From: Deltaproteobacteria bacterium
GTDB lineage: Bacteria > Myxococcota_A > UBA9042 > DTJE01 > S145-11
DNA length: 50,137 bases
Direction of reading: 5' to 3'
Assembly: GCA_015493765.1 (NCBI GenBank)
Contig: WGCQ01000272.1
Location: 1-50,137 of the forward strand
The notes below the pieces were generated by a model. It worked only from the letters and a program-made list of their open reading frames with translations. It ran no database searches and was not told where the DNA came from. Positions 1 through 50,137 of this stretch are shown piece by piece. The position numbers were made by a program, and so were the translations under genes. Position 1 is the first letter of the stretch, and each line of letters begins with the position of its first letter.

Positions 1-191
1 GATTGACAAGGGTTGCACAGCAACCGCGCAGCGGCCTGCCCTTGCAATCGCGGCAAGAGGGACTATTTTCTTGATTTTTTAGGCACACCCCAGGAGGTCT
101 GAAACACCCGATTCCACCTCCGCCCACACGGTCACGGCTGAAAGACCAGGCGAGCCGCCTGGGTTACAAGCAGGCGAGGCCGCCTGCGCTC

Positions 192-234
192 CACGGTCTC
201 GGTCTCGGTCACGGCCAACGGTCACGGCCACGGA
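192..234. repeat. Hexanucleotide satellite (family D)
   Basis: Runs of CGGTCT, CGGTCA, CGGCCA and similar hexamers follow one another with little else between them. The same sequence style recurs in at least five other gaps of the window and not inside genes. Confidence 0.7.
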
Positions 235-250
235 AAAGGCTGGAGAAGAC

Positions 251-370
251 GAGGGTATTGATTTGATGGCAAATTCAGGGCGTGATTAGAACCCACCCCT
301 ACGAATATTGTGTAAATTCAGTGTGTTACATTACAGGACAAATTTTGTGGTGAGTAATATAACGACTTTA
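251..370 (+). repeat. Intergenic repeat family B, copy 1
   Basis: The element runs from GAGGGTATTGATTTGATGG to ATATAACGACTTT. In other copies its core carries arms GGGCGGGTT and AACCCGCCC; here the arms are degraded. The right part (TGTGTAAATTCAGTGTGTTAC) matches copies near 5940 and 26460 almost exactly. Confidence 0.8.
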
Positions 371-491
371 CCCACCCTCGAGGCTGCCGGCGATCCCAGG
401 GAGGTCTCTTTCAACGCCCTCGTAATAGCGCTACGTTGTGCATACATGGGTGCAAACACAACGTAGGTTAGCCGCTTGCGGCGTACGACTG

Positions 492-515
492 CCGAATTTA
501 GTCAGGTAATTTGGG
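492..515 (+). repeat. Family A palindrome, copy a
   Basis: CCGAATTTA and TAATTTGGG flank a short GTCAGG centre. The motif lies upstream of the AgmX-like operon, with its G-rich end toward the gene and 16 bases before a TTGAAA box. The bases upstream include GCCGCTTGCGGC, part of the longer family A element. Confidence 0.75.
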
Positions 516-583
516 AATCTATTGAAATGGCTTGAAATGGCGCTTTGTGGGTGGTAAACTATACGTCGGCTGGTGTAGGTGAC

Positions 584-2197
584 ATGGAAATAATCTGTCC
601 ATCCTGTGGCACAAAATATAGAATCAAGGACGAAAAGATACGGGGTAAGACCGTAAAGATTACGTGTCGAAAGTGTTCCGCAACAGTTTACGTTCGGGAC
701 CCGGCGCTGGGTGAGCCTTTCGTATTCCTCGGCAGACCTACAAAATCCGTGCCCGTAAAGAAACCACCCGTTAAAAAGCCCAAACCCAAACCAGCACCCC
801 AAAAGGAACGCTGGTACGTATTGCAAAAAGGTAAACGCAGTGGCCCGTTTACCAGGGATGACCTGCTGAAAAAATTGAAGAACGGCGAGATCACCCCTCG
901 CACCTTCATGTGGAAACCCGGTCTGCCGAAGTGGAGACGGGCTGAAAGGATCGATGACCTGAAGGACCTGTTGAGGGAATTCCAGCAGTGGGTCGATTCC
1001 CAGGAAGAGGAAAAGACGTTAATAACACGGATTCCTTTGCCATCGCAGGAGGACTCAGGGATTATACCGCCGCCACCGCCCGGTCAGGCAGCCCAAGACC
1101 AGTCCAATATATCCGGAATATCGGAGGTACCTGAAAATACGGGCATGGCGGATGATTCGATCAGCAGTATCTCATCGGTAAAGGATATTTTCGGCACCGC
1201 CAGGATACCGTCCGTTTCAGAGGATGCGATCCATTCAGCCACGGCCAAGGTCCGTTCCCAGGTCGAGGAACTTGAGGAGTCCGACCTCCATGAAATAGTG
1301 GAATCCCAGGAGGAAAAGAAGTTTTTCACCAAGGTGTTCGAGCCGCCTGTGCTTGACCAGGTGGAGACCCGGCAGCCAATACACCAGGAAATGGACCCGT
1401 TGGAAAAAATCGCCGCGGAGCCCGTTACCCCGCGAAAGGATACGCTCAGGGAATTTTCCGTACTCACACAGATAGAGCAAAAGTCAAAGAAGCGTAACCT
1501 GATATACCTGACAGCAGGCCTGGTGGTTATTGCGCTGGTTGTCGGTATAACGGTATTCTTTGCCGCCAGGGCACCAAAGAAGGAAACCATAAAATTACCG
1601 GATACGGGCGATGACAGCGGTTTCAAGTATAATACGTACGCAGTGGCCGAAAAACCGAAGCAACCTGAGCGCGTTGTACCGGTCATCAGCCGGGGGCATG
1701 CGGCTGTACGAAAAATGCCAAAGGCCACGGTTGCCAGGCACCGTCACGTCAGGACTTCAAGGACACATGTGTCGCACTGGCGTAAACGAAAGCATACGCC
1801 GTCACAAAAGGACCTGGCCCTGGCAAAGGAATACGGTTCCTTGTTTTTGAGTTCGGGCCACACCGAGGCGCCGGTGAAGGTGGAAAAGAAAACGGTTGTG
1901 TCCATGCCCAAGATCAGTTTGACCCGAAAGGGCATGGAGCGATTTCTCCAGGGCCGAACCAAGCAGTTGGTGATCTGTTCCAAGCGCAAGAGTTACCTGA
2001 TGGGCCAGACCGTCAAGGTGGTGTTGAATTTTACCGTTGCCAGTTCGGGCAAGGTTACGCACGTGAAACTAAGGCAGCCGGAAGGTTTGTCCGATCCTGC
2101 ATTGTTTAATTGCATCAGACAAAAGGTAAAGGGATGGTTGTTTCCGCCGGACCCGACCCGGAAGCCACTGTCCTTCCAGACAACTTTATTGTTGTGA
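584..2197 (+). CDS. AgmX-like protein: zinc ribbon, GYF_2 domain, TM helix, TonB-like C-terminus
   Basis: This 537-residue protein begins with a CPSC...CRKC zinc ribbon (residues 5-31) of the MJ0042 type. A Pro/Lys-rich linker follows, then a GYF_2-type domain (about 76-130, WYV...GPF...W). Next come an acidic, proline-containing spacer and one transmembrane helix (about 305-328). A Lys/Arg/His-rich stretch leads to a C-terminal domain (about 443-537) resembling the AgmX/PglI and TonB-like domains of myxobacterial gliding-motility proteins. The order implies a cytoplasmic sensor part and a periplasmic part. I chose the ATG at 584 because the zinc ribbon starts there; an in-frame TTG at 545 would add 13 unremarkable residues. 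It is the first gene of a tight plus-strand cluster. Domain calls come from motif recognition only, and a role in motility is an inference. Confidence 0.75.
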   Translation: MEIICPSCGTKYRIKDEKIRGKTVKITCRKCSATVYVRDPALGEPFVFLGRPTKSVPVKKPPVKKPKPKPAPQKERWYVLQKGKRSGPFTRDDLLKKLKNGEITPRTFMWKPGLPKWRRAERIDDLKDLLREFQQWVDSQEEEKTLITRIPLPSQEDSGIIPPPPPGQAAQDQSNISGISEVPENTGMADDSISSISSVKDIFGTARIPSVSEDAIHSATAKVRSQVEELEESDLHEIVESQEEKKFFTKVFEPPVLDQVETRQPIHQEMDPLEKIAAEPVTPRKDTLREFSVLTQIEQKSKKRNLIYLTAGLVVIALVVGITVFFAARAPKKETIKLPDTGDDSGFKYNTYAVAEKPKQPERVVPVISRGHAAVRKMPKATVARHRHVRTSRTHVSHWRKRKHTPSQKDLALAKEYGSLFLSSGHTEAPVKVEKKTVVSMPKISLTRKGMERFLQGRTKQLVICSKRKSYLMGQTVKVVLNFTVASSGKVTHVKLRQPEGLSDPALFNCIRQKVKGWLFPPDPTRKPLSFQTTLLL

Positions 2198-2212
2198 TCT
2201 GTGAGGTGATGC

Positions 2213-2776
2213 ATGAGAAATATGATCAAATTATGGGTGTTATTGTCGTGTGTGGTGGTGTCCTCGGTAGCCCTGGCCTCGGCGGACGAGGAAATCAAGG
2301 TGACCTTCTGGGGGTTTTCAGCGGATGCCAGGATGGCCATGGCAAAGATCGTGGACCCGAATGGAGGGAATCGGGTTGCCGTCTTTACAATACCTGAAGG
2401 CAAAATGGTGACTTCCAGGCCTTTTGCCACGGAGGCACAGGCCAAACAAATCAAGAAAAAACTATCGAAAAAATATCATATTTCTGATGCCGGCAAGAAT
2501 TCCACGCAGGGACCGCGGGGCAAGATCACCTTTTTTGGCATACTAAAAGGCAAGTATTTCGTGATCATGGCCATGCGGGGCAACCGGACCGCCGTATTCG
2601 ACAAAATTTCCGCGGGTAAGGCGCCACAGGTCCAGTTGAAAGAGGTATGGTGGTCCGCAGACGGACGTAGCATGGTCGTAATCATCAATAAAAAGAAGTC
2701 CTCCGCCGATTACGGATTTGATATCGATACTTTGCGTTTTTACCGCTATTATCCCAGCGCATTGAAATTCAAATGA
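2213..2776 (+). CDS. Secreted protein of unknown function
   Basis: The 187-residue product starts with a clear signal peptide: positive N-terminus, hydrophobic core VLLSCVVVSSVALA, and a probable cleavage site near ASA-DEE. The mature part is basic and rich in beta-type segments, with short stretches such as ITFFGILKGKYFVIMAMRG and VWWSADGRSMVVII that look like repeated strand-turn-strand units. I do not recognise the family. A GAGGTG ribosome-binding site precedes the ATG, and the gene starts 15 bases after the AgmX-like gene. Its stop overlaps the start of the next small gene (ATGA), so the genes are probably co-translated. A periplasmic partner of the AgmX-like protein is possible but unproven. 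Confidence 0.7.
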   Translation: MRNMIKLWVLLSCVVVSSVALASADEEIKVTFWGFSADARMAMAKIVDPNGGNRVAVFTIPEGKMVTSRPFATEAQAKQIKKKLSKKYHISDAGKNSTQGPRGKITFFGILKGKYFVIMAMRGNRTAVFDKISAGKAPQVQLKEVWWSADGRSMVVIINKKKSSADYGFDIDTLRFYRYYPSALKFK

Positions 2777-2943
2777 AGGACAGGAGGCGACACCATCATT
2801 ACAGCCGACCCTCTTTCCAGTCTTCTGGAAAATTGTGGTGGCGCTTGTTTTTTTATGTCCTTTTGCTTGTAATAATCCTGGCTGGCATGGGTATGCTTTC
2901 AAAGGGCACCACCGCTTGTTTCATGTCGATTACGGCCAAATAG
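2773..2943 (+). CDS. 56-residue single-pass membrane microprotein
   Basis: An open frame of 56 codons begins at the ATG that overlaps the previous stop as ATGA (2773-2776). It encodes a strongly basic, His-rich N-terminus (MKDRRRHHHYSR), then one hydrophobic helix (LFFYVLLLVIILAGMGML, about residues 25-42) and a short tail with one Cys. The positive-inside rule places the N-terminus in the cytoplasm. The coupling by ATGA, the good membrane profile and the lack of any other use for this stretch support a real gene. I know of no named family for it. It lies between a secreted protein and a membrane protein in the same operon. Confidence 0.6.
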   Translation: MKDRRRHHHYSRPSFQSSGKLWWRLFFYVLLLVIILAGMGMLSKGTTACFMSITAK

Positions 2944-2959
2944 TGACCATGGCGTTGTA

Positions 2960-3826
2960 ATGGAAACCATTTGGGGCGGCTTCAGTGCATTTTTGTTGAT
3001 CCTGTCCATTTATTGGGCCGTCAAAGGGGGCAGGCGAGCCCAGAAGATTACCCTGTCGGCAGCAATAATTATAGAGGTCATTGTCACGTTCACCATGTTT
3101 ATGGATTGGGGGTATTCATGGGTGGAGGAATCAGGGATCCATATTGCCATGGAGCACAATATTTGGGTTTTGGTGCCTCAATTAATGGCCTTGACGGTAC
3201 TGGTGGTATTGCTGGGTTCTAAATTACGCAGGGCCTGGCTGGCCTTTATGCTGTCCATACTCCAGGTCCCCGTGATCTTCTACAGCATTTACATGGTGCA
3301 GATGGACCTGGACTTGAGTATGTTCACTATTGCCGCTGTGATCTGCCTGGGCGGGGCCACCACGGCCGCCATATTGCTGCTGCCTACCGTGGTCAGGACC
3401 ATGCCGGACGAAGGGTCACACCTGTGGAAACTGGTGTTTGCCAACAGGCTGGGGGTGTTGCAGGGGATCAGGGCGGCGGCCCAGGAAATGGGACTTACGT
3501 ACGAGCCCCCGGCAACTATCCTGGAGTCTGGCTCTGCAAAAGGTGACAGGCCGAGCGGTTCATGGGTTATCCATAGTCATCCCTCCCTGTGGCCCCCGGG
3601 TTACGGCCTGACCATAGACATCGATACAACCGCAGCGGATATACAGCAAAAATCGGATACCGGTTCAGTCGCCGGTATCGGCAATAACAACCATCACACG
3701 CTGGATATAGGGGATAACGGCTTGCATTATTCGTGCATAATTCGTACCCCCGGTTCGGTTTCCAGGGACGATGTGGTGCACCTGGCCAGGGATTTGGAGC
3801 GATTAACTGCTCCAGGGATTACCTGA
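2960..3826 (+). CDS. Five-helix membrane protein with soluble C-terminal domain, unknown function
   Basis: The 288-residue product has about five transmembrane helices in its first half (roughly residues 5-20, 30-50, 66-84, 91-111 and 117-140). A soluble domain of about 145 residues follows, containing short motifs such as SWVIHSHPSLWPPGYGLTID. That domain looks like a mixed alpha/beta fold and has no catalytic signature I can name. The ATG at 2960 follows the microprotein stop by 16 bases, and no strong ribosome-binding site is visible, so translational coupling is likely. The gene ends the plus-strand cluster and overlaps the convergent ArsR-fold gene by 8 bases at the 3' ends. Confidence 0.65.
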   Translation: METIWGGFSAFLLILSIYWAVKGGRRAQKITLSAAIIIEVIVTFTMFMDWGYSWVEESGIHIAMEHNIWVLVPQLMALTVLVVLLGSKLRRAWLAFMLSILQVPVIFYSIYMVQMDLDLSMFTIAAVICLGGATTAAILLLPTVVRTMPDEGSHLWKLVFANRLGVLQGIRAAAQEMGLTYEPPATILESGSAKGDRPSGSWVIHSHPSLWPPGYGLTIDIDTTAADIQQKSDTGSVAGIGNNNHHTLDIGDNGLHYSCIIRTPGSVSRDDVVHLARDLERLTAPGIT

Positions 3827-4124
3827 GTTTGATGTATTCTGCGAGCCGTTTCTGGAACCGCTTGAAGGCATCCTTGTTCAGTTCATAGTAAACATGTTTG
3901 CCTTCCTTGCGCTTGTTTAAAAAGCCCGCACCCCAAAGCGTGTTTACCTGGTTGGATGAAGAGGGCTGAGATAGCCCCACTTCCCGGCTGATTTCGATCA
4001 CGGATTTTGCACTTTTGCTGACCGTCTTCAGGATATCAACCCTTACCAGGTTACTGAGTGCCCTGAGTTGCATCTCGAATATCCTCTCGTCATACGTCTT
4101 GTTTTGAATGTCTTTGTCATCCAT
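3819..4124 (-). CDS. ArsR-fold winged-helix transcriptional regulator
   Basis: The 101-residue protein has the ArsR arrangement. LRALSNLVRVDILKTVSK is followed by a helix-turn-helix (VIEISREVGLSQPSSSNQVNTLWGAGFL, about 42-69) and a beta wing (KRKEGKHVYYEL, about 71-82). There is no cysteine at all, so the classical ArsR/SmtB thiolate metal sites are absent and any signal must be of another kind. The start at 4124 is fixed by a GGGAGGAAATA ribosome-binding site. An in-frame ATG at 4184 lies in AT-rich leader sequence and is rejected. The upstream 4130-4270 stretch is very AT-rich and probably contains its promoter and operator. The target is unknown. Confidence 0.8.
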   Translation of the reverse strand: MDDKDIQNKTYDERIFEMQLRALSNLVRVDILKTVSKSAKSVIEISREVGLSQPSSSNQVNTLWGAGFLNKRKEGKHVYYELNKDAFKRFQKRLAEYIKLR

Positions 4125-4269
4125 TATTTCCTCCCCAAGAAAAAATACCAGGATAAGTTTAAACCATTTAACCTCTACATGCAAGGACTTTTTTGTTATT
4201 TGTTAAGGTTTTGTAAAATCAACAACTATATCTAAATCAATATAATTACTGTTTATGTTGACTAAATTA

Positions 4270-5610
4270 TCAATTTTCTGTTTTTAAAAGCAATTTGATC
4301 GGCACCCCCTCAAAACCAAAATATTCCCTGAAACGCGACAGCAAGTAGCGTTTATACTGGTCCGGTATTGCATCCGGGTGCTTACAAAAGGCTGCAATTA
4401 CGGGCGGTTCAGACCTTACCTGGGTAATGTACATGACCCTTGGGCGCCTGCCACCCCTGGATGGAGGTGGATGCCGTTCCACAACCTCGTGCAGGAAGGT
4501 ATTCAAACTGGCGGTCGGTACACGCCTGCGAAGGTTTTCATGTACGGTTTGTATGGCCTGTAACAGTTTATGGAGGTTCATCCCTGTTTTGGCGGACAAT
4601 CGAACCATTGGCGCAAACGAGGCGAAAAAGAACCGCTCCTTGACCTTGACAGGCACGGCAAGGGCATCCGGCGTGCCCTTGATGAGGTCAGTTTTGTTGA
4701 CACACAGTACCAGTCCCCTGCCCCTGTCGATGGCAAGCCCGGCCAGCCTTTTGTCCTGGTCAGTGGCCGGGTCCTTTGCATCCATCATCAAAACCACGAC
4801 CTGGGCCTCCTCAATGGCGCGTATGGCCCGCATCACACTGAAAAACTCTACCGGGTCATGGACCTTCGACCTGCGGCGGATCCCTGCCGTATCAACAAAA
4901 CAGTACCGCTGCCCTTCGATTTCCACGTCCACGTCCACCGCATCCCTGGTGGTCCCGGGCTGTTGTGATACCACCATTCGCTGGTCCTGGACGAGCCGGT
5001 TGACCAGCGTGGACTTACCCACGTTGGGCCTGCCTATGATCGCCACCCTGATCGTATCATCCTGTTCAGATACCTCACCTGTGGCTGGCAACAAGGCACA
5101 TATCCTTTCCTTCAGGTCCCGAATACCCCGGTTGTGCTCTGCGGAAACCGCCATCACCTCGTCGGCCCCCACTTCGTACAGGGCACCCACCTCATTCAGG
5201 TGTTTGTCCGTGTCCACCTTGTTTGCGACAAAAAGCACGGGCTTGTTCGTATGCCTGACCATGCCTGCCACATCAAGGTCCAATGGGGTGATACCCGTAT
5301 GCGTATCCAGGACAAAGATTAGCAGGTTTGCCTCCTGTATGGCAGCCCTGACCTGGGTCTGAACATCGTCATTGGATTCCTCACCCGGCACAAGCCCGCC
5401 GGTATCCACCAACAAAAAGGAACACTCATCGCCCTTTACAACAGAATACAATCGGTCCCTCGTGACCCCTGGCCTGTTATCCACGATAGCCTTGCGTCTC
5501 CCTGCAAGGCGGTTGAATAAGGTGGACTTACCCACGTTGGGCCTGCCAATAATCGCAACCACGGGCAAGCGTCCACGGTTGGTTGTGACATGTGTTGCCT
5601 CAGTACTCAT
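4270..5610 (-). CDS. der: Ribosome-assembly GTPase Der (EngA)
   Basis: Der is the essential double GTPase of 50S subunit assembly. The 446-residue product has two G domains in tandem. The first carries GRPNVGKS (22-29), DTGG and NKVD. The second carries a second GRPNVGKS, DTAG and NKTD. A KH-like C-terminal domain of about 120 residues follows and ends in KLLLKTEN. The length is typical of the family. The start at 5610 is supported by an AGGAGA ribosome-binding site. A longer frame to 5727 would run through the tRNA-Leu gene and is an artefact. The gene follows tRNA-Leu on the same strand by 31 bases and probably shares its transcript. Confidence 0.97.
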   Translation of the reverse strand: MSTEATHVTTNRGRLPVVAIIGRPNVGKSTLFNRLAGRRKAIVDNRPGVTRDRLYSVVKGDECSFLLVDTGGLVPGEESNDDVQTQVRAAIQEANLLIFVLDTHTGITPLDLDVAGMVRHTNKPVLFVANKVDTDKHLNEVGALYEVGADEVMAVSAEHNRGIRDLKERICALLPATGEVSEQDDTIRVAIIGRPNVGKSTLVNRLVQDQRMVVSQQPGTTRDAVDVDVEIEGQRYCFVDTAGIRRRSKVHDPVEFFSVMRAIRAIEEAQVVVLMMDAKDPATDQDKRLAGLAIDRGRGLVLCVNKTDLIKGTPDALAVPVKVKERFFFASFAPMVRLSAKTGMNLHKLLQAIQTVHENLRRRVPTASLNTFLHEVVERHPPPSRGGRRPRVMYITQVRSEPPVIAAFCKHPDAIPDQYKRYLLSRFREYFGFEGVPIKLLLKTEN

Positions 5611-5641
5611 GCTGTCTCCTGGATACATGGGCGGTCCCCGG

Positions 5642-5725
5642 TGCCGAGGGCGGGACTCGAACCCGCACGGAGGACACCTCCAGAGGATTTTAAGTCCCCT
5701 GCGTCTACCATTTCGCCACCCCGGC
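5642..5725 (-). tRNA. tRNA-Leu (anticodon UAA)
   Basis: The minus strand folds as an 84-base class II tRNA. The acceptor arms are GCCGGGG and CCTCGGC with discriminator A. The anticodon loop is CTTAAAA, giving UAA. There is a long variable arm (TGGAGGTGTCCTC region) and a GGTTCGAGTC T loop. The CCA end is not encoded, because ACCG follows. The gene lies directly upstream of der with its own promoter. Confidence 0.95.
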
Positions 5726-5736
5726 AATACAGGCCG

Positions 5737-5765
5737 ATTCTATTGTGAAAAACACGTTTCGTCAA
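5737..5765 (-). promoter_or_regulatory. Sigma70-type promoter of tRNA-Leu/der
   Basis: On the minus strand TTGACG (5760-5765) and TAGAAT (5737-5742) are separated by exactly 17 bases. The expected transcription start lies a few bases before the tRNA. A family A palindrome ends 13 bases upstream of the -35 box. Confidence 0.75.
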
Positions 5766-5779
5766 CCCAACGTCAAATC

Positions 5780-5803
5780 CCCAAATTACCTGTCTAAATT
5801 CGG
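5780..5803 (-). repeat. Family A palindrome, copy b (upstream of tRNA-Leu)
   Basis: The minus strand reads CCGAATTTA, then GACAGG, then TAATTTGGG. An extra G makes the end GGGG, and 13 bases separate it from the TTGACG box. The longer element continues to about 5870 with GCAAGCGG and TTCGTTGTACCTGTTTG, shared with copies d, e and g. Confidence 0.8.
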
Positions 5804-5874
5804 GAGCCGGGCCCTGCAAGCGGCCCATCTACTGCTTCGTTGTACCTGTTTGATGCTCAACGTACCGCTATTAC

Positions 5875-5994
5875 GAGGGCGTTGATTTGATGGCAATTTC
5901 AGGGCGGGTCTTAGACCCACCCCTACGAATATTGCGCGAATTCAATGTGTTACGTTACAAGACAAATTGTGCGTTGGGTAACATAACGACTTTT
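5875..5994 (+). repeat. Intergenic repeat family B, copy 2
   Basis: The element runs from GAGGGCGTTGATTTGATGG to ACATAACGACTTT. It lies in the 316-base gap between tRNA-Leu and the end of the Eco57I-type gene, next to a family A element. Apart from these repeats and the tRNA promoter I see nothing in this gap. Confidence 0.8.
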
Positions 5995-6041
5995 TCAACA
6001 CCCTTATTACGCCTGCGCTCCAATTGGTTTCCCATTGCCAT

Positions 6042-9000
6042 TCATTTAAAATTCTCGTACTCCTGCCTGGTCAATGCGAAATCCGGGTCAATAATCTTTA
6101 CTTCTGCGTAATCCAGCCCGTACAGTTTGTACACCATGATGTCGATCCTGCGTTCCTGGGCCGAGGTGTCCTGGCCCAGGGCCTTTTTCGCAATGATTTG
6201 GTCCACCAGGTCCTCGAAGGGCTTTTGTTGTGCTTCTGGGATTTTGGGGATCTTAACTTCTGAAAGAAAATCTTGCCCTTTTCCTCCGGTTACATTTGTA
6301 CTTGCCAGCATCATCCTGGCAAACAAAAAAGAATTCAGGACTGCCAGAATCAATTTTAGCCTTTCACCCGTTATCAGATAAAGTTTGTTATTTGTGTACA
6401 GGCCCTCCTTTACCAGAGTTGCATTCATTGCATCACTTATTTCCCTATAAATGATCTTCTCTTTCTCGAATTCTTCATAATACCCTATCTGGTCTTGAGT
6501 CTCAAACCATTGATTTCCTGTCTTTTTTCGGCTTTTTTTCAGGTCCGACATCTTCAGCTTAATCCCATATTTCCGGGCATGTTCCATCAAGGATTGCCGT
6601 TCCTGTTGGCTTATTGGCCGTGCCTCTTGCACCAGTTTCGGCCAAAAACCCTGCAAAAACGCCTTTATTGCCGGGTAATCGTCAATGTCCAAATGTAATG
6701 CCGGAAACGTGGCAATCAACCACTTATCCGCGAAATTCGCCCTGTAGCGTTCGATGTCGCGGCCACGCAAGATCGGTTTTATGATTTCAGCGCTCTTTGG
6801 GTCCTTTTTTATCAGTTCGTCCCTGGTTTTGCCGTCAATAATAAAGGCCGGGTTGAAACCGGTCTTGATCCCGTAATTGATCTTTACATCCCATTGTTCC
6901 AACGGCGTGCCCATGCGCTGGATCTTGTCCTTTATTTGCTGTTCCTGTTTCGAAATAATGATCCAGCTTTGTTCACCCAGGTCATCCAAAGTGATGAATT
7001 CGTTGTCATCCAGCGCGGCCAGGTCGGTTTTGGCGTCTTTTCCAGCGTGCAACGTGATTGCCCGTACCCCGCAGTTTTCCTTTTTTATGTTCACGTCCTG
7101 CAATTTTTTGCCGGTCTTGCGGATCAACAGGATGTTCGTGTCCACGGTGGCCGTGTTGAACACGCCAGGCCCCAAATCGAGCAATTTCATGGGGTCATGC
7201 ACGCATAAAAAATGCCGCAATTTTTTGCCGTAAGCGGCACGCATCCACTTGTTCGACGTGATGTAACACAGCACGCCCGAGTGCTCCAGCAATTCAATGC
7301 CCCGTTCGTAAAACAGGGCATAGATGTCACCCGTGCGGTCAAAGGTGTAGTAATTTTCGTTTTTATAGAAATCAGCGAATTTTTCCCCGCTGCCCGATGC
7401 CTTTTGCAACTGGATATACGGCGGATTGCCTATTACGATGTCGAACGCATCCCTGCCAAACATCATTTTCGGGTCAAACCACGGACTGGGCCTGTTGCCA
7501 AAGGGGGCCCAGTTGCCCACTTTCGTGATCCACCCTGCCGAATGCGTGGCCTTTGCCTCTTTTTCAGCGATCAGGTCGCGCAACTCCAGGATCCTTTTTT
7601 TCAACCCTGACTTGTCATCACCGGTTGCATACATGTATTCGTCGCGATAGCGCTGTAATTCGCGGATATCCGCATCAGTTCCGGTGAAATCCAGGTCCGG
7701 GTTCCAATCCTTGCCCAGGTGGATCAACGTGTTGGCAGTCACGAATTTGAATTCCAGGTTCGGCAAGGCATAGATCCCGCGGTTTTTTGCGTGATCGTCT
7801 ATGCGCTCGTCCACCACCAGGCTCAAAAAACACCTCAGCCGGGCGATTTCCGTGGCAATGGGCTGGATGTCTACGCCGTAAATCGAATGCTGGATCACGC
7901 CCAGCTTGCGTATGTAATCCACCTCGGAATCATCCAGTTTTTTCCTTAAACTTTCGCGATAGGCCGGGTTTTCGATCTTTGCCAGTTGTCGGTCCTTCCA
8001 CCACTGGGCATCCGGGTCCAGTTTTTGCAGCGCCGTGGTGATCTTGTGCAGCGCGCCCATTGGAAAGGCCCCGCTGCCGCAGGCCGGGTCCAGCAGTTTC
8101 AGGGTGTCAAACGCAATCAACAGGGCGTTTTTTTGCTCCCCGGTGAATTCCACGTCATCATCCGTGAACAGGGCGTGCAATTTTTGTTCGTCGAGCCCTG
8201 TTTTGGCCTGCAAATGGGCCATCAGGGCCTGCTGCACCATGTAATCCACCACCGGGCGGGGCGTGTAAAAACTGCCCGTGGCCTTGCGCGCGGTCTGTTG
8301 CGTGGCCGGGTCGATTTCAGCCAGCAGGTTTTCGAATATGGTGCCCAGCATTTCCGGGTCAATGCTGATCTCCTGGTCGTTCAAGGAGTTTTCGTCAATG
8401 GTGAAATTGAACTGCTCCAGGGTTTGGAAAAAATCGACGAACCACTGGTCCGGGACCTTTAACGTGTTGTGGGAAAGGGAAAATCCACCGGGTCCGGGTT
8501 TATAAAAATCGTCCGGGTCCGGTTCGAACAGCCCGCCGTTTAAAAACGGCACGTACCGGTGTCCGTCGGGCAGGGTCGCATCGTCACGTTTGTCAACCGG
8601 CGTGTTCAGCATTTCAAAAAACAGTTTTTCCAGCAGCCCGTGATAGTAATCCCTTGTTTTTTCAACGTATTCGGATGACAGCCAGGCGTTTGGGATCAGG
8701 GGCTTGCCACTGTCGGATGACTTGTTTTTCAAAAACCACACGAACAGGGTACGCCCGATCAGTCGCACTGCGAACTGCCGGTATTTTTCCGGGTCCGTGT
8801 CAATATCCGTGGAAGGCAGTTTCAATGCGGGCTGGTAACGTTTTTTGTTCGTGGTGCTGCCCACCAGCCGGTAAAACGCATCCGCCACCCTGGTATAAAA
8901 CTCCCTGGTCACCGGTTCCACGCTGAATGCCTTTTGCAGGTTGTCCAGGTCGGTGAAATCCGCGCTGCCCACCTGTTTTTTGAACGTGGCGTTGGTCAAA

Positions 9001-9434
9001 TTGGGGCTGACAAAATACGTGTAGCGTTTGAACGTGGTGAAATCGCGGTTGCGGCCCTTGTACTGGGCGCGCACCAGGCTGAAACGAAAGGCGCCCGCAT
9101 CATCGTAAAACACGAAGATCGCGGCATCCCGGTTTTCGTATTTCAGTATGTCCTTGGCCACCTGGTACTGCAATTTTTTGCCTGTCCTGGATGTCAGGGA
9201 TTCCCGGCTCCTGGCCGCGATCACCACCAGCTCGTCGGCATTTTCCATTTGGGCAAAGCCCACCACCCGGATCCGTTCATATTTTTGCCGTATCTGTTCG
9301 TGAATGCGGGTATCACCCTGAAACAAAAAACCGTAATCCCGGTCATTCGGCCTGAAATCCGGGTTCACATCGCGGAAAAAACCTTGCAGGTTTTCAATGG
9401 AAAAATTTGCTATCAACCGCTCCAGGCGAGTCAT
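6042..9434 (-). CDS. Eco57I-type restriction-modification / adenine-N6 DNA methyltransferase (type IIG-like)
   Basis: The 1130-residue protein has the layout of single-chain Eco57I-like (type IIG) enzymes. An N-terminal region of about 350 residues could hold a nuclease fold. An N6-adenine methyltransferase follows, with TGSFYTPRPVVDYMV (about 387-400), the SAM motif LLDPACGSGAF (447-457) and the catalytic NPPY (670-673). The C-terminus resembles a TaqI-type specificity domain. I cannot point to a clear PD-(D/E)XK triad in the N-terminal part, so cleavage activity is uncertain. The start at 9434 has a good GGGAGG site. No separate specificity or restriction gene is adjacent. The gene is divergent from recCBD across a repeat-filled spacer. 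A PglX-like role in a BREX-type system is an alternative, but no other such genes are nearby. Confidence 0.85.
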   Translation of the reverse strand: MTRLERLIANFSIENLQGFFRDVNPDFRPNDRDYGFLFQGDTRIHEQIRQKYERIRVVGFAQMENADELVVIAARSRESLTSRTGKKLQYQVAKDILKYENRDAAIFVFYDDAGAFRFSLVRAQYKGRNRDFTTFKRYTYFVSPNLTNATFKKQVGSADFTDLDNLQKAFSVEPVTREFYTRVADAFYRLVGSTTNKKRYQPALKLPSTDIDTDPEKYRQFAVRLIGRTLFVWFLKNKSSDSGKPLIPNAWLSSEYVEKTRDYYHGLLEKLFFEMLNTPVDKRDDATLPDGHRYVPFLNGGLFEPDPDDFYKPGPGGFSLSHNTLKVPDQWFVDFFQTLEQFNFTIDENSLNDQEISIDPEMLGTIFENLLAEIDPATQQTARKATGSFYTPRPVVDYMVQQALMAHLQAKTGLDEQKLHALFTDDDVEFTGEQKNALLIAFDTLKLLDPACGSGAFPMGALHKITTALQKLDPDAQWWKDRQLAKIENPAYRESLRKKLDDSEVDYIRKLGVIQHSIYGVDIQPIATEIARLRCFLSLVVDERIDDHAKNRGIYALPNLEFKFVTANTLIHLGKDWNPDLDFTGTDADIRELQRYRDEYMYATGDDKSGLKKRILELRDLIAEKEAKATHSAGWITKVGNWAPFGNRPSPWFDPKMMFGRDAFDIVIGNPPYIQLQKASGSGEKFADFYKNENYYTFDRTGDIYALFYERGIELLEHSGVLCYITSNKWMRAAYGKKLRHFLCVHDPMKLLDLGPGVFNTATVDTNILLIRKTGKKLQDVNIKKENCGVRAITLHAGKDAKTDLAALDDNEFITLDDLGEQSWIIISKQEQQIKDKIQRMGTPLEQWDVKINYGIKTGFNPAFIIDGKTRDELIKKDPKSAEIIKPILRGRDIERYRANFADKWLIATFPALHLDIDDYPAIKAFLQGFWPKLVQEARPISQQERQSLMEHARKYGIKLKMSDLKKSRKKTGNQWFETQDQIGYYEEFEKEKIIYREISDAMNATLVKEGLYTNNKLYLITGERLKLILAVLNSFLFARMMLASTNVTGGKGQDFLSEVKIPKIPEAQQKPFEDLVDQIIAKKALGQDTSAQERRIDIMVYKLYGLDYAEVKIIDPDFALTRQEYENFK

Positions 9435-10096
9435 AAAACCTCCCTTACGCGCCAGTATAGGCCGCACAAAGCGGCCCTGTCAAACGTTTTTTTGCCGTGG
9501 CCGTGGCCGTTGTCCGAGGCCGTGACCGTTGGCCGAGACCGTGGCCGAGTGGAGCGCAGGCGTCCCGCCGGCCTTTTCCGTGACCGAGACCGTGGCCGAG
9601 GGCTCTCGGTTACAACGGAAGTCTTCCCGAAAGGCCCGAAGGGCCGTCCCGAAGCAGCCGAAGGCTGCGGCCCGATACCCGATGCCAGACACCCGAGTCC
9701 GAGGCCGTTGGCCGTTGACCGAGACCGAGGCCGAGTGGAGCGCAGGCGTCCTCGCCTGCTTGGTTCGCCGGCGTCCCGCCGGCCTTTTCCGTGGCCGAGA
9801 CCGAGGCCGAGGGTTCTCGGTTACAACGGAAGTCTTCCCGCAAGGACCGAAGGGCCGTCCCGAAGCAGCCGAAGGCTGCGGCCCGATACCCGATGCCAGA
9901 CACCCGAGTCCGTGGCCGTGACCGTTGGCCGAGACCGTGGCCGAGTGGGGCCGGCATCCTGCCGGCTATTTCCGTGGACGTGGCCAATGGGATGACGGAC
10001 GGTCACGGAAAGGCCATTCATGTAATTTGTATAAATACTACGGCCCGACTTGTGTCCATGTGTTATAATGCGGATAAGCCCAGAAGGGAGCAGGGG
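9435..10096. other. Gene-free spacer with satellites and a ~207-bp near-tandem duplication
   Basis: The spacer between the modification enzyme and recC holds no convincing gene. It contains hexanucleotide satellites (GGCCGT/GGCCGA type). A block of about 100 bases starts at TCTCGGTTACAACGGAAG and is present twice, near 9601 and 9809, with few differences. Long open frames exist here on both strands only because the repeats lack stop codons. One of them runs in frame into recC and gives a false 102-residue N-terminal extension. Promoters for both flanking genes should lie near the two ends. Confidence 0.75.
9598..9945 (+). repeat. Direct duplication, copies about 9598 and 9806 (family E)
   Basis: Two copies of a block share GGTTACAACGGAAGTCTTCC, the GCAGCCGAAGGCTGCGG hairpin (GCAGCC/GGCTGC) and CCCGATGCCAGACACCCGAG. 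They lie about 207 bases apart. Diverged relatives occur near 37620-37705 (reverse orientation) and 44812-44880. Confidence 0.75.
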
Positions 10097-13000
10097 ATGA
10101 TAAATTTATATACAAGCAACCGCATGGAAGTGCTGGTCAACAGGCTGGCAGGGAATATCAATGACAACATGGACCCGTTCGCGAGGCCTGCGATAGTGGT
10201 TCAAAGCAAGGGTATGCAGCGCTGGGTCAGCCTGAGGCTGGCTGAACAACTGGGCGTGGTCGCAAATATCGATTTCCCGTTTCCCAGGGCGTTCATACTG
10301 GGGGTCCTGCGTGAATGCACGGACCTGAGAGGCCAGGACCCGTTTTCGGTTGAGTCCATGGCCTGGCGAATCTATGCTGCGGACCGCTCGATCCTGCCTG
10401 AAAAGGTGCGGGAGTACGTCGAAGGGTCCCCGTTGAAGGCGTATCAACTGGCCATGCGCCTGGCAAACCTGTTTTCCGATTACATGCAGTACAGGCCCGC
10501 GTTAATCATGCAGTGGTCAGGGTTGAATGTGCCGAAGGGTGTGGATATTCCACCTTTGGAAAAGAAGGACGAATGGCAGCGGGAACTGTGGAAAATGCTG
10601 CTTCAGGGCAATGAAAAACACCTGCTGACCGCCAGGTTGATGGATTTCCTGCACATGGACGAAGCAGGCGGTGATTGTCACCTGCCCCCCGGGGTGCACC
10701 TGTTTGGCATGTCATCGCTGTCCCCATTGTACCTGAATTTTTTCCAGCATTTATCACGATTTACCGGTGTGTCACTGTACTACCTGTCACCCACAAAGGA
10801 ATTCTGGGCCTACACGGTTTCCGAAAGACAGCAGATTAAAACGGTGTTAAAGGATGGCAAGGCCGCGTACCTGGATGTGGGCAACCCCCTGTTGTCGTCA
10901 CTGGGTGTGCTGTCGCGTAATTATTCAAAACTGGTATTGTCAATGGACTTTGTCGAACAGGGGGAGGAAGAATTCCGGGAAAACAACCAGGATGAGGACC
11001 TGCTGCACCAGGTGCAAAACGACATGCTGAAACTGGAAAACCCCGCAAAAGGATGCAAGCGCGTGGTCCGTCCGGGGGACCGCAGCCTGATGTTTCATGT
11101 CTGCCATTCGCCCATGCGCGAGGTGGAAGTCCTGAGGGACCAGTTGCTGCTGCTCATGCGGGATCGAGGGGTCCAGCCCTACGATGTGCTGGTCATGACG
11201 CCGGATATGGACAAGTACGCACCCTACATAGAGGCCGTGTTCGGCAATCCGGAAACCAGGGAAACCAGCATCCCCTATACCATTGCCGATGCGCCTCCCA
11301 TGGCCGGAAACCAGGTGCTAAAACTGGTCATGGACCTGGCAAACCTGCCCCAGTCCAGGTTCCGGTTGAGCGAGGTGCTGGCGCTGTTCGAAAACCCGGT
11401 GGTTTACCCGAAATTCGGGCTGGACGAGGATGACCTGCCCCAGGTGAGGTCCTGGCTGGAGGAGTCGGGTATCAGGTGGGGATTGGACGCGGATTTTCGG
11501 AAACGGGAACTGGGTGGTAAGGCTGGATTCGAGGCGAATTCCTGGGAGTTCGGTGTCAACAGGCTGCTGTTGGGGTGGGCCATGGCACAGGGCAGGTGGC
11601 AGGGCATTGCACCCTTGGACATACCATCCAGCCTGGTGGAGGTGATGGGCGGTTTCGTGGAGTTCGTACAGCGGCTGAAGTGGTGGTACAACGAACTGAA
11701 GCACCCGCATAACCCGTTGCAGTGGCAGGAACTGTTTTCCGAAATGACATCCGAGGAACACGGGTTGCTCCACGGGCGTGACAGGGAGGTGGACAGGACC
11801 TTCGTGGAATTTACGGGGCAAATGGCGCGGCTCGTCGGCAACATGGCTGCGGTGCAGGGGGAGTGTGTGCCGGTTGACGTGATGAGGCAGGCGATCGAGG
11901 ATGCAATACTGGACCGGGAAAGCGCAATGAATTTCCTGTTTGGCGGGGTGACCTTTTGCAGGATGCGGCCCATGCGCAGCATACCGGCAAAGGTGATTTG
12001 GCTGTTGGGCATGGACGACGGTGTATTTCCCCGCAGCGGACGCAGGCCGGATTTCGACATTACAGGCCAAAAACCCAGGCCCGGGGACCGCAATCCCAGG
12101 CTGGACGACCGGAACCTGTTCCTGGAGACCCTGTTGTCGGTTCGGCAAACCCTGGTTATCAGCCACGTCGGCCGCGGATTGATCGACAATGCCCCGAAAC
12201 CGGCTTCCGTGGTGGTGGAGGAACTGAAAAACTATGTCCGGCGGTATTTTGTCCTGCCCGGCCAGGCGCCTGACAACCGGGATGCCCTGATCGAAGCCCT
12301 GACAACGGTACACCCGCTGCAGGCGTTTTCGCCCAGGTATTTCCAGTCGCGGGAATTGAGGAGTTTTTCCATCCAGAACCTGGAGGGTGCCAGGGCTGCA
12401 TTGTCAAAAAGGACACGGCCTGTGGAGCCCTGGAAGGTCCGACGCGTGAGCGGTGAACTGCCGACCGAACTGGATGCAAACCAGTTGATTTCCTTCCTGA
12501 AAAGGCCGTCAAAGGCCTTTTTGGAACACTGCGTGGGCATAAAGGTGAGGGACACGCCGGAGTGGCTGCCTCAGGACGATGAGCCCATGGCGTGTGCCCT
12601 CGATTTTTTCCGGGAAAGCGACGCGCTGGCGGCATTGTTACAGGGTGGGAGCCAGCGGGAAATCCTGGACCAGTGGAACGCGGAAGGCATACTGCCGCCT
12701 GGCAAGTTCGGCCAGGAAAGGTGCGGGCTGCTGTTGGATGAACTGCAAAAATTTGCAGATAAAACAAAGGGATACGGATGGCAACAGCGACTGGCACACA
12801 TGGTTGACGTGAAGCTGGACAAGGTTCGGGTACGCGGGAGGATCAGTATTGATGGGACGGCGGATAATCAATTGATGGTGTACAGGTATTCCAAGAACCA
12901 GGGGTCCGTGTTGCTGGAGGGCTGGGTCAAGGGCCTGGTGCTGGTGGCGTCCGGCGTACTTATGGTGGACAGGGTCCGGTGCGTGTTCAGGGAAAGGGAC

Positions 13001-13363
13001 AAGGGCTATGCAACGGCATTGGACCTGAAGATACCGCAACCGGAGGATGCCTTGAAGATACTGAATGACCTGGTGGGATTGTACATCGAGGGTATGCAAA
13101 CCCCCCTGCCCTTTTTTGTGCACACGTCCTTTGCATACAAGAACCATGGCAAGAAGTTGCCTGAGGATGCGGCCAGGGCGGAATGGGAGCCCTCTTTTCA
13201 CCGGCCGGGCGAGTATGCGGCCGATGGAAACGACTTGCTGTTCCCGATGGACCTGCTGGACCAGGATGCCCACCCGGAACTGCTCGAGCGTTTCAAAAAG
13301 GCGGCGGAACTGGTGTTTGGCCAAATGACTAAGGCTGCCGGAATAGGAGTGCAAGATGCCTGA
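10097..13363 (+). CDS. recC: Exodeoxyribonuclease V gamma subunit RecC
   Basis: RecC is the Chi-recognising scaffold subunit of the RecBCD helicase-nuclease, which processes double-strand breaks and degrades foreign linear DNA. The product is 1088 residues, close to E. coli RecC (1122). It has the family N-terminus INLYTSNRMEVLVNRLA followed by IVVQSKGMQRWVSLRLAEQ, and the VIWLLGMDDGVFPR segment typical of the inactivated helicase domain. The start at 10097 has a GGGAGCAGGGG ribosome-binding site. Longer upstream frames run through repeats. The stop overlaps the recB start by 8 bases, as expected for an operon with coupled translation. Confidence 0.95.
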   Translation: MINLYTSNRMEVLVNRLAGNINDNMDPFARPAIVVQSKGMQRWVSLRLAEQLGVVANIDFPFPRAFILGVLRECTDLRGQDPFSVESMAWRIYAADRSILPEKVREYVEGSPLKAYQLAMRLANLFSDYMQYRPALIMQWSGLNVPKGVDIPPLEKKDEWQRELWKMLLQGNEKHLLTARLMDFLHMDEAGGDCHLPPGVHLFGMSSLSPLYLNFFQHLSRFTGVSLYYLSPTKEFWAYTVSERQQIKTVLKDGKAAYLDVGNPLLSSLGVLSRNYSKLVLSMDFVEQGEEEFRENNQDEDLLHQVQNDMLKLENPAKGCKRVVRPGDRSLMFHVCHSPMREVEVLRDQLLLLMRDRGVQPYDVLVMTPDMDKYAPYIEAVFGNPETRETSIPYTIADAPPMAGNQVLKLVMDLANLPQSRFRLSEVLALFENPVVYPKFGLDEDDLPQVRSWLEESGIRWGLDADFRKRELGGKAGFEANSWEFGVNRLLLGWAMAQGRWQGIAPLDIPSSLVEVMGGFVEFVQRLKWWYNELKHPHNPLQWQELFSEMTSEEHGLLHGRDREVDRTFVEFTGQMARLVGNMAAVQGECVPVDVMRQAIEDAILDRESAMNFLFGGVTFCRMRPMRSIPAKVIWLLGMDDGVFPRSGRRPDFDITGQKPRPGDRNPRLDDRNLFLETLLSVRQTLVISHVGRGLIDNAPKPASVVVEELKNYVRRYFVLPGQAPDNRDALIEALTTVHPLQAFSPRYFQSRELRSFSIQNLEGARAALSKRTRPVEPWKVRRVSGELPTELDANQLISFLKRPSKAFLEHCVGIKVRDTPEWLPQDDEPMACALDFFRESDALAALLQGGSQREILDQWNAEGILPPGKFGQERCGLLLDELQKFADKTKGYGWQQRLAHMVDVKLDKVRVRGRISIDGTADNQLMVYRYSKNQGSVLLEGWVKGLVLVASGVLMVDRVRCVFRERDKGYATALDLKIPQPEDALKILNDLVGLYIEGMQTPLPFFVHTSFAYKNHGKKLPEDAARAEWEPSFHRPGEYAADGNDLLFPMDLLDQDAHPELLERFKKAAELVFGQMTKAAGIGVQDA

Positions 13364-16300
13364 TTCACTGAATTTTATGACGATTCCGTTGCAAGGGGTG
13401 CACCTGATAGAGGCCAGTGCCGGCACGGGCAAGACATACACCATTGAAAAACTGTACCTTCGGTTGGTGCTGGAACGCGGGTTGCAGGTCGATGACATGC
13501 TGGTGGTGACCTTTACCGAGGCCGCAACCAAGGAATTGAGAGACCGTTTGCGCAGCAGCCTGGAAACGGCGCTGGATGCGGTGGAGGGCCTGGGCAATCC
13601 CACGGGCGACGAGGCACGGATCGTGGAACAGGCCAGTGGCAAGGTGGACGACAAGCGCAACCGGCTGCGCCTGGCACTGGTCAGTTTCGACCAGGCCGCG
13701 ATCTTTACGATTCACGGCTTTTGCCAGCGCATGCTGGGGGATTATGCATTCGAAAACAGGGCCTTGTTTAACATGGAGGTCCTGCCGGATGACACCGAAC
13801 TGATCGCCCAGGTGGTCGGGGATTTTTGGCGGCAGTACTATGACCAGGACCTTGATTTCCTGGTGGGTGAAGCGGATATCTTGAAGAAACTCCGGGAACT
13901 GGCACGGGTGCTCAGGGGCAACCCGGACCTGGAAATCCGGGCCGACGCCCAGGATGATGTGACGGCCTTTCTGGAGGCATTTACAGGGTATTTTCACAAG
14001 GCCTATCCCGAACTAAAAAAACGACTTGGCGTGTTGACCTTTGACGACATGCTGCGCCTGGTGCGTGACGGGCTGAGGGCGTCACCATCGTATGCGGATG
14101 TGCTACGCAAACGATACAAGGCGGCCATGATAGACGAGTTCCAGGACACGGACCCGGTACAGTACGAGATATTCCGTCGTATATTCGTCGAAAATCCGGA
14201 TCCGGACAAGGCGGTTTATTTTATCGGTGACCCCAAGCAATCGATCTACCGGTTTCGCGGTGCGGACATCTATGCGTACCTGAATGCGAAGGACGCGGTG
14301 GACCGGGAGTGGGAACTGGATACGAACTACAGGTCCGTGTCCCTGCTGGTGGATGCGGTTAACCTGCTGTTTCAGCAGGTGGACAATCCGTTTGTGGAAA
14401 AAAAGATCCGGTTCATTCCGGTACGGGCGCACAGGCAAACCAGGGACATCGAGCCCAGGATGCATGTAATGACCCTGTCAAAAACCAGGGATGTAAAGAG
14501 GCCAGAGCAAGGGGCCTTGAACAAATACGAGTCCGAGTACCTTACCGTAAAGGCCGTGACCGCTGAGGTGGTGCGCCTGCTGAAACACGGTTATGTGTCC
14601 GGCGGTGAAAGAAAAGGTGTCAGGCCCTCGGATATCGCGATCCTGGTTGATACCAACGCGCACGCGGCTGATGTACACAACGCCTTGTCACGGGCAGGCG
14701 TGCCAAGTGTGCTGAAACGCACGGGCGATGTGTTTGCCTCGAAGGAGGCGGGGTACATGCTGGACCTGATGAATGCTGCTGCTGCGCCGTCGGACCGGAC
14801 GATTAGGCCGGCCCTGGTATCGCCCGTAATAGGCGTGAACATGCAGGACCTGATCGACAAGGGCGAGGACCTGGTGCCCAAATACTACGAACACTTCCTG
14901 CGTTTCAGGACCCGGTGGCTGGAGGAAGGGTTTATGGCCATGTTCACCGAGATGGCCAACACCCTGGAATTGAGGAAACATACGCTGTCCCTGGCCGACG
15001 GCGAGCGTGTTTTGACGAACGTGCTGCACCTGGCGGAACTGCTGCACCAGGCGGAGAAGGAGGGGTACGACAGCCCAATGGCCCTGATCACATGGCTGGG
15101 CAGGAGGATTGCCGAGACCCGGGACCATTCGTCGCAGTCCGAGGAGAGGGAAATCAGGTTGGAGCGGGATGATGAGGCACTAACCATAGCCACGGTGCAT
15201 GCCAGCAAGGGGCTGGAGTACAAAATCGTGTTTTGCGCGTACGAATGGGCCAGGACAAAAAAGAAACGCAGGGAGGAGCACTTTGTGCCCTTGTATGACG
15301 CAGGCGGGCATGGCAGGGTCCTGGACCTGGGTAAGCCCCAATTGACGGCCCTGGAAAGGGAGCGGGAAGCGGAAAACATGAGGCTGTTTTACGTGGCCGT
15401 GACCCGGGCCAGGGAATTGTGTTACCTGGTGGTGCCCCGGTACCAGATACTAACAAAGAAGGGCGCCCAGAGGAGGGGCTCAGGCCTGCAATGCAGCCCG
15501 TTTGGGACACTGACAGGCAAGGCACAGGTGACAGAAATCATACAGGCCATGGAGCGGCTGGATAATGGGCTGTTTTATCGGCACCAGTTGACGCCTGACA
15601 ATATAAAAATCGAGGATTACCAGGTGGTTGCGAATAAAGGGGAGGGCACCTTGCAGGCTGAGAAGTTTACCGGGGACATCGACCGCGAGTACAGGATCGC
15701 CAGTTTCAGCAGCCTGAAGCATGGGGCTGCAAAGGAGATCCCGGAGGCCCTGGAAAAGGCGGTGGAGGAGGAGGTCCTGGATGCGGTGGAAGCAGGGGCG
15801 GCGGATGTCCTGCCGAAGGGTGCTGCCACGGGGTCTGCTGTGCACGGGGTCTTTGAGGTGGTCGATTTTACGGACCTGCATGCCCTGGATGAGGTCGTGG
15901 ATGCCAGGGTAAGGGAGTTCGGACTGGACAGGTTGGCCGACCCTCAGCAGGTGCGCAGGGCCATGGGTGACATGGTCAGGCGTGTACTGGAGGCGGAAAT
16001 ACGACCCGGGTTGCGCCTGAACACGGTGGGGTCAGGGGATTGCGTCAAGGAGATGAAATTCTTTTACACGCTGGCCAATGGGGGACTTTGGCGGATGGGC
16101 CAATTATTCGAACACTACGGCCGTAAGGACCTGCTGGCCACTATCGAACGCCTGGGCAGGCACGATATACACGGGTTCATGACCGGTTCGATCGATTTAC
16201 TGTTCAGGCATGGCGGCAAATACTACGTGCTGGATTGGAAAACGAATCACCTGGGCGATTCCCCGGATGCCTATTCGCCGGAGGCAGTGGAACGCGTGAT

Positions 16301-16538
16301 GGATGAGGCCATGTACAAGTTGCAGTACATCATTTACACCGTGGCGGCGGACTTATTCCTGAGGCAACGCCTGGGCAAGGGGTATGATTATGGTCAGGAC
16401 TTTGGGGGCGTACTGTACGTGTTTACCCGGGGGATTGACCACAACCGGGGGCCGGGCCACGCCGTTTACCATGACATACCGGACAGGGGCCTGGTGCAGG
16501 ACCTGGAGGCATGTCTGACAGGGGGCAAAGATGCTTGA
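13356..16538 (+). CDS. recB: Exodeoxyribonuclease V beta subunit RecB
   Basis: RecB is the 3'-5' helicase and sole nuclease of RecBCD. The 1060-residue product has the Walker A motif ASAGTGKT (20-27), the UvrD-type DEFQDTDPVQ motif II, GDPKQSIYRFRGADI, and VHASKGLEYKIV with VAVTRAR as motifs V-VI. The C-terminal nuclease shows D947, D960, K962 in GSIDLL and LDWKTN, with the same 13- and 2-residue spacing as D1067, D1080, K1082 of E. coli RecB. Nuclease activity is therefore expected. It is about 120 residues shorter than the E. coli protein. An AGGAG site precedes the ATG inside recC, and the 3' end overlaps recD by 8 bases. Confidence 0.96.
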   Translation: MPDSLNFMTIPLQGVHLIEASAGTGKTYTIEKLYLRLVLERGLQVDDMLVVTFTEAATKELRDRLRSSLETALDAVEGLGNPTGDEARIVEQASGKVDDKRNRLRLALVSFDQAAIFTIHGFCQRMLGDYAFENRALFNMEVLPDDTELIAQVVGDFWRQYYDQDLDFLVGEADILKKLRELARVLRGNPDLEIRADAQDDVTAFLEAFTGYFHKAYPELKKRLGVLTFDDMLRLVRDGLRASPSYADVLRKRYKAAMIDEFQDTDPVQYEIFRRIFVENPDPDKAVYFIGDPKQSIYRFRGADIYAYLNAKDAVDREWELDTNYRSVSLLVDAVNLLFQQVDNPFVEKKIRFIPVRAHRQTRDIEPRMHVMTLSKTRDVKRPEQGALNKYESEYLTVKAVTAEVVRLLKHGYVSGGERKGVRPSDIAILVDTNAHAADVHNALSRAGVPSVLKRTGDVFASKEAGYMLDLMNAAAAPSDRTIRPALVSPVIGVNMQDLIDKGEDLVPKYYEHFLRFRTRWLEEGFMAMFTEMANTLELRKHTLSLADGERVLTNVLHLAELLHQAEKEGYDSPMALITWLGRRIAETRDHSSQSEEREIRLERDDEALTIATVHASKGLEYKIVFCAYEWARTKKKRREEHFVPLYDAGGHGRVLDLGKPQLTALEREREAENMRLFYVAVTRARELCYLVVPRYQILTKKGAQRRGSGLQCSPFGTLTGKAQVTEIIQAMERLDNGLFYRHQLTPDNIKIEDYQVVANKGEGTLQAEKFTGDIDREYRIASFSSLKHGAAKEIPEALEKAVEEEVLDAVEAGAADVLPKGAATGSAVHGVFEVVDFTDLHALDEVVDARVREFGLDRLADPQQVRRAMGDMVRRVLEAEIRPGLRLNTVGSGDCVKEMKFFYTLANGGLWRMGQLFEHYGRKDLLATIERLGRHDIHGFMTGSIDLLFRHGGKYYVLDWKTNHLGDSPDAYSPEAVERVMDEAMYKLQYIIYTVAADLFLRQRLGKGYDYGQDFGGVLYVFTRGIDHNRGPGHAVYHDIPDRGLVQDLEACLTGGKDA

Positions 16539-18450
16539 ATGCGAAAAATTGAAAGGTAAATACGCCTGTCCCTGGTTCAAGGCCGTGGACCATCACTTCG
16601 CGGGATTGCTGTGCAGGTATTCCGAAAACTGCGACAGCAGTGGACTGTACCTGAGTAGCCTGGTGCTCAGCGCCATGACCAGGGCCGGCCATGCGGCGAT
16701 CGATTTAAAGGCGCTGGCCGGCAAGGATATTGGTGTACTGTCACAGGACAAGGGGTGCGCGGGCAGGTTACCGGAATACGGACAATGGAAAGGGGCGCTG
16801 AGGGCGTGCCAGGACGTGGTCGGGGACAGGACGCATACTGACAGGCCGCTGGTGTTGGATAACGATTTGTTATATTTGAATAAATTTTGGAAATACGAGG
16901 TTTTTACAGCCAAACGGATCCTGGCGATGTCCCGGCGGACGCACCGGTTCCAGAGGCACGCACTGACCGGCAAACTGTTTCCTTGTGAACCGGATGACAT
17001 CAACTACCAGTTCGTGGCCGCAGCAGCCACCATGGGTGCAAATTTTACGGTGATCACCGGCGGTCCTGGTACGGGCAAAACCTATACGGCGGCCCGGGTC
17101 CTGGCCTTGCACCTTGCGGTCAATCCGGACATGGTGATTCGGCTGGCAGCGCCCACGGGCAAGGCGGCCCAGCGCCTGGGCGAGGCGATCAAGGCGGCCA
17201 AGGCAGGGCTGGCCGGCATACTGGACCGGCAGACCCTGGATATTATACCGGAACAGGCGACCACGCTGCACAGGCTGCTGGGTTACCACCCTGATGTTGG
17301 ATTCAGGTTCAACGCCGAAAACCCGTTGCCCGTGGACATGGTGATCGTGGATGAGGCTTCCATGGTGGACCTGCCGCTGTTTGCTGCATTGTTCGAGGCC
17401 TTGCCAGGGGATGCGGCGTTGGTGCTGCTGGGTGACAAGGACCAGTTGGCATCCGTTGAAACGGGCAGCGTGTTTCACGAATTGACCGGTCCGGGGATGT
17501 TGAATCGTTTCGACCGGGATTTTGTGTCAGGACTGGACCTGTTGGGATACCGGGGAAAGCCACTGCCCACAACAGGCCAGGGAACATTGCAGGGCCGGGT
17601 TATCCGTTTGATAAAGAACCACAGGGTGGCAGGCGGCAGCGGCATAGGTGTGGCAGCAGTGCTGGTAAACCATGCGCAGGATGCACAGGATGTGGCGGGG
17701 CTGATAGATGTATTGCGTACGGGCCGCCTGGAGGATGAGAGATTCAGGAAACTGGTGTATGAAAACACCGGCATCCAGCCCGGGGACCGGTTCGACGACC
17801 TGGAATGGAGACAGGTGGAAGAACCGGAAGATGCGCTGAGGAGGGCCGTGGGGCCAGGAAACATATTGTCCGGTTTCACCGGGTACAGGGAAAAGGTGGA
17901 CCTGGCGGCAAAAGGCAGGGCAAATCCGCAGGAGGTGATGGACAGCCTGGCGCGTTTCAGGGTCCTGTGTGCCACCAACGGGGGTGATTTTGGCGTGACA
18001 GGCGTAAACCGGGTGTTTGACCGCCTTATGGGGCACGCTCCGGATGAACCGTGGTACCACGGCAGGGCTGTCATGGTCCTGCACAACGACTACAACCTGA
18101 ACTTGATGAACGGCGATGTGGGCGTGGTGCTAAGGGCGCAGTCCGGATTGCGGGCGTATTTTCCGGCAGAAGGTGGCGGACTGAGGAGTTTTCCCGTTTC
18201 CTCGCTGCCGCCTAACCAGACTGCCTTTGCCATGACCATACACAAAAGCCAGGGCTCCGAGTTCGACCAGGTCCTGGTTCTTTTGCCCGCGACGGATAAC
18301 CCCGTGCTGACAAAAGAATTGATATACACCGGCATTACGCGTGCCCGCAAAACTGTGGCAATATGGTCCACGCCCGAGGTTTTTACCAATGCCGTGCTCA
18401 GGCGTACCCGTCGCGTGTCAGGCCTGCTTGGGCGGCTGAAACAGCAGTAA
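16531..18450 (+). CDS. recD: Exodeoxyribonuclease V alpha subunit RecD
   Basis: RecD is the fast 5'-3' motor of RecBCD. The 639-residue product contains a helical N-terminal region, Walker A GGPGTGKT (177-184), a VDEASMVDLPL motif II, GDKDQLASVETG, and the C-terminal AMTIHKSQGSEFDQVLVLLP plus YTGITRARK motifs of superfamily 1B. Its length is close to that of E. coli RecD (608). It completes the recC-recB-recD order, with 8-base overlaps at both junctions. Having all three subunits together suggests a functional Chi-regulated enzyme. The Chi sequence in this organism cannot be read from the window. Confidence 0.95.
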   Translation: MLECEKLKGKYACPWFKAVDHHFAGLLCRYSENCDSSGLYLSSLVLSAMTRAGHAAIDLKALAGKDIGVLSQDKGCAGRLPEYGQWKGALRACQDVVGDRTHTDRPLVLDNDLLYLNKFWKYEVFTAKRILAMSRRTHRFQRHALTGKLFPCEPDDINYQFVAAAATMGANFTVITGGPGTGKTYTAARVLALHLAVNPDMVIRLAAPTGKAAQRLGEAIKAAKAGLAGILDRQTLDIIPEQATTLHRLLGYHPDVGFRFNAENPLPVDMVIVDEASMVDLPLFAALFEALPGDAALVLLGDKDQLASVETGSVFHELTGPGMLNRFDRDFVSGLDLLGYRGKPLPTTGQGTLQGRVIRLIKNHRVAGGSGIGVAAVLVNHAQDAQDVAGLIDVLRTGRLEDERFRKLVYENTGIQPGDRFDDLEWRQVEEPEDALRRAVGPGNILSGFTGYREKVDLAAKGRANPQEVMDSLARFRVLCATNGGDFGVTGVNRVFDRLMGHAPDEPWYHGRAVMVLHNDYNLNLMNGDVGVVLRAQSGLRAYFPAEGGGLRSFPVSSLPPNQTAFAMTIHKSQGSEFDQVLVLLPATDNPVLTKELIYTGITRARKTVAIWSTPEVFTNAVLRRTRRVSGLLGRLKQQ

Positions 18451-18512
18451 GTGGCCGTTGACCGCTGGCCGTGGGCGGTGGGGATCGTGGTGGTGACGAG
18501 CGCAGGCGTCTC

Positions 18513-18591
18513 GAGGGTGTGTAAAGTCCCCCCTGGGATCGCCGGCTTCCAGCCGGCATCTTAAATTGTCTTTATTTTCAATTTGTTACAA
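18513..18591 (-). repeat. Intergenic repeat family C, copy 3 (partial)
   Basis: Read on the minus strand it contains GCCGGCT-GGA-AGCCGGC followed by GATCCCAGGGGGGACTTTACACACCCTC. It matches the right half of the copies near 31400 and 37890. Confidence 0.75.
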
Positions 18592-19079
18592 CTTTTTTCA
18601 CGTTTCAATCCAGGGACAGACACATAGGTCTGCCCCTACGATCCAATGCGAAATCCATCAAATCAGCACCATCCTTGCCCACCTTTCCGAGGCCGTGATA
18701 CAACAGTCCGGATTTTCGGACACCTGGTCCGGATGTGTCCGGATTGCCGGACTGTCGGTTTCCATTACCAAGTATGCATAGTGGCTTAATCTATTGATGT
18801 TACAGCATTATTTTATTTGATATGCGTTTTGGCACATCCATTGCAATTAGATGTCTTGTCCCTTTCGGGACGTTTGACAGGGCGACCGCGGTGGTCAAAC
18901 AGCGCGCGCGGGGTTTAACCCCACAGACCTTTGGTGGTGGAACAGGTCTGTCCCCAGGCCTGAAACTGGCTCGGTGTGCCGGCGGGGGAGGGCCCATGCG
19001 TTAGCCCGTCCTGCGTCCTCACGCTCGCCACCAGGGGCCGAGGCCCTGGGAGCGCCGGCTTCCAGAGGGTGTTGAGCAA

Positions 19080-19193
19080 GCCGTTATATTACACAACATA
19101 CATTTGGCATTGTGGTGCAACATACTGAATTTACACAATATTCGTATGGGCGGGTTCTAAACCCGACCTGAAATTACCATCAAATCAACATCC
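19080..19193 (-). repeat. Intergenic repeat family B, copy 3
   Basis: The reversed element runs from GTTATATTACACAACATAC to CCATCAAATCAACATCC. The central hairpin arms CGGGTT and AACCCG are intact apart from edge changes. It lies just upstream of the hsp20 promoter region. Confidence 0.8.
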
Positions 19194-19199
19194 TTTGTC

Positions 19200-19225
19200 C
19201 TCAAATTTGACCGCTAATTTTGGGG
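19200..19225 (+). repeat. Family A palindrome, copy c (upstream of hsp20)
   Basis: A diverged copy, with CTCAAATTTGACC followed by CTAATTTTGGGG. Twelve bases separate its GGGG end from the TTGACA box of the hsp20 promoter. Confidence 0.65.
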
Positions 19226-19237
19226 TGCCGTGAGCAC

Positions 19238-19266
19238 TTGACAAAACGCGAATGATGCATATCTAT
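19238..19266 (+). promoter_or_regulatory. Candidate promoter of hsp20
   Basis: A perfect TTGACA (19238-19243) is followed after 16-18 bases by a poor -10 region (TATCTATT around 19260-19267). No CIRCE element (TTAGCACTC/GAGTGCTAA) and no clear sigma32 box is visible, so how heat induction would work is not evident. Confidence 0.45.
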
Positions 19267-19326
19267 TAAGCGTGGCCCGGAAAGGCCAACCGGGCCTGAA
19301 AATCAACAAAAACAAGGAGGTGCATC

Positions 19327-19773
19327 ATGTTGGTGAGATGGGATCCTTTTAAAGAAATTGAACGTTTGCATGACGAAATCAACAAGGTATTCAATACGAG
19401 CAGGGTGCCTTCTCTGCAGGAAGGCGAAGAAAAGGTTACCTGGTACCCGATGGTTGACATCTACGAGGACGCTGAAAATGTAAGGATCACGGCGGAACTG
19501 CCGGGGATCGACCCCAAAAACGTGGATGTCCAGGTAAACGGGGACGTGTTGACCCTGCGCGGTGAACGCAAACTGGAAAAAGAGGACAAAAAGGAAAACT
19601 ATGTCCGGGTGGAAAGGGCATACGGCACGTTCATGAGGAGTTTCACCCTGCCTGAGTACGTAGATGCCAACAAGATCAAGGCAGAATACAAAAAGGGTGT
19701 GCTTACTCTGACATTGCCGAAGAAACCCGAGACCAAGCCGAAACAGATATCCATCAAGGTCCAGGGTGACTGA
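19327..19773 (+). CDS. Small heat shock protein, Hsp20/alpha-crystallin family
   Basis: This is an ATP-independent holdase that keeps unfolding proteins soluble. The 148-residue product has the bacterial class A layout: an N-terminal arm (MLVRWDPFKEIERLHDEI), an alpha-crystallin domain (about 38-135) with ADIYE-like VDIYEDAENVRITAELPGI, the GVLTLTLPK signature, and a short tail with an IXI motif (ISI) needed for oligomerisation. An AAGGAGGTG ribosome-binding site sits 5 bases before the ATG. It is transcribed alone and converges on deoC. Confidence 0.95.
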   Translation: MLVRWDPFKEIERLHDEINKVFNTSRVPSLQEGEEKVTWYPMVDIYEDAENVRITAELPGIDPKNVDVQVNGDVLTLRGERKLEKEDKKENYVRVERAYGTFMRSFTLPEYVDANKIKAEYKKGVLTLTLPKKPETKPKQISIKVQGD

Positions 19774-20625
19774 TTAGTACCCGCCTCGTTTTGAGGCGCC
19801 CTTCCCTGTCACAATCTGAACGGAGGCGCTGGCCCCAATGCGGGTCGCGCCTGCCTTCACCATCTTTTTGGCGTCGTCAGCGGTGTGTATTCCACCTGAC
19901 GCCTTGACCCCCAGGTCCGGACCAACCACATCACGGATCAATGCCACGTCCTCGGCAGTGGCACCACCAGGACCGAACCCGGTTGATGTCTTGACGAACG
20001 CGGCTCCGGCAGCCTTGGACAAGGCGGAGGCGATGACCTTTTCATTATTCGTGAGCATTGCGGTTTCGATGATTACCTTTACCGGGTTGGGTGCAACGGT
20101 CTGTACGACCTTTCGTATATCCTCCAGGACATAGGCATAATCTTTGCTTTTCAATGCGCCCACGTTGATTACCATGTCCACCTCTTCGGCCCCGTCCTCG
20201 ACAGCCTTTTTGGCCTCGAATGCCTTGGCCTCGATGCTGGTGGCACCCAGGGGAAATCCCACCACTGCCACGACCTTAACAGGCGTGCCGACCAGTTGCT
20301 TACGGCAAAATTCCACGTTTGCAGCGTTTACGCATACGGAATAAAAATTGTATTCCTTTGCCTCAGCACACAGTTTTGTCAGGTCATCGTGGGTCGCACC
20401 TGGTTTCAGCAACGTGTGGTCGATTATGGGGGCAAGGTCGTCCTTTACCCTGCCAACCATTGGCCCCGCAGTCAACCTGGTGGCACCTGCCTCCACGATT
20501 CTTCGCGCCCCATCCGGGTCCCGCTTGACACTATGTGCCCATTCTCCATCATCCTGGACTGGTTCGATTTTTTCCTTGACCTTTTTTACAATCAGGTCAA
20601 CCAGTTTGTCCATATCATCAGCCAT
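19774..20625 (-). CDS. deoC: Deoxyribose-phosphate aldolase DeoC
   Basis: DeoC cleaves 2-deoxyribose-5-phosphate to acetaldehyde and glyceraldehyde-3-phosphate in deoxynucleoside catabolism. The 283-residue product carries IDHTLLKP (68-75), EVDMVINVGALKS with the acidic D150, the Schiff-base lysine K212 in FVKTSTGFGPGG, and KASGGIHT with K241. It has about 60 extra N-terminal residues compared with short DeoC proteins, predicted helical and charged. The start at 20625 follows a GGTGGGG site. A longer frame to 20664 would overlap the upstream gene. It is the last gene of a minus-strand operon after bactofilin and the SAM-cleaving enzyme, with an 8-base gap. No other deo gene is nearby. Confidence 0.95.
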   Translation of the reverse strand: MADDMDKLVDLIVKKVKEKIEPVQDDGEWAHSVKRDPDGARRIVEAGATRLTAGPMVGRVKDDLAPIIDHTLLKPGATHDDLTKLCAEAKEYNFYSVCVNAANVEFCRKQLVGTPVKVVAVVGFPLGATSIEAKAFEAKKAVEDGAEEVDMVINVGALKSKDYAYVLEDIRKVVQTVAPNPVKVIIETAMLTNNEKVIASALSKAAGAAFVKTSTGFGPGGATAEDVALIRDVVGPDLGVKASGGIHTADDAKKMVKAGATRIGASASVQIVTGKGASKRGGY

Positions 20626-20633
20626 AGCCCCAC

Positions 20634-21404
20634 CTACTGCCTGAGTATCAACCTGCTGTCCCATGATAAGCCAGAAAGCCTGGCAAAACTGCCCTCACGG
20701 ACAGACAACTCCACGTAACCGGAGGAGTCGTAATGCCAGCATAACCCATCAGGCCGCACATTGCCATACGTACCATACTGAAATTCAAAAATATCGTCCT
20801 TCGTCACCACTGACAGTGGCTTTTCAGGTACAAAAATCCGGTCGTCCTGGTGTACCGCGACAAGTACGTTGCCGAAATCATCCATGAACAGCACTTGCGC
20901 ATGTATATCACCACGATTACGGCTGAAACCTGGCATGGGCAAGTCCACGGGTGTTACAACAGGACCCATGTCCTCAAAGGCCTGCGGGTTACAGGCCAGT
21001 ACAGCCGCAGCAGGTGCAAACACGTCCCTGCCGTGGAATGTCAGGGACGCATCCCCTGGGGCATCCAGGCGCCTGGCAATGTAATCAGTGCCATGCAGGG
21101 TCCACGACAACACGCCGTTGTCAGGTCCGACCAGAAAGCCTCGGTCCTTGACCTTTACAGCCAATGCCCCCCTGTTCGTGCCCACACCCGGGTCCACTAC
21201 CACCAGGTGTACGGCGGGCATGTCAAACGCCCGTACTGTTTGCCACAGGATAAATGCCGCAGCCTTTACCTGGAATGTGGGGCAATTGTGCGTGATGTCG
21301 ATCAGGCTTACATCCGGACAACCGGACAGAATTACACCCTTCATCACCGCCGGATAATGAACGGAAGCACCAAAATCCGTAAGCAGGGTGATTACTTTAT
21401 TCAT
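20634..21404 (-). CDS. SAM hydroxide adenosyltransferase (DUF62 family)
   Basis: Enzymes of this family use water to split S-adenosylmethionine into adenosine and methionine, and relatives are the SAM fluorinase and chlorinase. The 256-residue product shows ITLLTDFG (5-12), DVSLIDITHNCP, VVVDPGVGTNRGAL and GPDNGVLS, which are the family landmarks, and a C-terminal beta-barrel-like domain. Nothing suggests a halogenase: the context is ordinary and the motifs fit the hydrolase type. It lies 12 bases after the bactofilin gene and 8 before deoC, so adenosine release and pentose-phosphate breakdown are co-transcribed. A joint salvage role is an inference. Confidence 0.88.
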   Translation of the reverse strand: MNKVITLLTDFGASVHYPAVMKGVILSGCPDVSLIDITHNCPTFQVKAAAFILWQTVRAFDMPAVHLVVVDPGVGTNRGALAVKVKDRGFLVGPDNGVLSWTLHGTDYIARRLDAPGDASLTFHGRDVFAPAAAVLACNPQAFEDMGPVVTPVDLPMPGFSRNRGDIHAQVLFMDDFGNVLVAVHQDDRIFVPEKPLSVVTKDDIFEFQYGTYGNVRPDGLCWHYDSSGYVELSVREGSFARLSGLSWDSRLILRQ

Positions 21405-21416
21405 CCGGCCACACGA

Positions 21417-21836
21417 CTAAATCGTTTTGGGTCCTTCAGGCGGTACCGGTGCAGGCTGAAAGGGTGTGGTGGATTTACGTTCGATTTTTTGTTCGTCCAT
21501 GATGCTTTCGCCCTGGAACAATGCACCCTTTTCAACGGACAGGGCAGGTGTCGTGATGTTTCCGTGTATGCGCCCGGTCTTCAGTAATTCCACCGATGAC
21601 GTGGCAGTCACGTTACCTTTCATTTCACCACGCAACACGAGTGTATCCACGAATACATCCGCTGTCAGTTGGGCCTCCTCACCCACTATCAAGGTGCCCT
21701 GAGCCTTGATTTGGCCCGAGAACTTGCCGTCTATGCGTACGGTTCCCTTGAAAGACAGTTTCCCATCAAATTCAGTTCCGGCACCCAACAGTGCATTTAT
21801 CTTGTCGCTTCCAGGCATTCTTCCATTTTCAACCAT
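21417..21836 (-). CDS. Bactofilin cytoskeletal protein
   Basis: Bactofilins polymerise without nucleotide into filaments that organise the cell envelope, cell shape or polar assemblies. The 139-residue protein has the right-handed beta-helix core (about 14-118) built from repeated six-residue rungs such as LSFKGTVRIDGKFSGQIKAQGTL and VEKGALFQGESIM. Proline-containing, disordered ends flank it. The length is typical. An AGAGGA site precedes the ATG. A well-formed promoter with a family A palindrome lies upstream, and two metabolic genes follow closely. That combination is unusual for bactofilins, which often neighbour peptidoglycan hydrolases. Confidence 0.93.
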   Translation of the reverse strand: MVENGRMPGSDKINALLGAGTEFDGKLSFKGTVRIDGKFSGQIKAQGTLIVGEEAQLTADVFVDTLVLRGEMKGNVTATSSVELLKTGRIHGNITTPALSVEKGALFQGESIMDEQKIERKSTTPFQPAPVPPEGPKTI

Positions 21837-21865
21837 TTTTTCCTCTCAAAATCAGGCCAGCCCTG

Positions 21866-21894
21866 ATTTTGCATGAAAAAAAGCGTGTCGTCAA
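21866..21894 (-). promoter_or_regulatory. Sigma70-type promoter of the bactofilin operon
   Basis: On the minus strand TTGACG (21889-21894) and CAAAAT (21866-21871) are separated by 17 bases. The start of transcription would fall about 20-25 bases before the bactofilin ATG. A family A palindrome ends 12 bases upstream of the -35 box. Confidence 0.65.
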
Positions 21895-21907
21895 GACAAA
21901 AATGTGC

Positions 21908-22006
21908 CCCAAATTACCGGACTAAATTCGGGAGTGAAACTTCGCCTGACGGCTCGTTGTCACGTCCTGCGGCCTTAGGCAAGCCACTGCAAGCGGGCTC
22001 TAATAG
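21908..22006 (-). repeat. Long family A element, copy d
   Basis: The 24-base palindrome is at 21908-21931. It is followed by about 75 bases (GAGTGAAACTTCGCCTGACG to GCAAGCGG) that match the element at 25424-25513 with about two differences. The GGGG end faces the bactofilin promoter. Confidence 0.85.
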
Positions 22007-23202
22007 TTTGGCAAATAGGGGCATAAATCCAGGTTGGCCTGCATGACCTGCTGTACCTTCATAAACATGGCGTCGCACTCCGGTCGAACCTCAGCCGTCC
22101 TTCGCCGTAGCGGACCGTAATGCCCTTTGGAACCGCCACTCACCCTCAACATGACCGCTGCATATTCTGCTGCAAAGGCAGGGCATTTTTTTTCCAGTTC
22201 CTGAAAGTCCCTGCCGGCACCGCTGCCGTAGTTTTCCCAGTCCTTTGCGCTGCATTTGACACCTTGCGAAAAGATGTCAAGCAGGCATTTTTCAGGTGTA
22301 GCCAGTTTCCTGGCCTTCCACATATTAAACAACTTTACCAGTTCGGCGCTAAAGACATGTGAATTGTAACTGGTCTGAAACAGGCCTGCTTCAGCGGTAT
22401 TCGAGGTCACGTTGTCCGCCGACCTGTCACGGCCACAACAGTACCTGCCGGAACTCTCGCGCATCCCAAGCCCAAGCAACAGGGTATATGCGTGACGCAG
22501 TGTGTCAATGCCGGGCTTGTCGTTGGACATGCCCAGGTCCGCAAAAATATTTGCATTGTCATACCACGCCAATGCATCATGGGCCGTATCCGACGTCTTT
22601 GCCTCGGAAACCACACGGATATCCGAACGCTTTTCATGGCATACTGCTGCGGCAAAGGACAATGCCATTCCCTGCATGTAGCCGATGGGTGCACGTCCTC
22701 GATCGCGCCATGAATAGGATGCACATTTGGACTGCGACGCGGTTTTAACAACGCCGGACACAACATCGAAACAATCCGAAAATGGCCCCCAGACGCCATT
22801 TTCGCAATGCCGGACCTTTTTGGCGCCGCCCCCGCAATCCTCGACATCAATGGCCCCGTCAGTGCACCTGTCCGCCAGGTCTGCCGCCACGTCTGCCCGC
22901 ATATCCTCTTGCGATATATCGCCCATGTCACCCGTTTCATCCGCCTGTTGATCCCTTTGTGCCGGTAAATCCGTGGAGTCCCATGTTGTTGCAAGGTCCT
23001 CGTCGAACACATCACCGGGCGCATCGACAGGTCCGTGGAATGATTCGCTTGGGATGTCAACATACTCATCGCCACTGTCGGCAGTATCAGTAAAGCCATT
23101 GTCCTGTATGGCAGGACAATGGGTGCTATGGCATGAATTCACCATGAACAGCGCTGTTGCAGATAACAGGAACAAGAAATTCGTCCGTTGACTCATTTTC
23201 AA
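22000..23202 (-). CDS. Lipoprotein with Asp-rich spacer and lysozyme/transglycosylase-like domain
   Basis: The product of about 400 residues has a hydrophobic leader ending in VNSC, a slightly atypical lipobox. A very acidic, low-complexity spacer (about 20-110) and a Cys-containing module (CTDGAIDVEDCGGGAKKVRHC) follow. The C-terminal domain includes GMRESSGRYCCGRD and AEAGLFQTSYNS, resembling the catalytic ESS...GLMQ pattern of lytic transglycosylases and goose-type lysozymes, with the Glu of RESSG as candidate acid. I read it as a surface or periplasmic muramidase-like lipoprotein, with moderate certainty. The AGGAGG site fits a TTG start at 23202 (6-base spacing) better than the ATG at 23196 (12 bases). 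It is downstream of the IgGFc-type lipoprotein on the same strand. Confidence 0.65.
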   Translation of the reverse strand: MKMSQRTNFLFLLSATALFMVNSCHSTHCPAIQDNGFTDTADSGDEYVDIPSESFHGPVDAPGDVFDEDLATTWDSTDLPAQRDQQADETGDMGDISQEDMRADVAADLADRCTDGAIDVEDCGGGAKKVRHCENGVWGPFSDCFDVVSGVVKTASQSKCASYSWRDRGRAPIGYMQGMALSFAAAVCHEKRSDIRVVSEAKTSDTAHDALAWYDNANIFADLGMSNDKPGIDTLRHAYTLLLGLGMRESSGRYCCGRDRSADNVTSNTAEAGLFQTSYNSHVFSAELVKLFNMWKARKLATPEKCLLDIFSQGVKCSAKDWENYGSGAGRDFQELEKKCPAFAAEYAAVMLRVSGGSKGHYGPLRRRTAEVRPECDAMFMKVQQVMQANLDLCPYLPNY

Positions 23203-23279
23203 TTGATGCCTCCTGTCTTGAATCATTGAACCGATAGGATCATACTGTTTTTACAATCGAATTACGAATTTTTGGGTAT

Positions 23280-25331
23280 TTACTGACGCAGGATGCGGGC
23301 CCCTCCCGGGTAACCGTAACTAACGTCCTTGTCCCATCCGTACACCACGATACCAAAGGCCCTGGAACCGGAAATAAAATGCGACCCCTCCCGGATTTCC
23401 ATGACCCCAATCGCGTAATCGCCTGTGACCCTGAACATCGAAGGGTCCAGTTGCTTGCCATCCAGGGTGATGCTTGCGCCCTTTGCCGCTATGATGTTCA
23501 GGTAATTTTTTGCGTATTTTCCAGGCACCAGGAAGGTGTATTTCGGCCTGAAACCACTGACCGGCACCGTCAGGATAAACGTGGGGTCACCAATTCCGGC
23601 GTCATCCGTGTCACAGTCCTTGTCCTTTTCGCAATACTTTTTGCTGTGTTCGCAAAAACAATCACCAACCACAATATTCGAACAGGGATAAGTGCCTCCC
23701 ATTTGCAGGTTCCCCACGCATTGTTCATCCGGGTCCGGCGCCTCGGAACCTTCCAGAAACTGTGCAACGGCGATGGGATAATCGGCCTCTATAACCACGT
23801 CCTTGTGGATTTCGAAATCGTATTTTTCGCCGGCCGCAAGTTCGGGAACCTGGGCCACTGGCGGTGTGACGGTCACGGTGGTGTGGTCATGGGTAGCCAG
23901 CACCCTTACCAGGTCGCCCGCCTTTCCGCGCTGGAAAGTCTTGGACACCACGTATTTTTTCCCAAGTGACTCCACGGGCACGATTTGCTGTTCAAGGTGG
24001 TCACAGTAGCCTACGAGTTCGCATCCATTGTAACCACAGGTATAGTCGTTTTGGAACGTACATTTCCCGTCTTTGCACTCGCTGAATGGCACATTTGCAC
24101 AGGCGCTGCCTGCAAATACCGCAACCTTATGGTCCGCTTTGACCAGGGTGCCGGTAAGGTCAGCCCCGACCTTGTGGGTTTCCAGGTTCAGCACCTCCCC
24201 GGAATTCAAGGTAAACTTGTATGTCTGGCCGGCCTGCATGGCTGGTACACCGTTCCCCGCCTTGATGTCCGCAGCCGGTATCACCGTTACATGAACCGGT
24301 GTGCCGGTAACACCGATCACGGTGACGTATGAACTGAGGTCCGCCCAGGATTGCGGATACGAAACCACCATGTAACTGGCACCCAGCGAGGCTTCCGGGA
24401 TCAACATGCTGGCGTCGTTACTGTACACGTCCACGTTTTCCAGTGGATTAAACTGGTAGGCCACAACAGGCAGGTCAGTCACGATTTGCCAGGCCCGTTG
24501 GCCCTTCATACTGCCCGTAACGTTATACGGTGGCAAATAGACCGGCGTGGAGCGTGACGGCGGCACCTGCAAGGTTTTGAACAGTGCCCCGGCCTTGTAA
24601 ATGCGTACGGTGGCAGTGGAGTTTTTACTGGTATTTCCAATCACCACGGCGAAAGGCGAATCCTGGGCGCTGTCTTCGTGGTTATAGGGATTTTTACCCT
24701 TCTGGTCCAGGTCAACGGCCCAGTACTTGCAACCGGCATTCGTTCCGAGTTTGGCATTTTCCTCGCATGGTGAAATACACCGCCCCATCCAGCAGTGTTT
24801 GCCCGTATGAACCGGGTCGCAATCCTGGACCAGGGACATGGAGCCGCCATCCGCGGAGCACTTCATCACCTTGTCGCCTTTGCAGGTCATCTGGCCGGGT
24901 ACGCAATCAAGGCATTTACCGTTTACGCACACCTTGTCCCCACAAGGAGTGGTTTCCCATCCTGAGCCATCCGGCTTGCACACGGCAGCCGCGTTGTTCT
25001 GGCAGGCCGGTTCCCCGCCGTGGCACACAGCACACCCCCCATTGAAGCATACCTTGCCCTGTGCCAGGCAATCCACCTTTTGCCATTTGCCGTCCGCATT
25101 GCACACCATGGATTCCTCGGTTTTGGTACATTGTTTTTGTCCCGGTGTACACCCTCCGTCTGTTTCCTTGATCGCGCTGTCACCCTTTGCGTAATCAAAG
25201 TCCACCAGGACCTTGTCCGGCGTATGCGCATCCTTCGACAGGCCGTTACTGGTACTGCCCCCGCAGGACATCAGAAATACCGTCGTCGTAAACACGATCA
25301 AGACGACAATCAAATTCAAAATTTTATTCAT
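23280..25331 (-). CDS. Cys-rich lipoprotein with IgGFc-binding-type domain
   Basis: The 683-residue product is a lipoprotein (lipobox LMSC, Cys23). After a short acidic linker come about three tandem Cys-rich modules of 40-45 residues, with motifs such as CTPGQKQC, CHGGEPACQNNAAAVC and CVPGQMTCKGDKVMKC. A long beta-rich region of the IgGFc-binding N-terminal type follows, with PVVAYQFNPLENVDVYSNDAS, VAVFAGSACANVP and CDHLEQQIVPVESLGKKYVV as landmarks. Such proteins are common in myxobacterial genomes and are thought to be surface adhesins; their ligands are unknown. The ATG at 25331 has an AAGGA site. A candidate -35 (TTGCAA at 25404-25409) lies 13 bases after a family A palindrome. Confidence 0.8.
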   Translation of the reverse strand: MNKILNLIVVLIVFTTTVFLMSCGGSTSNGLSKDAHTPDKVLVDFDYAKGDSAIKETDGGCTPGQKQCTKTEESMVCNADGKWQKVDCLAQGKVCFNGGCAVCHGGEPACQNNAAAVCKPDGSGWETTPCGDKVCVNGKCLDCVPGQMTCKGDKVMKCSADGGSMSLVQDCDPVHTGKHCWMGRCISPCEENAKLGTNAGCKYWAVDLDQKGKNPYNHEDSAQDSPFAVVIGNTSKNSTATVRIYKAGALFKTLQVPPSRSTPVYLPPYNVTGSMKGQRAWQIVTDLPVVAYQFNPLENVDVYSNDASMLIPEASLGASYMVVSYPQSWADLSSYVTVIGVTGTPVHVTVIPAADIKAGNGVPAMQAGQTYKFTLNSGEVLNLETHKVGADLTGTLVKADHKVAVFAGSACANVPFSECKDGKCTFQNDYTCGYNGCELVGYCDHLEQQIVPVESLGKKYVVSKTFQRGKAGDLVRVLATHDHTTVTVTPPVAQVPELAAGEKYDFEIHKDVVIEADYPIAVAQFLEGSEAPDPDEQCVGNLQMGGTYPCSNIVVGDCFCEHSKKYCEKDKDCDTDDAGIGDPTFILTVPVSGFRPKYTFLVPGKYAKNYLNIIAAKGASITLDGKQLDPSMFRVTGDYAIGVMEIREGSHFISGSRAFGIVVYGWDKDVSYGYPGGARILRQ

Positions 25332-25423
25332 TTGTAATCCTTGAGTAACAGGTCGGTCCAACATGCAAAGACATTGTAATTCTTTATCAAATCTCGCAGG
25401 CCTTTGCAAGATGCTTGGTAGGC

Positions 25424-25513
25424 CCCAAATTACCTGACTAAATTCGGGAGTGAAACTTCGCCTGACGGCTCGTTGTCACGGCCTGCGGCCTTAGGCAAGC
25501 CACCGCAAGCGGT
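25424..25513 (-). repeat. Long family A element, copy e
   Basis: The palindrome (25424-25447) and a further ~65 bases are nearly identical to the element at 21908-22006. A tail with TTCGTTGTGTACCTGTTTG (to about 25545) is shared with copies b and g. The GGGG end points at the IgGFc-type lipoprotein gene. Confidence 0.85.
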
Positions 25514-25592
25514 CCACCTGTTTCGTTGTGTACCTGTTTGACTTCGTTGTATCTATATGATAGCCCTGAATAGCCCTGGTGGCGGACAAAAT

Positions 25593-26354
25593 ATGGATAA
25601 AAATATCTTGATCGCAGCAGGATTTGACCCGTCCGGTGGTGCAGGTATTGTCCGTGACCTGCATGTAATGTGGGAATACGGCTTGAACCCGGCATCTGTT
25701 ATCACGGCACTTACGGCCCAGGACGATGAGCGTTTTTTGACCTGGGAGGCCGTAACGCCTGCCATGCTGAAGGCCCAATTACAGTCGGTATTACGAGGTG
25801 GGCGATGCAGGTGGGTAAAAATCGGCATGGTGGGAACGCCAGATAACCTGAAAACCCTGCTGGATGCCATTGAGGCGTTTTGTGAAGACGCATTCATTCT
25901 GCTGGACCCGGTATTGAAGGCATCCACAGGGCCTGACCTGGCCCAGGGCGATTATGTACGGGCCATACAGGAAAAACTGGACCGAATCAGTTTAATTACG
26001 CCAAATCTACCGGAACTGGAGCGCCTGGCAGGGCAACGGGTGGCAAACCGGCAACAGGCGGACTCATCCGCACGCGAACTGATAGCCCGTGGTGTCAAGG
26101 CCGTGGTTATTAAGGGCGGTCACCTGTTAGGTCCCAGCGTGGACAGGCTGATAAGCCCTGAAAATACAAGGGAATTTTTTGGAGATCGCCTTCCTGGTAC
26201 GATTCATGGTACCGGGTGCGCATTTTCCTCTGCATTGATTGCATCACTGGCGTTGAATAATCCAGGGCGAGTGACTTTCGAGGATATGGCCGATGCCGTT
26301 GCCAATGCAAAGGCATACGTACGCAGCCTGTTCAAGGCTCTGTCCGGGCAATAG
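25593..26354 (+). CDS. thiD: Hydroxymethylpyrimidine/phosphomethylpyrimidine kinase ThiD
   Basis: ThiD phosphorylates HMP and then HMP-phosphate to supply the pyrimidine half of thiamine. The 253-residue product begins with ILIAAGFDPSGGAGIVRDL and has VKIGMVGT, LLDPVLKASTG, LITPNLPELERLAG, VVIKGGH and the anion-hole GTIHGTGCAFSSALIASLA of the ribokinase-like fold. The ATG at 25593 gives the normal N-terminus. An in-frame ATG at 25557 adds 12 residues of non-family sequence. No other thi genes are adjacent, and no THI-box (TPP) riboswitch is visible upstream, so it may serve HMP salvage or work with distant genes. Confidence 0.93.
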   Translation: MDKNILIAAGFDPSGGAGIVRDLHVMWEYGLNPASVITALTAQDDERFLTWEAVTPAMLKAQLQSVLRGGRCRWVKIGMVGTPDNLKTLLDAIEAFCEDAFILLDPVLKASTGPDLAQGDYVRAIQEKLDRISLITPNLPELERLAGQRVANRQQADSSARELIARGVKAVVIKGGHLLGPSVDRLISPENTREFFGDRLPGTIHGTGCAFSSALIASLALNNPGRVTFEDMADAVANAKAYVRSLFKALSGQ

Positions 26355-26403
26355 GATTTTTGGCTCTTCCGGAATTAGCCTGGGTCACAAGCAGGCGGGA
26401 CCG

Positions 26404-26519
26404 TGGGTGTTGAATTGATGGCAAATTCAGGGCGGGTTTAGAACCCGCCACTACGAATATTGTGTAAATTCAGTGTGTTACAGTACAATGCAATTTGTGC
26501 GTTGTGTAATATAACGACG
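26404..26519 (+). repeat. Intergenic repeat family B, copy 4
   Basis: This is a complete copy running from GGGTGTTGAATTGATGG to ATATAACGACGG. The central arms GGGCGGGTT and AACCCGCC are perfect over 8 pairs. Confidence 0.85.
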
Positions 26520-26527
26520 GAGGCCTG

Positions 26528-26656
26528 CGCTCCACGGTCAACGGTCAACGGCCACGGCCCCGGACTCGGCCAACGGCCAACGGTTACGGTCAACGGCCAA
26601 CGGTCAACGGCCAACGGTCACGGCCACGGCCAACGGTCAACGGCCACGGCCAGGCT
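26528..26656. repeat. Hexanucleotide satellite (family D)
   Basis: About twenty near-consecutive hexamers of the form ACGGTC, ACGGCC and sometimes ACTCGG. It is the most regular satellite of the window. Confidence 0.8.
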
Positions 26657-26718
26657 TTACTACATCATGATATTATGCTAACAACAGCCTCCGGGTACAA
26701 AAAATTTTGGGAAAAGAT

Positions 26719-27918
26719 ATGCTAAATCCGAAAAGCCTTACATTCGTAGTTTTGACGTGGGGGTTGCTGTTGCCTTCGTGGTTGGCAGTTAGCAAACCAG
26801 GCAATAAGGCGAAGACCGCGGTAATAAAAACGGCCAAACAAAAGAACAGGGGATTCGATTTGTCAAAATACCTGCGCTGGGGCAAGGTTAAACTGGGGTT
26901 CCTGGGCTTCATAAACTACGAGTACACCATCCAGGCCGGTAAAACAGACAACCGGTTCAGGCTGAGCAGGTCATACCTTACCCTGGAATTCAAGCCGGTC
27001 AGGTGGTTTGAGTCCAGGGCCACGCTGGACGTGCACCAGAATACGGCAGGGGATTGGGATACCAGGTTCAAATACATCTACGCAAAATTCATCGCACCTG
27101 TTCATACCGTGGCAATCACCATGCCGAACATTGAAATCGGCCTGGTCCATGTGCCTTGGTTCGATTACGAGGAGCATATCAACCTGTACCGGGCGGAAGG
27201 GCCCATGTTTATCGAACGGGCAGGTGTACTGAATTCGGCGGACGTTGGTTTTACCGTGGGCGGACTGCTGGGGGAGAAACTAAACAAAAAATACCAGGAA
27301 GAGGTCAGTTCCAAATATCCTGGAAAATATGGCAGTTTTGCATTCGGGCTCTACAACGGGGCAGGCTACCACGCAAAGGAAAAAAACAAGAACAAGGTTT
27401 TTATGTCCCGCCTCAGCATCCGTCCCCTCGGTCCCGTATTCCCAAACCTCCAGGTTTCCTATTTCTTCATATACGGCAAGGGAAATACGCCTGGCACCTT
27501 GACTATTACGCCAAAAACGGGCAAGCCCTTCACCGTTGGTGCACCCAAATGGATGACTCACTTGATTTTTCTTAGCGTGGAGCACCAGTACTTCACCCTG
27601 ACGGCACAGTATGCCATGGGTACGGGCAATCAGAAAGGAAACAAACTTGACGTAAACGGCAATCCGTTAAAATTCAAGGGATGGTCAGTCTTTGGAGAGG
27701 TAAAACTGCCCTGGATTACTTCCAGTATTATTGGTCGATATGACTGGTGGAACTGGGACATGCAGGGCACAGTAGCACGATTCATGGCCGGTGCAGCCTA
27801 CCACTTCCTGAAACACAGTTATGTCCTGCTCAGTTTCAGCCGGGAATCACATAAAAACGACCCCCAATGGACTGCTCCAAAATGGGGCGTTCAGCTATCC
27901 ATCCAGGCGGATTTTTAG
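26719..27918 (+). CDS. Outer-membrane beta-barrel porin (phosphate-selective porin-like)
   Basis: The 399-residue product has a signal peptide (VVLTWGLLLPSWLAVS), a short Lys-rich linker, and then alternating-residue beta strands rich in Tyr, Trp and Phe. Examples are VKLGFLGFINYEYTIQAG, RLSRSYLTLEFKPVRWFESRATLDV and YVLLSFSRESHK. It ends in Phe (QADF), the outer-membrane insertion signal. The 'EFKPV..FESRATLDV' region and the VPWFDYEEHINLYR segment recall phosphate-selective O/P-type porins. Substrate specificity cannot be read. The ATG at 26719 was preferred over an upstream TTG at 26707; the ribosome-binding site is weak. It is convergent with the FtsZ-like gene. Confidence 0.75.
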   Translation: MLNPKSLTFVVLTWGLLLPSWLAVSKPGNKAKTAVIKTAKQKNRGFDLSKYLRWGKVKLGFLGFINYEYTIQAGKTDNRFRLSRSYLTLEFKPVRWFESRATLDVHQNTAGDWDTRFKYIYAKFIAPVHTVAITMPNIEIGLVHVPWFDYEEHINLYRAEGPMFIERAGVLNSADVGFTVGGLLGEKLNKKYQEEVSSKYPGKYGSFAFGLYNGAGYHAKEKNKNKVFMSRLSIRPLGPVFPNLQVSYFFIYGKGNTPGTLTITPKTGKPFTVGAPKWMTHLIFLSVEHQYFTLTAQYAMGTGNQKGNKLDVNGNPLKFKGWSVFGEVKLPWITSSIIGRYDWWNWDMQGTVARFMAGAAYHFLKHSYVLLSFSRESHKNDPQWTAPKWGVQLSIQADF

Positions 27919-27941
27919 ATTATTACGTGATTAGTCCGGGT

Positions 27942-29042
27942 TTACCTTAAGCGCCTCAGCCTTTTCAGGACGTCCAAAACCCCATCCGCAGTACTGGAGT
28001 CGTCCTGCAACATCTGCACCTCTTCTTCAATACTGCGGCGGCGTCCATCCAATTTGACGTACTGGTCTATGGATTTTTTGAGTTTTTTCCGTGTCATGGT
28101 GTCGGCCAGTTCGCGGAAGTCGTCCACCAGTTCCTTGGGCTTACGTGAGTACAGCATTGACAGGGTAATCCTGGGCCTGGCCAGGGATTCATTCAGGAGC
28201 ACGCTGTACACGGGGATCACGTTGTCCTTGGCAAAATGGTCGATCAGGTCGTAAAACAAACTCGCACTGCCCTTCTGAGGAACTTCCAACAGAAACATGG
28301 CCTCGATGGGTTGTTCCGGAGGCAGTAAAAGTGGATTGATGTTTTCAGTGATCTGTTTGTCCAATGGTTGGTCCGCCTGGTATTCAAACACGTTGAAATG
28401 GTTGAAATACGGCTTTGTCGTGTATATCCTGAAATCCTCGTAGTCGATATGACCATCGAGTATCTCCATTTTTTTGTTTTTTTCCGGAATGGCATAGAAT
28501 TCCCGCAAACCGGAAAGCATCAGGTCGTTGAAATCGGCCTCTGCCAAGCGCTTTTCGAACTTCAGTTTATTGGTGAACAAGAACATGTTGCCCGTATTAC
28601 CGGCATCAATAGCCGGAGATACGCTGTCCATCAGGAAATCTATTGTATTTTCCACGTATTCCAGGGGTTCCTTGCCCAAATACGGGAGAATAAAGGCAAA
28701 TACCGTGGTATCGTTCAGTGGAATATTTTCCTGTTCGGACAGTTTTTTTAACAAGACCGAAGTAATTCCGCTACCAGTGCCACCGCCGGTGGAGGTAAAC
28801 ACGATATCCCCCTTGATGATATTCAATAGCTGCTCTTCGATGGTCACAGAGGCCATTCTGCCAACGATAGGATTTTTGCCTGACCCCCGAAATTGTCCCC
28901 GGCTGGAGTGGACCACTGCAAGAATTTTTTCCTTTGCCTCTACCTTGGACAGTTCGACCTCGGAAATATTGACGATCGTGGAATGTTCCGGGTCAAACAA
29001 TACGGCCAGCTTGGAACCGGCGCCCCCAATACCCACACTCAT
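27942..29042 (-). CDS. Divergent FtsZ/tubulin-superfamily GTPase
   Basis: The 366-residue protein follows the FtsZ/tubulin nucleotide-binding plan from its first residues. T1 is GIGGAGS (4-10). A T3-like RGSGKNPIVGR (52-62) matches FtsZ GxGxNPxxGR. The T4 tubulin signature GGGTGSG is at 86-92. A T7-like synergy loop HIDYEDFR (198-205) keeps both acidic residues (D200, D203), so GTP hydrolysis on polymerisation is expected. The C-terminal half is divergent and ends in a basic, helical tail (RRRSIEEE...LKRLRRLR) rather than the FtsZ C-terminal peptide. It is not the cell-division FtsZ. It overlaps the winged-helix gene by 4 bases (ATGA) and has a strong AGGAGG site. TubZ-like or FtsZ-like (FtsZl-type) classes are candidates. 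Confidence 0.85.
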   Translation of the reverse strand: MSVGIGGAGSKLAVLFDPEHSTIVNISEVELSKVEAKEKILAVVHSSRGQFRGSGKNPIVGRMASVTIEEQLLNIIKGDIVFTSTGGGTGSGITSVLLKKLSEQENIPLNDTTVFAFILPYLGKEPLEYVENTIDFLMDSVSPAIDAGNTGNMFLFTNKLKFEKRLAEADFNDLMLSGLREFYAIPEKNKKMEILDGHIDYEDFRIYTTKPYFNHFNVFEYQADQPLDKQITENINPLLLPPEQPIEAMFLLEVPQKGSASLFYDLIDHFAKDNVIPVYSVLLNESLARPRITLSMLYSRKPKELVDDFRELADTMTRKKLKKSIDQYVKLDGRRRSIEEEVQMLQDDSSTADGVLDVLKRLRRLR

Positions 29043-29389
29043 ATTTTGCCTCCTAAAAAGGTTGATCCTACCAGTTTGTGTGTCTGTTGCCTGGCTTGCA
29101 TTTCAAGGGCCTTTTCCCCTGCTTCGGTGATATAGATATTCTTGCGGTTGCTTTCCTCGCGTATCTCGACCAGGCATAATATCTCGAGGGTTTCCACAAA
29201 ACACACAGCGCTTTGCTTGGTTCGCGTTTCACCCGCGCTTTTCAGGTCGTCGAATGCATTGGTTATGTTGTATTTACGGTGCATTACCTCGGCCTGTGCA
29301 GCCCAGTAGAGGATCAGAAAGTGCGACCTTTTCAGTCGCTCTAATTGTTTTTTCCACAGATCTGTCTCTACGGGTGCTGTGTTTGCCAT
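29039..29389 (-). CDS. Winged-helix DNA-binding protein, partner of the FtsZ-like GTPase
   Basis: The 116-residue protein has the helix content and wing of a PadR/MarR-like or TubR-like winged helix. HFLILYWAAQAEVMHRKYNI is followed by a helix pair (AFDDLKSAGETRTKQSAVCFVETLEIL). A beta hairpin wing (CLVEIREESNRKNIYITEAG) and a final helix complete it. It has no partner-domain or enzymatic signature. A GAGGTG site lies 10 bases before the ATG. Its stop overlaps the start of the GTPase gene, so the two are made together. A perfect inverted repeat lies 68 bases upstream and is the obvious candidate binding site. By analogy with TubR it could tether the filament to DNA, but autoregulation alone is equally possible. 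Confidence 0.7.
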   Translation of the reverse strand: MANTAPVETDLWKKQLERLKRSHFLILYWAAQAEVMHRKYNITNAFDDLKSAGETRTKQSAVCFVETLEILCLVEIREESNRKNIYITEAGEKALEMQARQQTHKLVGSTFLGGKI

Positions 29390-29419
29390 TTTGGTCTGTC
29401 ACCTCGCAAGCCTTTCAAT

Positions 29420-29448
29420 AACTTAGCGCAAAAAACGAACAATGTCAA
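29420..29448 (-). promoter_or_regulatory. Candidate promoter of the winged-helix/FtsZ-like operon
   Basis: On the minus strand TTGACA (29443-29448) and TAAGTT (29420-29425) are separated by 17 bases. The inverted repeat at 29457-29490 lies 8 bases upstream of the -35 box. Confidence 0.55.
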
Positions 29449-29456
29449 GTAAAAGA

Positions 29457-29490
29457 TAGTGTAGTATAGTTTTGATAGCATACTACACTA
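29457..29490. promoter_or_regulatory. Perfect 11-bp inverted repeat, operator or centromere candidate
   Basis: TAGTGTAGTAT (29457-29467) and ATACTACACTA (29480-29490) are exact reverse complements around a 12-base AT-rich centre, so the arm centres are 23 bp apart, about two helical turns. The site is between the divergent winged-helix and permease genes. It is not followed by a T-run, so it is not a terminator. GTGTAG also repeats directly next to the right arm (read on the minus strand). Confidence 0.75.
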
Positions 29491-29594
29491 CACTTTATCA
29501 TGTGCCTACCCCTGATAACAAGGCATGAATCAACGTAATGTGGTATATAATTGTCCGGTTTCTTTTTGCTGTCTTGATATTCAGGGAGTTGAAT

Positions 29595-30917
29595 ATGTGC
29601 CAGAAACAAAGGTCTGTAGGCCTGACAGGCGCCGTTTCGATTGGTATAGGCGGTATGGTTGGTGGCGGCATATTTGCCGTATTGGGGGAAGCCGTGTCCT
29701 TTGCCCATGGCGCCACTGCCGTAGCCTTTCTGTTTGCCGGGATCGTGGCATTACTGACTTCCTACTCCTATGCGAAATTATCCGTCAAATATCAAAATCG
29801 GGGTGGAACCGTAGTGTTCATAGATAACGCCTTTAACCACAATATCCTGTCAGGCGGCATCAACTTCATGTTGTGGCTGAGTTACCTGGTCACGATTTCC
29901 CTGTATGCTGTTGCCTTTGCATCCTATGCGGATACGTTTTTTCATGGTGTTATACCGCCATGGCAAAGACACGCATTTATCATCCTGGCTATCCTGTTGC
30001 CGCTGATTATAAATTCCTTGAGCCCCGTGATCGTCTCCAAATCCGAAACTGTTATTGTAATGATTAAATTATTGTTATTGTTGCTGATCATTGTCACAGG
30101 TATCCCATTTGTGGACCCGTCAAAATTGTCACCAGCCAGGTGGGGCACTCCTGTATCCATACTGGTTGCTGGTATGATAATATTTGTTGCCTACGAAGGA
30201 TTCGAACTGATTGCAAATGCCGCGGAGGATATAAAAAAACCGTTGGTAAACCTGCCAAGGGCTTTTTATCTGTCCGTCATTACGGTTATAGTTCTGTACA
30301 TATTAATCGCACTGATCACCGTTGGGACGGTGCCTGAGGCCAAACTGCTGGTAGCAAGGGATTATGCCCTTGCGGTTGCAGCAAAACCGGCGCTTGGCAG
30401 GGTGGGGTTTACGATTGTTGCCATAGCCGCATTACTGGCAACATTTTCCGCAATTAATTCCACTATCTACGGGAATGCCCGTCTGGGTTACATTGTGGCA
30501 AAGGATGGGGAACTGCCCGAATTTCTTGAGAAAGAAAGGCACCATATCCCGGAAACGGGGGTGATAGTTACTGGTGTTCTGAGCATGATAATCGCAAACC
30601 TGATCGACCTGACCGCAATAGCCATAATCGGCAGCGCCAGTTTTCTGTTGATATTTTTCCTGGTAAACCTGAGCGCATTCAAACTACGCAATGAGGTCAA
30701 GGCGAATAAATGGGTGGTTCTGACTGCTATCGTAGCCAGTGCTGCGGCCTTGGTTACATTGCTGGCGCATACCTTTTCCAGTAATACCAGGGCAGTGTTC
30801 ATATATCTGATTTTCATAGTTTTTTCCGTATTGTTCGAGGTATTTTACGGCAAACTGGTGAGAGGTCATTTTTTCCACAGGGCTTACAAAAAAGTTGACA
30901 GGAATGACACCAAATAG
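29595..30917 (+). CDS. APC-family amino acid permease
   Basis: This integral membrane transporter has 440 residues and about 12 helices. The first helix carries the APC signature GLTGAVSIGIGGMVGGGIFAV, where the glycine-rich unwound segment binds the substrate amino group. Helix 6 has IIFVAYEGFELIANAAEDIKKP, also typical. The AGGGAG site six bases before the ATG at 29595 fixes the start. An upstream ATG at 29538 would add a hydrophobic but atypical leader. A TATAAT box at 29546-29551 may be its -10. It diverges from the winged-helix/FtsZ-like operon and could share the operator. The substrate is not readable. Confidence 0.88.
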   Translation: MCQKQRSVGLTGAVSIGIGGMVGGGIFAVLGEAVSFAHGATAVAFLFAGIVALLTSYSYAKLSVKYQNRGGTVVFIDNAFNHNILSGGINFMLWLSYLVTISLYAVAFASYADTFFHGVIPPWQRHAFIILAILLPLIINSLSPVIVSKSETVIVMIKLLLLLLIIVTGIPFVDPSKLSPARWGTPVSILVAGMIIFVAYEGFELIANAAEDIKKPLVNLPRAFYLSVITVIVLYILIALITVGTVPEAKLLVARDYALAVAAKPALGRVGFTIVAIAALLATFSAINSTIYGNARLGYIVAKDGELPEFLEKERHHIPETGVIVTGVLSMIIANLIDLTAIAIIGSASFLLIFFLVNLSAFKLRNEVKANKWVVLTAIVASAAALVTLLAHTFSSNTRAVFIYLIFIVFSVLFEVFYGKLVRGHFFHRAYKKVDRNDTK

Positions 30918-31031
30918 CGGTTTGGGACCGATCCTGATCTAAAAAGTCCTTATCTGTCAACTGATTGCTTTACATCACTAAAGATAGCGGGTCACGGACC
31001 CGTCCCTGAACCACTTTCTGCAACCTTTGTC

Positions 31032-31056
31032 CTCAAATTTGACAGGTAATTTGGGG
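31032..31056 (+). repeat. Family A palindrome, copy f (upstream of tRNA-Phe)
   Basis: CTCAAATTTGACAGG is followed by TAATTTGGGG. Thirteen bases separate it from the TTGACA of the tRNA-Phe promoter. The rest of the 30918-31031 gap holds only a CGGGTC/GACCCG hairpin near 30988. Confidence 0.75.
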
Positions 31057-31069
31057 CAATTCATTCCTC

Positions 31070-31098
31070 TTGACAATACACTCAGATATTGCCATAAT
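31070..31098 (+). promoter_or_regulatory. Sigma70-type promoter of tRNA-Phe
   Basis: TTGACA (31070-31075) and CATAAT (31093-31098) are separated by exactly 17 bases. Transcription would start about 7-8 bases before the tRNA. Confidence 0.85.
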
Positions 31099-31112
31099 TG
31101 CCCTTGCTTTTT

Positions 31113-31188
<76 letters not shown>

Positions 31189-31323
31189 ATAAAAATTTAA
31201 AGGGCACAAAAGGTTATCGGATGTGTTTCCTTGTCCATGTTGATGGAATAGGGCTTTTGTGACCACTATTCCACGTTGCCGCAACCGGCCCGGGGCCAGG
31301 GTTCCAGGCAGGCGAGTCCGAGG

Positions 31324-31452
31324 ATGTTGATTTGATTGGTTTCGAAGCAAATCAGAGATCTCGAGCGTTTTGTAACATATTGATTTTAAAGCCATTTAAG
31401 AGTGACGACTGGAAGCCGGCGATCATAGGGGGGACTTTTTCAACACCATCGA
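31324..31452 (+). repeat. Intergenic repeat family C, copy 1
   Basis: The element runs from GATGTTGATTTGATTGGTTTC through TTGATTTTAAAGCCATTTAAG to GGGGGACTTTTTCAACACC. It fills most of the gap between tRNA-Phe and the end of the GH92 gene. The central GCCGGCT/AGCCGGC hairpin is partly decayed here. Confidence 0.8.
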
Positions 31453-31477
31453 GGAGGTCTGCGCTCCACGGCGTTCG

Positions 31478-33787
31478 TCACCTTGGGTTGGGCAATATCA
31501 GCGTGCCCCCTTTGGACAACTGCTCCTGGGTGATCACGGGCTTGGCCAGGGCCTTGCCGTCAAAGGAAAATCCGTTTCCGCGCTGGATCGTCAAATCACC
31601 GGCCTTGAGGTGTAGTACCGCCTTTTTTACCACGGGCGAAAACAACCAGAAATCGCCTTTGCAATACCTCGGAAACAGGCCCAGTGCACCCCACACGTAC
31701 CACGCACCCAGTGTGCCGGCGTCATCGTTCCCTGCAAGGCCGTCCGGCCTGTTTGCATAGCAACCCGCCATGATCTTGCGTATCCATTTGTCCGTGTACT
31801 TGCCCTGGCCTGCATCCACGAACAAGAACGGGGCAGGCAGGTCGGGTTCGTTGCCGTGCCAGTAATACGAGTCAAAATAAGGCGTGATCTTCAATCCTGA
31901 CTTTTCAAAGAATTCGTTCAATTTGCCGATAAATTTGTCCGTACCCCCCAGCAATTGCGCCAGCCCCTGCACGTCCTGGGGTACGTCGAACAAGTACTGC
32001 CAGGCCGTACCCTCGGTATATGCGCCCTGGTCCTCCAGGTAGGTGGGGTGAAAAGGCTCCAGGAAGTGGCCGCTGGAATCCTTCGGCCTGAAAAAGCCCG
32101 TAACCGGGTCATAGATGTTTTTCCAGTAGTTGCTGCGCTTTTGGAACTCCTGCGCGGTCTGGGTGTCATGCAACGCATCGGCCAGCCTGGACACGCAAAA
32201 GTCGGCCAGGGAGTCCTCCAGGGTCTTGGATACCGAACCCTTGTGCTTGTCCGCGGGGATGTAGTGGAATTTGAGCAGGTCCTGGGCGCCGTCCCTGCCG
32301 CTGAATCCGTTGCCGCGTGCGCCGTTTGCGATCGAAACCATGTTTTTCAAGGCCTTTGTGGCATCGAAACCGTGAAAACCGCGCAGATAGGAGTCCGCCA
32401 TGATGATGACCCCCGGGTTTCCGAACATGCTGTTCCCGTAGCCATGCGCAATGGGCCAGTTCGGTATGTAACCGCCTTGCTCCATGATCAATTCGAGGCT
32501 GTTCAGCATACGGGCCTGGTCGTCGGGATATAGCAGGCAGTCCATGGGGTGCACCGTGCGAAACGTGTCCCAGCCCGAAAAATCGCTGAAGAAATTCGAA
32601 CCCTGGTGGACCTTGCCGTCAAAGCCCGTGTAACGCCCGTCCAGGTCAGCCAGGTCGTCCGGCATCAGCAGGGCGTGATACAACGACGTGTAAAAGATTA
32701 CCGGGTCCACATCGCCCGGGTCCTTCAGTTCGACCACCCCAAGGTACCGATTCCACGCATCCACGGCCATGTTTACCGCAGTGTCGAACGCCAGCGACCT
32801 GGCCTGGCCCAGGTTTGTCATTGCACCCTGCGCATCAACCATGGATATGCCGACCCTTGCCACCACCGAGGATGCGTCGGGAAAATGCAACAGCAGCCTG
32901 GGTGCTGAACCCGGAGCCGTGTTGTTTTGCCTGACCTTGTCAAACGGCCGGTCAAACAGGATCGCAAAATACAGCATGAACCCGTTGTTGCGGCCGGACA
33001 GTGACCCCTTGTACAACAGGCTGCCCGTAACCAGGCGCCTGGCCTTGTCCGCAAATGCCTGGGCGTTTTGCACCGTGCAGTCGGGCAGGGCGTGCCCCGT
33101 GTCTATGCCGACCCAGGCGTCCATGGCAGGCAAAAACGTGTAGCGATGGAGCGCGGCCTTGCCCGTGGTCGTCATTTCGGCTCTCACCCCGTTGTCCAGT
33201 ACCACGCCGTAGTAACCCGGAAACGCGGTCTCGTTTTTGTGGCTGAACAGGGGGAAAAACTTGCCGGCCATGTATGTGTCACTGTCCTTGCCAGGCACGG
33301 GCAGCAATGCCAGTGCACCGTAGTCCGAAGCGCCGGTGCCGTGCACATGGAGCTGGCTGAAACCGGTCAGCATCTTGTCCTCGTACCAGTAACCGGAACA
33401 ATGAAACTGCTTTATGGCCCCGTATTTTTCCCTGGTATCCGGTCCCGGCTTGGCCAGGCTAAACGGCAGGGCCGCCCCCACGAACGCGCTGCCGATGTTT
33501 GCGCCCTTGCCCCCGGTCCCGATGAAGGGGTTTACGAACCTGGCCGGACCGGTTGGTTTCAGTGTCTGCCCGGTGTCACCCGTGATGTCCGATACGTCCG
33601 AAACCGCCATGTCCGGGCCAGCCACATCCCGCGTATCGACCGTATCCGGGACACCGCTGTCCCTGGCATCATTCGCATCCCGGTATTGAATGTCACTGCC
33701 CACGTCCGTGTCCACTCCGTGCAAGGTGGTATTTGAACAAGATGCCAGAAAAGTCAGGACCACCATGAATATGAGTCTTTTTTGCAT
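31478..33787 (-). CDS. Glycoside hydrolase family 92 (alpha-1,2-mannosidase-type) lipoprotein
   Basis: GH92 enzymes are calcium-dependent exo-alpha-mannosidases that trim mannans or N-glycans. The 769-residue product is a lipoprotein (FLASC, Cys17). An acidic Asp/Val-rich spacer (about 24-75) is followed by a full-length GH92 domain: FVNPFIGTGG, GFSQLHVHGTGASDYG, SGWDTFRTVHPMD, and GNDDAGTLGAWYVWGALGLFPRYC near the C-terminus. Those are the conserved family blocks, so activity is likely; linkage specificity is not readable. The start at 33787 has an AGAGGTG site. It follows a small secreted protein gene by 5 bases and probably belongs to one transcript with it and the helicase gene. Confidence 0.93.
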   Translation of the reverse strand: MQKRLIFMVVLTFLASCSNTTLHGVDTDVGSDIQYRDANDARDSGVPDTVDTRDVAGPDMAVSDVSDITGDTGQTLKPTGPARFVNPFIGTGGKGANIGSAFVGAALPFSLAKPGPDTREKYGAIKQFHCSGYWYEDKMLTGFSQLHVHGTGASDYGALALLPVPGKDSDTYMAGKFFPLFSHKNETAFPGYYGVVLDNGVRAEMTTTGKAALHRYTFLPAMDAWVGIDTGHALPDCTVQNAQAFADKARRLVTGSLLYKGSLSGRNNGFMLYFAILFDRPFDKVRQNNTAPGSAPRLLLHFPDASSVVARVGISMVDAQGAMTNLGQARSLAFDTAVNMAVDAWNRYLGVVELKDPGDVDPVIFYTSLYHALLMPDDLADLDGRYTGFDGKVHQGSNFFSDFSGWDTFRTVHPMDCLLYPDDQARMLNSLELIMEQGGYIPNWPIAHGYGNSMFGNPGVIIMADSYLRGFHGFDATKALKNMVSIANGARGNGFSGRDGAQDLLKFHYIPADKHKGSVSKTLEDSLADFCVSRLADALHDTQTAQEFQKRSNYWKNIYDPVTGFFRPKDSSGHFLEPFHPTYLEDQGAYTEGTAWQYLFDVPQDVQGLAQLLGGTDKFIGKLNEFFEKSGLKITPYFDSYYWHGNEPDLPAPFLFVDAGQGKYTDKWIRKIMAGCYANRPDGLAGNDDAGTLGAWYVWGALGLFPRYCKGDFWLFSPVVKKAVLHLKAGDLTIQRGNGFSFDGKALAKPVITQEQLSKGGTLILPNPR

Positions 33788-33792
33788 GGATT

Positions 33793-34260
33793 TCACCTCT
33801 TTGGTTGCTTTTGTTTCGTCTGTTGTAGTTGCGAACTTACCACGATCACCAGTTTGCCGCAGTGCAGGCGGCCGCTGAAGCCCCACTCCATCCGGGCGTG
33901 GCAATACTTAACCCTGGCTGGCTTGCTATCGTCCCAGTCGGCCACGTAACCGGGCAGGGTTATGGCCGAGCCAGCCGTTTTTTCCACCTCGATGTCCAGG
34001 GGCAGCCTGAAACGGGACCTCACGCGTACACTCCGGTTGATCCCTGCCAGCGGTCCATGCAACCCCTGTTGCCGAAGCAGCACAAAATCGCCTATACGCA
34101 CGGACAAATCCACCTGTTTGGGTGCACCTTTTTTAAATTCAATGCGCTTGAATACAACCAGGGCCTGGGGTACGGCATTTTGTGCGTGTAACGTGCTTGC
34201 ATACGCCACCACCACGGTAAGTATGGCAAAAAGGCTAAAACAACTCGAGTTGTTCCACAT
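33793..34260 (-). CDS. Small secreted protein upstream of the GH92 gene, unknown function
   Basis: The product of about 155 residues has a signal peptide (SCFSLFAILTVVVAYASTLHA-Q). The mature domain is beta-rich and basic, with VVFKRIEFKKGAPKQVDLSV and RVRSRFRLPLDIEVEKTAGSAITL, resembling a small beta-sandwich. I do not recognise the family. The ATG at 34260 starts inside the end of the helicase gene (26-base overlap); an alternative ATG lies at 34287. The ribosome-binding site is weak, which fits coupled translation. It ends 5 bases before the GH92 start, so a role linked to the mannosidase is plausible but unproven. Confidence 0.65.
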   Translation of the reverse strand: MWNNSSCFSLFAILTVVVAYASTLHAQNAVPQALVVFKRIEFKKGAPKQVDLSVRIGDFVLLRQQGLHGPLAGINRSVRVRSRFRLPLDIEVEKTAGSAITLPGYVADWDDSKPARVKYCHARMEWGFSGRLHCGKLVIVVSSQLQQTKQKQPKR

Positions 34261-37200
34261 CTTTTTTTCGTTTTCTTTTGGGCACATGCACTGTTTTGTC
34301 CTCGAATGTCCCGGCTGGCACCATGGACAACAGGCTTGACTTTCCCGGCCTCACGTTCAGACCCGGCACGTCGCGGTTTTTTACACTGGTCATGTACAAC
34401 CGCCCGGACGCCCTGGTTACGGCCACGTGAAGCAACCTGCGTTCCTCGGCCAGTTCCTCCCTGGTGTGAGCGCGGTCGAAAGGCAGCAGCCCGTCCTGTA
34501 CCCCCACCACGAATACAGCACCGAACTCGAGCCCCTTGGCCCCGTGGATCGTGAGCAGGCGTACGCCTATGTCGCTCAGGTTCAGGGCATCCACCTTTTT
34601 CATCAGGGTCAGCGCATCCAGCATGGAAACAATGTCAGGCTGGCTGCTCAACACGTTCATGTCAGGCAGTGTCAGCATACCCTCCGCCTCCATGGCCCGG
34701 TTGACCTGTTCCCATACGGTGTCCAAGGCCCCTGGCTCGTCAGGCCTGTGCTGGCCAATTAGTTTCGCAACCCGTTGAAACCCTGAAAGGTCCTCTATGC
34801 CCTGTTTATTCAGGTGTTCTATCATGGCCTTGTTCAGGGGTGGTTCCCCTGCCTGCCATGCACGCAAAAACGCCTGCATTACCGCGATACTGTCAAAGCC
34901 CTCGTCGTCTGCCTGGCTGCCCTCCACGAACGGGATGCCCTCAGTTTGCAAGGCCTCCTTGACCCGGTTCAGCACCCGCCTGGTCCGGCCCAGCACCGCG
35001 ATATCCTCAAGGGCCATAACATCCTGGCCCTGTTTGATCATGTCCAGCCCGCCCAGCAGACTGGCGATCTCCTTGGCAATAAAGATCGCCTCCTGCAAGG
35101 GGGTCCTGAATTCCAGGTACTGCGGCCTGGGTCCGTGTTTTCCGGTCATGGGCACCTGTCCGTCCGAACGCAGGGGCCCTGCGAACCGGGCGAGTTCATG
35201 GGTCAGTCGAAACGACCAGTCCAGGCCCATCACGTCCATGCCGCCAATACGTGACGCTAGTTGCTCCACCGCATCCGGCATGGCCCCGCGAAACCCGTAG
35301 ATTGCCTGCTCAGGGTCGCCGATCAAAAACACCTCGGCCCCGGCCTTGTGTACTTGAACAATCATTTGTGCCTGCACAGGGTTGATGTCCTGGACCTCGT
35401 CCACCAGCAGAAACCGGATCCCCTGGTCACGCAACAGCGAGTCATCCTGTTCCAATGCCCTTACCACGCGCCAGATCAAATCGTCCATATCCATTGCGTC
35501 CGCCCGTGCCAGGGCCTGCTCGTAGGCATCAAAACAACGCGGCCTTTCACCCCTGCCCGCCTTGAACAACGCGATTTCCCCGATGCATTTCCGGGCCTCC
35601 GTCAGGCTCAGCCGCAGTGCGTCCTTCAACAGCAACAATTGCTGGCGCTGGTCGATCAGGCGGCGTTTTGGCCACATCTGTCGCGCCAACTCCCGGCCAA
35701 ATGCATGCATGGTCATCACCCTGGGCATCGCGCCATTGTGGCCGGATGCTATGCGCTCCCGGATCTCGATGGCCGCGGCCGTGGTAAAGGTGACAGCCAG
35801 TATTTCAGCGGGCCTGGTCCCCTGCTCCAGCAAGCGGCGGACGCGGGTCGTCAACACGAATGTCTTGCCCGAGCCCGGGCCTGCGATCACGGCACAGTTT
35901 CCCCGGCAGTTTATTGCCTGTAACTGGGCCGGGGTCAGGTCCCTTTTCCAGTACCGGTCGTCCTGCTCAAATTCGATCTGCACGGCATTTTCCCCTGCCG
36001 CCGGTTCCGTCCGCCTGGGTTTGCTCGTTGCCGGCACGTCACCAAAACCCACCAACAGCCCCTGGTTTCGTAAACTGTCCAGTTCACCGGGCCGAAACAC
36101 CTGGATGCGGCCGAAAACCCCGTCATAACCCGGCTGTTTGTACACGTGCTCCGCGCGGATCCGCCGGATCGCCTCGCGCAGCGTGGGCGTGACCTCCTCG
36201 ATTGCCTCCAGCGGCATATCCAGCAACAGGGGCAATTCGGGGCCTGACGCGGCCAGCAGACGTTCGTAAGCCTTTGCCACACGCTTGGACTGCGCACCCA
36301 CGCTGTACAACTCGCCCAGGACCTCGGGCAGAGGGATCTGGTGGACCTCCAGGGGCTTGCCCGCAGGGCGATGCGTCGGCCCGCGGTCAGCCAGGTCCAG
36401 TACCCGGTGCATCACGCCCATGGTGAGGGGCTTGCCACATACGGGACAGGTGTTATTGTTCTGCGCCGCCTCCTCGGGCGTCAGGACCACCCCGCACTTC
36501 CTGTGCCCGTCAAAGTGGTATTTGCCTTCTTCGGGATAAAACTCCACCGTGCCCACGAATCCCTGCGCGGGCCTGCGGATCGCCTGGACTATGGCATGAT
36601 AGGACAGGGGCGTGTCCAGGATGTCCGCCTCGCGGCCCAGTTTTGCGGGTGAGTGCGCATCGGAGTGCGACACCAACGTGTACCTGTCCAGGGCCGAGAC
36701 CCGGTAATTCATGGTTGGGTCCGAGGACAGGCCCGTCTCCAGCGCGTGAATATGTTCCAGTTCCTCCTCGTAGCATTCCTCCAGGTTGTCGAACCCACTT
36801 CTTTCGCCCAGCGTGGAAAACCACGGGGTCCAGATGTGGGCCGGGATCACCTCGCAGTCGCCGTGGATGGAGCGGGCGATCTTCAGGATTTCCTTAGGGT
36901 CCAGCCCCAGGATCGGCCTCCCGTCCGACCGTACGTTGCCCAGTTTGTCCAGCGCTGCATGAAACGCCCTTGCCGATGCCAGGTCCGGCATCAGGACCAC
37001 GGTATGGACCTTCCTGACCCTGCCCGCCTTCTTGTAGATGCTGGATATCTCGACGCTTAACAGGAAACGGGGCTGGATTTGGCATGACTGCGGCAGTTGC
37101 GCATCCAAATCCTTTGCGTTTTTCGGCATGTACAGACCCGGCTCCGTTTCCTCGAGCCCGGCCTCCAGTTCCTCCAGCCAGGCAGGATGCGTGAAATCAC

Positions 37201-37321
37201 CCGTACCCACCACCTGGATGCCCTTTTTTGATGCCCACGTGTACAGGCCGTTTATGTCCGCCTCCTTGCTGGTGGCCCTGGAATAATGGGAATGAACGTG
37301 AAGGTCCGCAAAGAATCGCAT
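34235..37321 (-). CDS. EndoQ-like PHP nuclease fused to UvrD/Rep helicase
   Basis: The 1028-residue protein joins two repair modules. The N-terminal ~430 residues match endonuclease Q-type PHP proteins, which cut 5' of deaminated bases. Visible marks are ADLHVHSHYSRATS (5-18), GTGDFTHP, AHIWTPWFS, SHSDAHS, and a Cys-rich zinc site (C276, C292, C295 in DGHRKCG and CPVCGKPL). The rest is a superfamily 1A helicase with GPGSGKT (481-487), VDEVQDINPVQ, GDPEQAIYGFRGA and IHGAKGLEFGAVFVVG. This suggests coupled nicking and unwinding at uracil or hypoxanthine sites. PHP-UvrD fusions may occur elsewhere in bacteria; I cannot check distribution. An AAAGGAGC site fixes the start at 37321. Confidence 0.85.
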   Translation of the reverse strand: MRFFADLHVHSHYSRATSKEADINGLYTWASKKGIQVVGTGDFTHPAWLEELEAGLEETEPGLYMPKNAKDLDAQLPQSCQIQPRFLLSVEISSIYKKAGRVRKVHTVVLMPDLASARAFHAALDKLGNVRSDGRPILGLDPKEILKIARSIHGDCEVIPAHIWTPWFSTLGERSGFDNLEECYEEELEHIHALETGLSSDPTMNYRVSALDRYTLVSHSDAHSPAKLGREADILDTPLSYHAIVQAIRRPAQGFVGTVEFYPEEGKYHFDGHRKCGVVLTPEEAAQNNNTCPVCGKPLTMGVMHRVLDLADRGPTHRPAGKPLEVHQIPLPEVLGELYSVGAQSKRVAKAYERLLAASGPELPLLLDMPLEAIEEVTPTLREAIRRIRAEHVYKQPGYDGVFGRIQVFRPGELDSLRNQGLLVGFGDVPATSKPRRTEPAAGENAVQIEFEQDDRYWKRDLTPAQLQAINCRGNCAVIAGPGSGKTFVLTTRVRRLLEQGTRPAEILAVTFTTAAAIEIRERIASGHNGAMPRVMTMHAFGRELARQMWPKRRLIDQRQQLLLLKDALRLSLTEARKCIGEIALFKAGRGERPRCFDAYEQALARADAMDMDDLIWRVVRALEQDDSLLRDQGIRFLLVDEVQDINPVQAQMIVQVHKAGAEVFLIGDPEQAIYGFRGAMPDAVEQLASRIGGMDVMGLDWSFRLTHELARFAGPLRSDGQVPMTGKHGPRPQYLEFRTPLQEAIFIAKEIASLLGGLDMIKQGQDVMALEDIAVLGRTRRVLNRVKEALQTEGIPFVEGSQADDEGFDSIAVMQAFLRAWQAGEPPLNKAMIEHLNKQGIEDLSGFQRVAKLIGQHRPDEPGALDTVWEQVNRAMEAEGMLTLPDMNVLSSQPDIVSMLDALTLMKKVDALNLSDIGVRLLTIHGAKGLEFGAVFVVGVQDGLLPFDRAHTREELAEERRLLHVAVTRASGRLYMTSVKNRDVPGLNVRPGKSSLLSMVPAGTFEDKTVHVPKRKRKKDVEQLELF

Positions 37322-37455
37322 GGTTGCTCCTTTAAGCCTTGGCAAGTTTACCATTATCCCCGCTTCTGGGCAAACGAGGTGTGGGCCCAGGTTATGTAAC
37401 CCTGTTTGTGTCAAAAAGAGCGGTCTGGACACCCGCGAAACAAGCAGGCGAGGCC

Positions 37456-37512
37456 GAGGATGTTGATTTGATGCCAATTCCAGGGCGGGTTTGGAACCCG
37501 CCCCTACCGGAA
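37456..37512 (+). repeat. Intergenic repeat family B, copy 5 (partial)
   Basis: Only the left half is present, from GAGGATGTTGATTTGATG to the hairpin arm AACCCGCCCCTAC. Confidence 0.7.
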
Positions 37513-37804
37513 TGTATCGAACACACCTCCGCCCACACCGCCACGGCCACGGCCTCGGTCACGGCCAACGGTCTCGGTCAACGGTCTCGGACTCGGGCAT
37601 CGGGCCTCTGGCATCGGGCCTCTGGCGTCGGGTCGCAGCCTGCGGCTGCTGCGGGACGGTCCTGCGGGCCTTTCGGGAAGGCTCCCGTAGTAACCGGGAG
37701 CACACTGCCACGGTCAACGGTCAACGGCCCCGGCCAACGGTCACGGACAACAGTCAACGGCCGAAAGACCAGGCTAGCCGCCTGGGTTACAAGCAGGCCG
37801 GCGG

Positions 37805-37924
37805 AGGGTGTTGATTTGATTGGTTTCGAAGTAAATCTGAGTTTGTAACATGTTGATTTTAAAGCCATTTAAGAATGCCGGCTGGAAGCCAGCGATCCCA
37901 GGGAGGTCCTTTGTAACACCCTCC
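37805..37924 (+). repeat. Intergenic repeat family C, copy 2
   Basis: The element runs from GAGGGTGTTGATTTGATTGG to GTAACACCCTC. It contains GCCGGCT-GGA-AGCCAGC and CCCAGGGAGGTCC. The ends GAGGGTGTT and AACACCCTC are inverted repeats of each other, giving a MITE-like structure. Confidence 0.8.
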
Positions 37925-38118
37925 GGAGGCCTGTGCTCCATACGGCCACGGCAAAATCCGTTTTGGACCGTGGACCTGGGTATAACGGTCACCAGGATAT
38001 GGGTACTACTGCCCCGGACAGGCCTTCGCCCCGGTCATAATCGCTTTGATTCTTTGGACCTGTCGGACGTGGCATGCCAATTGCTATCTATGAACCTGTC
38101 AATACTTTTGGAGGTATC

Positions 38119-38649
38119 ATGTCCGAGTACAACGTTCAGGACCTGGAAAACTTGATCCATTGGGTCTGTGACAGGAGTATCCCATACCAGGCGCTTAGTG
38201 CTGAGGAAAGGGAGGATGCGGTTCAGGATACGTTTGTGGCCTTGCTGGAGGCCCAGGCACGCAGGGACCCGGACAAGAATTTTCGCACGCTTGTTAACAT
38301 AAGAATACGGGGGGCACTGATGGATTTCTGGAGGAAGCGGTCCATACTGCGACATCGTAGTCGGGTGTTGGAACCTGCCATGACAAAGGACACGACTCAC
38401 AGGACCATGGAATCCCGGATCACCCGAAAGACACTTACCATGCAGGTCAAGGCCATGATGTACGGTTTGCAGGAAAAACAACGCCGGGCAGTGGAATGCT
38501 ATTATTTGCAGGGAAAAACGGTGCAGGAAACAGCCGATATCCTGGGTGTTGCGGATACCACGGCATGGCGTCTGATTAAAAGAGGAGTTACGGAATTAAG
38601 GGAGTCCATGGAGGAGTACCACCCTTACGGTGTAAACTGGAAGCCTTGA
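38119..38649 (+). CDS. Sigma-70 family (ECF-like) RNA polymerase sigma factor
   Basis: The 176-residue protein has a region 2 (EEREDAVQDTFVALLEA...FRTLVNIRIRGALMDFWRKR, about 30-77) and a region 4 helix-turn-helix (LQEKQRRAVECYYLQGKTVQETADILGVADTTAWRLIKRGV, about 118-158). Regions 1 and 3 are missing, as in ECF or minimal sigma factors. A GGAGGT site lies 5 bases before the ATG at 38119. No anti-sigma gene or membrane partner is adjacent, so how its activity is controlled is not visible. Its own target promoter cannot be inferred. Confidence 0.85.
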   Translation: MSEYNVQDLENLIHWVCDRSIPYQALSAEEREDAVQDTFVALLEAQARRDPDKNFRTLVNIRIRGALMDFWRKRSILRHRSRVLEPAMTKDTTHRTMESRITRKTLTMQVKAMMYGLQEKQRRAVECYYLQGKTVQETADILGVADTTAWRLIKRGVTELRESMEEYHPYGVNWKP

Positions 38650-38729
38650 TACCCGGGGCCACATGTGGTGATGGAAAAACACAACGGCACTGATTTCGAG
38701 GCTGCCATACCGTCTTTTTTCCCGTAATA

Positions 38730-38815
38730 CCCGAATTACCTGACTAAATTCGGCAGTCGGGCGCTGCAAGCGGCCCCTCTACTGCATCATTTTCACCTGT
38801 TTGCATCTGAACCCA
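38730..38815 (-). repeat. Long family A element, copy g
   Basis: The palindrome at 38730-38753 is followed by GTCGGGCGCTGCAAGCGGCC and a CACCTGTTTGCAT tail, shared with copy b. Its GGGG-type end is mutated and points away from the next gene. Confidence 0.7.
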
Positions 38816-38867
38816 TTTCAGCACCCAATCTTATAGAAGAGGGTTGTCAAGCCCACTGTACTTTATC

Positions 38868-38891
38868 CTCAAATTTACAGGTAATTTGGGG
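38868..38891 (+). repeat. Family A palindrome, copy h
   Basis: CTCAAATTTACAGG is followed by TAATTTGGGG, upstream of the 2-oxoacid:ferredoxin oxidoreductase operon. Confidence 0.75.
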
Positions 38892-38963
38892 TATTATTTG
38901 ACCGGGGTTGTTGAAAAAAATCCTAAAACGTCATAAAAGAATATCTGCATTTAGGAGGTACCC

Positions 38964-39530
38964 ATGATTGAAATCAGGATCCATGGCAGAGGCGGACAGG
39001 GTGCCGTGGTTGCATCCAAAATTCTTGCTGATGCCGTATTCTCCGAGGGACAGCAGGTCCAGGCCTTCCCGCACTTTGGCGTGGAGCGCAGGGGCGCTCC
39101 GGTGGCTGCGTTCATGCGTATAGACGAGCGTCCGATCCGGTTGCGCAACGAGATATATGAACCGGATCACCTGGTGATACTGGACCCTACACTGACCGGT
39201 AACCCGGCCGTAATGAAGGGCTTGAAGCCCCGCGGTGTGATTCTGATTAACACGGACCTTCCACCGCAACGCTTTGATTTTTCTGGTGATTTTCGTGTTG
39301 CAACCGTGGATGCATCCAGGATTGCGCTGGATCATCAACTGGGCAGCCGTTCCGCGCCCATCGTAAATACGGCCATCCTGGGCGCCCTGGCCAGGGTGAT
39401 CCCGGTGTGTTCCCTGGATTCGATCGTCAAGGCAATATCGGATGGTGTCCCAATCTATCCCGAACGTAATGCGGCCGCGGCCAGGGATGCCTACAAACAG
39501 GTTGTACTGGGATGGCAGGAGGAGGCATGA
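38964..39530 (+). CDS. 2-oxoacid:ferredoxin oxidoreductase, gamma subunit
   Basis: This subunit binds the CoA/inter-domain region of the enzyme that oxidatively decarboxylates a 2-oxoacid (pyruvate, 2-oxoglutarate or a branched-chain oxoacid) to acyl-CoA while reducing ferredoxin. The 188-residue product has the gamma-domain start IEIRIHGRGGQGAVVASKIL and FPHFGVERRGAPVAAFMRI. An AGGAGGT site precedes the ATG. It is the first gene of a four-gene operon, and the next gene starts in its stop as ATGA. Oxoacid specificity is not decided by this sequence; pyruvate is the commonest for this layout. Confidence 0.93.
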   Translation: MIEIRIHGRGGQGAVVASKILADAVFSEGQQVQAFPHFGVERRGAPVAAFMRIDERPIRLRNEIYEPDHLVILDPTLTGNPAVMKGLKPRGVILINTDLPPQRFDFSGDFRVATVDASRIALDHQLGSRSAPIVNTAILGALARVIPVCSLDSIVKAISDGVPIYPERNAAAARDAYKQVVLGWQEEA

Positions 39531-41308
39531 AAATAAAGACAAAGGTGAAAGTTAATCTGGACAAGGTCGAAAAATATCCGTACGCCGCCTTTTCCGTTTA
39601 CGGGGACATGGGCTGGAACAAGACAGGTTCCTGGCGTTACGTGCGTCCGGTGTACGTGGAATCCGTACCGCCTTGCCAGGCGGGTTGTCCCACGGGTGAA
39701 AACGTGGAGGCATGGATCAAACTGCTGGCACAAAAGCGTTACCAGGAGGCTGTGGACCTGATACGCCTGGAAAATCCCTTTCCCGCGATCACGGGCAGGG
39801 TGTGCTTCCACCCTTGCGAAAACCGGTGTAACCGCTCGCACATGGGCGGTGCCGTTTCCATCAACATGCTGGAGCAGTTCCTGGGCGAACAGGGGGTTGA
39901 CCTGCCTCCTGCCGAACCCTTCGGGCTGAAAGGCGGGTTGAACGTGGCGGTGGTTGGGTCAGGACCTGCCGGCCTGGCCGCGGCGTATCACCTGACCAGG
40001 CTGGGACACCAGGTCACCGTGTTCGAGAGGGCGGCAAAGGCCGGTGGCATGATGCGCTACGGGATCCCGTCCTACCGCCTGCCCAGGGCCGTGCTGGACC
40101 ACGAAATTGACAGGCTGAAGGCAATGGGGATACAGGTTCGTACCAGCACGTCCCCTGACATAGAGACCTTGAAACAGGATTTCGACCGCATTGTGCTGTC
40201 CGTTGGTGCCCAGGCCAGCACGAAACTGGGGATCGAAGGCGAAAATATCGAAGGTGTGATGCACGGACTGGATTACCTGCGCCAGGTGAACGGTGGCACA
40301 CTGACCAGCGTGCCCGGGCGGGTTGCGGTAATCGGTGGTGGAAACACGGCCATGGACTGCGCCAGGACCGCGTTGCGCCTGGGTGCCGAGGATGTTACCG
40401 TGTACTACCGCAGGACCAGGGCCCAGATGCCAGCATTTGGCGAGGAGGTCGATGCCGCGGAGGAGGAGGGCGTGAAGTTCATTTTCCTGCGTTCGCCCAT
40501 GGCCTTTGCAAGGGCCGAGGACGGCATCGATATGCAACTCCAGGTGATGAAACTGGGTGTCCCGGGAGAGGATGGAAGGCGCAGGCCAGTACCCGTGGAG
40601 GGACAGTTCGAATCCTTCCAGGCCGACCTGGTGCTGTTGGCAATCGGTGAGAAGGTGGAAACAGACCGCCTGGAGTCATTGGTGGAACTGGAAAAACGCT
40701 CCGTAAAGGTGGATCAATTCCTTCATACCAGCGACCCCAAGGTCTTTGCCGCGGGTGATGTGACCCCCAACCCCAGGACCGTGACCGATGCGCTGGGCAT
40801 GGGCAAACTGGCGGCCGTGGCAATGGATGCCGAATTCAGGGGAATCGACTTGCGGCAGGTGTTCAAGGACACGGTGGTGCCTACCGGACGCACCGTTACC
40901 ATGCAGTACTACCTGCAAATCATCAAGGAACACAAGGCATTGGATCACAAATTGGAGGTCGTGGAGTTCGAACGGTTGAACCCCTATCATTTTACAATCC
41001 AGCCCAGGCCGCACCGTCCACAGGCAAAGGTGGCACAACGCATGCAGGCAGACGAAACCGAGGTGTTCAGCGAGGTCAACCAGACCATCCCCGAGGAACT
41101 GGCCCTGCGGGAGTCGGACCGATGCATGCACTGCGGACGGTGTATCGATTGCGACAACTGCTATATCTACTGTCCGGACGGTGCTATTACGCCGAAGCCG
41201 GGGGGTGGATATACGATAAATCTGGATTATTGCAAGGGATGCGGGGTATGTGTGCATGAGTGCCCCCGCGCGGCGATGGCAATGGTCGAAGAACCCGTGG
41301 AGTTTTGA
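39527..41308 (+). CDS. FAD/NAD(P)-dependent oxidoreductase fused to 2x[4Fe-4S] delta subunit
   Basis: The 593-residue protein is GltD/NfnB-like. N-terminal cysteines (C50, C54, C93, C97, C101) match the [4Fe-4S]-binding region. An FAD Rossmann motif VVGSGPAGLAA lies at about 142-152, and an NAD(P) Rossmann motif VAVIGGGNTAMD lies further on. The C-terminal part is a bacterial-type ferredoxin with two cluster motifs (CMHCGRCIDCDNC...C and CKGCGVCVHEC...). The ferredoxin part replaces the usual small delta subunit of the oxidoreductase. The fusion suggests direct electron exchange between the 2-oxoacid reaction and NAD(P). Its place inside the operon (ATGA overlap before it, 1-base gap after it) supports this. 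Confidence 0.9.
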   Translation: MKIKTKVKVNLDKVEKYPYAAFSVYGDMGWNKTGSWRYVRPVYVESVPPCQAGCPTGENVEAWIKLLAQKRYQEAVDLIRLENPFPAITGRVCFHPCENRCNRSHMGGAVSINMLEQFLGEQGVDLPPAEPFGLKGGLNVAVVGSGPAGLAAAYHLTRLGHQVTVFERAAKAGGMMRYGIPSYRLPRAVLDHEIDRLKAMGIQVRTSTSPDIETLKQDFDRIVLSVGAQASTKLGIEGENIEGVMHGLDYLRQVNGGTLTSVPGRVAVIGGGNTAMDCARTALRLGAEDVTVYYRRTRAQMPAFGEEVDAAEEEGVKFIFLRSPMAFARAEDGIDMQLQVMKLGVPGEDGRRRPVPVEGQFESFQADLVLLAIGEKVETDRLESLVELEKRSVKVDQFLHTSDPKVFAAGDVTPNPRTVTDALGMGKLAAVAMDAEFRGIDLRQVFKDTVVPTGRTVTMQYYLQIIKEHKALDHKLEVVEFERLNPYHFTIQPRPHRPQAKVAQRMQADETEVFSEVNQTIPEELALRESDRCMHCGRCIDCDNCYIYCPDGAITPKPGGGYTINLDYCKGCGVCVHECPRAAMAMVEEPVEF

Positions 41309-41309
41309 T

Positions 41310-42485
41310 ATGGCAGTAAAAAAGGTTTTGATGGGGAACCATGCGGTGTCCCACGGTGTAAAATTGTCCAGGGCAAAGGTGATTTCCGCGTATCCGATCA
41401 CGCCCCAGACGCATATCGTGGAAAAATTATCCGAGATGTGTGCAAACGGCGAACTGGATGCCACGTTTATCAAGGTTGAAAGTGAGCATTCCGCACTGGC
41501 CACGCTGGTAGGTTCGTCCTCGGCCGGGGTCAGGTCGTTTACGGCCACCAGTTCCCAGGGGCTTGCATTGATGCACGAGGTGTTGCACTGGGCCGGGATT
41601 GGTCGCCTGCCGATCGTCATGGCCAACGTGAACCGTGCTATGGCCCCTGGCTGGAACATCTGGACGGAACAAACCGACTCCCTGGCCCAGCGGGATACCA
41701 GTTGGATGCAGTGGTACTGCGAGACCAACCAGGAGGTGCTGGACACGGTGATCCAGGCCTTTAAGGTCGCCGAGCGGACCCATTTCCCCGTGATGATGGT
41801 GTATGATGCGTTCGTGCTGTCCCACACGTATGCCCCGGTTGAGATCCCGGACCAGGAAAAGGTGGACCGTTACCTGCCGCCTTTACAGCCTGGACTGCAC
41901 CTGGACAGTGAAAATCCCATGTCCTTCGGCGCCTTGACCCCGCCGGAAGACTACATGGAACTGCGGTATATTGCGGCCCGTGACATGGCCCGTGCACTGG
42001 ATGTAATCCAGGAGGAGGGCCGGCTGTTCGGCGAGATGTTCGGCCGCACCTACGGCCTGGTGGAGGAGTATCGGACCGAAGGTGCTGACACGGTACTGGT
42101 TACGGCCGGGTCAATGACAGCAACGGCCAGGGAGGCGGTGGATACGCTGCGTGACAAGGGACAGGCCGTGGGCCTGGTCAAACTGCGGGTGTTTCGGCCA
42201 TTTCCGTTTGAGCAGGTACGCGCAGTACTGGGTAAATTCGACCGGATTGCGGTGGTGGACCGTAACGTATCCCCCGGGCTCGGCGGCATATTCGCCGCAG
42301 AGGTGGCAAACGCCTTGGCGGAATTGTCCAACCGTCCCAAGATCTACCGTTTCATTGCAGGTCTGGGTGGCCGGGACATCACGCCTGATACGTTTTTCGA
42401 GATCATGGACTTGACCAGGACACAGGAATACAAGCCCGGCCTTACGTACTGGGTTGGCCTGAAAGGAGGATGGCATGCAGTTTAA
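41310..42485 (+). CDS. 2-oxoacid:ferredoxin oxidoreductase, alpha subunit
   Basis: The alpha subunit carries the pyrimidine-binding and transketolase C-terminal-like domains. The 391-residue product has MGNHAVSHGVKLSRAKVISAYPITPQT, ESEHSALATLVGSSSAGVRSFTATSSQGLALMHE and later VGLVKLRVFRPFPFEQVRAVL, all normal for PorA-type subunits. The start at 41310 follows the previous stop by one base. An upstream in-frame ATG would overlap the ferredoxin module. The 3' end overlaps the beta gene by 11 bases. Confidence 0.94.
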   Translation: MAVKKVLMGNHAVSHGVKLSRAKVISAYPITPQTHIVEKLSEMCANGELDATFIKVESEHSALATLVGSSSAGVRSFTATSSQGLALMHEVLHWAGIGRLPIVMANVNRAMAPGWNIWTEQTDSLAQRDTSWMQWYCETNQEVLDTVIQAFKVAERTHFPVMMVYDAFVLSHTYAPVEIPDQEKVDRYLPPLQPGLHLDSENPMSFGALTPPEDYMELRYIAARDMARALDVIQEEGRLFGEMFGRTYGLVEEYRTEGADTVLVTAGSMTATAREAVDTLRDKGQAVGLVKLRVFRPFPFEQVRAVLGKFDRIAVVDRNVSPGLGGIFAAEVANALAELSNRPKIYRFIAGLGGRDITPDTFFEIMDLTRTQEYKPGLTYWVGLKGGWHAV

Positions 42486-43422
42486 CCTTCGTCGTGAAGA
42501 AATCATGGGTCCCGGGCACCTGGCCTGCCAGGGGTGCGGTGGGTCGTTGTCCATGCGCTTGGCGTTGAAGGTGCTGGGCCCCAAAACATACGTGGTGATG
42601 CCGGCGTGCTGCTGGTCCGTGATCGCAGGACCGTTTCCCTATTCGAATCTGAACGTTCCCTTGCTGCATACCGCATTCGAGACGGCTGCATCAGCGGCCA
42701 GCGGGGTACGTGCAGCGCTGGACATACGCGGTGAAACGGATGCCACGGTGCTGGCGTGGGCAGGTGATGGCGGTACGTTCGATATCGGGTTCCAGGCGCT
42801 CAGCGGTGCTGCCGAAAGGAACGAGAACATCATTTTTACGGTGTACGACAACGAGGCGTACATGAACACGGGGATCCAGCGTTCCTCTGCCACGCCTTAC
42901 GGGGCCTGGACCACGACCACGCCTGTGGACAACCCCAAAAGAGAGCCCAAAAAGGATATCATCCGCATCATGGCGGCACATGGGATTCCCTACGTGGCAA
43001 CCGCGAACGTGGCCTTTCCGGGTGACCTGATGCGCAAGTTCGAAAAGGCCAAAAAGATCAAGGGCACACGTTTCATCCACATCCTGTCGCCGTGCCCTCC
43101 GGGATGGAAGATCGCGTCCGAGCACAGCATAGAGATTGCAAGGCTGGCAACGCTGGCCAATGTGTTCCCACTGGTGGAGGTGGAGGACGGCGAAAAGTGG
43201 ACGTTGAACTATAAGCCTGAATCGCCTGTGCCCGTACGGCAATACATGAGTCGCCAGGGCAGGTTCCGGCACCTGAAGGATGCGGATTACCAGCGTATCC
43301 AGGTGATGGTGGACCGTTACTGGGAAAAGACACTCAAATCATGCGGGGTGAATCCTGATGAACCGTTCGAAAATCCGCAGTGGTTCAATTCTCCTTTTGA
43401 TCGTGGCCGTCCTGTGGATTAG
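42475..43422 (+). CDS. 2-oxoacid:ferredoxin oxidoreductase, beta subunit
   Basis: The beta subunit binds thiamine diphosphate and a [4Fe-4S] cluster. The 315-residue product has CQGCGGSLSMRLAL near the N-terminus, MPACCWSVIAG, and the ThDP signature AGDGGTFDIGFQALSGAAERNENIIFTVYDNEAYMNTG. QRSSATPYGAWTTTTP, typical of pyruvate/VOR-type beta subunits, follows. An AAGGAGGATGGC site precedes the ATG within the alpha gene. The last 65 bases overlap the next gene in another frame. Confidence 0.94.
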   Translation: MQFNLRREEIMGPGHLACQGCGGSLSMRLALKVLGPKTYVVMPACCWSVIAGPFPYSNLNVPLLHTAFETAASAASGVRAALDIRGETDATVLAWAGDGGTFDIGFQALSGAAERNENIIFTVYDNEAYMNTGIQRSSATPYGAWTTTTPVDNPKREPKKDIIRIMAAHGIPYVATANVAFPGDLMRKFEKAKKIKGTRFIHILSPCPPGWKIASEHSIEIARLATLANVFPLVEVEDGEKWTLNYKPESPVPVRQYMSRQGRFRHLKDADYQRIQVMVDRYWEKTLKSCGVNPDEPFENPQWFNSPFDRGRPVD

Positions 43423-43819
43423 CCCCGGGCTTGGGTGCAAGAAGAAGGCACCTGACCCGGTAAAGACCCTGGATACCTGGTTTAAGGCGGCCGCTGTGTG
43501 CGACAAGCCGCGTATGCGCAAGGTCTTTACACCCAAACTGCTGGCTGTCATGGATCGTATATTCCGGCGAGGGTCCGCATTTTTCGGCTTCGGCCTGAAA
43601 ATCGATGTTATACTGGCCATGTGCAAGGCGTACAAGCATACGAAATGGCACGTGGTATCCAAAAAAATCAATGGTGATACGGCTACCATATCGGCCGTGG
43701 TAAACAAGCAAAATATCCGGTTCCGATTGCGCCTGAAATCCGGGACCTGGCAAATCTATTCCATGAGTTCACCGGTTTACCAGATCGACGAGGGCGGGCT
43801 GCACTCTGTTGTTAAATAG
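43358..43819 (+). CDS. Small lipoprotein, NTF2/DUF4878-like
   Basis: The 153-residue product has a basic N-terminus, a hydrophobic core (ILLLIVAVLWISPGLG) and a lipobox ending at Cys27 (GLGC), then KKK. The mature region (PVKTLDTWFKAAAVCDKPRMRKVFTPKLL...TATISAVVNKQNIRFRLRLKSGTWQIYSM) resembles small cystatin/NTF2-like lipoproteins of the DUF4878 type. It begins 65 bases inside the beta-subunit gene, with a GGGGTG site. Both frames are well supported, so this is a true long overlap. A functional tie to the oxidoreductase is not implied. Confidence 0.7.
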   Translation: MNRSKIRSGSILLLIVAVLWISPGLGCKKKAPDPVKTLDTWFKAAAVCDKPRMRKVFTPKLLAVMDRIFRRGSAFFGFGLKIDVILAMCKAYKHTKWHVVSKKINGDTATISAVVNKQNIRFRLRLKSGTWQIYSMSSPVYQIDEGGLHSVVK

Positions 43820-43830
43820 CCGCCAGACGT

Positions 43831-43853
43831 CCGAATTTAATCAGGTAATTTGG
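43831..43853 (+). repeat. Family A palindrome, copy i
   Basis: CCGAATTTAATCAGG is followed by TAATTTGG in the short gap between two convergent genes. No promoter follows, so not every copy has a promoter context. Confidence 0.65.
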
Positions 43854-43906
43854 AAAAAAGGGAGAGACTTGCGATTTTTCGAGGAAAGGGCGGCCTGGCT
43901 TGGTAT

Positions 43907-44686
43907 TTAATCGGTATCCAGTGAGTCCTCGTCGGAGGACAGGTCTCTTCCCCTGTTGTGGACAAAGGAAACCCCGTCCTGGAGGGGGCAAACAAAGGCG
44001 TACAGTATGGATACGCCCAAAAGTACGAAAGACGCCTTGGTCCTGACTGCAATCACTACCAGCAGGGTTGCCAGCAAGACCACCAAGGCCCGCTGTGACC
44101 AGCCCCATTTTACATGCTTGAAACTGAGGTACCTGATTCGACTGACCATGAGCAGGCCCAATACAGGCATCAGGATGGCAAGCAGGACCGACACGTCGCC
44201 GGCCGGCAGGCCGAGGTCAGTGGCTACCCACAACATGGTTGCCACCACGGCTGCCCCACCTGGAATAGGCAGTCCCTCGAAGTATTTTGACGGCACGGAT
44301 GCCTTTCCCGCTGTTATGTTGAAACGAGCAAGGCGCATTACACCGCTGGCCATGTAAACAAAAACCCCGATCAGACCGACGGGAACACCACCCCACCACA
44401 CATCGCCCACACCGTACATGTAGGCCACTGCCGCAGGCGCTACGCCAAAGGAAATCGCATCCGCCAGGGAGTCCATCTGTACACCGAAACTGCTTTGTGT
44501 CTTTGTCAGGCGTGCAACCCGGCCATCCATCATATCCGCGATCATGGCGATCACGATTGCAATTGCGGCCCTTTGCATGTCCGCTATATTGCCTGTGGCA
44601 GCCCACAGTATTGCCATCAGTCCCAGAAAGGCACTGGTTAACGTGAACAGGTTTGGAATGATGTATTTGCTTTTACGAAGGTCCAT
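43907..44686 (-). CDS. pssA: CDP-diacylglycerol-serine O-phosphatidyltransferase PssA
   Basis: PssA makes phosphatidylserine from CDP-diacylglycerol and serine, the first step to phosphatidylethanolamine. The 259-residue membrane protein contains the complete CDP-alcohol phosphotransferase motif. D51, D54-G55, A58-R59, G68, D72 and D76 fit D-x2-DG-x2-AR-x8-G-x3-D-x3-D. About eight transmembrane helices are predicted. The RIRYLSFKH segment is typical of the Gram-positive-like type II PssA. A GGAGA site favours the ATG at 44686 over the one at 44698. No psd gene is adjacent. Confidence 0.92.
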   Translation of the reverse strand: MDLRKSKYIIPNLFTLTSAFLGLMAILWAATGNIADMQRAAIAIVIAMIADMMDGRVARLTKTQSSFGVQMDSLADAISFGVAPAAVAYMYGVGDVWWGGVPVGLIGVFVYMASGVMRLARFNITAGKASVPSKYFEGLPIPGGAAVVATMLWVATDLGLPAGDVSVLLAILMPVLGLLMVSRIRYLSFKHVKWGWSQRALVVLLATLLVVIAVRTKASFVLLGVSILYAFVCPLQDGVSFVHNRGRDLSSDEDSLDTD

Positions 44687-44734
44687 AGATTTCTCCATTA
44701 CAACCAAATAATTATATAATAAAAGTATGTTTAT

Positions 44735-44758
44735 GGCAAATTTAGTCAGGTAATTTGG
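44735..44758 (+). repeat. Family A palindrome, copy j
   Basis: GGCAAATTTAGTCAGG is followed by TAATTTGG. The G-rich end runs directly into a GGCCGT satellite. Confidence 0.7.
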
Positions 44759-44961
44759 CCGTGGCCGTTGGCCGAGACCGTTGGCCGAGACCGTGACCGT
44801 TGGCCGTAGTTTCCGGTTACTACGAGGGTTTTCCCCGCAAGGCCCGCAGCAGCCGCAGGCTGCGTCCCGACACCCGTTGGCCGAGGCCCGAGTCCGTGAC
44901 CGTGGCCGTGACCGTTGGCCGAGGCCGAGGCCGTGTGGATCGCGGGCGTCCTCGAGGGTGT

Positions 44962-45081
44962 GTAAAGTCGTTATATTGCACAATGCGCAATCCGTTTTGT
45001 TTCGTAACACTCTGAATTCACACAACATTTGTAGGGGCGGATTCTAAACCCGCCCTGAATTTGCCATCAAATCAACACCCT
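44962..45081 (-). repeat. Intergenic repeat family B, copy 6
   Basis: A complete reversed copy bounded by GAGGGTGTGT and ACACCCTC-type ends. Its central hairpin is GGGCGGATT and AACCCGCCC with one mismatch. Confidence 0.8.
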
Positions 45082-45215
45082 CAGGCCGCCTGCACTCCAT
45101 ATCTTCCGTTACCACCGGCAACACTCGGTCACGGTCACGGCCACGGCCAACGGACTCGGCCTCGGTCACGGTCACGGCCACGGGCTTCGTACTACCCAGT
45201 CTAATTCCGGAAGAA

Positions 45216-45239
45216 CCCAAATTAGTCCGGTAATTTGGG
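45216..45239. repeat. Family A palindrome, copy k, supplying the HIRAN stop codon
   Basis: CCCAAATTA and TAATTTGGG are perfect 9-base arms around GTCCGG, the most symmetric copy of the family. On the minus strand it encodes the last residues PKLPD and the stop TAA of the HIRAN gene. Confidence 0.8.
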
Positions 45240-45605
45240 ACAATAGACCCTGATTTCCAGTTTTAACCACTCCCCCTTCCACTCCTTGTTCCTGACTTTT
45301 GCGAAAAGCACCTGTGACTGGTCGAGCATATGTGAGGGTATCTGGTTTTTTTCCCTGGGCAGATAGCCCAGGACGTCACCACCGGCAGATATTACGACTA
45401 CTGCCATGGGGTCGTACTCGTTGTCAGGTTCGCGTTTTAACAGCAGGATATCGTTGGTATGCAGGCCCATGGCCGCATCCGCCAGGTCCCTGTACTGGGT
45501 CCCTGCGACAAGGCAATCCAGGATGTGGATGGTTTTTATCTGTCTTTCCAGCGCATCCTTTATACGCCGGACCTCTTCTCCGGCGGCATCATAATGTGTA
45601 ATCAT
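45222..45605 (-). CDS. Stand-alone HIRAN-domain protein
   Basis: HIRAN domains bind DNA 3' ends or damaged and stalled structures, and occur in HLTF/Rad5 and as solo bacterial proteins. The 127-residue product shows the family pattern: VAGTQYR (33-39), LKREPDNEYDPMAVVV (56-71), GDVLGYLPREKNQIPSHML (76-94), and a final beta strand (WLKLEIRV). It has a short helical N-terminal extension. The ATG at 45605 has a GGGGCAGG stretch just upstream and was preferred to a TTG at 45629. The C-terminal PKLPD and stop come from a dispersed repeat. It diverges from the ankyrin gene across 53 bases. Confidence 0.85.
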   Translation of the reverse strand: MITHYDAAGEEVRRIKDALERQIKTIHILDCLVAGTQYRDLADAAMGLHTNDILLLKREPDNEYDPMAVVVISAGGDVLGYLPREKNQIPSHMLDQSQVLFAKVRNKEWKGEWLKLEIRVYCPKLPD

Positions 45606-45622
45606 GACCTGCCCCGATATGT

Positions 45623-45650
45623 TTGCCAAAACTCTGCAATATGCTATATC
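45623..45650 (+). promoter_or_regulatory. Candidate leaderless promoter of the ankyrin gene
   Basis: TTGCCA (45623-45628) and TATATC (45645-45650) are 16 bases apart. The ATG at 45659 lies only 8 bases after the -10 box, and no ribosome-binding site is visible, so the transcript could begin at or next to the start codon. Confidence 0.4.
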
Positions 45651-45658
45651 ATTTGTAC

Positions 45659-47863
45659 ATGGTTGTCCAACTAAAGGAATCCAAATGTAACTGGTATCTG
45701 CCGGGTATCCTGGAGTGTCCCGGGTGTACGCCGCTGCACCTGGCCGTGCTCAGGAATGACATGGAGATGGGCCAGATGCTGCTCAGCGCAGGGGCTGACC
45801 CGAATATGCCTGATGCCCGAGGCTGGACCCCCTTGCATTACGTGGGGTTGTACAGGCGTGAGGCGGACATGGCGGCACGCATGGTGGGACACGGGGCGGA
45901 CATGCATATCCGGGGACCTGATGCCATTACACCCATGGACACGATGGACAGTGAAAACCGGCTGGTAATGATGTGGCAATGGTTCACAATGCGGCATTTC
46001 CGCTATCCTTTGGAGGCAGCGGTGCTTCAAGGCGCTGATGCAGTGAAGACACAACTAACCTACCGGCCTGACCGGGCACACCTGAACAGTGCCTTGCTGC
46101 TGGTGCAGAATGAAGGCACATTGGATTTGCTGCTGAAGGCAGGGGCTGACCCCAAGGCCAGGGACCCGTTTGGCAGGACGCCCCTTTTTTTCGTGAATAA
46201 TTCGGATATCGTAGGGCCTTTGGTTGCTGCGGGCGTAGATATAAACGCCAGGGACCACCTGGGCCGGACCGCCTTGCACACGGCCTGTTCCGGCTGCAAA
46301 TACGAACTCCTGAAACACGGGGCCGACCCGTGGATCAAGGACAAGTTCGGCCGTAACGGCCTGGAGACCATGTATAACTGGACCATGGGCGATATTTTCG
46401 GTTACATACGCAAATTGCCGGCCAAGGGACGGCGGACGATCGTGCTGAATGCGGATTTTCCCCCCCGATTCAAATGTAAACTTACGCTGAAGGTCCATCA
46501 TTTACCCGGTAGAGGTAAAGGCGACGGGGGTATTATTTACACGGCTCCGCCCCGTTACGAGGACCCCTGCACCGGCAGGGGCATGATTTTGGGTCCACTG
46601 CTCGAACCCAAACCGGTCACCCCATTCGTGGAGCAACTGATTAGACAGGGCGAGGTCAACACGCTGAACCGGTTGGCAAAATACGGGGCCAGGTTCGACA
46701 CGATGCCCGGTGTGCTTGAAATGGCGAAAAAACGCCTGCCATCGGCCTTGCCCATATTCGAAAAGGCGGCGGGGCTGTGGAAAAGACGGTTGTGCCGACA
46801 CCTTTCATGGGAGTGGTACGAGGATGACTATGAATCCTCGTGGCGTATCGCGTGTACGAAACTGGACGCTCACCTGAATTCCTTTCCGGGGTTCCCCAAT
46901 GACTCCGTCCGACTGGTGTTCGCCATGCTGAACAGCCGGGACAACGGGCTGGCAACCCGCATAATAAACGCGGGCCTGGCGTTTCCACTATGCGCCCCCA
47001 CCCCCGAAAACAGTGCACGTGGGGATACCCTGCTGTTCGAGGCGGCCGGCATGCTGGCCGTAACGCCTGTGCTTGCCATGTTGAGGGTGCTGGAGGCGCA
47101 TGGCCTCGGCCCGTACGTCATGTCCCCTGTTTCCAACAGCAAAGTCAACGTGTTGGACGTGCTGGTGGGCACGCTGAAGAGGCTGGTGGAGGACCCGCAA
47201 CGCAACCGCAAGGGCATAAACCGCGCAAAGAAATTGATAAAGGCCGTTCAGCACCTTGCCGACAAAACGGGCTGTCCCGTGACATGGTCGCATGATTACG
47301 AAATGAAATCCGGCTCGTTTGCCGGGATTTCCATAGAGGTTTTGCAGGAACTTGCCGATGCCGGTTTCAACCTTTCGGCCAGGGACATTTACGGGCACAC
47401 CCTGCTGTTTATGCCGCTGTCAGGCCCTGTAATCCGCTGGCTGATACGGCATGGCGTGGACCCGAACCAGCCCGACAACGACGGTCGAACCCCCTTGTTT
47501 CATCACTACAAGATCGAACGACTCGAGGCCCTGCTGGCCATGGGCGCTGACCCTACTCTCAAGAGCGAAACGGCAGACGATGCGGTATTATCACACGGAA
47601 AGTATTACAGTGCCGTTGTCCTGGCCAGGGCCCAGGCAAAGTGGACGAACAATTGGGGTGCCGGGTCGCCCAACGCGTTATTTGATGCCAGGACAGCATG
47701 GGACGTTGAGCAGGCCGTAAAGGCCGGTGCCCTGCTTGACCTTGCCGGGGCGCATGGCATCACCCCCCTGCACCTGGCCGTTTACAAAAAGGCGAAGGAC
47801 GTGGTCACAGCCCTGATTGATCACGGGGTTAAACTGGATCCCAAACTGGCGGATAACGCATGA
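45659..47863 (+). CDS. Large ankyrin-repeat protein
   Basis: The 734-residue protein has no signal peptide and is probably cytoplasmic. Ankyrin repeats are clear at the N-terminus (CTPLHLAVLRNDMEMGQMLL, GWTPLHYVGLYRREADMAARM). A second group comes at about 140-230 (LLKAGADPKARDPFGRTPLFF, DHLGRTALHTAC). The last ~150 residues hold more (YGHTLLFMPLSG, NDGRTPLFHHYKIERLEALLAMGADP, HGITPLHLAVYKKAKDVVTAL). The middle part (about 240-560) is less regular and may hold a separate helical domain. Ankyrin repeats bind proteins; the partner is unknown. The start at 45659 is uncertain, since other in-frame ATGs lie at 45623 and 45641. Confidence 0.8.
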   Translation: MVVQLKESKCNWYLPGILECPGCTPLHLAVLRNDMEMGQMLLSAGADPNMPDARGWTPLHYVGLYRREADMAARMVGHGADMHIRGPDAITPMDTMDSENRLVMMWQWFTMRHFRYPLEAAVLQGADAVKTQLTYRPDRAHLNSALLLVQNEGTLDLLLKAGADPKARDPFGRTPLFFVNNSDIVGPLVAAGVDINARDHLGRTALHTACSGCKYELLKHGADPWIKDKFGRNGLETMYNWTMGDIFGYIRKLPAKGRRTIVLNADFPPRFKCKLTLKVHHLPGRGKGDGGIIYTAPPRYEDPCTGRGMILGPLLEPKPVTPFVEQLIRQGEVNTLNRLAKYGARFDTMPGVLEMAKKRLPSALPIFEKAAGLWKRRLCRHLSWEWYEDDYESSWRIACTKLDAHLNSFPGFPNDSVRLVFAMLNSRDNGLATRIINAGLAFPLCAPTPENSARGDTLLFEAAGMLAVTPVLAMLRVLEAHGLGPYVMSPVSNSKVNVLDVLVGTLKRLVEDPQRNRKGINRAKKLIKAVQHLADKTGCPVTWSHDYEMKSGSFAGISIEVLQELADAGFNLSARDIYGHTLLFMPLSGPVIRWLIRHGVDPNQPDNDGRTPLFHHYKIERLEALLAMGADPTLKSETADDAVLSHGKYYSAVVLARAQAKWTNNWGAGSPNALFDARTAWDVEQAVKAGALLDLAGAHGITPLHLAVYKKAKDVVTALIDHGVKLDPKLADNA

Positions 47864-47924
47864 TTTACCATTGATTTTCGGGTCTTCCGGAATTAGCCTG
47901 GGTAATGGATCGGAATTTAAGTTT

Positions 47925-47941
47925 GATATGCGATGCATATC
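47925..47941 (+). repeat. Palindrome GATATGC-GAT-GCATATC, copy 1
   Basis: A perfect 7-base inverted repeat around GAT. The same 17 bases, plus CGG and a preceding TT, occur again at 50009-50025. The two copies flank the lipoprotein gene at 47973-49754. Confidence 0.8.
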
Positions 47942-47972
47942 GGCTGATAGGGCAATCCCTGCGCCTCGGCAC

Positions 47973-49754
47973 TCAATCGCCGGATTTGGGACCGCCCCAC
48001 CGGCTTTCATCCCGGATTATGTCGCAGTCCACGGGGCTAACCCCGGCCGGGTTCCTGAACGGGGAATTACAGTATTCCAGGAGTAGCGCAATATTTTCAA
48101 TATCCACGGTATTTGGCGTATGCTTGGGCCTGAAACCCGTTCTGAAGTCGTAGGTCCCGTCAGGTACGGATTTTGCCCACAGGTCCCACCTGGGCCAGTT
48201 TTCATAGGCATCCACGGAATTCGAATAGTATTTCTGGACCAGCCTGGCCTCCTCGGAGGTCAAAGGCAGGCCCACAGAGGCGGCCTGCACCAGCAATACC
48301 GCCAGGTCAGACTCCCAGTAATCATTTTTCGGACCCGGTTCCTGTTTGGATGGGTGCATGTAATTGTTGATCCGCTCCACCAGGCCCAGCAACAGTTTCC
48401 TTGCGGTCTTGTAGTTCCCGGTTACGAGTGCCAGGTCAATGGCTGCCATGTGGAAATTATTGATGATCGCATAGTTGAAATAGTGCGTGGTCACCGCGAA
48501 CTTTTCATATATGGAACCGTATCCTGAACCGCAGTCCGTTTTGTCCTTCTGGACCCCGTAGGCCAGGAAATCACTGGCCAGGCGCGCCGTGCATTCCGAC
48601 TTCGGGTCCACGCTGATATAGTTTACGAAACTGGCCAGGTCCTGGTCCGGAATGAAGGGCTTGCCCTGGCCATCCTTGGTGCGGATATGGTAATCGTGGT
48701 CCACAATGTCCTTTGCAAAGCCTTTCAGGTATTTCAGGGTTTCCTGGCACGCTGATTGCACATCCGGGTCCTTCGCCTGTTTTATAATGTACCACAGGAA
48801 TGCGGCGGTCCTGAAGATATGGCACACATCGTCCTTTGAGCGCATGTTTGTCACATAGATGTCACCCCAGTACGGGTTATGCGGATAGTGCAAGCGCTGG
48901 GCGTTCCAGGTTTTGTACGTATTGTACCACGGGGTATAATCCACCGCCTTCTTGCGGCCACCCTCGAGGGTTACGCTGTAGTTCCGGTTGACGATGTTGC
49001 GGGCCATCAGGTAAATATTGGGGTCATTTTTGTCCCATACCATGCCCTTCATGGTTGCAGTAAGGCCCTTACAGTATTCCTCGGCCACCTTGGCCGCATA
49101 CTTGTCACCGGTCAGCATATAACCGCCAATGGCCTGACTCAGGACCTTTGCCGTGGGGATACCGATGTTGTGCGCTCCACCCGAGTTGCTGTGCCTGAAA
49201 GTGACCAGGTCACCGGTCTTTACTGCATTCACATCCTGCCACCAGATCAGGTAGTCCGGTTTGCCCGTGCTTGCGTCCATGCCGTGGCTGGTCCAGATTA
49301 CCCACCTGAAAAAATTGATCCGTTTCCACAATCCGCTGATTTTATAGCTGAAATTCTCAATTTCACTTTGTGTCAAGGGTTTGCCCTTGTCCGGCCTGGT
49401 CAAGGTAAATGGCAGGTGGTCCGGTGGAGGCGTTATGTCCTCTATCCGGACGACATCACTCACCGTGTCATCCCCCTGCACGTCCAACGCATCCGTCACG
49501 GCCACATCATCGGTCACCGTGTCACCCGCCTGCACGTCCGCATCAACCTTGGCTTCGTCATGCAATACCACGTCCCTCGTGTCCTGGTTTACATCCTTGC
49601 CTGCTGGTTGCAGGTCCAGTGCATCCGTCACTGCCACATCATTGGATGCAACCTCGTTTGCATCACCAACAGATACGTCCCGTGTCGATTTTGCGGTGTT
49701 TTTTGTACAACTGCCCAAGGCCAACAACACCACGAAAAACAGTAGTCTTTTCAT
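47973..49754 (-). CDS. Large lipoprotein with Asp/Val-rich spacer, unknown catalytic domain
   Basis: The 593-residue product is a lipoprotein (ALGSC, Cys16). An acidic, internally repetitive spacer (about 20-112) contains VAVTDALDLQ and VAVTDALDVQ as near-duplicate units. The rest is mostly helical, with aromatic-rich motifs such as WKRINFFRWVIWTSHGMD, TPWYNTYKTWNAQRLHYPHNPY and HYFNYAIINNFHMAAIDLAL. This pattern is compatible with an alpha/alpha toroid fold like those of polysaccharide lyases and glycosidases, but I do not recognise a family or catalytic residues. An AAGGA site precedes the ATG. The gene has no co-directional neighbour within 2.3 kb. It is likely surface-exposed. Confidence 0.7.
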   Translation of the reverse strand: MKRLLFFVVLLALGSCTKNTAKSTRDVSVGDANEVASNDVAVTDALDLQPAGKDVNQDTRDVVLHDEAKVDADVQAGDTVTDDVAVTDALDVQGDDTVSDVVRIEDITPPPDHLPFTLTRPDKGKPLTQSEIENFSYKISGLWKRINFFRWVIWTSHGMDASTGKPDYLIWWQDVNAVKTGDLVTFRHSNSGGAHNIGIPTAKVLSQAIGGYMLTGDKYAAKVAEEYCKGLTATMKGMVWDKNDPNIYLMARNIVNRNYSVTLEGGRKKAVDYTPWYNTYKTWNAQRLHYPHNPYWGDIYVTNMRSKDDVCHIFRTAAFLWYIIKQAKDPDVQSACQETLKYLKGFAKDIVDHDYHIRTKDGQGKPFIPDQDLASFVNYISVDPKSECTARLASDFLAYGVQKDKTDCGSGYGSIYEKFAVTTHYFNYAIINNFHMAAIDLALVTGNYKTARKLLLGLVERINNYMHPSKQEPGPKNDYWESDLAVLLVQAASVGLPLTSEEARLVQKYYSNSVDAYENWPRWDLWAKSVPDGTYDFRTGFRPKHTPNTVDIENIALLLEYCNSPFRNPAGVSPVDCDIIRDESRWGGPKSGD

Positions 49755-50137
49755 GTTCAGTCCTTACTGGAAGCCGTGTTAAGAATACGGGATTACTGCC
49801 GCAGGTGTCAAGGCCGCATCCATCACGAGGGATCTTCGATACACGTTATTTTTAGAACACGTTGTTTATCAAACCGTTACAAAATCAAGGGTCAAAATCG
49901 TCCATTCTGCCAAAACTCATGTACAGGGGATCAGGTCAAACATTTGGCGATCATAGCGACGCATTTACATGCATTTATAGCGTTTTTTGAATTGCAAGAT
50001 TTTTTGTTGATATGCGATGCATATCGGTTACTGGGTCCGACTGTGTCCCTGCCTCCCTGATTCCTCGCCGGCTTCGAGGCCGTTTTTCTGCGCTCTGCTG
50101 CGTGACTCGCTCGGCCCTTCCGGGCCTCACTCAAACA
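49755..50137. other. Gap at the right edge
   Basis: No gene is seen. The stretch holds the second GATATGC palindrome and AT-rich sequence upstream of the lipoprotein gene. Its last ~90 bases are GC-rich and end at the window edge. Short open frames here have no gene-like features. Confidence 0.6.
50009..50025 (+). repeat. Palindrome GATATGC-GAT-GCATATC, copy 2
   Basis: This is identical over 17 bases to the copy at 47925 and has the same orientation and flanking TT and CGG. Confidence 0.8.

Follow-up and report, generated by a model that had tools for sequence, protein, structure and literature searches.

In this study we describe a real and conserved chromosomal module that resembles the TubRZC systems in its parts, gene order, protein fold, motifs and repeat array. 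It lies in a stretch of 50,137 nucleotides (contig WGCQ01000272.1 of a Deltaproteobacteria genome, hereafter the window), where a gene for a winged-helix protein is followed by a gene for a tubulin-like GTPase and preceded by an array of short repeats (Table 1). We consider it probable that these elements make up a chromosomal TubR-TubZ-tubC-like cassette, in which the array serves as an anchor and a GTPase filament holds, tracks or positions a chromosomal locus.

Table 1. Positions of the cassette features in the window.
Feature	Position	Strand	Details
TubZ/FtsZ-like GTPase gene, 366 aa	27942..29042	-	residue 1 at 29042; translation
Codons of the basic C-terminal tip VLDVLKRLRRLR (residues 355-366)	27945..27980	-	conserved in the GTPase family
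Codons of the T7 motif HIDYEDF (residues 198-204)	28431..28451	-	catalytic acidic loop; D200 at 28443-28445, D203 at 28434-28436
ATGA stop/start overlap of the two genes	29039..29042	-	sequence; translational coupling
TubR-like winged-helix gene, 116 aa, first in the operon	29039..29389	-	translation, AlphaFold model, profile match to TubR
Putative tubC-like centromere/operator	29450..29497	.	two opposed repeat blocks; foldback z -4.2
Perfect 11-bp inverted repeat	29457..29467 / 29480..29490		
Repeat block 1, TAGTGTAGTATAGT	29457..29470	+	TAGTGTAGT at 29457-29465 and TAGTATAGT at 29462-29470, in 5-bp phase
Repeat block 2, AAGTGTAGTGTAGT	29482..29495	-	exact TAGTGTAGT at 29482-29490; one-mismatch copy at 29487-29495

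The translation of the GTPase gene contains GIGGAGS (T1, residues 4-10), GSGKNPIVG (T3, residues 53-61), GGGTGSG (T4, residues 86-92) and HIDYEDFR (T7, residues 198-205), as reported in an earlier reading of the window made without database searches (the sequence-only reading). The protein matches the Pfam Tubulin family PF00091 with 39.4 bits (cut-off 33, E 1e-9). Moreover, the tubulin GTPase fold on which that reading depended was found in the AlphaFold model (pLDDT 86.5), which shows a tubulin/FtsZ fold with a long helix after the core (residues 302-328). Foldseek aligned this model with FtsZ at an E-value of 6e-19 and with TubZ at about 1e-15, TubZ giving the highest TMq (0.67-0.69) among the PDB matches listed. 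About 160 residues follow T7; in the alignment and the model the C-terminal region consists of a variable, low-confidence linker and then the basic tip.

Relatives of the GTPase were not found by a genome scan with the single sequence, for which the peptide patterns used were poorly conserved. When 36 relatives were searched, a genome of the window's class yielded a protein of 47% identity, preceded by a winged-helix gene homologous to that of the window, and a profile built from these two sequences recovered 42 loci in GTDB genomes. The relatives belong to Lentisphaeria (Victivallales, Oligosphaeraceae), Kiritimatiellota (Pontiellaceae), some 'Verrucomicrobia' MAGs and one Myxococcales MAG, HKST-UBA33. 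The T1 glycines, the T4 core and the T7 residues D200 and D203 are invariant in an alignment of 43 sequences of the family. At the C-terminus, a basic tip of the form VLxxLKRLxKL is conserved in the family after the variable linker, and the net charge of the last 12 residues lies between +2 and +5 in all members counted.

The GTPase profile matched FtsZ at 3.8e-7 and RepX/TubZ at 1.2e-6, while hhalign aligned it with plasmid TubZs over 234 columns (E 7.8e-9) and with FtsZs over a 99-column GTPase core (E 4.5e-9). By sequence alone the GTPase is equally close to TubZ and to FtsZ and cannot be assigned to one of them. With the FtsZ of cell division it shares the GTPase domain, the T1, T3, T4 and T7 motifs and the fold, but it stays far under the score of the FtsZ equivalog TIGR00065 (28.6 bits, cut-off 295), has no match to the FtsZ_C domain and does not lie beside ftsA. 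The GGGTGSG form of T4, proposed before as a mark against division FtsZ, does not serve as one: it is the ordinary FtsZ form, and the majority of the family has GGGTGNG. The very short N-terminus also listed as distinctive is indeed present, but as a TubZ-like trait. The features in common with TubZ are an N-terminus that begins with the first strand, a long helix in the C-terminal part and a basic tip. Plasmid TubZ tips, such as ALKRLKR in the Bacillus velezensis protein or LKSLKK, resemble that of the family described here.

Two other tubulin-like groups were compared. PhuZ of jumbo phages gives a weak profile match (3.4e-5) and a fold match in BFVD, but here there is no phage homologue or phage context and the partner is different. 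It is highly improbable that the GTPase is a member of the FtsZ-like families FtsZl1 or FtsZl2 of Makarova and Koonin, with a role in membrane remodelling, a reading favoured by weak Tubulin_2 matches in 5 of the 43 members (best E 0.0034). FtsZl1 proteins have an extended coiled coil and an alpha-helical C-terminal domain, are encoded in vWA/GTPase operons, and have a T6-H7 region that could not be identified, while FtsZl2 proteins are proteobacterial, with a mixed alpha/beta C-terminal region of about 300 aa and without conserved gene neighbours (PMC2875224). In contrast, T7 is intact here, the window protein has 366 aa and the winged-helix partner is always present; FtsZl2 is set apart by its description, and FtsZl1 by length and neighbours. 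The Lentisphaerae are not mentioned in the main text of the 2010 paper on these families (PMC2875224) or of the 2023 survey of the superfamily (PMC9871819).

The first gene of the operon encodes the 116-residue winged-helix protein that had been read from the sequence, and both its position and the ATGA overlap with the GTPase gene are borne out. The protein belongs to no significant Pfam family. Its AlphaFold model (pLDDT 91.6) has a helix-helix-helix-helix-strand-strand-helix order, which is the published TubR topology alpha1-4, beta2-3, alpha5. When the family profile was compared with all PDB sequences, TubR of pBM400 was the best match at E 0.0038, and no other sequence came under 0.15; furthermore, hhalign aligned the profile end to end with plasmid TubRs (92.9%, E 3.7e-7, 90 columns). 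In the Foldseek search many winged-helix proteins matched the model at similar E-values, TubR 4asn having the highest target TM-score of the list (0.78).

The two genes stay together throughout the family. The winged-helix gene lies directly upstream of the GTPase gene in all 41 loci that could be tested, L060 being left out of the count because its sequence begins inside the GTPase gene. The genes overlap by 4 bp (ATGA) in 19 of 40 loci and are separated by 1 bp in 16 of 40. The sequence-only reading had named genes that are never neighbours and T7 acidic residues that are not conserved as grounds against it; instead, the neighbourhood is constant and D200 and D203 do not vary. In a Mantel test, the distances of the partner proteins were correlated (r 0.71, 0 of 2000 permutations), which shared ancestry explains in part. 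Both genes are under purifying selection, dN/dS being far below 1 for each in six close pairs.

This arrangement is that of the plasmid type III systems, in which a TubR-type winged-helix gene directly precedes tubZ in the same operon; in pBM400 of Priestia megaterium the order is tubR-tubZ with a 4-bp overlap, the same as the ATGA of the window. In these systems tubC consists of repeats upstream of tubRZ, and TubR both acts as a repressor of the operon and binds to the tail of TubZ (PMC7762940, PMC5016525). Direct or inverted repeats upstream are found here too, as a matter of anatomy. The comparison with TubRZC made in the sequence-only reading holds by both protein sequences, by gene order and overlap and by the upstream repeat array. 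The module differs from TubZRC in that no TubY was seen, that a Ser/Thr kinase is present in one clade and that identity is about 20%.

The 11-bp perfect inverted repeat noted earlier just upstream of the operon is present, and it forms the core of an imperfect 18-nt inverted repeat, the putative tubC-like element. A more fitting description is that of two blocks of a (TAGTR)n array in 5-bp phase which face each other head to head; it replaces that of a lone operator hairpin. The nonamer TAGTDTAGT occurs three times in the 50-kb window (0.17 expected), each time within the same 34-bp element. Among the relatives, TAGT[AGT]TAGT was found upstream in 37 of 42 loci, with 88 occurrences in the 500-bp upstream regions (20.5 kb in all) against 9 in the remaining 542 kb of locus DNA. 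Because the motif had been chosen on these loci, it was tested again on unused ones, where it was present in all 13 new rows (12 of 12 distinct loci), 22 times in 6.3 kb upstream and not once in 45 kb elsewhere.

When one mismatch was allowed, 294 array sites were counted where first-order shuffles gave 26.6. All 371 same-strand pairs of sites within 60 bp are spaced by a multiple of 5 bp, including the 225 pairs that lie at least 10 bp apart and so do not overlap. The sites are grouped into one or several blocks, which often lie on opposite strands and are located for the most part from -30 to about -450; it is common for an array to have 5-10 phased sites, divided among several blocks over hundreds of bp. 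A stricter motif, TAGTRTAGTRTA, was found 22 times in 12 whole genomes, 19 of them just upstream of the GTPase gene, and once in the window genome, at the cassette. The three matches away from the operon (G384:C486:33234, G574:C1:1361697 and G379:C1:268787) may be chance or secondary sites. For tubC no such pentamer is reported in the cited literature, whereas here it is the unit of the array.

A promoter scan, which is suggestive only, placed a consensus-like -10 element across one of the repeats in 9 of the 42 loci, a weak hint that the array is also an operator. Such a self-contained array could serve autoregulation only, and the module would then be a cytoskeletal filament without DNA transport, whose winged-helix protein is the repressor and whose array is the operator, with a role in shape, division or the envelope, under kinase control where the kinase is present. 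We regard this explanation as rather unlikely: 5-10 phased sites in several blocks exceed the needs of a simple operator, the closest solved relative of the winged-helix protein is a centromere-binding protein, and the tip of the GTPase tail resembles TubZ tails. It is consistent with what is thought of chromosomal TubZ/TubY without TubR in some Clostridia, namely that they do not segregate DNA (PMC7762940). These share with our module a tubulin-like TubZ on the chromosome but lack TubR, whereas here the winged-helix partner is invariable and the array nearly always present.

In 20 loci, which fall in a single clade, the operon has a third gene, downstream of that for the GTPase, which encodes a Hanks-type Ser/Thr kinase, an arrangement that would fit a signalling or shape role of an autoregulated filament. 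These loci are L034, L036, L039, L043, L045-L051 (L052 excepted), L053-L056, L058, L059, L062, L064 and L065, and the N-terminal region of the kinase is variable and often rich in RRYLS/KYLS. No such kinase adjoins the operon of the window. Apart from the kinase, the neighbours of the cassette vary among loci; within the flanks fetched, no gene for the MerR-like TubY was among the recurrent ones.

The distribution of the module centres on the order of Oligosphaera ethanolica, where 44 of 48 genomes carry it as a single copy. It is present in 59 of 198 genomes of the class (Lentisphaeria), in 29 of 289 genomes of the phylum of that species and in 2 of 379 genomes of the window's phylum; O. ethanolica DSM 24202 is a named strain with the module on its chromosome. 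The assignment to chromosomes follows from four genomes in which the cassette and dnaA share a contig and, for the window, from the core genes on its contig. No relative of the GTPase was found in 72,556 plasmids and 50,697 phages, nor in viral contigs. The described TubRZC systems sit on plasmids or phages, whereas this module is chromosomal and near-universal in one order.

A partition cassette stranded by an integrated plasmid or phage, and hence the remnant of such an element instead of a host system, would agree with that habitat of the described systems and with horizontal acquisition in the window's lineage. This origin is nevertheless very unlikely, given the single copy kept across the order under purifying selection, the lack of any plasmid, phage or viral relative, the dnaA contigs, and flanks in which no recurrent mobile-element neighbours were noticed.

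In the four genomes the cassette lies 44 kb, 0.69 Mb, 1.49 Mb and, on a contig of 1.95 Mb, 1.08 Mb from dnaA, so a fixed distance was rejected. This inconstancy argues against a simple role in origin segregation, or an origin-proximal centromere, and is in favour of the autoregulated filament. Of the 198 genomes in the class, no more than 10 have a ParB (TIGR00180, 1e-15), from which most Lentisphaeria appear to lack a chromosomal ParABS. The idea that the module compensates for loss of ParB found no correlation behind it: ParB is rare across the class with or without the module, occurring in 3 of 59 carriers and 7 of 139 non-carriers, which is no contrast. By analogy, ParABS also combines a chromosomal DNA-binding protein, an NTPase and clustered sites, but its protein families are unrelated to those described here.

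A canonical FtsZ is encoded elsewhere in the window genome and in that of HKST-UBA33; the GTPase of the module need not do division there, which again is compatible with an autoregulated filament. The canonical gene of the window genome (L019 1432-2703, G000:C8) adjoins an FtsA-like gene. In its product, T4 has the unusual form LGKGTGSG, and T7 reads NIQIGD instead of NxDxAD, which gives the catalytic loop a degenerate appearance.

The window's copy of the module appears to have come from outside its lineage. The GTPase nests in a Lentisphaerota clade together with that of L025 (support 97/95, then 99/96 and 100/99), so the cassette was probably acquired horizontally. A Lentisphaeria contig contaminating the window MAG was ruled out by composition and by Der: the tetranucleotide correlation of the window contig is 0.93-0.97 with nine other contigs of the same genome and does not exceed 0.72 with any of the Lentisphaeria loci compared, and the Der protein on the contig is closest to its own order. 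The contig also carries myxobacterial GltJ/AgmX domains, tRNAs, recBCD, der and pssA-type genes. The GTPase of HKST-UBA33, a MAG of the same GTDB class as that of the window, stands elsewhere in the tree, on a long branch; a second transfer is likely for it, its tree position being unsure. Elsewhere in the window, 6042-9467 (-) encodes a 1141-aa adenine methyltransferase that adjoins der/tRNA-Leu and recBCD and shows a weak relationship to PglX proteins of BREX (70 bits at best, well under the cut-off), and 23280-25409 (-) encodes a 709-aa protein with an IgGFc-binding domain (2.4e-65).

Because the module was found on chromosomes and not on plasmids or phages, we do not place it among the plasmid type III partition systems; our leading hypothesis is that it functions in the same manner. 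For the module we infer DNA binding, polymerisation, recruitment, movement and chromosome segregation; in the plasmid systems, the first four of these have been published (PMC7762940, PMC5016525, PMC5322520). In the proposed TubRZC-like mechanism, dimers of the winged-helix protein would coat the phased repeat array, and the coated array would have two functions, as the operator through which the operon is repressed and as an anchor comparable to a centromere. The GTPase would form GTP-dependent filaments and dock with its basic C-terminal tip on the coated array, so that the end of the filament could hold, track or position the chromosomal cassette locus. In the clade that has it, the Ser/Thr kinase of the operon would probably tune the filament.

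We found no description of a chromosomal TubR-TubZ pair in the open-licence literature, to which the search was confined, so the priority of the present report is not certain. More tentatively, and at odds that we hold to be somewhat less than even, the whole order may use a tubulin-type filament and a centromere-like array, and not ParABS, to segregate or position its chromosome, the module being inherited vertically with occasional transfer to other phyla. The published descriptions of tubulin-based (type III) DNA partition concern plasmids and phages, and a chromosomal module of this kind would be a different solution to positioning. The strictly phased 5-bp array provides a defined DNA target, and the named carrier strain makes the question testable. 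If the proposal is true, these bacteria would possess a chromosome spindle of the type III kind, a natural analogue of tubulin-driven mitosis.
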